Shown: in pieces, positions 1 through 64,000 of the stretch
Numbering within the stretch: position 1 is the stretch's first letter
How the letters are laid out: every line of letters begins with the position of its first letter
Assembly: GCA_037974965.1 (NCBI GenBank)
Contig: JBBPFI010000016.1
Coordinates: forward strand, 558,001-622,000
Source of the DNA: Dacryopinax spathularia
Taxonomy: Eukaryota > Basidiomycota > Dacrymycetes > Dacrymycetales > Dacrymycetaceae
DNA length: 64,000 nt
Reading direction: 5' to 3'
Made by a program: the position numbers and the translations under genes
The notes under the pieces: generated by a model
The model's input: the letters and a program-made list of their open reading frames with translations, nothing else
The model's database searches: none
What the model was told of the DNA's origin: nothing

Positions 1-60
1 CCTTCACGCCCCCTCGAAGCTCGAACGCACGCACATACCGAACGTGAAGGACAGCACGCG

Positions 61-1212
61 ATGTTCGAGCCGCCCATGCGATCCTCCTCCCTCCCCCTCA
101 GCAGAGGCCGAGTCCGCTCTCGGGCAGACTCCGTCCAGAAGCCCTCCCTCCCAGTCCGGAGAGTCTACACGCTCAAAGAGTATCTCGCGAGTTGTCGACA
201 GAGCGCTATGCGATCCAGTAGCAGTGGGGAACTGGTGCGTCCCTCCCTCTTCATCGTTGACAGAAGGAGGCTGATGAAGGAACAGAGTGAAGACGACGAG
301 GACGAAGCTGCTTCTTCTTCGGAGGCGGGGGGGTCGTTCTCCTCCATACCGGAAAGCGACGACGAGGACGACGCCGACTCGGCAATGGAAGACGCACCAG
401 ACGACTCCCTTCCCCCCTACTCGCCTAGCGACCCAATCGCCTCCACTTCCACATCCACTCCCACCTCCGCTCCCCCCGTACCGCCCAAACCAGACCCACT
501 CGAAAGCTACATCACCCGTGTCTGTTCTCGCTGGGAAGAGAAGAACGGCTGGATGTACTCCCTCTTCCCTAAACATCCTTCCTATGGCGGGAGGGACTGG
601 GTAGTGCGATACGGCTCGCAGGGTTACGTCAGAGCGTGGTATAGCGTCGTACGTCCCCCCCTCTCCTCTCCTGTCCTCCCCAACACTAACACCCCAACGT
701 AGCGCATACCCGGCCCGAGCGACACATTCGACCCCCTCTTCTGGAGCTGGTTCAACACCCAGTCCCTCACCTTCTCCGAGCTCGAGGCTTTGGGGATGGA
801 GTTCCTCTCTTCTGCCGCTGGGTCGGAGGGGGAACAGGGTAGGGAAAGGGAACTGGATTTCCCGAGATGGGATTTGACGACGCCGGTGGAAGATGAGGAT
901 TGGGAGAATTTGCTGCATTATGGGTCGTGGGAGACGCCGGCTGTTAGGGTTGTACCGCCTCCGCCTTCGACTTCCTCTTACCCTTCTACTTTCGCTGATG
1001 ATGAGAGGGAAAGAGAGGGGAGGACGGTAGCGGAAGCCCTGGAGCAGGAGGAAAGGAGGGACAAGAGCCTGCTTTGGCCGGGACTTGTGAGGGACGTCAA
1101 GGATGCGGGATTGCGAGTGGGGTGGACGAGGAGGGAAAGAGGCAGGTGGGAGAGGCTGAGGGAACGGGAGAGGGAGGTGGGGAGGATGGTGGATCATATT
1201 CTTAGGATGTGA
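61..1212 (+). CDS. Uncharacterised acidic protein, 365 aa, two exons
   Basis: I do not recognise this protein. Exon 1 (61-648) and exon 2 (703-1212) are joined by a 54-bp intron with a GTACGT donor, a CTAAC branch and a TAG acceptor; both exons stay in phase. Residues about 75-160 form an acidic Ser/Glu/Asp-rich and then Pro-rich low-complexity stretch. A compact region follows that looks folded and is rich in aromatic residues (Trp and Tyr in WEEKNGWMYSLF and DPLFWSWF). The C-terminus is rich in Arg and Glu and is probably helical. There is no signal peptide or membrane segment. Only 60 bp lie upstream, so an earlier exon outside the window cannot be excluded. The long reverse-strand frame across the gene is a shadow of its codon bias. 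Confidence 0.6.
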
Positions 1213-3222
1213 GATAATGGCTCGCGAGGAGCTGACTGCTGGTTGATGCACTGTATATTATCATATGAAGTTACCAAAGGGAAATGAGAAACGTTAATCA
1301 TCTTCTTGACTGTTTGCGTGGTCGAAGAGATCGCTCTCCCTGCGTGCGGGGTGCTGTATGCGTCTCGGACTGGTTTGATAACCCGTATTCTTATGGATTA
1401 CGCGTGCTCCGAGTCAGGAACGCCCATTTGGGTGCATATATGCGCGCGGCCTGACAGACGGGTAGCGCACCCGGGAGACTATCCAACTTAGTGCGAAGAC
1501 GAGTCTGCGTAACGTTATACGTGGAGCCAAGTGGAACTTCGATCAGTAGTCCCTGAAGAGGAAAGGATCCATCGCGACTTTTCGTTCGGACAGGCAGACT
1601 GTGCCATGATTATTGTTGAAAACACCGGCTCATGTTCACTCCGGTGGTCGTCGAGGCGGGCGATGTTGCTGTCCGAATTGCACGCCGTCGTGCAGATGCA
1701 TCGCAGGGAGATCGTTCATTCCCGGGCTGCAGTGCCTCGAGTATATAGTGGTCCAAAATGAATACTGGATGTAGCAACCGCAACATACGTGGGATGGTAC
1801 GTTCCGGCGGCAGAGACACGCAAGAGAGCCAGGATGGAGGTGTGCTTGCGAAGAACAGTTTAGACTCAGAGTGGCCATCCGTAGCTCGTCAATCGGTCCG
1901 ACCTGTCTCAGCGTTGTTGGCACAGTCGTATCAACGAATGCATCTAGAATTGGTTGGAGAGACACTGACATGCTATATAGCGGCTCGAAAGGACAATCCC
2001 ACCCAACACCTCCACGGCTGAGAGCGATAGAACCGGAGTGTTCTGAGACTAGGACAAAGTGCCGAGGAGCCGGTATAGATTATCAAGAAAGCAGCCGAGA
2101 TCCGGAAGCAGGCTGGTCCCCTGCTTGTTCTCGACTCTCACGACCGCAGACCGCTGTCCACCGTAGGCGCCCGGTGGGACGGTTCTTCGTCTCATGTTCT
2201 GGGCAACGAACTCATTGTTCATGACAGCTCGTACGGGTCCTCAGGGAAAAGGCTGTCAAGAACCCCCACCTGTGCCGCCGGAAGTCCCCACGCAAACTTG
2301 GGACTTGGCGGCATGCCTCGTTGTTGACACGTGTTGTCCAATGGGAAGCAAGTGCTCCCGTGCGCGCTAGTGTTCGCGAAGGCGGTTATGGCGGCTTGCT
2401 CTGTTCGCCGCCCTTCGCAGAACTGTATCGCATCTTCACTGCCTCTCCCATAGCCGCATTTCCCGACTACGGCTAGTGGATAGCGCTCAACAATAGCATC
2501 AACAACATGACTCTGCTCCTCAACAGGTTGCATGTGTCCTGCGACGCTAACGCGCCGGGATGTTCATCGGTACCGGTGGACTCACGGCATCGCCCCCTGC
2601 CCGGACCAGAGCCGAATAAGGCCTAGCTTCTGCGGGACCAAATCTTCCGATGATCCCACCATTTTATTCGGACAAAGCGGTTTTTTCTGCCATGCCTATT
2701 ATTGCGAAATCGCAGGGTCTGTGGGCTTTTCTGTCCTCCGTACGGCTCTGTCCGGGCCCACCATTATCCCGCTGCTGGGACGCCTCAGCTTCGGCCACAG
2801 CCTCGACGAAGCTTCCTCGCGTTCGGTTCGTCCCACGGTTTGTGTGGGTTGCTCGCAACCGAGTAAGGACCGAGAAGCACCAGCAAAGCCGTGTTGCTGT
2901 GCACTCCGCGGCCCCTAGGGGGTCAGACGACAACAAGCCAACAATGGACTGCTGAGTGGCCTGGAAATGCAAATTTTGGGGATACCCGAGCCCGGCAGCG
3001 ACCTTTCTCCCTCCAGGCTGGGAGTCGTACAAGTGCCGCCTCGTTTCCCGTTACCGAGTGCTGTGGCACCTCGCTCCGCCCATCCGCTATCCCCGCTGGC
3101 TGTCCACCGGTCATCCGTAAGTGCCTGCTCAACTCCGGCTGCACATTGTCATTGTTGGATTTGACTCATAATCCTGTCTCAGACACCGGTCTCAGCATCA
3201 GCTATCCTCACTCTCAACATCT
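1213..3222. other. 2-kb stretch without a recognisable gene
   Basis: All frames on both strands are broken into pieces below about 130 codons. None has a recognisable motif, steady codon bias or paired splice signals. I saw no tRNA B-box, no terminal repeats and no tandem array. It could be old decayed sequence, or it could hold non-coding transcripts. Confidence 0.4.
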
Positions 3223-4887
3223 ATGAGCTCTCCTGGCCTCGACCTAACTCTGAGCGGGCATCGCGGCCAGGATCGGCTATCAAGATACTGTGCCACAACA
3301 GCTCAGCGCCTTTTCCACAACCCTTTTCAACAACGAAATCTGGGATCGATAACGTAGCGAAAGTGGACATCGACACGACTACAAAGGAGCTGGCCGAGCT
3401 CGCGTTACAGCTGGAGGAAATCCTACGACAAGAATACCCGCTAGACAACCTCACGCAGCGATACCCCCGCAGCTGTAGGTGCCGACGCACTGGTAGCGCT
3501 GGCTTGCCCGCTGCTGCTGCAGCTCACCCCCCTATAGTTTATCCTAACGCCTCCACTTTGACGACGGACGACTTGGTCACCTCTGTCCCCACCGCCTATC
3601 CCAATGGTGCACAAGGGCAGCCAGCTACACCTCAAGCAGAGCTGGCCACCTTGGACAAGCCATTTGGGCGCTTATCGATCAACGCCAATCTCAGCAACAT
3701 ACCTGAAGCATCACAGGAATCTCCTCGCCTTGATCACCCTTTCTCTGCTATGGGAGAGGCCCTTCTGTCGTCATCTGGTCTTGGAAGCAGTAGCAAAGGA
3801 CAAGGAGTCCACCAAGCTAATGAAGATGTCACCGGCGCTAATGACCAAGGCTCACCATCCCCGCAAGTTCTTTCCCACGGCGTACCATGGCTCCTGGATC
3901 CTAGCCCGCGAAGGAGCCGTCATGGTCTCGACAGCGAAGCCCGCTTCAGCATGGTCATGGAGGTCCTGTCCTCTAAACCGGTCGAAGTCGTAAGTCTCGG
4001 TTTACTGCCATCCCCGCGAAAGTGCTGATTTACCCCTCTTGTGCAGCGTCGAACGGCCTTCGACGTGGATCTTTGGTCATTCACCTCCGCTGGTAATGCA
4101 CTCTATGAGGAACAGCTGGTCTACCAGATCTTCCGGGAAGCATCTATCGGCATGGAGCCTCGGCGACTGTGGTTATTCCGTGAACTGTTTTTACGAGCAC
4201 TATCCCCTGACGAACGACGACGTTGGCTGCGGCGAGATCATGCACATATGGCCCGGCGAGAGGTCCGGAGTGAACCGGCTGGTGGACCTGCGGTCGTGGA
4301 AGAGGAGTCGGAGCGCGATACGGAGGAAGAGGCGGCGAAGGCTATTGACAGTGCGGAAGCGGCTGCGAAGGAGTCGGAGAGTTTTGTGGAGGATGAGGTG
4401 AGTGATCCGGATGATACTGTCTTTCGCCTTCTGACTCTTGTCGTTCTACAGCAGGAGGGGACATCGGAGGCGGCAGACTCGGATTCGACACCTAGGGCAT
4501 CTGTCGATGTCTCCACGAACTCCAGCCATAGCAAGCGGCCATCCATCTCCGAGGTCGGTACCTACAACCCTATCCTCACATGCCTAACTGATCGATCTGA
4601 TACAGGCAACCATCCGACCATCTACGCCATCCTCCGACCACTCCTCCGACATCGCACCAGCCTACACGCCAGAATGGATCCCGATCGGCCAAGACCGGCT
4701 TGGCTACAGCTGGTGGTTCGTCGTCGACTACAACTGTGACCTATACTGGTCCTTCAGCTACTTGGACGAGAACAATAACCCGGTCTTCCTACCCGAGCGA
4801 GACTATGAGCGCGTCCAGTCCATGCGCAGACGAATAGCGGCGATGCAACGAGGGAGCTTGAGCGTGGCTGTGGAGGAAGAATCATAA
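3223..4887 (+). CDS. Uncharacterised protein, about 477 aa, five exons
   Basis: I do not recognise this protein. The proposed exons are 3223-3289, 3358-3989, 4047-4397, 4452-4553 and 4606-4887, and all phases agree. The last three introns are 52-57 bp with good signals. The first intron (3290-3357) is the least certain; it is needed because the main frame has no ATG before about 3750, and it joins the ATG at 3223 in frame. The N-terminal half is low in complexity. The central part (FDVDLWSFTSAGNALYEEQ) and the C-terminal part (GYSWWFVVDYNCDLYWSFSY) look structured and aromatic. An acidic, Ala-rich helix lies between them. No membrane segment or catalytic motif is evident. Confidence 0.5.
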
Positions 4888-6157
4888 GCCGACGTCTCTT
4901 CTGACTGAACATCTTCTCTACATTTTCAGGACGATTCTCTACGACAACACGAATGATCCGCATCTTTCTTATCTGGGACGATTCTATCTGAACTTTACGA
5001 TTGGGTACATACCGTATATATTGTATCGTAGGATTGGTTGCTTACGTGCGCGTAAATTGGCATATAGCGTACATTTTGACGTCTTCATAGCATATAGTCG
5101 GGCATAATGTATGATATCTTTGGCTACTTCAACTCGATCCGGGTTCTCTAACCGTTGCTCGACCACGCACCTCCCCGCTTCATTGGGGAACGCGAGCCGT
5201 GGGGGAGGTTCACATAGGGGTTCGGGTGGGATCTTCGATCGATCAGGCTTGAGTTACGCCAGCAGAACGCTGTGTCTCTCCATTATACGCAAGTCCAGTC
5301 TCATATCTTCCGCAGCAAAGACTGCGTAGCCAGGTGTGGAGATTGCGAACAGATTTAGCCTGGTGTAATCACCCATCTCCGCAACAACCTTCTGTTGAGG
5401 GACCTCCGCGTCCCACATTCCGCAAGGTGTTCCTGCGTCGCGCAGTCTAATCAACAGAAGCTTGCGCCAAGTCCAGAACGTGCAAGCGGAATGAGCGGAT
5501 ATCCGAGCGGGTATGACGCTGAGGAAGCTGCGGATAAACGATTGCGGTTGCGTTTGGACGGTTGGTTGCCATAGACGGTCGCTGTTGCAGTTCAGTGCTT
5601 CCACGCGACGGTGATGCACACGCGTCCATCGGACGCGCCCATTCCAAGCATTCCGCCCGCCCGCCTCCCGTAACCGTCCGCACGCATATACTCTCCTTCC
5701 CCTTCTCACCACCAATTCTCTTTCTCTTCACGCATTCATCTATATACCCCATCTTCGCATCTACTTCTACCTTTCGTTCTTTCACGCATCACATCTCGCC
5801 TTCGTTCGCCGCTCAGCGAGCAGCAAAACAGCCGACTGTGTCGAGGTGCGTATTATCGTCGGACGTCTTGGAGCGACGGAGCGAGGTCAAGCAGCAATGC
5901 TGGACGCCGTTGCTTTGCTCCGGGGCGTTCCTGTCACCGGCTTCCGAGTGCTGTGGTGCTGATTGTCTGTATATTTAGCTCTGCCCTGCCCTTTCGTTCT
6001 ATCCGCTGGTCGCCCGCCGCTGGACGGCTTCACCACCTTTCGTTGCATACTATCCAACACACAGCAGGAATCGTTCACTGGAACCAAAGCACCAACAATT
6101 CAAGGACTACCTTCGTTATCTATAACACCTGTCGCTCGTTGCCAAGGGAGATAGAGG
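4888..6157. other. Intergenic region with NoxR leader
   Basis: No gene is supported here. From about 5690 the plus strand is strongly C/T-rich, which is usual for promoters and 5' leaders of filamentous fungi, so the last 450 bp probably belong to the NoxR transcript or promoter. A 5'-leader intron is possible, because GTGCGT occurs near 5845. Confidence 0.4.
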
Positions 6158-8112
6158 ATGTCGTTGAGCTTGAAGCAGGAGCTAGAGACATGGGCTGCCG
6201 CATTGAAGGCATACGATGAGGAGGATTTCGAGACTGCTTTACAGAAGTTCAATGTGCGTTTTGCTCCGTCTTCTGACTTCACGCCTCTGACCAAGTGGTA
6301 GATCATCTCCGAGTCATCCAAAATCCAAGTCAACATCGGTCTCATCTTCGCTACCGTTGGTAACCACGATGAAGCCGTTGAACACTTTCGCTTGGCAACG
6401 AAGTATGACCAGTTCCTCGCTGTCGCCTACTTCCAATGTGGCGTCTCCCACTTCTTGGTCAACCGCTATGAGGAGGCGTACCAGGAGTTCGAGGATGCTA
6501 TCCTCTACCTCAGGGGCAATCAGTCCATGTGCGCCTTGATCTTTCCTGCCCCTACCCAAACATGCACTAACTTGCAGCAGTATGTACGAGCAGCTCGGCC
6601 TGAAGTTCACCCTTTACTCCTGCGAAGTCCTATTCAACAAAGGCTTGTGTCTGGTGAATATGGGTCGACTCGATGAGGGTCTCGCTGTCATGCGGGAAGC
6701 TAGCCGGGAGAAGGCGAACCAGGAGCATGAGGTTATAGACGAGGCGATCGCTGCTCGTGGGCAGGAGTACACTGTCTTCTCTGTCGTGCGTAAACATCTT
6801 CCGTCTTCCTTGTCATAGACTCGATGCTAATTAGCCATTACAGCCCATCGGACAACTCTACCGCCCCTCTGAAGTCAAGCTGAAGAACGCTAAAGCGAAG
6901 GACTACATGGGCAAGGCGAAGCTCGTCGCTTCTGCCGATCCGCGCGATGCCTATGTCTCCTTTGTCGGGGCGACTAGGCTCGCACAAGGTCTCAGCCCCA
7001 GTGGAGCACCGCTGACAGATAGCGCTGCGCGATCCCGAAGCAAGACGATGGATGCCAACCCTTCCAGTGCTGAAGTCAGGATGGAGTGGACTCCTCCTGT
7101 GAGAAGGAGCGAGGAAGGCACGCGTCCGACCATCATGGCCGAGAAAAGCCTTCCTGCTGGACCTCCCGTCGCTCGCGGTCTTACCATCCGCCGCGAGGGC
7201 GTCGGTGGAATTGCTCAGGGCTTGCCGATTGGTCGGGGCGGTACCATTCGACTTGCACCGGCTCCTGCACCGAAGCTGGACACCAACTTCAACCGCAGCC
7301 CCATCGAGTGGGCTGAACCACGTCTGCCTACCCCGCAGATGGGCTCTCCTGTTCGAGGACCAGCGTTAGAAGAAGTCGTCTTCTCGGGCATGGCTGCGCC
7401 TAGCCGCAATGGTCTCGGTCTGGACGTTGCAGGTCCTAGGAGGAGGGGTAGCAACGACGAGAACTTGGCTCCACCTCGTCCGGCGTTCGACACGCGCAAT
7501 ACGCAAATGTCCAGTTACGACGACCTGCTCGACTCTTACGGCGATAGCGCGCCGGTCAACTCTGGTCAGCCAGGAGCGAACAAGAAGCTCGCTCAGTGGG
7601 CGCGTGGTGTGCCTGAGGGTGCAGCACCTCCCATCGCGAACTCTCCCCCGAGCCCTCGTATGAGCGGTGTGCCCGGTCTGTCATTCTCCGCCAGCAGCAC
7701 CGAGAGCGAGGGCATCACCCGTGCGCCCACGACGATCAAGCGCAAGATCACTCGACGCGCCACCACCAAGGGCAGCCGCTATGTGCCCGTCACGCTCGAA
7801 GACGAAGAGATCAGCGACCTCGACTTCGAAGAAGTCTTCGAGCTGGTCAAGATCCGCGTAAAGCTTCACTATCGGGACGATGTGCGCGGGATGGCGATCT
7901 CACCCAGTATGGGCTTCGACGAGTTTGTCGACCGCATCACACGCAAGTTTGACCGTCCGTTCGAGCGCCTCGAGATGAAGTTCAACGACGAGGACGGCGT
8001 TCAGGTGTCGCTCAAGGACGAAAGCGACTTCGACCTCGCTATCGAGACTGCGCGGGAGACGGCGAAAGGCAGGCCAGAGGGGAAGCTCCAAGTCTGGTTG
8101 TCTGACGTCTGA
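6158..8112 (+). CDS. noxR: NADPH oxidase regulator NoxR (p67phox-like), 598 aa
   Basis: NoxR is the cytosolic activator of fungal NADPH oxidases (NoxA/NoxB), working with Rac and Cdc24 to make localised superoxide during hyphal growth and differentiation. The exons are 6158-6253, 6302-6528, 6581-6785 and 6844-8112, all in phase. Residues 1-170 form the p67phox-type TPR block (YLRGNQSI, LGLKFTLYSCEVLFNKGLC), followed by the conserved PIGQLYRPSE segment and the region that matches the activation stretch (DAYVSFVG). The middle is disordered and rich in Pro, Ser and Arg. Residues about 508-598 are a PB1 domain (IRVKLHYRDDVRGMAI, then the acidic DEDGVQVSLKDESDF). There is no SH3 domain, as expected for fungal NoxR. 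The start is the first ATG of the TPR frame, after a C/T-rich leader. No Nox catalytic gene is present in the window. Confidence 0.93.
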
Positions 8113-8519
8113 TGGCGCTTTATCAGATATGACTGTTGTGTTTGGGTACTTTCTCGTTTGTTGTATACACCCCACACTCCTGGTGATGTTGATCGTCACT
8201 TCACTTCTACTTTTTGAAAGGGATCGAGGGCAGGGCGGTCGGATACAGCTCGGCTGCACTAAAATACGGACTGAGTCCTTTGTCTATGTATCCAGCTAGT
8301 ACAAGCAAAGATGTTCATGTCCTATAAATGCGGTTAAATGTTTTGGCTTTGTTCGCAGCGTCGTTGGGAACCGTCAGGATAGGGGCGAGAACGGCCAGAA
8401 TATAGTTCCGTTTTGGCCGACGGAGGTAAATAATGGAAGCAATGTAGATTACCTTCCGTCAATGATTGAGATAACTTAGGGTTTGCTTCCGCCTTCCCAA
8501 GCGCAGATCCCTCCCAAAG

Positions 8520-8567
8520 TAGCAGATACCGCAGATACCGCAGATACCGCAGATACCGCAGATATCA
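8520..8567 (+). repeat. Tandem 9-bp repeat GATACCGCA, left array
   Basis: Roughly five head-to-tail copies of GATACCGCA lie inside the MITE. The same unit recurs at 8712-8780 with GATACCGGA variants. Confidence 0.85.
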
Positions 8568-8619
8568 CTCAACCTTTTGTAAGATGAACCAAAGCTTCTA
8601 AGCAGAAGATAATATATTA

Positions 8620-8692
8620 ACTAACCCTAACACTTCACCCTAACCCTAACCCTAACCCCTACCGCTCGCTTCGCTCGCCCCTAACCCTAACT
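8620..8692 (+). repeat. Interstitial telomere-like CCCTAA block
   Basis: About eight copies of (C)CCTAA lie in two short runs, separated by a GCTCGCTTCGCTCG-type quasi-palindrome. TTAGGG is the usual telomere unit in basidiomycetes. The block sits inside the MITE and not at a chromosome end, because ordinary genes continue on both sides. Confidence 0.8.
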
Positions 8693-8705
8693 GATCGTAA
8701 AACAT

Positions 8706-8985
8706 TCCAAAATGGAAGTACCGCAGATACCGCAGATACCACAGATACCGGAGATACCGGAGATACCGCACCTACCGCAGTTATCTCAGTTCCAATAACT
8801 ACTATATATTCAATAGTGTTTGTGCAAGTAAACAACAGAAGTTGGTTCTGAACACTTTTGGATGAAGAATAGTGTGTAAGTATAACATGATATATAATAC
8901 TATCTGACATTGGATATCTGCGGTAGGTGCGGTATCTCCGGTATCTCCGGTATCTGCGGTATCTGCGGTACTTCCATTTCGGAAG
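8706..8985. repeat. Internal long inverted repeat of the MITE
   Basis: The arm at 8706-8785 (TGGAAGTACCGCAG...) is repeated in reverse complement at 8917-8985 with only a few differences. The loop between them is about 130 bp. A transcript or single strand could fold into a long hairpin. Confidence 0.8.
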
Positions 8986-9372
8986 CAATTGTACTTCCAC
9001 TTTCCTTATAATACCTCCGTGCTCAGCCACAATGCTTGTTTGCCTCCATCGGCCAGAAGATGCTTCCGTCGGCCAAAAAAAGGTTCCGTCGGCCAAACGC
9101 TGGCCGTTGGCCGTTCTCGCCCCTATCCTGTCCCTTCTGGCGTCGTTAGCGGTGCAGTTCTTCGTTGTTGCGTTGTACGATGGGAAGCATGCACCCATCG
9201 GGCGTAGGCACTATCGGCGTTATGCTGGTTCTCTCCGTCGCGTTCTTGGAGTCGCGCTCATTGTCGGGTCTTGGCCGGGAAGGCAAGCAAGTGAACGATG
9301 TGGAGAGCAACTATCCGATGAGCACTTGATGGTCCTTGTTCAACTTCGACGGTCCTACTCTCATTGAAGGCA

Positions 9373-11702
9373 ATGGAGAAAGGCGAAACATCGCCCACAT
9401 CGTCCGCTGATGGACACGACGCGCGGCCAACAACGGGAGGTTACCATCGACGACTGCTGACCGTTCTGCTGGGCCTGGCGGTGTATGCGGGATATCGGTC
9501 GTTGGCGTGCTGTTGGAAGCCGCATGAGCTACCCGTACGCTCGTGTTAACCTTCATACCTGGCGGGGCGCTGAAGACACGTTCCAGAGCATCAAGACGTC
9601 CACCATCGCCTCCGGCATCGCCTGGTCCTCCTGTCCAGATGTGACCGAGTTCCATTGCGCCTACTTGAGCGTGCCGCTCGACGTACGTGCTGCTCGTGAG
9701 CTGCTCAGTCGTTGATTGTTCTGAAATCTTGCTGCAGTACACCAACCCTTTACCGAATGAGACTGTATCTCTTGCGCTGCGTCGACTGCCGGCTACGGCA
9801 CCGATGAAGGAACGTTTGGGGACCTTGTTGACCAACCCAGGTGCGCAGACTGCTTGGCGGCTTAAGGGCTACTCTTACAGACAATTTAGGTGGTCCTGGA
9901 GGGTCTGGTACGAACTCTGTGGTTCGAAGTGGGCCAGCTATGAACAAGATCCTGAAAGGTATGCTTGCCATGAAAGGTCACCGTGCCCAGCTAAAATCGA
10001 CGCAGGACGATACGATATCGTTTCTTGGGACCCCCGAGGAGTAAACATGGTGCGCACATATTATACCCATGACCTCTATCGCAGCTGACGCCCATTCAGA
10101 CCACTCCAGCGCTGGAATGCTTCCCCACAGACTGGGACGAGCACATGCACGAGCTCAAGCGGTTCCAGCTCGGGATGCCCCACGAAGTCCGGGAAGCCAC
10201 CTCGCTCGACGGTGGCCGAGTAAATGACGCCGAGCTCAACTATTTCGAGCGGATTGATAGCTACTCCCGTTCCACGTGGGAGAGCTGTAAGCGGAATGGG
10301 AATGAGAAGATGTTGAGCGCTGTTACGACGGCGTTTACGGCGAGGGATATGAAGAGTATTATGGAGGCTTTGGGCGAGGAGGACAGGGGGATGGTTTATT
10401 GGGGGTGCGTGTTTCTGCCTTTCTCGCATGTGTTTGGGGTTGACGGCGGTTTAGGTTTAGCTACGGCACGATGCTCGGCGCTACGTTCGCAGCGATGTTC
10501 CCTGAACTTGCGCACCGGATGGTCCTCGATGGGGTGAGCAACGCGGTATCATTCACGACCGATATCTACCAGCACGGTTGGATCGGGACGGAGGATACGA
10601 ACAAGGTCTGGGAGGGGTTCCTCTCTGCTTGCGCAGAGTCCGGACCTGAGGGCTGTGCGCTCGCACATCCCAACTCGACCGCGGAGGAGATCGGAAAGAG
10701 GGTCAAGAAGTTGGAGCACAAGTTGGTGCAGAACCCGCTGCCTGTAGGGTTTACCGGCTTGAACTCGGGCATTATAAGCGCGAGCGATATCACTGCTGCT
10801 GTGCGTAGTTTCTATATTCCGGCTGAGCCGTAGCTAATGTTGTACAGATATTCACGAGCATGTACAAGCCTACTCTCTGGCCGAAGCTTGCCAAAGCTCT
10901 CGCTGATGCTGAGAACGGGGATGGTGCTGCCCTTGCAGACTTGAATGGATTCCCCGATACCAAAACCATGAACAGGCCAAAGGGGATGTCCAACAATATC
11001 TTCAATAGGTACATGGCCATGATCGGCGGCACGTCGTCATCCGCTGTCAGTGTCTTCCTGTCTTCTTTCTCCGAGGAGCCTCGCTGACCCGAAGAATGCA
11101 GGCGATCACATGCTCAGACACCGATCCGGAGACGATGTTGAGCAAACCGAGTGCTGAGGAGTTCAAAGACTATTCGCGCGAGCTGGAAGAGCGCAGCATC
11201 ACTGGCGCTCGCTGGGCGCAGGGTATTGCGGGGAAGTGTAGGTTCTGGAACGTCACGGCGCGGGAGGCGTACCGCGGACCATGGACTGTACAAGATGGGT
11301 TGAAGAAGACCAAGCACCCAGTTCTCTTCCTAGGGTATGCATACCCTTTCCCCAAAGACGCCGATGCTAGGGAGCTGACCGTGGATTAGGAACACCGCAG
11401 ATCCCGTAACGCCTCTCATCTCCGCGCGCACAATGTCGAAGAACTTCGGCAGCGAATCCGCCTCCCTCCTGATCCAAGACGGCTACGGCCACTGTTCGCC
11501 CGCACACCCATCCCTCTGCACGGCCCATATGCTGCAAGACTATTTCTTCGAGGGGAAGCTGCCGGAATACGGGACGGTGTGTAAGTCCGACCCTGGGCAG
11601 CTGTTCCCCGTTGAAGGCGCGAGGGAGCAGATGCTGGTGGGGTTGAGTGAGGAGGATAGGGAGCTTATGAGGGCGTTGCAGATGATGGCGGAGAGTTTCT
11701 GA
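9373..11702 (+). CDS. Membrane-anchored alpha/beta hydrolase with TAP-like C-terminal domain
   Basis: The protein resembles the fungal and actinobacterial tripeptidyl-aminopeptidase-like family (alpha/beta hydrolase fold plus TAP C-terminal domain) and is about 560 aa. Residues about 29-50 form one hydrophobic segment (RLLTVLLGLAVYAGY), suggesting a signal anchor. The order of motifs fits the family: NPGGPGGSG oxyanion loop, YDIVSWDPRGVN, nucleophile elbow GFSYGT (catalytic Ser), then NTADPVTP (Asp) and GYGHCS (His) near the C-terminus. At least eight introns of about 48-60 bp are needed to join these motifs, for example 9535-9586 and 9683-9737, and all keep phase. The start is the ATG at 9373, before the hydrophobic segment. 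The true substrate cannot be told from sequence; peptidase or esterase activity are both possible. Confidence 0.85.
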
Positions 11703-11947
11703 TAGTTCTACTTCGTGCCATGGTATTTGGGTGGTCTAATTCATTGTGTAACCAGTGAAAGCTATCGCTTTGGGGGAGACGCCGAGAAAGTAACCGGTTG
11801 CGGCTGTGCTAGGGATCGCGGCCGGCTACATACATACGCGGGGTTGACCAGGACGAACGACCACCACAGCATACGAAGACTCCCAAACAACCTATGATAT
11901 TCATGCTAAGCTTACTATAACACTGTCAAGCATTGCTGAGGATAACG
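11703..11947. other. Short spacer between hydrolase and PEX1
   Basis: This 245-bp spacer contains the 3' region of the hydrolase and the promoter of PEX1. No further feature was seen. Confidence 0.4.
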
Positions 11948-15860
<3,913 letters not shown>

Positions 15861-16032
15861 CGCCAGGCAACCACCCATGCACCATGATACCCATGTAACT
15901 CTTATACCGCGCGGTTGCCGAGGCATCGCCTCCATTCCGGAATAGCTAAGTGCAATGCCCCCCGGTCCATTGTTGATGGTAGACGAAGGTATTATACATA
16001 ATACAAGGAGCGGGAGAGAGCGAGATACAAGT

Positions 16033-16504
16033 CTATTTCCTTGCATATGCCGAAGGCTGACTTGCTGACTGAGCGGCTTCTGCTCGAGCGAGGATCTTCT
16101 CCTCTTCTAATGCGTTCTGCAAGTTCGTTAGAGCCCAGTGTTGCACAGAAGAGCGTAGCTGGGGCGTACGGCAGCTGCCAACATCTCCAACTCTTTGTTT
16201 CGTTTTGCCAACGCCTAAGGATTCCATTAGCATGGTACGCCGATATAGTAGTCGCTTGTATACCTCTGTCATCAAGTCAATGTGCGCCCCAGTGACAAAG
16301 TGAGCGCAGGCTTACCTTCGCCTGCCTTCATGGTCGCGTTATGAACCACGAACATCTCGTAGATCCCGTACACCTCCCTCGCAGATCAGCCGAGTCCACC
16401 TTGAAAGGGGGTCGTCCGCTTACAGTTAGCCCCGCCAGCCCAGTGACCAGCGTCCTCTGCGCATAGTCCAGCCATGTTGTTCGTACTCGTACTGTCGGCC
16501 GCAT
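16033..16504 (-). CDS. COX14: COX14-like cytochrome c oxidase assembly factor, 89 aa, with a 2-nt microexon
   Basis: Cox14 is a small single-span inner-mitochondrial-membrane protein that steers Cox1 synthesis and complex IV assembly. The exons (minus strand) are 16504-16424, 16373-16316, 16265-16264, 16214-16170 and 16116-16033. The protein starts MRPTVRVRTTWLDYAQRTL, then has one transmembrane segment (LVTGLAGLTVYGIYEMFVV, about residues 19-37) and a charged coiled tail (ALAKRNKELEMLAAA). Length and pattern resemble yeast Cox14, which has T(D)xxHRLTVLTLVGGTLY, one span and a short charged tail. The two introns around the exon AG (16266-16315, 50 bp; 16215-16263, 49 bp) both have standard ends and a CTAAT or TTGAC branch. 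Without the two bases the coiled tail falls out of frame. The family call is by resemblance only. Confidence 0.6.
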
Positions 16505-16724
16505 GATGATCGCCGACAACGATGATGCCCGACACCGACGACGCCTCGCAAGAAATCACGGCCTTCGGAAGACCCTGACGGAGAAGCGGCCGGAGAAACT
16601 GAAGGTGACGTTGCTGGGCGGGCGCGTCGTCGTTGATCGGACCGTTGAAATCTCGCACACGACCGTTCAAGTACACTAAATACCGCTGCATAGGCCTTGA
16701 TCTTCCACCTTTCTGAGCTTCACG
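16505..16724. promoter_or_regulatory. Shared divergent promoter of COX14 and LRO1
   Basis: Only 220 bp separate the two start codons, which point away from each other, so both promoters must overlap or lie within the neighbour's leader. No clear TATA box is seen. An open reverse-strand frame here has no start and no family resemblance. Confidence 0.6.
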
Positions 16725-19622
16725 ATGCGCCGAAGAGCGCCCAAGACGGATGATGGGGAGGGGAAGATCGTAATTGACAAGAAAGCGTCCACTAAGGAGA
16801 AACTGGTAGGCAGCGGCTTGTTCGCGCTCGTACTGTCTGTGCGGTAGCTGACGACTGTCAGCTTCATCTTGCAGCTGCTACTCCAGGGATCGATCTTTCC
16901 GAAATAGACTGGCTTCGCCATGAGGTCGATAATGCAAAACCCCAGGTATGCCCGACATCTTATTTCCTCATAGTGAAAGAGCCTGCTCATTCCTCATGCA
17001 GCCCTTCTACAAATCCCGGCAATTCGTGTTCATGGTCGCCTTCGGCCTCGGTGCCATAGCTGCACTCTTCTTCATCGTCCCACTCCCTCCCCAACTCTCC
17101 GCACTAGAGGACTTCGACCTCCCGAGCTTCTCAATATCCGAAGCGATGCCGAACTGGTCGCTCGAGCTCTCGCTATCCCAGATAGTGGCCAACGTACGGG
17201 AGACGATGGCCCCTACGCGGCAGTGGCTTGCCAGCAGGGATTTCAAGGTCGGGACGGAGTTGGCGGAGAAGGGATATCAGGCGGACTTCCCGGTTATTAT
17301 GGTGCCTGGTATTGTCAGCACGGGGCTGGAGAGCTGGAGCACGTCGGAGGAGGCGAGGCCGTTCTTCAGGAAGAGGTTGTGGGGAACCACCACGTACGTC
17401 AACTACTCTGACAGTTCATGCGCAAGTTCTGACGACGTTGCCAGTATGATCCGAGCAGTCTTGACAGACAAAGACCGCTGGGTCAAGTCACTCAGCCTTG
17501 ACCCGCACACCGGCCTCGACCCACCAGGCATAAAAGTCCGCGCCGCCCAAGGCATAGACGCAGCAAGCACCTTCATCCCCGGCTACTGGATCTGGTCCGT
17601 CCCATCTCCCACCTTCCCATCCTATACTGATCCCAGGGTAACTAGGGCAAAGATCATCGAGAACCTCGCATGCATAAACTACGACAGCAACAACCTGTTC
17701 CTTGCGGCGTATGACTGGCGCTTGTCGTATTATAATTTGGAGGAGAGGGACAAGTATTTCTCGCTGTTGAAGATGCGGATAGAGCATTTTAAGGAGAGGC
17801 AGGGGAAGAAGACGGTGTTGATTGGGCATAGTATGGGCTCGGAGGTGAGCTCCCCATCTCGTTCTGCATCTGGCGAGGAGCTGACGGATGTGATCCTGCT
17901 AAATCATAGGTTGTTTTGGTGTGTTGCTTTCGTTCCTGAGCTCTCTACGACTGCTGACGATCTTCATAGTACTTGTAAGCCACTTCTTCCTGTTCTGGAA
18001 TCGCATTCAAATGCATATGACAGCTTGAAGTGGGTCGAAGCTAAAGGCCCTCAATACGGCAATGGAGGACCAAAGTGGGTGGATGTGCGTATCCTCCCTT
18101 TTTCGGTGAGTTGCCCTTTTGACCCCAGCACAGGAACATATCGAGGCCTTCATCAACATCGCTGGAACGATGTTTGGTGTCGTACGTACCTGATCTCCTC
18201 GTGCAGCCCAAAGGCTCTAATGTGTCATACAGGCCAAAGCAATGACTGCGTTCCTCTCGGGGGAAATGAAGGATACCGTCGAGATCAATCCTGCTGGGTC
18301 TTATGGTATGCGCGCCTGCCACACCTCGCTCTCGACCTTACATATCGGCACAGTTCTTGAGCGCTACTTCAGCCGCAAAGAGCGCGCACAACTCTTCCGC
18401 AGCTGGGCCGGCAGCGCCAGCATGTGGATCAAAGTGACCTTCCCTCCTCTCCTCCCGGTCCCGAGCGCTCTGCTGACATCGTGTGACAGGGCGGCAACGA
18501 CATCTGGGGCGACGGCGAACACGCCCCCGACGACCCAGACAACTGCACCCTCACGCACGGCCGGTTCTTCTCCTTCCAGCAGCAGCACGGCGACCACACG
18601 CACGGGATCGGGAACCTCACCGCGGCTGAAGTGAGCGACTTTGTCCTGGAGCGAACTCCCGTGGAGTTCCAGGTGCGTACCCTCCTACTGAGGCACGAGT
18701 GTGAGCGTCATAGCTGAGCGTGGGTGGGGGTTGATGTAGAGGATGCTGGCGACGAACTATAGTTATGGGATTGAGAGGGATGAGGCGCAGTTGAGGAGGA
18801 ATGATCATGATCATACGAAGTGGGTGAACCCGCTGGAGATTCGGTGAGCTGCTTCCTTACACCTTGGTGCTGTCGGAGCTGATTGCAGTGTGTAGGCTAC
18901 CAGATGCCCCGAATATGAAGATTTATTGTTTGTACGGGTATGGCAAAGAAACAGAGGTGCGCGTTCACCCGAATCGTCCTTGAGCATCATCTGATTACGT
19001 CTCTTCAGCGTTCTTACTGGTAAGACAAGCTCCCCTGTAAAGTCGAGCCACAGCTCATCATGTGCGGCAGGTACACCGAAGCGGAATACGAGCCCGATGA
19101 AGTTCAGCCCGACTCGATCGACCCCGTCTGCGAAGCCGAAGACTGCAGATACAACAATGGCTCTACCCTGCGAGCGCCGCTCGACATGCCTCTGTTCCAG
19201 AAACACTTTATCGACACCTCGGTGAACTACGACGCCGGCTATCCGAAGGTGCGCTCCTCCCTCTTTTCACATCTTATAGACGAAGTTGTTCACAAGGAGT
19301 GCAGGTCAAGAACGGCGTCAAGATGGGCGAAGGCGACGGCACCGTCTCCCTCATCTCGCTCGGATCAATGTGCGTCGAAGGCTGGCCCAACCACCCGCGC
19401 TGGAACCCCGCCCGGATCCCCGTCACGGTGCAAGAAATGCTACACGAGCCCGAGGCGCTCGACCTCAGAGGGGGGCCGAGGACGGCGGACCATATTGATA
19501 TATTGGGGAGTACGGCGCTGAATGAGGCGATCTTGAAGGTTGCTAGTGGGAGGGGTGGAGAGGTGGAGGATCGGTTTGTTAGTCCTATTAGGAAGTATGT
19601 GCGGAGGATGAAGTGGGATTGA
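16725..19622 (+). CDS. LRO1: Phospholipid:diacylglycerol acyltransferase Lro1, 681 aa, 17 exons
   Basis: Lro1 moves an acyl chain from a phospholipid to diacylglycerol, making triacylglycerol at the ER. I could place all 17 exons with matching phases: 16725-16805, 16862-16945, 17002-17393, 17445-17594, 17637-17844, 17910-17918, 17970-17974, 18024-18084, 18134-18181, 18233-18305, 18354-18433, 18490-18672, 18740-18843, 18896-18956, 19009-19019, 19071-19248 and 19305-19622. A basic, Lys/Arg-rich cytosolic tail (MRRRAPKTDD) comes before one membrane anchor (FVFMVAFGLGAIAALFFIV). The LCAT fold follows: lid/loop WGTTTMIRAVL, nucleophile GHSMGS (Ser), Asp in APNMKIYCLYGYGKETERSYW context, and His in the C-terminal LGSTALNEAILK region that follows RTADHIDIL. 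The length matches yeast Lro1 (661 aa). Exons 6, 7 and 15 are only 9, 5 and 11 nt and restore VVLYFLKWVEA and RSYWYTEAEY. Confidence 0.95.
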
Positions 19623-20599
19623 GGCTGAGCGGGTTTTGGTGGGGCTCGCCCTTTCGGATTTGGGAGAGAATACGAGAGTCGGTCAACATCTGTTGGAAGG
19701 AAGGATACCCGAGATCAAGTATACCCTGCTAGGTATAGCATCTATCGTTGCGATAGTTAATCTTACGACCGAATATTAGAGCCGAAGGTGCTTCTTACCG
19801 TACATACTTGGGCGTTTGTGGAGGCTGGGGAAAGCCGACGTTGGGCCGGGGAAAGCGCCGAACCGAGTCGGCGTCAACGGTCGTACATGGTTATCCCTGC
19901 CGCCTGCGCCTTGTTACCGACTACCAGCAATGAAGACTCGGTTCATCTCGAATCCAGGCATGAGCGGTTGTCACGCCAACCCGAATCGACGCACAGGGAA
20001 TGATGTCGCCCAACCCATATCCCTGGCTCCGGCACGCACCGCAAAGTCCGACAAACCTCGGAGAACTCGGAAACGAGCTCCCCCCCACCCGTTCCCCTTC
20101 CCAAGCTACTAGGCTTCTCAGCGTTCTCAATCTTCTCAGCCTTCTCAAACATTCCTCAACTCCGATCTTCCAACTCTGGTAATATTCGCCTTTTGGAAGC
20201 TCTGTTCGCTCGTCTCCGAACACCTTGCTGCTCCGACCTTGCAGATCGGCGGATCCGCGGCGTTCTTCCTCTGCCTCTCCGTGGGAGATCATGATGCCTA
20301 TTCCTGGAAGTCCCAGGTCGTGGATGGACATGCCGAGTGTTCTGCGATGGATCACGCTCGTTTCGCACCTTTGCTCCTTGCCCCGGGAGGATGGGAAGGA
20401 CATACGGATGACCTGAATATTACTTGTCGCTCCACCGCTGATCATCCGCTGCTACGGGTTTGGGTCATTTCTACGTACGGCCCCTCCTCTCCTCGGAATG
20501 CATAAATCTGCTCTGCCTGCCCCTCCTCTCCTCTCCCTTTGACTCTCCGCCGCTGCTGCTGCTTGTACCTGTGGGAGAGAAACACTACGGGGAGAAGCG
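19623..20599. other. Intergenic region between LRO1 and the GT90 gene
   Basis: No supported gene was found. A run of imperfect TTCTCAGC/TTCTCAAC units near 20115-20150 and C/T-rich sequence just before 20600 are the only visible structure. The 174-codon reverse frame across 19921-20445 shows no family motif. Confidence 0.4.
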
Positions 20600-23523
20600 A
20601 TGCATTCCCTCACCCACCGCGCCCAACGAGCTCCCTCTCCCATACCCTACCAGCCCTCCTCACGCCCTTCCTTCCCCAGCCCCAGCAGCAGCGCGCATCA
20701 CCGCCACCCCAGCACACTCGCTCGTATCCGTCAAGCAACACTGCACAACAAGCTCCTCCGACCGCTCTGTTTCCTCCTCGTGTTGTTCGTGCTCCTTCTC
20801 TGGCTTGGCTGGGGAGAGGCAGGGTCGAGTGAATGGGAAGACGACGGCTTGGGCCTAGGAGTAGGGAAATGGATCCCGCTGCACGTACCGGACATGATCG
20901 TCCATCCTCACCTCCCCCGCTCCGGGGCGCGCAAAGCGCTTAATCCGAGCGTTACCGACATATCGGTTAACGAGCTGGACGGCGCGTTGGAGGAAGATGG
21001 CTCTGATGAGGAAGAGGACGACGACGACGGGCTGGCGGACCCGGTGTTAGCTGACCCAGCGGCATTGCTGAGGATGGACAGAGAGGCGGCATACGACCTA
21101 TACGGCCCGGACACGGTGAACGAGCTACTCGAAGAGCTCTACAGCCCTCACTCTTCCTCTTATTCCTCCTCTTCCTCCGGCGCAGGAGCGCGAATGAAGA
21201 ACCTCCTCGGCCTCTCCCCGCCCCCCAAAGCGGTCAGATTGGAAGAACACACCTATCTCCAGAATGGCCTCCTCCTGGTGAACCGGAGGGGGAGACACCC
21301 GGTCTATGATTTGATCGAGAAGGCCGAAGTTGCCTGGGAGGCCAAGCTCGAGCGGCAGAGCCGGACGCTCGGGCAGGCAGTGGCGGAGTATAGGACTAGG
21401 TGGGGGAGGTATCCTCCAAAAGGGTTCGATAAGTGGTGCGTCCCCTTCTCTTCCTTCCCTTCCTTTCTCTTCCTCTTCCGAGTTCTCTTTCGAGTTCTCT
21501 CTTCCTCTTCCTTCTCCTTTTCCTGCCGACCCCGGCGATGACAGCGAGCTGATGCTCGCGCGTGCGCAGGTGGGCTTATGTCCAGAAACACAAGATCCAG
21601 CTGCCGGACGAATACGACCAGATCATGCGCGACCTCCTTCCCTTTTACGCGTACACCGCCTCGGATCTGCGTAAGCTTCAGCAAGAGGAAAAAAAGCGGG
21701 ATAATACGTACACTGTTGCTTCTGTGCCTGCGACGCCGGGGAAAGAGGGGAAGGAGGGCGAGCGGGGGAGGCTGGAGGTGGTGGAGCGGAGGGTTGGGGA
21801 GGGGAGGATTGGGGGGGAGAGGGTTAGGCTGCAGTGGGGGTTGATGAGGGGGTACGACGAGTCACTCCTTACCTCTCCGCTCTCCTCTCGCCTCTCCTCT
21901 CCCGGCACTAACGGTACCACCGAGGCCGAGGCAGAGGCCGAGGCAGAGGCCGAGGCAGAGGTAGAGGAGACGGAGCGCAGAAAGGAGATGATAAAGATGA
22001 TCGAGGAAACGAGAAAAGAGGTGGAGGAGGCACTTGTTGAGGCTACTGGGAGCTGGGAGGCGACGTTTAGCGTGAATGATGCGCCGGTCGATAGTTGGGA
22101 TTGGGCGATGGGGGAGGTTATGCGGGAGAGGGCGCAGGCGGGGGAATGTACGCTCTCCCCCTCCCAGGCCTCCCTGCCCAACCTCGAAGCATCACTGACC
22201 AAACGCAGTCCTAGATCTCGAAACCAAACCGAGCAAAGAACGACTCGGCTGGGCAGCCGGCTGTCCCCCCACCACCCCCCTCCGCCTCTCGCCCCTCCTC
22301 ACCCCCCCTCCTCCTCTGCCCAACCCGGCATCAGCCCCCAAATACCTGATCCACAACCACAAACTCTCCATGTCGCCCTGTCTTCACCCCTCTCACGTAC
22401 ACCACATAGGCCTCCTCTCATCCCACGCAAACGGAAAGGGCCCGGGGCCGCAAGAGAGAAGAAGGCTGGTATTTTCGTTGTGTAAGACGGAGCTGCATGG
22501 GGATATCGCTATCGTTCCGGCTGAGCGATGGGCGCCGGCGACGGAGGAGCCTATCCCCTGGGGGGAGAAGGACCCGAGGCTTGCGTGGAGGGGGTCAACA
22601 ACGGGGATCAGCATGAAGCCTTCCCTACCCTGGCAAACATCCCAACGCATCCGGGCGATCTCCCTCCTTTCCTCAACCTCCTCCTCCTCCTCCTCCTCCT
22701 CCTCCAACCCAAACAGCAGCAACATACACCCCGTCCTCCCCCCTTTTGGACCGGACCACCCAGTAGGCCAGCCGATGGAGATAGCCGCCGAGTGGTTGAA
22801 TCCAGTGTTGGCGGATGTGGGTTTCGTAGGCCCTGGGCCTATTCAGTGTGCTGAGGGGGTATGTGAGCGGTTGAGGGGGATGTTTGAGTGGAGGGGGAGG
22901 GTCGGGGAGGGGGAGTTGGGGAGGTGGAAGTATCTGCTTGATGTGAGTCGGTTTTCTTCCTTTTGTCATTCACTCCCCCTGCCTTCCCTGGGACTGCTCT
23001 TCCTCCTTGTCGCCGTTGCCGGCATCGGAGTGTCAGAGGGAAGGGGAGGGGGAAGGGGCTTGGGCGAGGATGTGGACTTCGATATAATGTTGACCACACG
23101 CACGTAGATCGACGGCAACGGCTGGTCCGCGCGCTTCCACCACCTCCTCACGCTCAACTCCGTCGTGCTCAAATCCACCCTGTTTCCAGAATGGTACACC
23201 GACCGGATCCAGCCCTGGGTGCACTACGTGCCCGTCCAGATCGACCTGAGCGACATCTACGACATCCTTACGTTCTTCAGGGGGGACGTGATGCGGGGCG
23301 GGAAGGGGGCGCATGATGAGGTGGGGGAGAAGATTGCGAGGCAGGGGAGGGACTGGGTGAGGGCGTTTTGGAGGAGGGAGGATATGGTCGCTTATACTGT
23401 GAGCCTGTGCCTTCGGCGTGAACATGTATTGAGACGGAGCTGACGGGTTGACAGTTCCGCCTGTTTTTGGAGTATGGAAGGCTGATGAGCGACGATCGGG
23501 CAAGTATGGACTTCCGTCCGTAA
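20600..23523 (+). CDS. CAP10/GT90-family glycosyltransferase, about 840 aa
   Basis: GT90 enzymes of fungi are Golgi glycosyltransferases; the Cryptococcus members Cap10 and Cxt1 act in capsule and xylosyl transfer. The acceptor of this copy is unknown. The protein is type II: a basic, Pro-rich cytosolic tail, one membrane anchor near residues 54-75 (LCFLLVLFVLLLWLGW), then a long lumenal stem. Catalytic-domain landmarks are FDKWWAYVQKH, DEYDQIMRDL, a FSLCKTELHGDI block, DPRLAWRGSTTG and the C-terminal YDILTFF and LFLEYGRLM parts. Four introns join them, the first after FDKW. Several low-complexity insertions break up the domain: repeated Glu-Ala codons near 21922-21965, Pro-rich 22260-22330 and a Ser run near 22675-22710. 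Tandem GAG/CTC-type codons suggest replication slippage. Confidence 0.88.
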
Positions 23524-24552
23524 ACCCGTCTACGACAGCCAGATCTCGACTCAAGTTACAGAGAAGCAGAGTAGGAGAGGAAGTCGGAGCGCGCGGGAGA
23601 GCAGCAGAGTAGAGGAAAAACGTCCCGATAAGACAGAGAGTGAGGCGATCTTCGATAAAACTCCTTTGTAGCCATATATGCCCGGCTTTCATGGATATTT
23701 GTAGTATGAGCGTCCATGATCACTTCCTCAGAGCCCTCGCTGACCAGATGCGGGCTTTGAGTCTGGCGAGTTTGGGGAGGCCGACGGCGCCCGATCCACA
23801 TCACCTAACAATCAGACGCCATTTACGTGAAAATAGAGCGCGACACCTCCTTTGACGACCAGTAAAAGCAAACGGTACAAAGTCCAGGAACCCGCCGGTG
23901 GCATCAGAAGCCCTCCGAACCTACCCACCCAAAAACCCGCAAACCCGCTCGTAAGAAGCCGCCAAGCCCGCCCCGTGGCGTGTTTCACCGCCGAGTAGGG
24001 GTTCATAGAAAGCAACAAATAGAAGCGGAGTCATTTTGCACGTTATGGGTGGCGGTGCCGTTTCTAGCCTGAATGTACGCGTTTGTATGCCGTTGCGGGT
24101 TGTGATGAGTGAGAAGGGGTGCTGTGTGGCCTCATGTCCCGCGCGAGGACGCATCGCCGAGGACGCATCACCACATCAGCGCGCATTTCCCTCGTTGTCA
24201 TCTTCCTCAATCTGTTAGTTTGTTGGCACGCAGCGGGCGTGTATACTCTCTACTCTACTCTGCGGTACGCTACGCTTTGCTTTGCTTGCACACTGCTGCG
24301 ATAGTGCGTGCGTGAGGTGGTGGAGGGTGTCTGGCACATTCTTCACTCTGTCACTCTGCTTGCTTGCATTGCTGGCTATCGACCGCTTGCGTGCTTCCGC
24401 ACGACTCGACCTAACTATTGGACTATTGGTTAACTGGACCGTCCTCCCCCTCCGACTTACGCTCGCTATCCCCCTCTCATCCGACCTACCTTCACCCTCC
24501 CTACCCTCTCCATCGCCCCACTCCGTAATTTCTCCTACACACCGTTATACCG
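23524..24552. other. Intergenic region upstream of SPA2
   Basis: The distal half has no supported gene. The final 350 bp before the SPA2 start codon are C/T-rich with several CTCTACTCT-like runs, and look like the promoter and leader. Confidence 0.4.
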
Positions 24553-26428
24553 ATGGCCCTGCGCAACATGAACCTCCCACCTCCCTCACCGAGCGCGACG
24601 GCCTACTCCGCCTCCGGGTTCTCGGCGTACAACCAATCTCCCTATCGGCCCTACCCATCCCAGCAACAACAGGCCATGCCATCAATCTCGAGCGTTATGC
24701 CTCTCTCTCCCACATCCGCATCTGGGTCCGGACCGAACGGGCTGGGCTCTGTGGGAGGTGGTGGTGCTGGTGGGAGTGGTGCTGGTGGGAGTGGTGGTAA
24801 TAGCGCTGGGGGAGGAGGAGCGAACTACGAGAAATTCAGAGGGTTCTACGAGCAGCTCAGGCTTTTCCTAGCGAGTGAGGACGTCAGGGGTACGTCTTCC
24901 ATCCTCCTTCCCCCTTCTCCCCACCTTCACCCTGTACCGAGTAGCTGACCGGTGCATGGCAGAGGTCCCAGGAGCCCGGGCGGACCCGAGGAGCAAGCTG
25001 GTCAAGCTGAACGAAGCGCAGTTCATGGAACTGTCGACGGACGTGCATGATGAGTGTATTCGGAGGAACTCGCCGAATCCCAGTATGTCCCGTTTCCTCC
25101 CTCTTCTCTGCCTTATCTCGCACCTTTCCATCCCTCTCCTGCTTCCTGGCACTCCGATACTCTGGACCTGCTTCCAGAACCCCTTCTTGCGCTTCTTACC
25201 GGATATATGCACTTCTCTTGTGGAGAGCATTGCGATGCTGACGGGGTTTGATGCGTAGCACCCTTCCTCCCACTCCGAGCGGAACTACACCCGAAACGGA
25301 ATCAAGCGCGTCAGAAACTCGCCACGCTAAGCAAGACAAAGTTCCGTGATCTAGCCAGCGACATATTTTTCGAGCTCGGCCGTCGATTCCCCGCCTTCCG
25401 AGGACAAGTACGTGCCTTCCCTCATCCCTGCCCACTCCCCGCCCACCGCTCGAGCTTTCCAGGCTCTCGGCAGCTGATATATGCGCATATAGCATGAGGC
25501 TGACGCGTGGCTAGGAACGACCAGAGACACCTACGTCGTCCTACGACGACTCCCCGCAGCCCAACTCCTACCCCCCCGCAGGAGGGAGCAGCAGCGGCAC
25601 GGCCTCGCTCGCACCCCAATCCGGGTTGATGTCAGATAGCAACGCCTCCCAGAGCACCTCAACACGGGGGACGACGCCCACGTCCTACAGCAAGCTCGAG
25701 AGTCCCTTTGCTCCCCAATCCCAGCGCCCAAACCAATACGGACCAGGCGGGATGGGAGAGGACGAGCCGAGCAGCCTTATCCGCCGACGGCCGAGTGAAG
25801 CTTCTGGCCCGCCACTCGAGCAGAGCAGGAAAAGCACGGATACGACCCGGACGGACAGTACGGCCCCCTCTGTCTGGCGCAGACCGTCTGATAGGTCTGC
25901 TTTCTCTAGCGCGGTGTCTGCTTCTGTCTCCGGCTCGGCTGTGGGAGGGCAAGGGAACAGGAGAAGGCCAAGTGTCGAACAGCTCTCCCTCCGCCCGCAA
26001 CAGCAGTCTAGCGCACTGGCTATTCAGGGCTCTGGGCTAGCCTACGACTCCACTCACGCCCAAAACCAAAGCCAGACCCAGAACCAGAGTCAAAGCCAAA
26101 GTCAAGCAGGCGCCTTCTCCCCCCCTCCCACCAGCACGGCCACTCTAGGCGTCGTAAACCCCATGAAGAGCACAATAGCGGAGGAAGAGATCGAGGTGCC
26201 CTATGGCCGTGATCCTGAATCCGATGAACTTGCCGGCGGCGCCGTGGGGAACAGGGGGTCGAGGGGGACGTTGGAGAGTGTGGGGAGTTATCGGGGCGAC
26301 ACGGGGCAAAGAGAGCGAGACCGAGAGAGGGAAAGGGAAAGAGAGAGGGATAGAGAGCAGCGGGAGTTGGAGAGAGGGATCGTTGGCGCGATGGGGTTGA
26401 GGCGGCCTCTCAGTGGTGAGGAGGACGG

Positions 26429-26461
<33 letters not shown>

Positions 26462-28752
26462 GGAAAGGAGTCCGCTCATGACTGCTCCTTCTACTGGCGG
26501 GACGATCCTGGGCGGGGGGCTTAACGCGCTTGCTGGGGGTTTTGGCGGGTTCGGGATGAGCCCTGACCGGGAGCGAGAGGTGGGGGAGGAACCGCGTTCC
26601 AGCCAAGACCGTGATCGCGGGCTGAATGCCCAGGATCGGCCCTCGAATGAGAGGAGACCTTCGCATGACCACGCGCACGAGCGGGATGTGGATGTGGATG
26701 TGGGCGAGGTGGACGATCGGGAGAGTACGGCCAGCCGGGGCGTGAGTGAGTTTTATGATAAGATGAGCTTTGGACGGGCGAGCGTGGCGAGTAGCGTGCC
26801 TAATGCTCGTGCTGTCGACGTATCGCGAGAGGTGCGTACCCCACCCTCTGCTCTCTTCTTAAGGCCGTAGCTGATTTTAGGTATTGTGTGTAGAGTGCCG
26901 AACTGGAAAAACTGAGGAGAGAGTACGAGTTTAAAGTTGCTACCCTTACGAACCGTGTCCAGAGCTTGGAGGCCGAGTTGGGGGAGACCAGTCGAGCGAG
27001 GGACGGGAGTCTGCAGCAGCTTCAAGTTGTACGGGAAGAGATGGCCAAAGTCCGTGATGTGCGTCTGCTTGCCTGTCTGCCTGCCTTCCTCTCACCATGT
27101 TCTGACCATCGCCCCACTCAGCTTGCGAACGACCAAGCGGCGCTCGTTGCGGGCTTGAGGAAGGAAGTGGAGGATGTGAAGCTTGCTAGGGAGCGGGCGG
27201 TTGACGAAGCTGAGCAGAGGGCGCAGCAGGCCGAGGCGGAGCTAGAGCTGGTTCGGCAGAGTTTTGAGCGGTTTAAGCTTGAGCAGGCCAACAAGCGGCC
27301 CGAGGTTGGTTCACCCACTTCCCGCGCATACGTTCTGTTCTGGGTGCTGAGAGTGTATGACAGGCTGACCCGCTGGCGGATACCTTGCGCCATGAGGTGC
27401 AGCAGCTCGTTGCTGAGCTTAACGACCTATCGGAGCGGAACGAAGAGATGATGCACGAGAAAGACAACGATGCCGCCATTATTCGGGACTTGAACGCCCA
27501 GATCAAAGAGTGGAAACGCAAGTACGAGAACGCCAAGACGGAGCTCCGGCACATCAAAGCCACTAGCACGCTCTCCGCTCCTCAGACGCCGAAGCTCGTT
27601 AGTGTTGAAGGCGACCATCTGCCAACGAGCGAGACGGGCGCGATTGCCGATGTGCACGTTACTGCTTTCCAGAGCTCGATCGACGCTCTCCTTGCTGCGG
27701 GGCGGTCTTCGCAGCCTACAAGCGTACTGAGCGCGATGAAGAATGTCGTCACGGCCGTGGCGGCCATCACTGAGGACGTGCGTGCGTTCGAGCATAGACA
27801 GCGAAGGGACAAGATGGGCGTGGATGACGAGGCCGTCAGAGCGCTCAAGGACCGTGCCTCTGCTACGCTGAACAATCTCGTCATGGCTAGCAAGAACCAC
27901 GGGACGAGCTACGGGCTTTCCCCCGTTAGCCTACTCGACGCCGCTGCGAGCCATGTCTCCTCCACGATCGTCGAGATCGTCCGGCTGCTCAAGATCCGCC
28001 GGGGGACAAGGAGCTTCCTCGAGCGCGCAGGGTCGAACAAGAGCGTCATCTCGCCCCTAGCAAGCACACCAGAGCGAGAACGGTTCACTCGCTCGGGGAG
28101 CGCTGCTAGCGCAGGCAGAGATCCCGGTTCAGGAGCAGATAGGAACTCGGGTCCTTCCCCTATTCGAACCAACTCGAAGCGCCGGTCGACTGGTATGTCC
28201 GCGGACTCGCATAACGGACTGCCGACTCCGGATCGGTCGACACCTACGAATTCGTCCTTGCAATACTTGCCGCTTGACTCCGCCCAGTACAGACCACCGA
28301 TTTCGGGTGGTATGAGGGATGATGAGGTCGTTCCGACTGAAGGTTCTGATGATGCATGGGCCGAGCTCAAGGTTCGTCAATCGTGAGCCTTGAGTTCAAT
28401 ATTGCTAACTTTGGGCTCGCAGCCATATCTGGAAGCCCAGTCCGAGTCGATCGTCCATCACATCCAAACCGTTCTCGCCGGCATCCGAAATGGCGCCAGA
28501 GCCAGCGAACTCAACGAGAGTTTAACTCAAATCATCACCATCGTCTCGTCGATCGTTGCCGTCTGCAAGGACTCATTGCCCACAGCTTCCGCGAAGCAGG
28601 GTCAAGAGCTCTTGAGAGAGCTGAGCGAGCACTGCAATACGCTCAGTGAATCACAAACTGGCGGCGGCGAGGCGAGCAAACAGACGCGCCAAGCGATGGC
28701 CACTGCCAGCTTCGGCGTCGCCAAGGCGCTAAAGGAACTCATGAAACTCTGA
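24553..28752 (+). CDS. SPA2: Spa2-like polarity scaffold with GIT/Spa2-homology repeats, about 1,200 aa
   Basis: Spa2 is the polarisome scaffold at hyphal tips that brings MAP-kinase pathway parts and Bni1 together. Residues about 95-200 carry two Spa2-homology (GIT) repeats: KLVKLNEAQFMELSTDVHDE, then RNQARQKLATLSKTKFRDLASDIFFELGRR. A long disordered part follows, with Gln/Asn/Ser repeats near 26060-26105, Arg/Glu repeats near 26305-26370 and a Glu run near 26425-26465. A coiled coil (ELEKLRREYEFKVATL through KYENAKTELRHIK) comes next. The C-terminal domain (SIDALLAAGRS, VTAVAAITEDVRAFE, NGARASELNESL) matches the conserved Spa2 C-terminal region. Introns include 28371-28422 and one unusually long intron, about 176 bp, between the two repeats. 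The start is the first ATG after a C/T-rich leader. Confidence 0.88.
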
Positions 28753-29092
28753 TTATCCCGCGGGTCGTGGACACCAGCATACCCTTTTTATTCGCCTGCA
28801 ATGTCTGGATCCTAATCTCCTCTACATAATGGGTATTGTGAAGGCTCCTTGAATTCTGTCCCTCGTTTATAATGGCTTTTCACGTTTTCTTCATGATATA
28901 TGTTTCACGTTGTTACGCCATTCGACCGATTGTTGTTTTCTGAGGTCTGGTCTTCTGCTCCGTGATCTGGTATCGTCCGCAATTGTACTAGGGAAGAAAC
29001 ACAATCACTAACTATATTTCTCTTGCGTCGGGACTGGATGCAAGCACACTGTCAGTGTTGGGTGCATATCTCACGTGCTCTTTCATGGACTT
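28753..29092. other. Spacer between convergent SPA2 and SDR genes
   Basis: The two genes end facing each other, so this 340-bp stretch holds both 3' regions. It is T-rich on the plus strand and shows no further feature. Confidence 0.4.
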
Positions 29093-30229
29093 TTACGCCT
29101 TCAAGTCCGATTCATACCCCAAGCTCTTGGCCGCATCCACAATGCACTTCTCAAAATCGATCCGTCCTCCTAACAGCTTCTCCGACAGGGAATTATCGAC
29201 TCTCCACCTGCCTGGGTCAAGCTCCCACTCGGGCCGATCTGCCGGAATCGGTGCGTTTGGGAAATGTCTCCTGAGAACAGCGAGGACTCGATTCCATCCG
29301 ACTGGTTGCGCGGCCGCCCAGAGTCGGCGTCCGCTTGCCTCCGGTGCGGTGAGGGAGAGGACGTGGAGCTTGGCGTCGTCTCGGACATCGACAAGGTAAT
29401 CTGCCATATATCGGTGATCAGCTGTAGTGGCGTGATGAGGGAACGAGCGGCATACGGGGAGGTAGAGACAGCCAGGTCGGGTCACCTTGCAGAACAGAGG
29501 CTAACCAGCGCAACGTGGACGTCGCAGGGCCAAACAGCTTGGGGCCCCAGTTCATCGCCGGTAGAATGACAGTCAGCTCGAACGGACGCTGTTCACATCA
29601 ACCGTCAGGAAGACACCACAGAGCGAGAGCGCCGGACGCACGGATTGAACTTCCATGAACTCCCACGCTTGCCTTTCGGCGAAGACTTTCCCAGCTGCAT
29701 ACCTGAGAAGTGGGTACCCGAGGGAAGCCTTCATCTCCTCGCTGGCATGCTCGTAAGCCTTCACACTAAAATCGTTCCAGTCCTTGTCGGTGACCACACG
29801 GCCGGGTACCAACGCCGGGTCCTCGGGCATCGCGGCAGCGACCACTGTACCGGTCAGGACAAAGCGTTTGACCCCCGCTTTTGCTGCGGCCTTGAGCGGT
29901 ATAATAGTAGAGGTGATGATTTCCTCGATCGCGTTGGCATTCCGTATGTCGGGCAATGCTGGATGAATCACCCCATCCGCCCCGGCGAAGACTGCATCGA
30001 GTTGCTCTTCGCTGGCCAGGTCGTTTAGTGCGACCATGGTCAGTTTACTGTCGGAGACATCGACGCCTTCTTTCTCGTAGGCGGCACGCAGCTCCTCTCC
30101 TTTCGCTATCGAGCGAACGGTACCGCGCACCCTATATCCGGCTTGCAAGGCTTGAAGACCAATGTGGGAAGCGATGTAGCCTGTTAAGCCGATCACGACG
30201 ACAAGAGATCCTGGTGCGAGGGGCGGCAT
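29093..30229 (-). CDS. Extended SDR reductase, dihydroflavonol-4-reductase-like
   Basis: This is an NAD(P)H-dependent reductase of the extended short-chain dehydrogenase type, close to fungal cinnamyl-alcohol/dihydroflavonol/ketone reductases. The N-terminus has the Rossmann beta strand and glycine-rich turn (VVVIGLTGYIASHIG). VRGTVRS with its Arg favours NADPH. RFVLTGTVVAA gives the usual Ser/Thr region, and RYAAGKVFAE holds the catalytic YxxxK. Three exons are needed: the first ends at WEFME, the second starts RPFELTVILPAMNWGP, and the third starts near DHRYMADYLVDVRDDAK. The second intron would be only about 34 bp, shorter than others here, so that join is less certain. The substrate cannot be assigned. 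A TATATA lies about 70 bp upstream of the start. Confidence 0.85.
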
Positions 30230-30810
30230 ATCCGTGATCTTGTGGAAAGGGAGGGACTGTCGACTGTGCTTGACATGGTTCGACTTGGATGACCCGAGCT
30301 ATATACATCCGCGCAGCTCACACGGCGACTGGGAAGCTAGAGGAATCCATGAGTACAGTTGGGAAATGAACGATGTCGACTTACCCAAGTTATTATTACC
30401 AATCATCAAGGCCATGGGGGTAATATGGGTTACGTGCGCCCTCCCTTTCTTCCCTCTCTATCTCGATTACAGTAGTTTTTGGAACACGGAAAGAACACCA
30501 TGCGAAATCCGTCGCATGAGAAACGGGAACTTATGTCTAAATCGCGAAGAAAGCCACGATGGTGTTGATCCGGTGGAAGGTGGCCGCCGATAATAAGAAT
30601 GTGCTGACAAAGCAGCACCCAGGGTGGGATGACGGCCTCCCCCCCATACGAGACCGGCCGATCACAGGGGCATACACTTGCTTCTGAGATGCACGGTCAA
30701 TCATGGCCGACAGCGAGATCGTGACCGCCTTGCTTGCTGTCCAAGAACAAGTCAGAGCAAAATGAAGAAAACACAGTTTGGGATTGGACGAGAGGAGCTG
30801 CATAACCAAC
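30230..30810. other. Spacer between the SDR and CLC genes
   Basis: It holds the SDR promoter and the 3' region of the CLC gene, both on the minus strand. No further gene was seen. Confidence 0.4.
30300..30305 (-). promoter_or_regulatory. Possible TATA box of the SDR gene
   Basis: TATATA lies 71 bp upstream of the SDR start codon, a usual distance in fungi. It is one short A/T word, so chance occurrence is possible. Confidence 0.35.
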
Positions 30811-33132
30811 TCATCCATTATGTTTCTGTTCGTCCAAGAAGGCTACCAAGCGTTTCTTAATCACAACCCCTGTTAAGGAGCCCTCTTTATCGGCCACGAT
30901 CATGTATCGCAAACCAAGTTTCGCGAACATTTCCGTCAGCACGTCTAGCGGCGTATCGGGATCGACGACAAGCGGAGTGCGATCGAGGAATGCTGACAAG
31001 TCCGCGTACGGTTCTGGCCCGCTCCTCGGCGCAAAATTGACCTGATCAACTGGAATTATTCGGATAATTTCTGCATCGCGGGCAGCAGAAAGCGTTGGCA
31101 CTGATTGATCAAGGTCGCCTTGGGCGATATACCCTGCTACGACTCGGTGTCCCTTGTCTGACAGCCGCACGATAGCCAGGCCCGCATCTAGGAGACCGCG
31201 CTTGTGGAGCAGCGCAACACGTTGACGCAGGATACCGAGGGTGACACAACCATGCTCATCGACCTCGAGGGTGATGCCCTTCATCGTATCTTCATCGGGG
31301 AGCACATCACGAACGCGATGCCCTGATGCGAGCGCGCCTTCTTCCTCGGCTTCCTTATCAAGGAATGGATGCCCGGAGATGAGTTGAGCGAGATCATAGA
31401 TTCCATGCGGTTCGAGGGCGTCGGCAACCCATTTAGCGGTTAAGATCGCAATCATATGCGGTACCACACTCTCCAGCTCGCCGGTCAGCTCCAGCATGAT
31501 GACGGCGAGCGAGACCGTCATACGCGTAACGCCAGCGAGAAATGCTGCAGCTCCGATGATGGCGTACGCGCCAGGAAGTGGGGTGAGGATGATGTATTGT
31601 CCCAGCAGACGTCCAAACAAAGCACCGGCGTCGAGTGAAGGGATAATGATCCCTGAGGGAACTTTCACCCCAAAGGTGATAATCGTTAAGATGAGCTTGG
31701 CGAGTAATCCATGAATGAGCCAAGTGAAGAGGAAAGGCTGTGATTCCGGTCTACATATGAGGGAGGACGAAGGCGAAGCGATCTCGTCGGAAGATGTGCA
31801 GTCGACCAGTAGAGCTTTGATCGTCTCGTCTCCCGCTGTACGCACGAGCGGATTAGGGTATTGTATCACTGCCGTGAGCAAGGTGATGAGGGCAGCTTCT
31901 AAGACGGGATGATTCTTGATGAGCTTGAAACTCCTGAACCACTTCGCCCACCGAAAGTTACACTTGCAGAAGAGCGCCCCATACACGCCGCCGCAGATAC
32001 CGAGAAGCACCGCGACAGCTAGGGACGAGGGTTGGCGTGCGGGTGATATCGTCGTACGCGTTGCATATGAAGTAGGGAAGAGGACGAGGGATCCGGTGCC
32101 GTTCGGATTGAGGGAGACGAGGGTGATGCCAGCTACAAGCGAGCAAAGAAATGCGAGATGTAGGATGCGACGCGGGAAGTATGTCGATATCTCTTCGAAG
32201 CTGAACAGGACTCCACCAATCGGCGCACCGAACGCCACGCTCAACCCGGCTGCACATCCAGCGCTGATAATGCCTCTGCGCTCGGCTTCGTTCTGTCGAT
32301 AGCGCGGCCATAAACAAGCGACGACATTGGCGACGCAAGCGGACATGTGGACAAACGGGCCTTCTTTTGCCAGGCACATCCCCGTCGCAACGGCGAAGAT
32401 GGCACCGATAGACTTGACAACAAGTACTTTGACGGTCAAGAAGCTCGGTATAACGAAGCCAGAGATGAAGGTCTTGAGCTCGGGAATGCCCGATCCGCTG
32501 AATAATTGTCAGTATGCTAAATCATGCCATTTACTACGCAAGCAGACGCACCTGGCCATATACATGAATTTGGGCGGAGAATTCTCCTCACTCTGTGGCA
32601 GCTTCATCTTCGTCGTTGCCGTGATGCATGCTGCAAGAATGCCGTATGCGACCGCAGCCACCACATATATGCCGTACTTCCAACTCCAGCTCTCGGACCA
32701 GTCGACCCAGTCCACGCATGCGTCGTGGATCGTGGGCCCATTACTCTCGCAGCATCTCCGTTTATCCGCAAATAATGCTGTGGAGCAGAACCCCTCCTTC
32801 CAGTCGCTCACTGATGCCTCGGCAACGTCCACGACAAAAGCAATACAAGCTGTTATCAGACCCGCAACGATGACAGTAATCCATGGCTGCAGGTTGTAGA
32901 GCATACGTCGATATGGTGTAGATGCTAGTGCACGTTGCTGCGAATGAGACAGCACGAGATCGTGCAGCCAGTCTGGGTGTGCGTGAGATGGATAACAAGT
33001 GATCAGAACGCCGGACGTACCGATGGTCGTGTAGTTCTCATAAGGCAAGTGGTCTCCCATGGGCGTGAGCTCAACATCCTTCCCCTCTTCACCTGAGTGG
33101 ACAACCGGTGCGTCTCCATTCTCCGACGTCAT
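30811..33132 (-). CDS. CLC-family chloride/proton exchanger, 739 aa
   Basis: CLC proteins of the Gef1 type acidify and supply chloride to Golgi, vacuole or endosome lumen and help copper and iron homeostasis. The exons (minus) are 33132-33021, 32972-32552 and 32497-30811, all in phase. The N-terminus has the YTTIDWLHD motif of Gef1-like CLCs. The three anion-path motifs are present: GSGIPE (about residue 179, formed across intron 2), AKEGPFVH, and GVLFSFEEIS. The gating Glu in KEGP and the inner Glu in FEE indicate an exchanger and not a channel. The Gly before KEGP is Ala here. Two CBS domains end the protein (VRDVLPDEDTMKGI..., and VVDPDTPLDVLTEMFAKLG...). About ten to eleven helices are expected. 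Confidence 0.94.
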
Positions 33133-33735
33133 GGTGCTTCACTCCGGACGGCCGAGACGAATTCGCCGCAGTCCAAGGCTCCCGCTCGAGCTCATCGACG
33201 GGGCAGTTCAGGAGTGCGAGAACCATTTTATACGGCGTCATAAAGGATATCGAAGTGGTCGAAGAGGCGATAGCACGATAAGGGTGTGGCGTTGGTGGTA
33301 TGTGCCGGCCTGGCCACATCCTCTCAACTGCCAGTGGCCGCAGAGGTGGACGTTCGAGATAAGACGCGCCAATGTCGTCTCACGTGCCCCTGCGCGTCGT
33401 TGAGGTCACCCAGTTCATACCTTGCTCGTTGATCAACCGTGCTGGACACCAGTCCCCCTCACACCCGGCTTTCTTCTTCTGCTCAGCGATAACATGGGAC
33501 AGGCAGGCAAGCAGCACACTTCGAATGAGATCGCATCGACTAGAACCTCATGCGGTCTCGCTCGGGACCATCGGCAATCAATGTCCTCGCCCAAATAGGC
33601 ATTAAAGAAGACCGCACCGCCTTGCTTCGACGCTAAGGAGATGCGCTGTCGATTGACGCCCGCTCGCATGTAGGGATATATGTACATGGTCACTAAGCAA
33701 GGACGTCGTCGTAGTGCGTGCAAGCGCAAGTCAAG
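33133..33735. promoter_or_regulatory. Divergent promoter region, CLC and DUF6535 protein
   Basis: The two start codons face away from each other across about 600 bp. No gene is supported in between, and no clear TATA box is placed well for either. Confidence 0.4.
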
Positions 33736-36700
33736 ATGAGCATTCCAGTAAGAGTGGTCTTCTGCTGCTGGCCCTGTACCAACTCACAAGGCCGCAGGCA
33801 TCCATTCATGAGGTCAATCGCACGCAAGATGCCCCTCCTGATCATATCATCTACAAGGAGATAGAGAGGGAGAGTGGCTTCGTATACGACATTGGACCTG
33901 ACCTGAACCATGAAGAGGACGCGCCAATATGGAACATCTACAAAAAGCATGCAGCGCACTGGGACAAGGAGTATCTGCATTCTTTGGACGATACACTGAA
34001 TGTGTTTCTACTCTTTGTACGGCAAGCTTCGCGGAAACACTGACTGCATGCTGATGAGTCTATCAATCCAGGCAACGTTGTTTTCGGCCGTGGTGGCTCC
34101 ATTCTTGGTCGCTTCGATTGTCTCTTTGCAACCAGACACGCAAGGGGAAATGCTCGACGCTCTTAGTCGACTTTCTGCTCAGTTTGCCGCTGCACAAACC
34201 AATCAACCTCCACCTGAGGCGTACGCTCCGGATCCTCCAGGCGGCGTGCCCGCCTCAGCCTTCGCCATCAATACGTTATGGATCATTTCGCTCCTTATCA
34301 GCCTAGTCTCGACTGTGTTTGCTGTTGCGGTCAAGCAGTGGCTAACGAACTATAAGGAAGGTCTACCTCCAGCCACGCTCGAGCACGTGCGAGAGCGACA
34401 TGATCGCTGGCTCGCTCTGGACGAGTGGAGGGTTGCAGCCATCGTCAACACGTTGCCCCTCTCGATCAACATAGCCGTTTGTCTCTTCCTCGTTGGGCTC
34501 GTCGTTTACGTCTGGAATGCAAGCACCGCACTGGGAGGGCTATTGTGCGCGCTGCTCCTGGCAAGCGTATTCGTCTATGTCACTTCCGTATTCTTGCCGG
34601 CTGTCTACCCAAGATGTCCATACCAGTCGCAATTCACCAAGAGCCTTGCCACGTTACGGTTGAACGCCAATTCATCGGACGTCCGACTCCACGTGTACCC
34701 AGATCATTCGGTATCGTCCATGTCCAGGTCAGACGACATCCTGTCCGTCGATGAAAAGGGTCAGGGCAGCAGTCCCATCAAGCAAGACTCCGAAGAAGAC
34801 TCCTTGGGATTCGTTCCTCAGCTTCCTGCCGCCACTGCACCGGTTGATGGTACCTCATCCAAACACGTCGTTTTTCCCGTGCGTCACAGCCTTCTCTGTT
34901 GATCTCTGCTCTCAGACATTGTAGAATATTGACTTGCGAGCCCTTTGCTGGTTGCCGACTATCTCCTCATTGCAAGAAATCACCGAGGGCACTCTTTTGG
35001 CCTTGGTTGGCTGGAATACGCCACCGGAAGAATGGAAAGTAATTCGAGAGGATGTGCAAGGTCGAGCAACCCAGCTCATGACTCAAAAGCTAGCAGACAT
35101 TCGCAAGACTGGAGGTCCTGGTTATAATATCGCTGAATTGAGGAGCATAGCCGCGCTGTCATCCCTTCTGGGTCCTCATGCATTCAGGCTCGATCGGGAG
35201 ATGAAGTGTGTGTTGGAACGCATAGCCGAAGGTGCCGCGGAAAACCTATTTCCCGGTTCAGCTTTGCTGGCCTGTGCTATTCTTCTCTTCACGGCAGGCG
35301 AGACAGCACCGTCAAGCTTTATGACGCGAGCGCCCTCGCTCACCATCCTCGATTTCGTCGTCAGGCGACTACGCGTTCGTCTAGAGAACGTTCAGTACCA
35401 CTCCGGCCAATCCGTCTCATTGCTCGGGTTCTGCCTCATCTTCGGTTTCTTCCATCAATATGGTCTCATGCCACAACTCCCTATGCAGGACTTGTCTGAC
35501 TTTCTAGCACAATCGGAGCATGTGCCACCCGAATGGCTGGCCTGCTACCTCTCGGCAGTCGATCGCGTATATTTGCAACGAAGTGGTGCATCGCAAACGA
35601 TGCGCGAACCTGCCCCATCCTACCCATGGGAGGCCAATCCCGGCCGAATGCTGGCCGATACGTTCAGCCGTGCAGGACCGATCGATCAGTGGTCCGGGCC
35701 AAAGAAAGAGATACTCAAGGATCTCCTCCGCTATCTTGCACGGAACGTGATGTACTTCGATTTCGCCAACGGAGATATCATCAACAGCCTGGCATCCTGG
35801 ATGGCTCCCGCTACTAGACGGCCAGAACGCAAGAAAGCAGAACATGGTGTACCTCCGCCAGTCCCGGTCACTCACACCCTTCCGACCCCTTCACCTCCAC
35901 GAGCCTTGGGCGGACTCTTCACTGCGAGTGCCGATGATCCCACGATTGCTGGCCACGACTGGCAAAGTACGGCCCGAACCCCGGAAAACATGGCAACCAA
36001 TCACTCTGCCGGCGGCGAATATTTCCAGGCCTTCCCAGGCTTACGTGTGGCACATAGAATGACGGGCACACGGTATTTCCCTCCTACCGATGCAGTACAG
36101 ATGACGCCACGGTCCAGGCCACCATCGCCCCACTCGCCATATTTACAAGACACCGACTCTACGGACGAAAGTTCGGCATCCCTCGCTTTAGAGGCCCTGT
36201 CGGATGCTTCACCTCGCTCTGCATCGCGAGCGTCCACTATTACTACTGACGGTTCGGAGACGGCAAGCTTGGCAATATCCGAACCAGCAGATTCTCCTTT
36301 GTCTTCCCTCTCAAGGGTGTCTTTGCGCCAACCTCAAGATATTCCCCTTCCGCCCAGCCCCACCTTGTCGCATTCTGCGCAACATGCAGGGAGCAGCACG
36401 ATGAGTCTCCCACTGCCACCACAAGTTACGACACCGGTAGAACAGGAGCCTCTATTCCTCGGCACCCATGATGAAACAGCGCGTGACGACGGCTTGCCCC
36501 GTTCACCGGGAAACCCACCTCATCTTCCTTGGAGCAGCGCCGAGGATCCACCCAGTACACCAAGAGACCCAAGTCCTCTTCCATCCTCAATTCTCCGCGC
36601 CCCAAGTCCCCTTTCAAGCCCAATTTCCCTTCCAAGATCCCATCCACCCTCAAGTCGCCTTCCAAGCCCAAGTTCCCTTGCTTCCATCTGCTGCGACGAG

Positions 36701-37462
36701 GCGGCGCTGCCAGGCGACCTGCCTCCTGCGGCCGATGCTGCAGATGACTTTGAAGAGAACAATGATGTGGAGCCCCTCTCCGAATTGGCGCTACAAACAA
36801 TCACGGCGCTCATGGGAAGAACGGTAGCCTTTGACAATATGGCATTTACCACTGGTTTCAACTTCATCCTGCAGGCTGGGTCCTACAACCCCAGCCTGCA
36901 CAGTGCCTGCACACGTCTCCGCAATCTGCGCCAGACTGCGAATGGACGGTTGTGGCCTCGAGATCTGGAAAAGGAAACGCTCGCAATCCTCGTGCAGAAA
37001 CTCAACCTTCCCTCCGATCCGCGCTACTTCCTCTCTGTATGGCTCGCACGCGAATATCTGGATCGCTCGTGGGAGGATGCGGTGATGAGCAGCGGTTGGC
37101 TAGCGATGATGGCACGCTGCGGCCTGCAAAGTCTGAACAATGACCCCGAACACCGGATTGCGGATCTGCGCATGTTCACAGATTGTATCGTCGCCCTGGC
37201 GGTGGAGTCCGAGCGAGCGCGCGAGGTGGCAAGATCGGGCGTCGTTGCTCTACTGCTTGACCTTTGTGGAGAGGATCAGGCTCGCAGGCGAGCGGTACTG
37301 ACGGCTAACCGCTTCCGCCAGGTGATGAGTCTGGTTGACCGCACCGTGGTACAAACTATGCCCGTCAATCGTATCGTCAGGGGGGATGATGAAGGTACCA
37401 ACGAACTGAGGCGTCTGTTGCGGCAACAGGCCCAAACAGTGGAGATCGCATCCGGTATGTAG
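33736..37462 (+). CDS. DUF6535 membrane protein, long form, 1,191 aa
   Basis: DUF6535 proteins are a large family of unknown function in Agaricomycetes. The exons are 33736-33747 (only 12 nt: M-S-I-P), 33798-34016, 34072-34878 and 34925-37462. The N-terminal domain starts at EEDAPIWNIYKKHAAHWDKE, which leads into a first span (NVFLLFATLFSAVVAPFLV). It continues through FAINTLWIISLLISLVSTVFAVAVKQWL, a cytosolic RERHDRW loop, and two more spans (TLPLSINIAVCLFLVGLVVYV; LLCALLLASVFVYVTSVFLPAV). The C-terminal soluble part (WLPTISSLQEITEGTLLALVGW, then helical SIAALSSLLGP and YFLSVWLAREYLDRSWEDAV) is shared with the 42957-45906 gene. Between its two halves lies a Ser/Pro-rich insert of roughly 300 residues with repeated PSPL/PSSxLP units, absent from the paralog. 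Confidence 0.85.
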
Positions 37463-37929
37463 ATAAATACTATTCTAAGGGAGGCTTCACGTTGGTAGGA
37501 ATATGGGGTTGTCGTCGACCTGGTTCTGCCTGTTCCTTGCTCCTGTAAAGTCGTTTATTGTGCGCGTGGAGCAGCTCCTTGGGGAAATGTCGCCCGCCCA
37601 TGGCTTGGTGTATACCAGGATTGACGACATGCTTCTGGAATGTCTCGCGTCACGCCTTTCCGACCAGTTGTGCGCGGCAAAGGGTTCAATACTTTGGGCA
37701 GGGACAGCGGAATGTAAGGCGCAAGCCGGTATCTCATTGGCAGTATTACGATCAGCAACAGAGCACGTTCGAACAGTTACTCAGACAAACAGAGGCAGCA
37801 CATCTGCCAAAATTTCCTTCCTCTTTCATTCTCTCACAGCCATCTACACCGTCTTTCCAGCCGCACCAGGCAGCCACAACCCCATTCTCGTCTTCCTCTC
37901 CATATAGAGATAGACCACAGGCGGCGGAT
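37463..37929. other. Spacer between convergent DUF6535 and MAP-kinase genes
   Basis: It contains two facing 3' regions. The longer plus-strand frame that runs from here into 38589 is the antisense shadow of the kinase C-terminus. Confidence 0.45.
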
Positions 37930-39420
<1,491 letters not shown>

Positions 39421-40069
39421 GCTGGGCGAGGCTTCCTGAGGTGGGACTGGGTGTTGCGATTCGAGTAATAGTTGGTGGTTGCGAGCAGAGCGTCTATCGC
39501 AGGGGTATGGGGACGAGGGGTGCCTCGTCGAACGGGATGGAAGTGAAGAGCAAAGCAGCGTAATCGAAACCCGGCCCAGTACTGAGACTTATAGCAAATT
39601 CCAGGACTGCCTGTGCAGCGTGCCCTCCGTGTTAGGTTGATCACCCAGTTTGTGTTTGGCCGGGCGATGCTCGAGGCTGTCCTCGTCGCCCGTCGACTAG
39701 AGGAGCGCCACACCCACCCTTTGGCAGCATCCAGGGGTCGAACGGAGGCTTTCTGGTAGGCGGGGATGGACGGGGAGAAGAGAGTGGCGATTGATTCCGC
39801 CGTTTCGAATTTCGAACGGAGTCAGGGTTCCGACGGGTCAGTTTGAAAGAGCTGAGCTCAGCGCCGAAAGAAGGGACTAACAACGGTCGAGGCTGACTTG
39901 GACGACACGTTGAGCGTACGACTTCGACTGGAACAAGTCACTCTCGCAAGAAAGTCGGCGCATACATCTAACGCGGCTGCATATACTGTGCTGCACTACA
40001 CTGCGCTAGTCTCTTCTTGACTCTCGTTCCTTGCACCGCGCTCTGTCGACCTTCGACCCAAGCGCGACA
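39421..40069. promoter_or_regulatory. Divergent promoter region, SLT2 and TRP1
   Basis: About 650 bp separate the two start codons. The region just upstream of TRP1 is C/T-rich (CTGCACTACACTGCGCTAG, TCTTCTTGACTCTCG). No gene is supported here. Confidence 0.5.
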
Positions 40070-42793
40070 ATGTCCTACGACGACGAGGCCGACTCAGTGC
40101 ACTCCGCACCTCCGCCCACATCATCCCGTCCCCGCCCCTCTGTTTCCGCGCCAGCCGCACCCAGCGCCCTGTCGCAGATCGACAACTCCCGCCCGTTCGT
40201 CCTCCTTCTCGACAACTACGACTCCTTCACCTGGAACCTATACCAGTATATCTCCCAACTCGGCGCACATGTCCAAGTCCTGCGAAACGACGAGCTTACT
40301 CCGGCCGATTTCCCGGGGCTGAACGTCTCGCACCTCGTCATCTCACCTGGACCTGGTCATCCGCGGACGGATAGCGGGGTGTCAAGGCAGGCGATCCAGT
40401 ACTTCGCTGGCCGAGTACCAGTGCTGGGGGTCTGCATGGGCCTGCAATGCTTGGTCGATGCATTCGGAGGGGAGATCTCCTACGCGGGGGAAATAGTGCA
40501 CGGCAAAGCCTCTCCAGTGCGACACGACGGGCTCGGAATCTTCCGCGGTGTACCACAAGACGTCCTTGCAACGCGGTATCACTCGCTCGCCGCCTCCCTA
40601 CCGAGTTTCCCGAAGGAGTTGGCGATAACGGCCACGACGAGCGATAGCGGGGTCGTCATGGGTGTCAGGCATAGGGTGTATGCGGTCGAAGCGGTTCAAT
40701 ACCACCCGGAGAGCATCCTGTCACACGACGGCCATGCTATCCTACGCAACTTCCTAGCCTACACCGGCGGGACGTGGGCTCAGAACCCAGAGAGCGGCGT
40801 CACGCCCAGCGCTCCGGCCGCTCCTTACGGGGTGAACGGCAACGGCAATGCGAACGGGCAGAACGGGCAAAATGGATTCGACCCGAACCCCGAATCAGCA
40901 GCTAAGAAATCCCTCCCCTCTATCCTGAACAAGATCCAAGCCCACCGCCTACTCGATATCGACCTGGCCAAAAAGACGCCCGGAACAACACCACAAGATC
41001 TCGCCACCCTCTACGCACTGCATCTCGCGCCCCCCTTGATACCAGTCATGCAGCGCATGAAAGCCGGTACCAAACCGGCCATAATGGCCGAGATCAAGCG
41101 TGCCAGCCCTAGCAAAGGCCATATAGCCGTCTCGACCTCCGCGCCCGCCCAAGCACTCGCCTACGCCCTAGCGGGAGCAAGCGTCATCTCCGTCCTCACA
41201 GAGCCCAAGTGGTTCCTCGGCAACCTCCAAGATCTCCGTCTAGCGCGGGAGGCCGTCGCCCACCTGCCCAACAGGCCCGCGATCCTGAGGAAGGACTTCA
41301 TCCTGGACGAATACCAGATCCTCGAGGCCCGCCTTGCGGGCGCCGACTTGGTACTGCTGATCGTGGCCATGCTCTCGCAAGAACGCCTCGCCTCCTTGTA
41401 CGCATACAGCAAGTCCCTCGGGATGGAGCCTCTGGTCGAGGTCAACAACGCTGCTGAGATGGAACGCGCCCTGGCGCTGAACGCCAAGTTGATCGGGGTC
41501 AATAACCGGAACTTGCATAATTTTGCCGTTGATATGGGTACGACTACGCGCTTGGCGGATATGTTGAAGGGCAGGGAGGACACGCTTCTGTGTGCGCTGT
41601 CGGGGATATCGGGGAGGAAGGACGTGGAGGTGTATATCGAGCAGGGGGTGCATGCTGTGCTCGTTGGGGAGAGCCTCATGAGAGCAGCAGATCCGAAGGC
41701 GTTCATCCGCCACTTACTTGGCGAGCCCGCTGTCCTCGCGGTGAACGAAGTACCTTACCCGAACCCGCTGGTGAAGATCTGCGGGATTAGGACGCCTGAA
41801 GAAGCTTTACTCGCTGCCCACGCCGGAGCAGATATGCTAGGCCTCAACTTCGTGCAGGGCAGCAAGAGATATATCGACCTTCCCACAGCAGCCGTCATAG
41901 CCCGCACTGTCCTCCCTCTGCGGCTAGCACCTAGTCCCGCGCCTCTCTCCGACGAGCCTGACGCGAAGGACGGACCAGTAGCAGCAAGCACGACCTGGTT
42001 CCAGCATACCACTTCTCATATGGCTTCCCTCCCCCGGCCGCTCCTGGTCGGTTTGTTCCAGGACGCACCGTTGCAGACCATCCTTCATACCCTCTCCGTG
42101 GTCCCGCTCGACCTTGTTCAGCTACATGGCTCCGAACCTGCCGGGATGGCGCATTTTATCCCCGTTCCAGTCATAAAAGCCTACCACGTTGGTCCTCTAG
42201 GAGAAGGCACCGAGCACGTTGGTCAACAAGGACAAGAATCCGTCGTCCTGCTCGACACGGCCCCCCGTCCTCACCCAAGCACGTCTCCTTCTGCCGCTGG
42301 AAGTCCGGGAGGAGGAGCAGTCATGCAGGGCGGTTCGGGGGAAGCGTTCGACTGGAGTATCGCCGCCGAGGTCGTTAAGCGCTCTGAGCCGCTGGAAGGG
42401 CGGGCGATGCCCATTATCCTGGCTGGAGGGCTGAAGCCGTCCAATGTTCGCGAGGCGATCCGGCGCGTTCGGCCCTGGGGGGTAGACGTCGCGAGCGGGG
42501 TGGAGGTAGAGGGAAGGAAAGACGAAGCTACTATGCGGGCGTTCATCAGTGCGGCTAAGCACGCTTGGGAGGACCATCCGCCCCAAGATATTGAGGCGGA
42601 GCCAGCGGGGAAGACACAGGAGGCAGAGGGAGAGAAGGGTGTGGATGTGGGCACGGAGGTTATGGGCCAGCCGGTGGGGAGTGTGACGGCTGCTCCGCCT
42701 GTGCCTACGCCTGGTGGGAGTGGGGCTGGTACGCCGGTTCCGCCTTTGCCGGCTGTGAGTGCTAAGCGGGGGTTATCAAGGGAAGGAAAGTAG
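40070..42793 (+). CDS. TRP1: Trifunctional tryptophan biosynthesis protein TRP1, 907 aa
   Basis: One chain joins the glutamine amidotransferase of anthranilate synthase, indole-3-glycerol-phosphate synthase (IGPS) and phosphoribosylanthranilate isomerase (PRAI), as in other fungi. The gene has no intron. The amidotransferase (about residues 43-245) has LLDNYDSFTWNL, GVCMGLQC (Cys nucleophile near 122) and QYHPESIL (His). IGPS (about 284-550) has ILNKIQAHR, AEIKRASPSKG and FILDEYQI. PRAI (about 566-855) has VKICGIRTPEEA, GLNFVQGSKRYI, VQLHG and ILAGGLKPSNV. A Gly/Asn-rich linker joins the first two domains. A Ser/Gly insert lies in the PRAI part near 42275-42340, and the tail after about 860 is low in complexity. 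The start is the ATG at 40070, just ahead of a short acidic Ser/Pro leader. Confidence 0.97.
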   Translation: MSYDDEADSVHSAPPPTSSRPRPSVSAPAAPSALSQIDNSRPFVLLLDNYDSFTWNLYQYISQLGAHVQVLRNDELTPADFPGLNVSHLVISPGPGHPRTDSGVSRQAIQYFAGRVPVLGVCMGLQCLVDAFGGEISYAGEIVHGKASPVRHDGLGIFRGVPQDVLATRYHSLAASLPSFPKELAITATTSDSGVVMGVRHRVYAVEAVQYHPESILSHDGHAILRNFLAYTGGTWAQNPESGVTPSAPAAPYGVNGNGNANGQNGQNGFDPNPESAAKKSLPSILNKIQAHRLLDIDLAKKTPGTTPQDLATLYALHLAPPLIPVMQRMKAGTKPAIMAEIKRASPSKGHIAVSTSAPAQALAYALAGASVISVLTEPKWFLGNLQDLRLAREAVAHLPNRPAILRKDFILDEYQILEARLAGADLVLLIVAMLSQERLASLYAYSKSLGMEPLVEVNNAAEMERALALNAKLIGVNNRNLHNFAVDMGTTTRLADMLKGREDTLLCALSGISGRKDVEVYIEQGVHAVLVGESLMRAADPKAFIRHLLGEPAVLAVNEVPYPNPLVKICGIRTPEEALLAAHAGADMLGLNFVQGSKRYIDLPTAAVIARTVLPLRLAPSPAPLSDEPDAKDGPVAASTTWFQHTTSHMASLPRPLLVGLFQDAPLQTILHTLSVVPLDLVQLHGSEPAGMAHFIPVPVIKAYHVGPLGEGTEHVGQQGQESVVLLDTAPRPHPSTSPSAAGSPGGGAVMQGGSGEAFDWSIAAEVVKRSEPLEGRAMPIILAGGLKPSNVREAIRRVRPWGVDVASGVEVEGRKDEATMRAFISAAKHAWEDHPPQDIEAEPAGKTQEAEGEKGVDVGTEVMGQPVGSVTAAPPVPTPGGSGAGTPVPPLPAVSAKRGLSREGK

Positions 42794-42956
42794 AGTCTGA
42801 GTTGGGAAAACAGAACTACGTTTATCTAGGTTCAACGGCTCGCAATACATGTCGTTTCGTCGCTCTCTCTCACGGCTACTTACTCTGCATAAGGGTACAT
42901 GAGACATCCACGAAAGTCGTACAAACGCGAGCAGCGTTCGGCTCGGGGCGTTGTGA

Positions 42957-45906
42957 TTAAGAAGGAAGGTCGGGTGACGCGGCCTCGGGAGGGGGCGACT
43001 CGGACAGTTCGCGGTCTTCCCCGCGATCTGGCAGTGGCAGTAGGACGATCCTAGCCGGTTGAAGACCCATGTCCGCCATGACCACGTCGTCGGTCCCGTA
43101 CCACCTTCGCAACAACGGCAGAATACCTCCTTGCTTCCCGCTCACGACGATCGCAAGGCGTCCTCCGTACAAATTTTCTAGTTTCTTCAGCAGGCCAGAC
43201 TGGCGCACCTCCTCCTCCCGCTTTTGTGCGAAGGAAACAATGAAGCTCTCGAAGACGGCGAGGTCCTCTGCCGGATGGGCGCCCTTGAACAAAACTTCCA
43301 GACCCCGCGATTCCATCATTTGAAGCCAGTGAGAGGATAGTATGTGATCTTCCCAGCCACGATTGAGGTATTCTCGAGCCAGCCAGACCGAAGCAAAGTA
43401 TCGTGGATCGGTTCTCGAGACGAGCTGCTGGACGAAATCGGCCAGCTTGTCGACGCGCATGTCTTCTCCCCATGAGGCTGACAGAGCCGCACTTTGTCGT
43501 TTCTCAGCCCTGCGCAGGCGAAGACAAGCATTATCAAGAGATGGGTTGGTGGCGTCTGCGCAAAGAATAAAATCGAAGGCTGCATGTAGCGTCAAATCAT
43601 CCGTCATGACTCTCCTTGCCATCAGTGCCGTCACGGTTCGGAGAACCAATCGAGATACATTCTTGTTGGCGTCGTCAAAACTCAGACGGAGGAGTCGATG
43701 ACCGGACGGAGATTCGTGAGGAGGGAACCTATGATGGAGTTTGTTGATCAATTCGCCGTTGACGAAGTCGAAGTATCCCACGTTGTTCTCAACGTAGGTT
43801 AGAAGGCTCTTGAAAATGGCTTGATTTTCTTCGGCCCAGAAGCTGACCTCTCTCGCCCGGTGAAAAAGGTCGACCATCATGTGACGGGGATCCTCATTCC
43901 ACGTGAAACGGTGGTTTATATCTTCCAGGATTTCTCCCGGTCGATCTTGAGCAGGCAGCCTGATTGGAGACGGGAAGGAAGCCAAGGTGGCAAGGAAGCT
44001 GGCAAGCCACTCGGACGGGAGGTTCGTGCTCGCTGCCAAGAAGTCTGAGAGCTCCCAGATCGGTAAATAAGCCACAAGGTCGTAACGCCGGAAGTAGCTG
44101 AGGGCCAGGCAACTCCCGAGAAGGGACACCTTTGGTCCCTTGCTGAGAGACCACAAAAGACGCTCCGTAGCGAGGTTGATCAGTTCAAACTTGTCGGCGG
44201 CGTCCCGTGGTTGGCCGGGAATGGGAGAGGCTGACACTCCACCAGCATAGAGCAAGACCGCACAAGCCAACAGGGATGAGCCTGGCGCCTGGGTTTCAGC
44301 GGAGCCTTCGGCAAGACTTTGAAGGAGGTCATGCATCCTGCGATCCAACTTGTATCCCTCGGGCCCCAAAAGCGATGAAAGCGCGGATAAGGATGGAAGA
44401 TGCTTGTGTACGGGGGCGTCTGGACTATCTGTCTTCAAGGCAATCGCGAGACGTTGAGTGATGAGCAGCGTTGCACGCGCATGAACGAAGTCCTTTACGG
44501 CCAACCAATCGCACAGCGGAGGATTCCATCCGACCAGAGCCAACAAAGTCTCCTCAGTTTTCTGCTGCTCCGATGTGATGGCCGAAAGCCAGCAAATGGC
44601 TTGTAGCTCGATGTTCTGTTCGAAGAGCCGATGTGTGAGATGGAAGACAATCTAATGAATGACGGAACTGACTGAGGGCGTCTCTGAAGTTGCTCTGAGA
44701 CGGTGTCGAAGCCACTGCAGCTGCTTTCCTGCCGAGGATCGAACTCCAGCTGCCACTCGCTGAGCAGGAGAAGGTAGGAAAGGTAGTACTCCAGCTGAGC
44801 TAGCCTCGCTGGGCGTATCCCCCTCTTCCATGGAGCGCGCGATGTCGTCACCCTTTTCGTCCAGCTTCACATAGTTCTTGCGGTGGAGTCGCTGAACGGA
44901 GTATTTGTCGTAGACGTGCACCACCAAGGTAAAAAACCACTCCAATCCCTTTGTCAAAGGAGAAGAGTATGGACATTTGGCGATGACGGCGGGAAGGATG
45001 GCGGACAAAACGTAGAGAATGACGCCCAATGCGAGGAGAACGCATAGGAGGATCGCCAGTGAGTGACTGGTGCCCCACATGTACGGAACCAGACCGGTCA
45101 GGAAAAGCACGACAGCTAGGTGGATTCCCAGAGGCAGGGCGCTGACGATGGCTGAAACTCGCCATCGCTGTAGACCCATGTGACGGGCATGGCGTTCGCG
45201 AACTCGCGCCAAAGGAGCTGGCGGAAGTCCCTCGGTATAGGCGGATAGCCATTGCTTGACCAGCATAGCGAATACCGCCGTGATGAGACTGATCAGCAAA
45301 GCAATGAACCAGAGTGCATTGACCGCAATAGCCCAACCCGGCGGATGAAAATCAGGAGGACGGTACGGTCCCGGCGCTGGTGCATTGGTGGAAGTCGCAT
45401 CCAGCTGGGCAGAAATACGGGTTAACGCATCCAATGTTGCCTGTTGTACATCCGGCTGCAATGTCGCGGTAGATGCCACAAGAAAGGCGGAAACGACGGC
45501 GGAGAACAGCGCCGCCTCACCAATCTGTAAGCAACACTTACTGCATACGCATTATAGCATTGCTCACAAAAAGTAGAAATACCCCGAGGGTGTCGTTCCA
45601 AGCTCCCAATTGCTCTTTATCCCAGTCATCGGCATATGTATGGTACATGCCCCAGATCGGGGCATCCTCCGCATTGCTCATACTGGAACTGAAGTCCCTT
45701 ACGAATGCTCGATCGCGGCGATCTCCCCAATCAATAGGGTCGACCCCCTCAGCGCTTGTAGTGGAGGCATAGCGACGGCGCAGATTCTGGCGCTCCATGT
45801 CAGTGCCGTCCATGTACGCAAAATGGTCCAGGCTGACCCATAAGCTCATTGAGTCGGGAGGATGACTTTGAGGGTACGGTCTATTGCTAGGCACACCGCT
45901 TGTCAT
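42957..45906 (-). CDS. DUF6535 membrane protein, short form, 946 aa
   Basis: This is a paralog of the gene at 33736-37462, on the opposite strand. The exons (minus) are 45906-45568, 45515-44673 and 44615-42957. Landmarks are shared: EDAPIWGMYHTYADDWDKE, LLF-AALFSAVVSAFLVAS, WFIALLISLITAVFAMLVKQWL, RERHARH, IHLAVVLFLTGLVPYMWG and LALGVILYVLSAILPAV, then NIELQAICWLSAITSEQQKTEETLL and YFASVWLAREYLNRGWED. Two intron positions are the same in both genes: after the LLF residues and just before N-I-D/E-L. It lacks the long Ser/Pro insert. A second possible start (MSLWVSLDHF) lies 19 residues downstream. Function is unknown; the layout suggests a four-span domain with a large cytosolic helical part. 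Confidence 0.85.
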
Positions 45907-46392
45907 TCCATTATATGGAACCCTAACAACCTCCAGCAGGAGGATTGGGCGCTTGACATTTCCGTGCTGCTATGCTTCTTGCTCAGGGAAAAGGAAGGTC
46001 TGCAGCTGTGCTCGACTTCTTATGGTCTTCAGCCGCAAACCCAAGCCAAGGACCCTGCCGGTTGTTTACAGCCGCCGGATCGAAGCCCAGTTAGCGTAGA
46101 AGCACCAGGATAGTACAAGAAGCCTCCATCGCCATGCACAAGGCAGAGAGCAGAGCTGGCGCTGCGACTTTACTAAGCAAAGCGAGAAATACCACCGCGT
46201 AAAAGAAACAAGTTGAAGGCGGTTCCAAACTTGGAATGAACGATCAACAAGTTCCTGCACTTACTCACCAACATCACGTCAGCTTCTCGGAAGCAATCCA
46301 TACCGAAGGACACTGAATGATCAAGACCTAACACCTTGTTATCTTTTCGAGAAGGATTACATTCGAAATTACAAAAACAAACATGGACGGAA
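45907..46392. other. Spacer between the DUF6535 and transporter genes
   Basis: It holds the promoter of the DUF6535 gene and the 3' region of the transporter. No further gene was seen. Confidence 0.4.
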
Positions 46393-48117
46393 TTATGCCC
46401 TAAGCGAAGATACTGTTTCCACGTGCTCAGTTGCTTTTTCCTCTTTATCAACGTCCGACGACCCTTCCGACGGCCCATCATGTCCATGCAAAACCTTCTC
46501 CACCACGTCTTCCGTAACTTCTGCCGCTGCGGGATCGACGCCGAGACGAACACCAGCAACAGCAGCCTGTTCGCCATCGAAGATGACGGCAAGCTCCTCC
46601 AAGGTATGCCCCTTCGTCTCCTTGAAGAAGAAGAAAATGATGAGCACCTCGATAGGGAGCCAGGCCACGTAGACAAAGTAGTACTTCCAACCCAGGTTGG
46701 CCATTCCGATCGGGTTGATGTACGAGTTAAAGAAGAGCGCAAGGTTGACCGTCATGGTGGACACCGCAAGACCTTTGGCGCGGATGCGATACGGCATGAT
46801 CTCGGTCGGATATAGGGTAGTGTTCGCTTGCCAACCAAGAGAGTAGAAGGCGCCGAAGAAGAAGATGAAGACGATAGCGCCTATGCCAAGATTGTACGTT
46901 GGTCGCTGCTGGTAGAGGCCGGTAAACACTGTCAAGCAGCAGAAGGATATCATCATGCCGATAGTGCCCCCAAGGAACTGCCAGCGACGTGGGAAGCGGT
47001 CGGTCAACCAGGCTCCGATGTTAGCGAGGAACCATGATTGGATATCCTTGCCACCATTCAGGCGAAGTTGGAACTTGGGATCGGTGATGCCGATCTGATT
47101 CAGAATCTTGCTCAAATAGTACCTTGAAAGCAGTGATCAGTCTGGCGCATATTTTGCTGCTGGAGTTCACTTACCCGGTCAAACCATTTCCGGACCATTG
47201 AGAGAACAGGCCGACACATATACCTAGGAACATGCGGTACCGGTTACCGGGAGTAGCCACGAGTTCGAGCCACCGTGTCTCGCTCTGGCGCCTCTGGAAC
47301 TCGAGAGCCTCCTCGATCTCCGTCATTTCCAAGTCAACGAGAGGATCATGCGGGTTGCCATTTCCATGGAGGCGCCCGAGAATCGCTCGTGCTTCATCTG
47401 CGCGGCCCTTATCGACGAGCCACCGTGGAGACTCAGGAATGAAGGGCAAGAAGCAGATCAGAATGACCGAGGGGATGGCTTGCAATGCTGAAGGGATCCG
47501 CCAAGACGCGTCGCCTTGCATTTGGAAAGTACCGTACGTGATCCAGGCTGCGAGGATCGCTCCAAGCGGCCACTGTGTGTTATAAAGACCGGTGATCGTG
47601 CCACGGAACTTCGGATGGGCCAATTCGGCAACGAGGATAGGCGCTGCGTTCGATGAGATGGCCAGGCCGAAGCCGACAAGGAAACGTGCCCCAATGAACA
47701 TGTTGACGTTCTTCGCCGCCGCTTGCAGGATAGCTCCAACGACGATGATGACTGAACCGACCAGGATTCCCCATCGACGACCGGCCCAGTCGCTAAGCAA
47801 TGGCCCGAAAGGTACGCCACACGTTCCACCCGCGTTGAAGATGGCGTTCAGCAGACCCAACTGAGATCCAGTGGGATAGTTGAACGCTATCAAATGAGCA
47901 AGTTAATATCGGAGCCGAGTATCAAACCGCTGGAAACTTACTAGACTCCCATTGGGTCAGTGATTGTAGCCCGGTCATCATACTACCGTCGTAGCCATTC
48001 ACCATAGAGTTGATAATGGCGATGGACGAGAGCACCCATAGCATAATAATACCTGAGACGTGTTCAATTTCAAGGACTTCGAAGTTTCTCGCCAGACGGC
48101 TTACCTTTGTCAGGCAT
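46393..48117 (-). CDS. MFS sugar transporter, lactose-permease-like, 521 aa
   Basis: This is a major-facilitator proton symporter for a sugar in the plasma membrane. The exons (minus) are 48117-48105, 48052-47942, 47886-47175 and 47122-46393, all in phase. The family signatures are NGYDGSMMTGLQSL in helix 1, DWAGRRWGIL after helix 2, PESPRWLVDKGR at the end of the N-half, and ETKGHTLEEL after helix 12. About twelve spans are expected. The sequence is closest in style to fungal lactose/galactose-type permeases, but the sugar cannot be assigned. The C-terminal tail is acidic and hydrophilic. The first coding exon is only 13 nt. Carbon-source control is suggested by four SYGGRG boxes upstream. 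Confidence 0.92.
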
Positions 48118-49194
48118 GGCGGGCAAGGTTATTTGCAGGGAGAAAAAGGACGCCTAAGTTGTTCTTGCAACACCGACCTCTGCCTTGGTAAATCATTCAG
48201 CGAGCTCTTATAAGACAGGAATACGCTATAAACACGTGGCGCCTGGGAAAACAGGTGGGGGCCCCGCTCATGACCCCGCATTGCTTCTGTGCGGGGTGGA
48301 GGTACCGACGGCTTTCTCACTTTGCAGTGCGCTCGCCATCAGTGGAGGCGGCAGAGCTACATTATGATCCTGTTCAACAAAGAATTGAACTGGGAAGGGA
48401 GATTAGCCGCATGGAGTAAGCGATAGAAGTTTGGAAGATGAGCATGCAAATGTATTGACGAAAATAACGCCTTTAACAGGGACGCGTCGTGCCAAGCCTT
48501 ATTCACGAGCCAAATTTAGAAGCCTTGGCGAGGCCTCCGGCTTAACCCCCCCTTTTGGAAACTAAGCCGGATTAGCATATGCCCGTGAAAAAAACAACCG
48601 GCACAGCACGAATCTTCCCATCAGTTGAGACCCAGATAAGTTAGAGAGCCTCGCCCAAAATCAGTGGGTATACCGACGGAAAGCGGCGGTCCGACCTGTC
48701 ATCACTGCAAGCTCCTTATCGTAGCTACCGCTGTGACCTCTGTTGTTGTGGTCAGACTGATGCAAGGATTGCGTCGCACGTACTGCACGAATTCAGAATT
48801 CGCAACATCTGCTCCGAATGTTCTGATCACGAGGACTGGAGTTCGGCATTCCCGCATAACTCCGGTTTGCGGGAGACCCCTGTCCGCTGGATGACGCAAG
48901 CGGGTATTGTACCGGGCCTAGAAGTGTCTGTCGAGGGCGATGGCGTTCAAGGGGCTCGCTCGCCGAGGCAAACTTTCGGGCCGATGATCTCGCTGACGGA
49001 CAAACCCTCGGATTAAGCGTAAGTGGCTGGGCTCCAAGTCATCCGGTGGAGGGGAAAGTCGCGAGCTGGAAGTTGTCATGTCGATGCATTCCTCATTATA
49101 TGTACAACAGGCGACCATAGCGGCAAGCCCATCCTAGAACTGAAATCGTAACCATCATAATACAAGGTCTCCGACTATACAAACCTTTCCTTCC
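48118..49194. other. Intergenic region upstream of the transporter
   Basis: Apart from the SYGGRG boxes and a TTATAAGA word near 48207, no gene, repeat or RNA signal was recognised. Confidence 0.4.
48255..48296. promoter_or_regulatory. Cluster of Mig1/CreA-type SYGGRG boxes
   Basis: GTGGGG at 48255 and GCGGGG at 48291 on the plus strand, and CCCCGC at 48262 and 48274 (GCGGGG on the minus strand), all fit the CreA/Mig1 core. They lie 138-180 bp upstream of the sugar-transporter start codon. A TTATAAGA word near 48207 is a possible TATA box. Binding is inferred from the consensus only. Confidence 0.45.
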
Positions 49195-51716
49195 TCAGAA
49201 GCGCAACTGTCCATCTTCCATGTCTTCGTCCTCTCCCTTGTTCGGCACATATGCGTTTGTTCTTAGTGGGCTACTGAATTTTGCTGGGTATGCGATAGCG
49301 TGAGGACAAATGAAGACGGAACAGGAAAGAGGGCGTACGTTGATACATCAGACTCCTCCGCTTCGCCCTTTCCACCTTCTCTTCCAAGCCTAGCATAGGA
49401 GCAGCCACATGGCTGAGACTAGCCTCATCAAGCAGCTCGATTCTCCTAGGCTCCATACTCATCCTTCGAGGTCCTTTGCCCATGGATTGCCTTGAACCCG
49501 GTCGGACGGAACACCCAGGAATGGCACTGACAACACCAGCACCGGCACTCAGATCCAGGCGCCAGTCGGCCACGTCCACGCGACACTTCTCCTCCGCACA
49601 CTTGACGACCCAACCGACTGCAACCACTTCAGGCTTCGGATCTGGCAGATTGTGATAACGTGTAATGGTGTGAAGCAGCGGGGATTTGAGGACAAGATGT
49701 GTCAAGGAAGCGGTTGGCGATTTGAGGACCTAGAGTGCATGTGCGTTAGTGCAGGTTCGATCGGAGAAAGCGCCTGCTCACCCTAGCACCCAGAGTCTTC
49801 AGCATGTCGATGAACAGACCCCCCGCATCATCACCGTCCTTAGTCCGGACGTCAACGAAGACAACACATCCCAGCAAGGGGGCCGGACTACCGCTGCTCG
49901 CTCCGGTCAGCGGTGCGGAGGAACCTGAAGCGATGTTTCCAGCTGGATTCGCCAGCACGGCGAGGGTCGATGTCCTCTTCGAGTTGGGCAATGACGGAAC
50001 CTTGCTGCTCTGCGAAGGTTTTCGGGAATGGCCCTTTCCTGAGTTGACTACTCGGGGTTGAGAGGGAGGCGCTGCAGCGGGCTTGGCACCGACTGTTCCG
50101 CTGCTGGCGAAAGACATTCTGGAGTTACTCCGAGGAGGCGGTAAGCTGAGCTTGCTCAATGCTGTGCTGAGGTTTGAAAGACTTGTCTGAGCTTCGCTTG
50201 ACAAGCTTGTTAGACTGGGTCTCGCAGCCGGGCCAACCGTGCCAACATCCCGAGGAACGTGGTCGTCATCCTTTATTGGAGCCAGGATGTCTTCTATAGG
50301 AGCAGGAGGAATGCTTTTCGGAGGCGCTCGGAATGCGCTCGGCGGTTGTTGCTTGCGGGTCGCTCGAATAGGACGAGTGACAGCAGCAGCGCGTGTCTGC
50401 ATCGAGTGTCGCATGGGCGGATTGGCTGGTCGTGGCTGATCGATCACGGGCTGAGGTTGAGCAGCCGGTGGCGGGGCTTGGGCGAGAGAGGCAAGAGAGG
50501 TTTGGCCGCGTAGACGCGTGGAGCGAACGGGAAGGCGAGATGATGGCAGTCTTCCGGGTGGGGACAGCGCCCGCAGGGGTGTAGGAGGAGGTGAAGATGC
50601 AGCAACCTCGGAGAGGCCGTGAGGCAGAGCCGACGGGGTCGAAGCAAATGCGCTCGGGGATGACGCGCGCGCTGTTTGACCATCTGACGCAGAGAGAGGC
50701 GAAGGATTGAGGAGGGCGGGATCGATGACGGGTTCGGTTTTCGGAACGAGAGATGAACTTAACGCAGGCGGAGCGACCATGACCGGGATGTCTGGTAAGG
50801 CTGGCTGAAACTTGCTCAAGAAGGCAGGCTTGGTCTGCGGCGCCTCCTTCCCCTTATCGACCATCTTGGCGTTATCCAAAGACATCGTAAACAGGCTTCC
50901 ACTACCTAGGCTCCGAGATATCGTACTCTTCTCCAGTTGAGGGACGCCGATAAACTTCGTCGGGCTCGGCGGTTCTCGAGCCCTGGTTGGCGAAGGAGGC
51001 GGTCGCAGGAGGTCAATGTAGGGCATCTCGGGCAGTTCGGGTTTGGTTGATGTTGAAGACGGTGCTGCCGTGGACCCAAGAAAAGTGGGTCGTACTCGTT
51101 TTCGAGGTGAAGTGTCGTCAATGTCCGGATCAGGCACCTTTAAGCTCGGTGGGTCTGGAGGCGGAGGTGACGAGTCGCGGGCCCGTTTGAGAGAAAGGAA
51201 TTCAATCTTGCGTTGTACGGTGCCCAAACCCTCATCCAATCTCGCAACTCCAACATCGTCGGCACCATCCACCCGTTCAAAGCGAAACTCGGGGAAAGCC
51301 TGCAGCTTTGGACGCTTTGGACTGTCATCCAAGCTGAATGGATTGCTCCCTTCTAGCGGCGCCTTCCGCTTTTTGGGTGAATCCAGACTAGGACAGACTC
51401 CTGTTGATGTGACGAGAAAGGGGTTCTCCTTGTCCTGACTGGTCTCGGCTGCTTTCGGAGGTGGATGTGCGAGACCGTCCAACTTGAAAGGAGCGATATC
51501 GAAACTGTTATGTGCGATGGACGACAGTGATGTGGACTTCCGTGGCGACCCATCTCGCTCCAGGTTCAGTAAGGCTTCAGAGAGGGGTATCCTGGTAGTA
51601 GCTGTTGGCGGTACGAGACCCTGGCCTGCGGGTTTCGGCGGCGAGGTTTGCGACAAAGATTCCAACCGCTGCGTCATCGACCTCGTACGGATAAAGGGAA
51701 AGGGTTGATTAGCCAT
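49195..51716 (-). CDS. BRCT-domain nuclear protein, 798 aa
   Basis: BRCT domains bind phosphopeptides or partners in DNA-damage and cell-cycle proteins. The exons (minus) are 51716-49782, 49729-49347 and 49273-49195, all in phase. Residues 1-610 are disordered, rich in Ser and Pro, with many SP/TP sites, basic SPKKRK and SPKRPK stretches that could be nuclear signals, and a KENPF motif that could be an APC/C KEN box. The BRCT domain starts at LLGCVVFVDVRTKDGDDAGGLFIDMLKTLGARV and runs across the intron into LTHLVLKS, then VVAVGWVVKCAEEK with its conserved Trp. The tail holds another SP site and acidic end (NKGEDEDMEDGQLRF). Only one BRCT unit is visible. It could be a microcephalin- or checkpoint-related protein, but I cannot name an ortholog. 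Confidence 0.75.
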
Positions 51717-52389
51717 AGTTCAAGTCAAGCAAGAATGCAGGGATTAGGGTATATGTGCTGGGTATGCAGAGGTGGGCGAGCACTGACTGTCGGCGTCGGT
51801 GAGCACGTACAGTCAGACGACGAGCACGGATGGGATGACGACGGCAACGGAGGGAAGGCAAAGAGCGCGTCGACGCGTTGGATATCGCATCACGTGCCTC
51901 AAAAGCGGAAGCAACTTCTGTTCCTGTGCTTTACTTCTCTTCCCAGGCTAACTGGCGGAAACGTACGACCTGACCTGTTATCACCCTCTGATTCTCTCTG
52001 ATATGTCTATTCATAGCGATTCTCATCTTGTTATTTGTCCGTGATGCTCAGACTGCAACTATCTGGCATGGAGCGAACGACGTTCTCGTATCTCCTAACA
52101 TGTTAATGCTGTGGGCCTTGTGCCGCTCCTCTGGGTGTCAACATCCACAATCCACGGCTGTACTTAATTAAAGAGTCAGTGACTGTTCAGATGTCTCCGT
52201 CTGGTCGAGGGGTTGGTCAAGGCTCTGCTGTCCGAACTGCGCGGGGATACCAGCTCCACATCATGTCGCATTCATTCTGATGGCAAGACTGCCTCTGAAT
52301 GCTTGCAATCGATCCCCATGTCGTACTGTATAAATACTTTTCTATCAAGTGGTGTTTGCCGCACCCCTCCCGACCTACGCTGCTTTACA
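51717..52389. other. Divergent intergenic region, BRCT gene and secreted protein
   Basis: No gene is supported in this 670-bp stretch. The right end carries the TATA box of the secreted-protein gene. Confidence 0.4.
52329..52336 (+). promoter_or_regulatory. TATA box of the secreted-protein gene
   Basis: TATAAATA lies 54 bp before the start codon at 52390. It is a full TATA consensus at a fitting distance for a highly expressed or regulated secreted protein. Confidence 0.6.
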
Positions 52390-52937
52390 ATGTTGCGCCT
52401 TCCAGCCATACTATCGCTCCTCGGGCTTGTCATGAACACGTCTGCTCAGTACATGACGTTCTGCAACCCCGCGGCCGGCTCCACGGTCGAAGCAGGCGTA
52501 CCATTCACAATCAGCCTCAATGAGCATGGTCCGTCGACCGATATTCGCGCTGTATCTCGCACCTTACCATGTCCGTTAACAGTGGGTCTTACTGGCTGGA
52601 TCGACGAGGGCATCGAGCTGGGCTTTCGGGCTTGCCCGTCCGGCCAGTGCGATCCCGCTTCTGCAGAATACGGTCTCGGCACTTCCTTGGGCTCTCCGCC
52701 CTTCAAAGCTGCATACGCGGAAAGCGGTGCTCCCTCTGGATGCAGATACTATGGTGATGTTACGGTCACTATTCCTGCAGGGACGAGCGGGGAGGCTCAG
52801 CTAGGGGTGGCCTACTCGTACCTCCTTGGGGTGAGCAATTACTTATAGAACGGGTCAGGAGTCTGACTCGCTGACAGGCGTCGGAAATACCGGAGACACA
52901 GTATCTCAGCATCCTCCTCGATGTGGTCCAGTCCTGA
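52390..52937 (+). CDS. Small secreted Cys-containing protein
   Basis: The N-terminus MLRLPAILSLLGLVMNTSAQ is a typical signal peptide with likely cleavage after SAQ or TSA. The mature chain has a beta-sandwich look (YMTFCNPAAGSTVEAGVPFTISL, ELGFRACPSGQC, YYGDVTVTIPAG). Introns at about 52529-52582 (54 bp, a multiple of three, so its removal is a choice) and about 52830-52878 give a protein near 160 aa, ending LLDVVQS. The opening resembles uncharacterised basidiomycete secreted proteins that start with a short N-P-x-x-G-S motif. It might be an effector-like or wall-associated protein, but there is no direct evidence. Confidence 0.65.
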
Positions 52938-53378
52938 GCGCACTCAGACACGTTCCGTCTTTCACTGCCTAAAATGATTCTGTCGCGCGTGAGGGGATTC
53001 TCATATTTGCTGCATTCTCCCAGTTTACTACTACCTTCCCGGTCCTTCCGTGGTAGCGGTGCAGGATAGTCCCTATTAAGACCTCGTAAACTACATTTGA
53101 GACGATGTTTAGAGTCTATAGAGACATTAAATAGAACGTCGCTATGAGCGAAATGGACCAGAGAGGCTTGATAAATCACTCCCAATCAGGACACCAATGA
53201 CTATGGACATAAGGGGGAGAGAAGATACTTTGGCAGTTAGAGTTAGATGCAGCCGTCTGAGTCGGCGTTGATGGGAGTCATGCTGGGCGGTTCGATGAGC
53301 TCTGCACGTACAAGCAGAGGACAGTGTTGAGTTGGAGCAGCCTTGGAGGTAAAAAAGGGAACGAGCAACGCGCGCCTC
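52938..53378. other. Intergenic region with no recognised feature
   Basis: No supported gene is seen. The longest reverse frames lack starts that fit or any motif. Confidence 0.4.
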
Positions 53379-53471
53379 GGTAAAGCAAAAGCAGGGTTTG
53401 CTTTACCGAATCCCCGCTTTTGCTTTACCGAATCTCTTTTGCTTTACCGAATCGCTCTTGCTTTACCGAAA
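53379..53471. repeat. Short repeats of TTTTGCTTTACCGAATC
   Basis: One inverted copy (GGTAAAGCAAAAGC, 53379-53392) is followed by four direct copies ending at about 53411, 53433, 53453 and 53470. Spacing is irregular, about 17-22 bp. They lie just before the upstream region of the HFI1 pseudogene. Confidence 0.8.
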
Positions 53472-53504
53472 CGCGCGGTTCGCTCCGGGCTCTCGGCGCT
53501 AACC

Positions 53505-54128
53505 AATTTCGGTATGTGCCGCTCCAAGCGGTATCGCCAACAGTCCCGCCCTCCTTTGGCTTCACGGTTCACTTTTGCGACTGTATTCCGCATCCGGCGT
53601 CTTTCGCCTTCCTTTGCTTGAGAGGTACCATCCATCCAATCGTGTACATCTCTACAAAGTACTCTTTAAGAGCAACAACAATGTCTGGAACACTAACCGT
53701 GACCGCTCTGCCCTCCTCGGTGTACCCACACCCACTCGCCCAATCCGCCCCCAACCCACCATTCATCTCCCCCTCGCACTCGTCTTCCCCCATGCATTCA
53801 CACGCCTTCCGAAAGAGGCCCAAAATCCCGATTAGAAGGACACAGCGGCTCAAAGATAAGCTCACTTGGCTCTTGGGGAAAGACCCGCCCGCGTAATGGC
53901 ACGCTGTTACGCCGTTCCTGATGGGTAAGATAATGCGGCAGGAGATGCATACCATCCTCTCACATTTCCTAATCGGCGTCGAAGCTCCTAGGTGTCCCGT
54001 CTCTATGGTTACTCTTCTTTCTCTCGTAGATTTGTGGGTGTGAAGTCGACGCGAGAGGTAATGCTGCTCCGTAACGCATTCCTTCTCTCCCTCCTCCGCA
54101 CAGCGTGTCTCTTCCGGCTCCTGCAATA
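53505..54128 (+). pseudogene. Decayed partial copy of HFI1 (ADA1) with upstream sequence
   Basis: The copy matches the first exon and start of exon 2 of the HFI1 gene at 59917-61694. ATG at 53681 gives MSGTLTVTALPSSVYPHP, then RTQRLKDKLTWLLGKDPP. A stop codon takes the place of the Tyr in the parent's RYWQAVTQFLTGKIMRQEM. The frame then goes on as WHAVTPFLMGKIMRQEM, and LRNAFLLSLLRTACL matches the parent's LHNAFLLSILRTASL. The intron position is kept but the intron is shorter, so this arose by DNA duplication and not from mRNA. About 170 bp upstream also match the parent's upstream region. The rest of the gene is missing. Confidence 0.85.
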
Positions 54129-54258
54129 AGGACATTGAGGTGTAATCTTAACCAATGGGGTCCTTGATTTACAGTTCCCGAGGATTGTGAGCATTTTTGT
54201 ATAATTAAAAATGAGAGAATGTGACACTAAATTACTGTAGTTGTGGCTAGATGATCTC

Positions 54259-56263
54259 TTACTCGTCCAAGGAGTCGTCGGCCACGCTCCCGAAGGGATC
54301 AGAATCCGTAACATCCTCGTCCTCGTCCACGTCCTCGTCGAGATATTCTTCACCGCATTCCTGGAGGAACCCGTTGAACTTGATGCGATATCAGAGGCTA
54401 CTACAGTGTTCGAGAGCACTGTGAATGACGTACCGTGTCCAACCATCCAGCCTGCGTCTCAAGGGAAGCAAGAGTGGTTGTGGTCGCATCCATTCCATAT
54501 AACGCAAGGGTGTTCTGCATAGCTTTGATGTGCTTGGCGGAGTAGGTGATTCTTGAAGAATATTCCTTCCACTTATGTGTCAATCTTGGATGATAATTGC
54601 GGCCTGGGTCAAAAGAAACGCCAGGACATCGGAAGAGCCCTGAGTAGTGAATCACACCCTCAGAGGCCGGCATACGAGCGGAATGATAGCGAGTCCTCGA
54701 ATTGACAAACACGGTCAACGCAAGGGAGAGAAAAGTGTTATTCCATGCATCGTCTTTGCCTTCCAAGAGGTCAGTGCAGCCATGACCCGCGCACCATATG
54801 CGGACCAAGTCGAGGCGCATTTTTGCCGCAAAGGTTTCCATCTCCTGTCTGATGGCTGAGGTGGCGATTTGTAATTGTGACGTCCGCCGAGAGGAGTTGG
54901 CCGGTAGAATCGGTAGATCGTCCAGCTTTTCCACGCTGGGCAGTTGAAAGAAGTCCTGGACAGGAAGGAGAGCCTCCCTCTGCTCGCCAGCTGGCGTCTC
55001 CCAGTACAGCTTTTCGAACAGTTGTCGGCGCTCGCGACGCCTCTGCTTGTGCAGTCTCTGCATCTTCAGGTTTTCCAACGCAGCCTCGAAATAGGGACGG
55101 CCAGATTCCCATGCTGCATGCGAATCTTAGTCCCGGTAACGGCACATGGCAAATGAACCTACTGCAGTTGAGAACTGTTGTTCTCATCGTCTTGTTTACG
55201 ATCTGATCAAGATTAACGGAGTCAATGTCCTCCTTGGCGTGACCCAGTTTGAGAAGAGCCTCCACAAATCTGTCATCCGGATTAGACCGTCAACGCTAGT
55301 GATGCTGTTCACGCACTCCATAAGTCTGATGCCTGTGGCCTCTTGTAGTTCACGCCTCTCCGAAAGCTGCCTTTTCTCGAAATATACATCCAGTTCCCAA
55401 GAAGTCTGAAACGAGGTTTAGAGTTTGTAGGGAACGACCGATCAGCGAGTCACCTTCCTGAAGCTTATCATTTCCTTCCCTTCCTTTTTTGTCAAGCGTC
55501 CTCTATCAGATGTGGTGGCTCGCTCTTGCAAGCGACGCAGAACGTCTCGTGAAAAGAATACTGATGCTTCCGGGTAAACTGGTCGACGGTTATGGTCGAG
55601 GTAAACTGCGGCAAAGCACGAGTCAACGACTACAATACAGCACGGATAGGAAACCCACTGTATCCAGGAAGGAGACAAACGACCTCCCATGTTCCCAGCA
55701 CGCTGAAAGCGGCGTACGCGTCCATGCATTTAAGCTTCTGACAGCTCTCGCAAATTCGCACCCGCAAGCCTGACATTGCTGTTCGGTACGGCGCATCTTC
55801 TCCGCATGCCTGTGCATTCGTCAGCTTTGCGGCGGAGACGACATCGCCTACGTACCTGACAGACCTCCAGAAACAGGAAGGCCGCAAAACTGCGCTCGGT
55901 GAATCCAGGTGGAAGCTCGGGGACGCCAGGCACGTTCCGCCGTGCGCGAGTCCAGATAGATTTCCTCTCGGGTGAAATGAGGGTGTGACGGAGGTACTTG
56001 CTGGTGAGGGATAGATTAATCAAGCTGAGGGGGTCGCAACGAGCAAGGATCTACGCGCATATAGCTCAGTTTCCGAGCGAGAAAGGCGCATATATGCGCA
56101 TATATGCGCATATACGAAGGAGGAAAGACACGTGACGAACCTCAAGCAACATCTCCGCTGGGATGTTATCTAGCCAGTTGACTGGATCCACTGGGGTCTT
56201 CTTCTTCAGAGATTTCTTCCTACGGCCGGCCAAAACCGAGTCAAGAGAAGACGCGTCTACCAC
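54259..56263 (-). CDS. F-box protein, paralog A, with interrupted frame
   Basis: F-box proteins bring substrates to SCF ubiquitin ligases. Exon 1 starts MVDASSLDSVLAGRRKK. The F-box (DPVNWLDNIPAEMLLE-ILARCDPLSLINLSLTSKYLRHTL) is split by an intron after MLLE. Then RRNVPGVPELPPGFTER and a Cys pair (CQ-ACG, RICESCQKLKC) follow, then helical parts including YWETPAGEQREALLPVQDFFQLPS. It aligns along its length to the gene at 57217-59284. In exon 3 the frame that matches the paralog stops after LLPGYSGFPIRAVL and goes on one frame over as FFSRDVLRRLQERATTSD. No intron I could find resolves this. It may be a real lesion (pseudogene) or a base-calling indel. Confidence 0.65.
56040..56130. repeat. 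TATGCGCATA palindrome repeats in F-box intron 1
   Basis: The palindromic decamer TATGCGCATA or close variants occurs about four times in the first intron of F-box paralog A. Single copies lie in intron 1 of paralog B near 59097 and in introns of SPA2 and SLT2. Confidence 0.6.
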
Positions 56264-57216
56264 GCGATTGAGACCGTGTTCCGTGCCGATATGGGCCTCG
56301 GCGGTAGCTTTGCGGCTGCATATCTATCAGCTTCAAGCGAGCAGGGCGAAAGAAAGCACATACCCTTGGGATCTAGTGATGGGAGCCATGCTTATAATGT
56401 AACGCGGGAAGATAGCTTGGAAGGGGCAGATAAAGGCAGTGAGAGGAAACGCGAACAGGAAGCGAGGAAACGACCAGGAGCGAGCGCGCACCTGCTTCTA
56501 TATCAGCACCCAGTGTCTGAGACAAGCAAGACGACCGCTCTACTCGATCTGTTCCCCATCGCTCCTCTGAGAACGCATCATGCATGATCTCATCTCGATC
56601 TCCACAGTCTGTCGAGATCGATCACGCTCTATGCACCAGCAAGCGAATGCCCAGTCGATGAATGTCGTCTCTGCTGCGAATGGTGTAAGGCGTGGATGCA
56701 ACGATCTCGGAGCAGCAGAAGTGAAGCAGGAAGCGAAGGAAAAGCAACGACGCTAACGCGTATCGGTGGGTGGGCTGGAGGCGGGGTTGTCGGCGGCGAT
56801 AACGCCCCAAAAGCGGCACATGCAGAAGCGGCTTATTGCCGACAAGCGGGGAGCGCGTACGGCGAGGTGAAAGCAGACATCGGAGGGGCGAGGCGACGCC
56901 ATCTTTTTACACGTTATTTCTGCTTCGGATTATTGGCTTCGGATTATGGACAAAGGAGTTCGTGATGACCTTGCAAACAGATCTCTGCTTCGAGACTGGC
57001 TTGATCGGTGGGCAGCCGGTCGGCAGGCCCCTACTACCCGTTGAGCTGTTTTGCGAGGTTCCTCGAGGATAGAGACCCGCAATGGTCAGCGGGAGATCAA
57101 ATTAAATACGCAGTGCCGTACTCTGACGGACGCTAACGGCAAGTTGCAAGACATATCAAGCCCCTGAATTACTGCAATCCTGAGCAGACGTGTTGTGGCA
57201 TTTGCTACTGAAAGCT
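56264..57216. other. Region between the two F-box genes
   Basis: Besides the HFI1-upstream duplicate, about 300 bp on each side hold no recognised gene. Both F-box genes run on the minus strand, so paralog A is likely to use part of this stretch as promoter. Confidence 0.45.
56655..56940. repeat. Duplicate of the HFI1 upstream region
   Basis: The stretch aligns in the same orientation with 61755-62030, the region upstream of HFI1, with small gaps. Shared words include AACGCGTATCGGTGG, CGGCTTATTGCCGA, GGAGGGGCGAGGCGACGCC and TTATTTCTGCTT. No HFI1 coding sequence adjoins it. Confidence 0.85.
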
Positions 57217-59284
57217 CTACTCTGTGGAGTCCCAAGACTCAGTGATAGGCGCCCAGTCTTCGATGAAGTCATCAGAAATATAGTCAGGGATCAGTAACAC
57301 CTGTTGCTCCGGCGCCTTCTCCTGCTCAGCAAGGCACTCGCTGAACTGAATACCTGGTGAGTGCGCGGCAGAGAGAGATGAGAATTTAAGCACGCTCACC
57401 GTTTCCAGCCACCCAGACTGCAATTCCAGCTGGGCAAAGGTGGTTCTTTCTTCGTCCATCCCGTACTTGGCAAGAGTACTTTGCATTGCTTTGACATGTT
57501 GAGGAGAGTACGTGATCCGCATGAGGTAGTGTCGCCATCCATCTGCTAGGTTCGGATGTGATGCACCGCGAGATCCTGACAGAAATCCTGCGGGACGCCG
57601 AAAGAGCGCCGAATAATGGACGACACTGACATCTTCAGGGACGCAGTTGCGCAGGGGAAAGCCATTGTCGATGAACACGACCGTAGCCAGCGAGAGGAAA
57701 GAGGAGTACCACGCATCGTCCTTGTTCTCCATAAGTTCCGGGCAGCCATGTCCGACGCACCATTTCTTGACCAGGTCAAGGCGCATATGCATGCAGAAGT
57801 CTGTCACTTCTCCCTTGATTTCCGGCATCAAGTTTGAGACGAGACTCTGAAAGCTTTCGGGGGTAGGATACTTTAGCATCCTCGCCACGGTCGGCAGTTC
57901 CAGGAAGTCATTGACGGGGAGGAAGCTGTCCCTTTCCTCCCGACTTGGTATCTCCCAGTAAAGCTTCTTGAATAGGGCTTTCATCCTCGGCAGATTGTCT
58001 CGTTCAGCTTTCCGCCAGAGTCGAAATTGTTTCGCATCCTTTACGCTGGCCTCAAGGTAAGGACCGACTCTGTCCCACGCTTACAACGAAGTATCAGGGG
58101 AGTGTTGAGCCTGGTTACTTTCTCAGGTACTCACCACACTCCAAAATATTGGTCTTTAGATGACCGACCAGGACCTGTTCCAAGTGGGCCCATTGGATGT
58201 CTTCATCTGTGTAGCCTAGTTCCAGGAGATGTTTGCGAAACCTATACTCACGGATTAGGCTGTAGTCACCATCGACCACAATAACCTACTCATCCTGTTT
58301 TGCTCGTACTGCCCTTTGATGAAGGCGGTCCTTTCGCTCCGTCTCCTCTTCCACATAGGAAGAGATGTTAGCCAATTCCTGCAGGATAGTTAGATGCCCG
58401 GAGTTGAGAGTAACTGCCAGCTTCTAGTGACCTCCATGAGTTTCTGAGTTTCTGTGCTGCGCTGCCGTTCGAAGCCATTTTCATCCGACGTGAGAGCCCT
58501 TTCGTCATACAACCGAACCACATCCTTGCGAAGAAACGTTGCCTGATCCACGTATGAAGCGAGATCATCTTCTTCGCCAATAAACGCTATGGTAAAGGGT
58601 CTGTTGAGAACTTGAGAGTACTCCCGAGTACGACATACGAAAATCGACTTGCCATTGCCTGGGATCAGAAGGAGATATTTCCAGTCCCCAAAAAGCTCCA
58701 TTACCGTTCTTCCGCTGACGCAGTAGCGGTCGATGCAGCTATTGCATAGTCGAACACGTAGCCCCGGCTTTCTGAGCGGATCAGGTGCGGCACTTCCACA
58801 AGCCTGCAAATATGTCAGTGGATCTGCTAGACTTCCTCTTGGATAATATAAGGTTAATCAATACCTGACAGATCTCCAGGAACAGGAAAGCAGCATACCC
58901 CCTCTCTGTGAAGCCGGTTGGTAGAGGTGGTAGACCCGGGACATTCTGTCGTACACGTGTCCAAGTTGATTCCAGGACAGGAGAGGTAAGAATGGTATGC
59001 ATGTTCTTGTTGGTGCGGGAGAGGTTCAACAGAGCAAGCGGGGTGCAGTCCTCCAGTATCTGGGTGCATATACGTCGGTAAAAGGGCTGGAAGAGCGCAT
59101 ATATGCCCGTTGAGGGCGGACATACCTCTAGTAGCAGCTCCAGCGCGATTGACTCGAGCCAGCTGACGAGATGCCCTGGTGTCTTCCCTTTCCTGGACTT
59201 TTTGCTTGGTCCGGCCGAAGACGAGTCGAGGGAAGACATATCAGCCTTGCGCTTCACACCGTGTTCCGTGAGATCATCGACCAC
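57217..59284 (-). CDS. F-box protein, paralog B, about 570 aa
   Basis: Like paralog A, it has an F-box split by an intron after LLLE (LVSWLESIALELLLE-ILEDCTPLALLNLSRTNKNMHTIL), then TWTRVRQNVPGLPPLPTGFTER and a Cys motif (CQ-ACG, LRVRLCNSC). The first exons (minus) are 59284-59126, 59059-58865 and 58803-58432. Later exons include ELANISSYVEEETERK, FRKHLLELGYTDEDIQWAHLEQ and a long one with YWEIPSREERDSFLPVNDFLELPT. The last exon encodes an acidic tail (DYISDDFIEDWAPITESWDS). All frames are open. The Cys-rich part after the F-box may bind zinc; that is an inference. Substrates are unknown. Confidence 0.8.
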
Positions 59285-59916
59285 AATCGGGGAGTCCTGG
59301 CTGCATACATATCGGTTCCAAGCGACACGGTAGTGCTACGGGTCACTCACTCTGGTATGATGTTGATGCCAGCCATGTTTATGCCTAAGTACTGTGGGAG
59401 GGAGGATAAGGCGGTCCAACTGAAGGTGGTGGTGGTGGTAGAAAGGAAAGAAGGAGGTTGGGAGGGAAGTGCCGGTCCTCTTGCTTTATATCTGCAGACA
59501 GTTGGAGAGACTCGGACCCAGGAGCAGCTCACGTGATTCTTCTATTTTTGTCGCTTGCCCGTCACCGTCTCTTTCCGGACTTGCAAGTTGGAGTGCACGA
59601 TGACTCCCGCAAGTTGCCTGAACCCAGGACAATATGGAGTATTACCCAAAGTTTCTGTTTACACGTTAGCAACTAAAGAAGAAACCAGAAAAACGTGACT
59701 CACATGGTGCACACTGACCGAGTACCTCTACATCTTCCCCTAAGGAGCCGAGGATATATGCGCACCAATCAAGCAGGAACCCAATCCATTTCCCCTCCCG
59801 CATCTCAGCAAAAGTACATCGCACGAAAACCACACGAAAACCACACGAAAGAGAAAAAGAAAAATCAGAAAGAAAAGAGGGCCAAAACCAGACACCCGAG
59901 GCGCATATACGCCCCC
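59285..59916. other. Spacer between F-box paralog B and HFI1
   Basis: Both neighbours lie on the minus strand, so this stretch holds the F-box promoter and the HFI1 3' region. It is purine-rich around 59400-59460 and A-rich near 59830-59880. No further gene was seen. Confidence 0.4.
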
Positions 59917-61694
59917 TCACACAACAGCAGCAATCCATTCCCCCACCCGATCCACTTCCTCCCACCTCCTCTTCCCCTCCTCTTCCCCTCCCCCTCCCCC
60001 CCCTCCTCCTCCTACGGCCGAACCACCCAACCCCCCACCGAGGCCCGCAGCCCCGCTCACCACACCCGAGCTAGAGCCAGGGGCGAACACGTCCCCCTTC
60101 CCTCCCTCTCTGCCCTCTAGGACGCGGAGGACTTCTTCCCTTATCCCGCTTCTGAGCGCAAGGAGTCGCTCGACTTGTTTTTGCGCTTCTCTCGCTTCCC
60201 TAGACTCTCTGGACTCTTTCCCCTCTCTTCCTTCCCTTCCTTCCCTGCCTCCTGCGCTCGCTCCTGTGCCCTCGCGGCCCGTCTTCCCGCCTGCTCCTGC
60301 TCCGCTTAGTTGGCCAAGGCCAGGGAGAGTCGGATTGGGAATCGAGGAGGGAGGGACGGGCTGCCAAGCGAGCTGGACCGTACTGGCCGTCTTTGCGGGA
60401 ATAGAACTCGGCGCGATCGTAAGCAGCGTCCTCAAATCAGTTGTATCCAGCGGCAAGTGTTCCTCTCTCGTTGGTTTCGGCTGCGGCTTCAGGTCCCCTC
60501 CAGCACCTGTGGCAGCGAGGGCAGGGGGAGCGGCGGTGCTTGTACCTGGTGCGGTGGGTCGATGGGGAGCGGTCTTGATACTTGCGAAACTGAGCCCGCC
60601 CTGCGTTAATGACAGACCACGGGCGACGACGCCCTTGAGGTGACTCTCGAGCGCGGCGGTGAGGAGGGGTACGCAGTCTGGTGAGACGCCGCCTGTTAGG
60701 CCGCGGGAGAGGGCTATGCTGGCTAGGCGTTGTTGGAGGACTTGGGCGGCTGGGAGGGTGCGTGTATGCGTGGAGAGGAGGGTGGAGGGGAGGGAGTGGG
60801 AGGTGTATGCCGCTGCGTTGCGGAGTTACGTTAGTACGCCATGCTCAGGGTGGCGAAGAGAGGGGAAGGACGCACTGCCAGGAATATACCTCACCCCCCT
60901 CTCAGCGCCAACCTCGCTAGCCTTATACTCCTCCCCATCCCCCTCTCCTCCACGCGAAGCAGCAGCAAGACCTTTCAACCTCTCCCTCTCCGCTCTTCCC
61001 ATCCCGACGATCCACTCGCGCATCCGCTTGCTTCGCCCGCCGTAGGCTTCTTCGTCTTCGTCCTCGCCTGGACCTTGGTATGGGTACAGACGCTTGCGTT
61101 TTTTGGAGGGCTGGAGTGCGCCGGGTGGGGGGAGGGAGAGGGCGGCGAGCGCGGTGGGGGAGAGGGAAGCGGTACGGAGGATGGAGAGGAGGAAGGCATT
61201 GTGTAGCGCCACTAGGATATACGTTAGAACGATCTTCTTCGCCCAAGCAATCGCAATAAATGAGCGGCGGCAGGCAGCCACCCGTGCGAGCAAAAAGTGA
61301 TGTTGAGAACAAAAGGAGCGGGAGACGTACAAGCTTCCACGCTTCCAAGTAAGCCAGAGAGGACAGAGTCCATTTCCTGGCGCATGATCTTCCCCGTCAA
61401 GAACTGCGTCACAGCCTGCCAATACCTCGGTGCGTCCTTCCCCAGCAACTGCGTAAGCTTCGCCTTGAGGCGCTGTGTCCTCGTAGTCGGCGTAATAGGC
61501 CCTTGTGGTGCACCTGGTTGGCCAGTGTGGATGAGATGCATTGAATGCGCTGGATGTGCTGGGTAGGGGGAATGCGAATGCGAGTGCGAGAGGGATGAGG
61601 GGAGAGGGGTGGATTGCGAGAGGTGGGGGAAGGGCGGGTAGGGGTATGCGGAGGAGGATGAGGGCGGGGCGGTTATGGTTATTGTGGTGGACAT
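59917..61694 (-). CDS. HFI1: SAGA subunit Hfi1/Ada1, 531 aa
   Basis: Hfi1/Ada1 pairs with Taf12 by a histone fold and is a core part of the SAGA coactivator complex. The exons (minus) are 61694-61331, 61211-60876 and 60812-59917, all in phase. The SAGA-Tad1 region begins RTQRLKAKLTQLLGKDAPRYWQAVTQFLTGKIMRQEMDSVL and goes on across the first intron as LALHNAFLLSILRTASLS. A basic segment (PSKKRKRLYPY) follows, and TREEHLPLDTTDLRTLLTIAPSSIP fits the C-terminal conserved part. Between them lie Ser/Pro/Gly-rich linkers; a Gly run and a GREG-repeat occur in the last exon. The N-terminal leader is Ser/Pro/His-rich. The first intron is about 119 bp, longer than usual here. Confidence 0.8.
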
Positions 61695-62126
61695 CCTTGC
61701 TGCTCCTGTATACTACTCGTCGTCCAACTAGAGGAGTGAGGGGATGGATGGATGGATGTCGTCTCTACGATGGATGTCGAAAGCCGTCGGATGCAGCGAT
61801 ACGAGAGTAGCAGCTGTGAAGCACGAAGCAAAGGAGGAGCAACGATGGGAGACAACGCGTATCGGTGGCCTCGAGGTGGGTTGTCGGCGATACGTGACCA
61901 GAAGCGGCACGTGCAGAAACCGCTTATTGCCGAGAAGCGAGGAGCGCGCGTACCTGCGAGGTAAAAGCGGGCATCGGAGGGGCGAGGCGACGCCATCTTT
62001 TACACGTTTATTTCTGCTTTACTACGCTTATCTGCTACCTCCAAGCACGAACTTCAGGCCGAAGGAGGAGAGAAGCTATCTGGCAACATCAGTTGAAATT
62101 CGCCGACCCGCGACCGAGCTGGCGCG
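61695..62126. promoter_or_regulatory. Divergent promoter region, HFI1 and Ser/Pro-rich gene
   Basis: The two start codons face away across 430 bp. Most of it (61755-62030) is the parent of the duplicated block at 56655-56940 and, in part, of the sequence upstream of the HFI1 pseudogene. A GATG run (GGATGGATGGATG) lies near 61743. Confidence 0.55.
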
Positions 62127-64000
62127 ATGCCCACCACTCCACCATTCGCATTCTCACCTTCACCACAACCTCGCTCCCTCCCTTCCCCACCGCTTCTACT
62201 CCAATCCCTCCCACCATCAGCAGCACGGAGCCTCACTCCTCTCCCGTCCCTCGCTGGTCGAGCGGTGGCGGGCTCATTATCTCCACCTCAAAGGGCTATG
62301 AGAGGGTCGACTTCGCCAGGAGCGGGGCCGTCCAGCCTGCCCACGAGCTTGGCCCCATCGCCTCTCAGTGCTCTACCAGCAGCACCTGCCTCCTCGCCCG
62401 CTCCAGGTCCCAGCTCCCTCCCAACTGCCCTACAGACCTCCCAACCAGGTCCTTCCAGCTCATCCGGGCCCGTCCCCTTCCCCTCGCCGACCTCTGCCGA
62501 ACCCTCCCAGACGCAAACCTCCACACCCTCCGACTCTCCCTCCCCGCTCACGTCCCTCCCCCCGCTCAGCAGCATGTTCGACCTCCCCTCCCGACCTCCT
62601 TCTTCCTCCGGTGTCGCACTCACCTCTGCATCTATTGCCGGAAGCGCAGGCAGGCGACGAGCGAGCTTGAGGCCGGGGTACTGGGTCCCTCAGGGGAGTT
62701 TGCTGAGGAACGAGAGTCGGGATATTTCCGCTTCTAGTAATGGCAGCACGGGGCTAGGAGGAGAAGCAGGGAAGATCCGGGACCCAACAGCCATGTCGGT
62801 CTCCTCCGACTCCAGAGCAGGGAGTGACTGGGGCGGGGATGCCGGTGATGGCGAGGGGGAAGAAGGCGCAGATACGGAGGGTGAGATGAGCTTGGATGAG
62901 CGGGATCGGGTTGGCGATGGTGAGGGGCAGGGGACGCTCAGACCTAGGAGTGGAGGCGCTGGGGAAACGAGGCGAGAGGAGAGGAAGTTGGAGGATTTGT
63001 TTGGGGACGCGAAGATGAGTCCTGAGATAATGCCTATCCGACCTGTACGTCCCCTTCCCCTTCCCTTCCCTTTCCACTTTCCACTTCTTCTGCTATCCTA
63101 CACTTCTACTACGATGAAAGAGCGCTCGCTAACCCTCCCCCTTCCCCCGCAGCTCCCCTACCTAACCCGCGTCACCCGTCTCCTAACACTCGAAACCTCC
63201 CCCATGCCCGAAATAGAATCCGAAGCCGCCCTCCAACGCCTAATCGGCAGCTCACCAATCCCTCCCACGCCGCTCTCATCCGCCTTCCGTCGTGTCTCGC
63301 GCGGCGCTCGAGGCCGACCAAGGCCCGGACCGGCGTTCGGCCAGGGGCTGGGTATGCCTGGAGCCGTGGGGAAACCGGGCGGCGGGCTGGGAGCCGGTAT
63401 TGGGGTAGGAGGAGGAGGAGGAATGGGAGGGGGAGGGGGGAGGAACAGGTATCCGGAGAGTGCGGTGCTTGATGAGAGTAGTGAGAGTGAGAGCAGCGAC
63501 GAGGAAGTGGGGATGATGGCCGCTGCGGCTTCTTCATTCGTCCCCGGCTCTGGACCAGGGCTAGGGCCGGGGATGGGGGGAAGCATGTCCACCAGCTCGG
63601 GCTCCCTCACACTCCCCCTCCCCGCCAGCAGCAGCATCAACCCGGCCCCAAGCACAGACCGAGAACGCATGCCCATGCCCATTCCCATTCCCATACCGGG
63701 GTCAGAAAGGCCAAGCGCGGGGGACACAGGTGGCGAAAGCGATTTTCCCGATGATGTCAGTATGAGCGAGGGCAGTCTCTGGGGCGTACGGGCGAGTCCG
63801 GTTATGGAGAGGGTTATGAGGGGCGGTGTGGGTGGGGGGATGGATCTGGATGTTCCGCCTGTGCGTATAGTCTTTTTCCGCTACTTACTGGGAGAGGTAT
63901 GGGAAGCTGATTTTGGCTGGGGGGTAGCAAAACCTCCCTTCGCCTTACCGATCTACCCCGCCGCCGACGAGCTACCAACGGAAGAGGAAGCGCTCCGCCT
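62127..64000 (+). CDS. Ser/Pro-rich uncharacterised protein, 5' part; runs off the window
   Basis: I do not recognise this gene. The frame from ATG at 62127 stays open to near the window end. Likely introns are about 63047-63153 (GTACGT to CCGCAG, length divisible by three) and about 63860-63928. Residues 1-150 are Ser/Pro-rich, then comes a basic part (AGRRRASLRPGYWVPQGSLL), an acidic part (DGEGEEGADTEGEMSLDE) and RRVSRGARGRPRPG. Met/Pro/Ile repeats (MPMPIPIPIP) and Gly runs follow. After the last intron, SPYRSTPPPTSYQRKRKRSA looks like a basic nuclear signal. A transcriptional regulator is possible, but no DNA-binding domain is in view. Confidence 0.5.
   Translation, partial: MPTTPPFAFSPSPQPRSLPSPPLLLQSLPPSAARSLTPLPSLAGRAVAGSLSPPQRAMRGSTSPGAGPSSLPTSLAPSPLSALPAAPASSPAPGPSSLPTALQTSQPGPSSSSGPVPFPSPTSAEPSQTQTSTPSDSPSPLTSLPPLSSMFDLPSRPPSSSGVALTSASIAGSAGRRRASLRPGYWVPQGSLLRNESRDISASSNGSTGLGGEAGKIRDPTAMSVSSDSRAGSDWGGDAGDGEGEEGADTEGEMSLDERDRVGDGEGQGTLRPRSGGAGETRREERKLEDLFGDAKMSPEIMPIRPVRPLPLPFPFHFPLLLLSYTSTTMKERSLTLPLPPQLPYLTRVTRLLTLETSPMPEIESEAALQRLIGSSPIPPTPLSSAFRRVSRGARGRPRPGPAFGQGLGMPGAVGKPGGGLGAGIGVGGGGGMGGGGGRNRYPESAVLDESSESESSDEEVGMMAAAASSFVPGSGPGLGPGMGGSMSTSSGSLTLPLPASSSINPAPSTDRERMPMPIPIPIPGSERPSAGDTGGESDFPDDVSMSEGSLWGVRASPVMERVMRGGVGGGMDLDVPPVRIVFFRYLLGEVWEADFGWGVAKPPFALPIYPAADELPTEEEALR

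Follow-up and report, generated by a model that had tools for sequence, protein, structure and literature searches.

The window analysed here is a stretch of 64,000 nucleotides from the basidiomycete Dacryopinax spathularia, whose assembly comprises 29.2 Mb in 24 contigs. On the minus strand, between positions 16504 and 16033, lies a compact predicted gene with exons of 81, 58, 2, 45 and 84 nt and introns of 50, 50, 49 and 53 nt, flanked by two genes on the plus strand. The features are given below, with the exons and introns in the order of transcription and the percentiles taken over the 295 predicted introns of our training set.

About 11948-15860, plus strand: gene for a PEX1-like peroxisomal AAA ATPase (Pfam PEX-1N and AAA, 17 predicted introns), its 3' end facing that of the COX14-like gene
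16424-16504, minus strand: exon 1, with the ATG at 16504-16502, encoding MRPTVRVRTTWLDYAQRTLVTGLAGLT, partly covered by the Pfam COX14 match (residues 7-34); coding log-odds neutral (-0.05)
16374-16423, minus strand: intron 1, 50 nt, donor GTAAGC, unusual acceptor GAG, 22nd percentile in total score; the COX14 match spans its junction
16316-16373, minus strand: exon 2, the membrane-span half, encoding VYGIYEMFVVHNATMKAGE and supplying base 1 of the following codon; coding log-odds +4.1 nats
16266-16315, minus strand: intron 2, 50 nt, donor GTAAGC (72nd percentile), acceptor CAG (31st), total score 66th of 295
16264-16265, minus strand: candidate exon 3, the 2-nt microexon AG, completing GAG (Glu) at residue 47; in the best of 857 parses and of 891
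16215-16263, minus strand: intron 3, 49 nt, weak donor GTATAC (4th percentile), branch-like GCTAAT, acceptor TAG (37th), total score 9th
16170-16214, minus strand: exon 4, encoding ALAKRNKELEMLAAA; coding log-odds +3.33 in the microexon frame
16117-16169, minus strand: intron 4, 53 nt, donor GTACGC, branch CTAAC, acceptor CAG, 67th percentile in total score
16033-16116, minus strand: exon 5, encoding NALEEEKILARAEAAQSASQPSAYARK and the stop codon; coding log-odds +2.45 in the predicted frame
16725-19622, plus strand: PDAT/LCAT-like gene (predicted start 16725; Pfam LCAT, E 3.3e-87), divergent from the COX14-like gene

The COX14-like and PDAT-like genes diverge from predicted translation starts that are only 220 nt apart (16505-16724), so that the two may share a promoter region.

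Around the candidate microexon the minus strand reads ...GCAGGCGAAG/GTAAGC...(50 nt)...GATGACAG/AG/GTATAC...(49 nt)...ATCCTTAG/GCGTTGGCAAAACG, with slashes at the predicted splice junctions. If the AG is included, the codons GAA GAG GCG TTG GCA AAA CGA... encode ...KAGEEALAKRNKELEMLAAA, and splicing of intron 4 joins exon 4 in frame to NALEEEKILARAEAAQSASQPSAYARK, with the stop codon ending at 16033. The spliced protein has 89 amino acids (MRPTVRVRTTWLDYAQRTLVTGLAGLTVYGIYEMFVVHNATMKAGEEALAKRNKELEMLAAANALEEEKILARAEAAQSASQPSAYARK). The original prediction had placed two introns at 16315-16266 (50 nt) and 16263-16215 (49 nt) with only AG (16265-16264) between them, which is exact to the base, and its statement that the AG completes a GAG codon and joins the membrane-span exon in frame to the tail can be read from the sequence. 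Its description of both introns as standard has to be corrected for the second, given the poor GTATAC donor (4th percentile of 295) and the 9th percentile of the whole intron.

The spliced protein matches the Pfam COX14 family (PF14880) with an E-value of 5e-4 and 20.3 bits, over residues 7-34 and profile positions 5-32 of 59. As the match falls under the Pfam gathering score of 25 bits, we use the name COX14-like, which the original prediction had reasonably proposed, as a lead. The match crosses the exon 1/2 junction and ends at residue 34, short of the microexon at residue 47, and it is indifferent to the microexon, scoring 20.2 bits without the AG versus 20.3 with it. In a six-frame search of the genome with PF14880 the gene was not matched because its exons are too short, and a weak match was found on another contig (16.5 bits, E 0.23); the six-frame control, with 14 genomes, gave weak matches in two prokaryotes (E. 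coli and Methanosarcina), which shows that chance alone can produce weak COX14 scores. Searching the spliced protein against its own genome gave three matches, all at this locus, and no other copy at E 0.001. No relative was found in the prokaryotic and viral contigs (genome_contigs, viral_contigs), and two pieces of the tail had no match in Pfam. A PDB search with the spliced protein gave eight matches, one at E 0.28; seven repeat-protein chains were taken as chance, since no single stretch passed alone. From the COX14 match we infer that the protein may be a mitochondrial inner-membrane assembly factor. COX14 is reported to bind COX1 and restrain COX1 synthesis in yeast and human (PMC3334569).

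A small gene finder was trained on 264 kb of the genome, namely the 64-kb window and 200 kb more. Exons shorter than 8 nt were barred during training and the final state comprised 91 genes with 295 introns; the COX14-like gene was absent from the last training round and its bases were counted as background. A second training set left the window out and drew 196 introns from the other 200 kb. The introns have a median length of 54 nt (quartiles 51-63, n=295) and 32 of the 295 reach at least 95 nt. The same length peak was seen when strong donor-branch-acceptor motifs were counted separately versus Markov sequence. The consensus from the 264-kb training is GT(A/G)(C)G(T) for the donor, CTRAY for the branch and YAG for the acceptor. 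Donor position +4 is C in about 55% of the introns (GTRCGT; 264 kb), at a position where A is the more familiar base. Short introns and intron-rich genes are in keeping with a basidiomycete. The GAG at the end of intron 1 (16374-16376, minus strand) is an ending common to only 5 of the 295 predicted introns.

With a minimum exon length of 8 nt, the finished finder called no gene at the COX14-like locus. With any exon size allowed, it called exactly the five-exon, AG-containing structure, at a total score of only 2.0 nats; after training without the window, the gene stayed below the calling threshold. This low score and the missing call would fit a decayed or spurious locus that is not a working gene, as would the Pfam match under the cut-off. 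Such a reading has to contend with five consistent exons separated by introns of usual length, a COX14 match that runs across an exon junction, and the protein search in which the genome held no other copy at E 0.001, and we consider it hardly credible.

To compare exon structures, parses from exon 2 onward were enumerated with introns of 38-124 nt that scored at least -9 and with no more than four introns per parse. The parse with the 2-nt exon ranks first of 857, with 10.65 nats. The second and third parses (4.21 and 1.76) also use the AG, with intron 4 either kept or mis-spliced. Among the parses that lack a tiny exon, the highest score is 1.68, for a read-through terminal exon; removal of a single intron of 101 nt with intron 4 kept reaches 1.54. 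When the model was trained without the window, the 2-nt-exon parse was again first, of 891, with 8.55, and the leading parse lacking a tiny exon had 2.06. Other acceptors were rejected in the enumeration, and an extended exon 2 was rejected on account of a stop at 16272.

The coding log-odds of exon 4 in the three frames are +3.33, -3.18 and -3.96, and the AG selects the first of these. The read-through and AG-skipped forms both read exon 4 at -3.18, and the included frame is favoured by 6.5 nats over exon 4. The corresponding values for exon 5 are +2.45, -4.97 and -6.35; they do not separate the models, since exon 5 is read in one and the same frame by the main rivals too. Scored in the read-through frame, introns 3 and 4 have -3.91 and +0.65, respectively. 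The AG thus lies between two complete canonical introns with GT-AG ends (50 and 49 nt), the second with a weak donor, and skipping it shifts exon 4, while the frame of exon 5 can also be reached by retaining intron 4. The earlier expectation that skipping of the AG or read-through of intron 3 puts the tail out of frame therefore holds for exon 4, but the gene is not necessarily truncated: if introns 3 and 4 are both retained (49+53=102 nt), the exon-5 frame is regained without a stop, and if the AG is skipped and intron 4 retained, exon 5 is likewise read in frame without a stop, with the reading frame open to the same stop codon.

In a first alternative there is no microexon, only 16315-16266 is removed and 16265-16033 forms one terminal exon, giving a protein with ...KAGEEVYKRLLYRRTMLMESLGVGKTKQRVGDVGSCRTPQLRSSVQHWALTNLQNALEEEKIL.... 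Such a gene would make a rare exon unnecessary and would account for the weak GTATAC donor; its 102 nt of introns 3 and 4 carry no in-frame stop and lead to the same stop codon, and the +0.65 of intron 4 is not against coding. It would nevertheless retain a good intron (GTACGC...CTAAC...CAG, 67th percentile) and use a frame that looks non-coding over both intron 3 (-3.91) and exon 4 (-3.18), and it scores 1.68 against 10.65, or 0.49 against 8.55 when trained without the window. We regard it as unlikely.

In a second alternative, 16315-16215 is one intron of 101 nt and the frame is kept either by retention of intron 4 or through a base missed or added in the assembly. Against the microexon, no intron among the 295 uses GTATAC and 18 of the 295 lack G at +5; intron 3 (9th percentile) is below the single 101-nt intron taken alone (15th), and the single intron scores about equal to the pair (-1.95 versus -0.94). 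With intron 4 retained the frame is open, at 1.54, or at 2.06 after training without the window, where this is the best parse lacking a tiny exon. On the other side, only 32 of 295 introns reach 95 nt, and exon 4 looks non-coding in the frame without the AG. How often so good a split arises by chance was estimated with random 101-nt introns in which the donor and the last 20 nt were fixed, in three separate draws of 20,000. A 2-nt split at least as good was seen in 14 of 20,000, an equally good split with an exon of 2, 5 or 8 nt in 28 of 20,000 and one with any exon of 1-8 nt in 91 of 20,000; any GT-AG 2-nt split with both parts of at least 38 nt, however weak, occurred in 4.8% of the random introns.

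The form with an assembly error was addressed by 590 random single-base indels placed 1-12 nt after introns in genes scoring at least 20. New exons of at most 3 nt appeared in 9 of the 590 tests (two of 0 nt, four of 1 nt and three of 3 nt), which speaks for an indel, and exons of at most 8 nt in 14 of 590. Near introns of 85-120 nt, in contrast, an indel gave a tiny exon in 0 of 46. The gene finder can therefore be fooled, but rarely in the geometry of a 101-nt intron. The assembly has 24 contigs for 29.2 Mb, which may also speak against an assembly error. Taking both forms together, a single 101-nt intron also seems an improbable account of the locus. The finder also places a questionable 4-nt exon in a gene that scores 0.5 and, under the other training set, puts a 4-nt exon in the PEX1-like gene; a reversed-sequence control had no tiny exon among its internal exons, of which there were four only.

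A third alternative concerns the tandem acceptor CAG/AG. In recursive splicing, for which a layout of the CAGAG/GT type is known, the first step would use the second AG (CAGAG/GTATAC), regenerating a donor and leaving a zero-length exon, and the second step would remove GTATAC...TAG. The sequence matches this layout. In the product, however, G would be followed directly by GCG and exon 4 would be out of frame; parses of this kind with exon 2 whole reach at most -0.33 against 10.65, and GAG acceptors account for 5 of 295, which makes this reading very improbable. A recursive splice site was rejected in the same way, as an intron end at 16264 loses the exon-4 frame. The first AG of the tandem scores 4.39 and the second (16264-16265, minus strand) 1.41, so the AG that keeps the frame is also the stronger acceptor; use of the second AG could occur as mis-splicing.

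The scores of the 2-nt exon have to be read with its rarity in mind. Our model adds no charge for a 2-nt exon, and part of the margin of 6.5-9 nats must therefore pay for it. A guessed prior of about 1/1000 would remove about 7 nats of this margin, after which, on sequence statistics alone, the 2-nt model would be level to modestly ahead (about -0.4 to +2 nats). Confidence in the 2-nt exon rests additionally on the tail, which looks helical and charged and appears to be the natural continuation of the protein, and on other microexons of the genome.

Two of these are consecutive exons of the neighbouring PDAT-like gene, about 1.7 kb away from the AG:

17910-17918, plus strand: 9-nt exon
17970-17974, plus strand: 5-nt exon

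Together they encode VVLYF, inside GHSMGSEVVLYFLKW / LIGHSMGSEVVLYFLKWVEA, and this segment aligns, gap-free across VVLYF, to HSMGNMYTLYFLQ / VLVAHSMGNMYTLYFLQ of group XV phospholipase A2 (E 0.0017). The two microexons code for part of a conserved stretch that immediately follows the GHSMG lipase motif. The frame breaks within a few residues if the 5-nt exon or the pair is left out, while omitting the 9-nt exon alone leaves the frame intact and loses VVL. The homology support for both exons suggests that the genome uses microexons as short as 5 nt. A further exon of 11 nt is predicted in the same gene (19009-19019, plus strand). With any exon size allowed, exons of at most 8 nt make up 4 of the 234 internal exons in predicted genes of positive score: the COX14-like AG, the PDAT-like 5-nt exon, a 7-nt exon and the 4-nt exon in the gene scoring 0.5.

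Splice signals, intron lengths and reading frame thus agree best with the 2-nt exon of the original prediction, and we infer from them that the locus is probably a five-exon gene for an 89-aa COX14-like protein whose third exon is only AG.

The original prediction had called for unusual splice-site recognition or stepwise splicing. Unusual recognition does not seem to be required, since stepwise removal of two introns of usual length would suffice. Simultaneous recognition across a 2-nt exon is sterically implausible, as the acceptor and donor footprints overlap. Introns near the usual 50 nt of this genome would each be recognised as a unit (intron definition), so that recognition bridging the exon would not be needed. 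The strong donor at 16315 would most likely pair first with the CAG acceptor at 16266, and the first ligation would leave exon 2 and the AG directly 5' of GTATAC. The 49-nt intron would be removed next through its own branch-like GCTAAT and its TAG. Either order leaves the context of the second donor unchanged, because GAG precedes GTATAC before and after the first step.

It is conceivable, if quite doubtful, that the AG exon and the weak second donor act as a frame switch which tunes COX1 assembly by splicing efficiency. Full splicing would then give the 89-aa COX14-like protein. If introns 3 and 4 were both kept, or the AG were skipped and intron 4 kept, a longer protein with a different middle and the same C-terminus would result.

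Exons of this size are very rare, though not unheard of, and 1-nt cases have been published in plants and Fusarium. The CYP621A gene of Fusarium is described with a single-nucleotide exon backed by 20 orthologs, an intronless relative and SRA reads, and the same source mentions exons of 2-5 bp in Arabidopsis, Drosophila and human (PMC12940212). Like the COX14-like AG, the CYP621A exon is fungal, ultra-short, placed between two introns and joins exons of incompatible phase; unlike it, the exon has 1 nt instead of 2, while the COX14-like exon is predicted from one genome only. In plants, a single-nucleotide exon is reported for Arabidopsis APC11 (PMC4674806), and 1-nt microexons for APC11 and VPS55 (PMC8831610). 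There too the tiny exon is required for the frame, but it is 1 nt long, occurs in plants and has RT-PCR or RNA-seq evidence.

Among basidiomycetes, microexons of 5 bp and 6 bp are reported for yeast bglA genes (PMC9142197) and of 6 bp for Phanerochaete P450 genes (PMC1184071). These resemble the present case as basidiomycete microexons among short introns and are longer, with at least 5 nt versus 2 nt in the COX14-like gene. A regulatory microexon is reported in Trichoderma (PMC11121469), and three further papers merely name the microexon option of an aligner (PMC3990503, PMC4014442, PMC8022950). Spliceosomal twin introns, or stwintrons, are described as two adjacent introns removed in consecutive reactions (PMC12403724, PMC9024468), which is also how the two adjacent introns here would be removed. 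In a stwintron, however, the inner intron interrupts a splice element of the outer one, whereas introns 2 and 3 of the COX14-like gene are each complete, with uninterrupted donor, branch-like site and acceptor, and a stwintron was therefore rejected. No 2-nt exon of a basidiomycete appeared among the papers listed in our searches of the open-access literature, so the COX14-like AG may be the first to be described in this group.

The case also matters for annotation, since the COX14-like gene could be overlooked by a conventional gene finder or be given two introns as coding sequence; our own finder missed it when exons shorter than 8 nt were barred. If RNA confirms the structure, the ability to splice exons of 1-2 nt would extend from plants and Fusarium to a basidiomycete. 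Exon size would then seem to have almost no lower limit in a genome whose introns are uniformly about 50 nt long.
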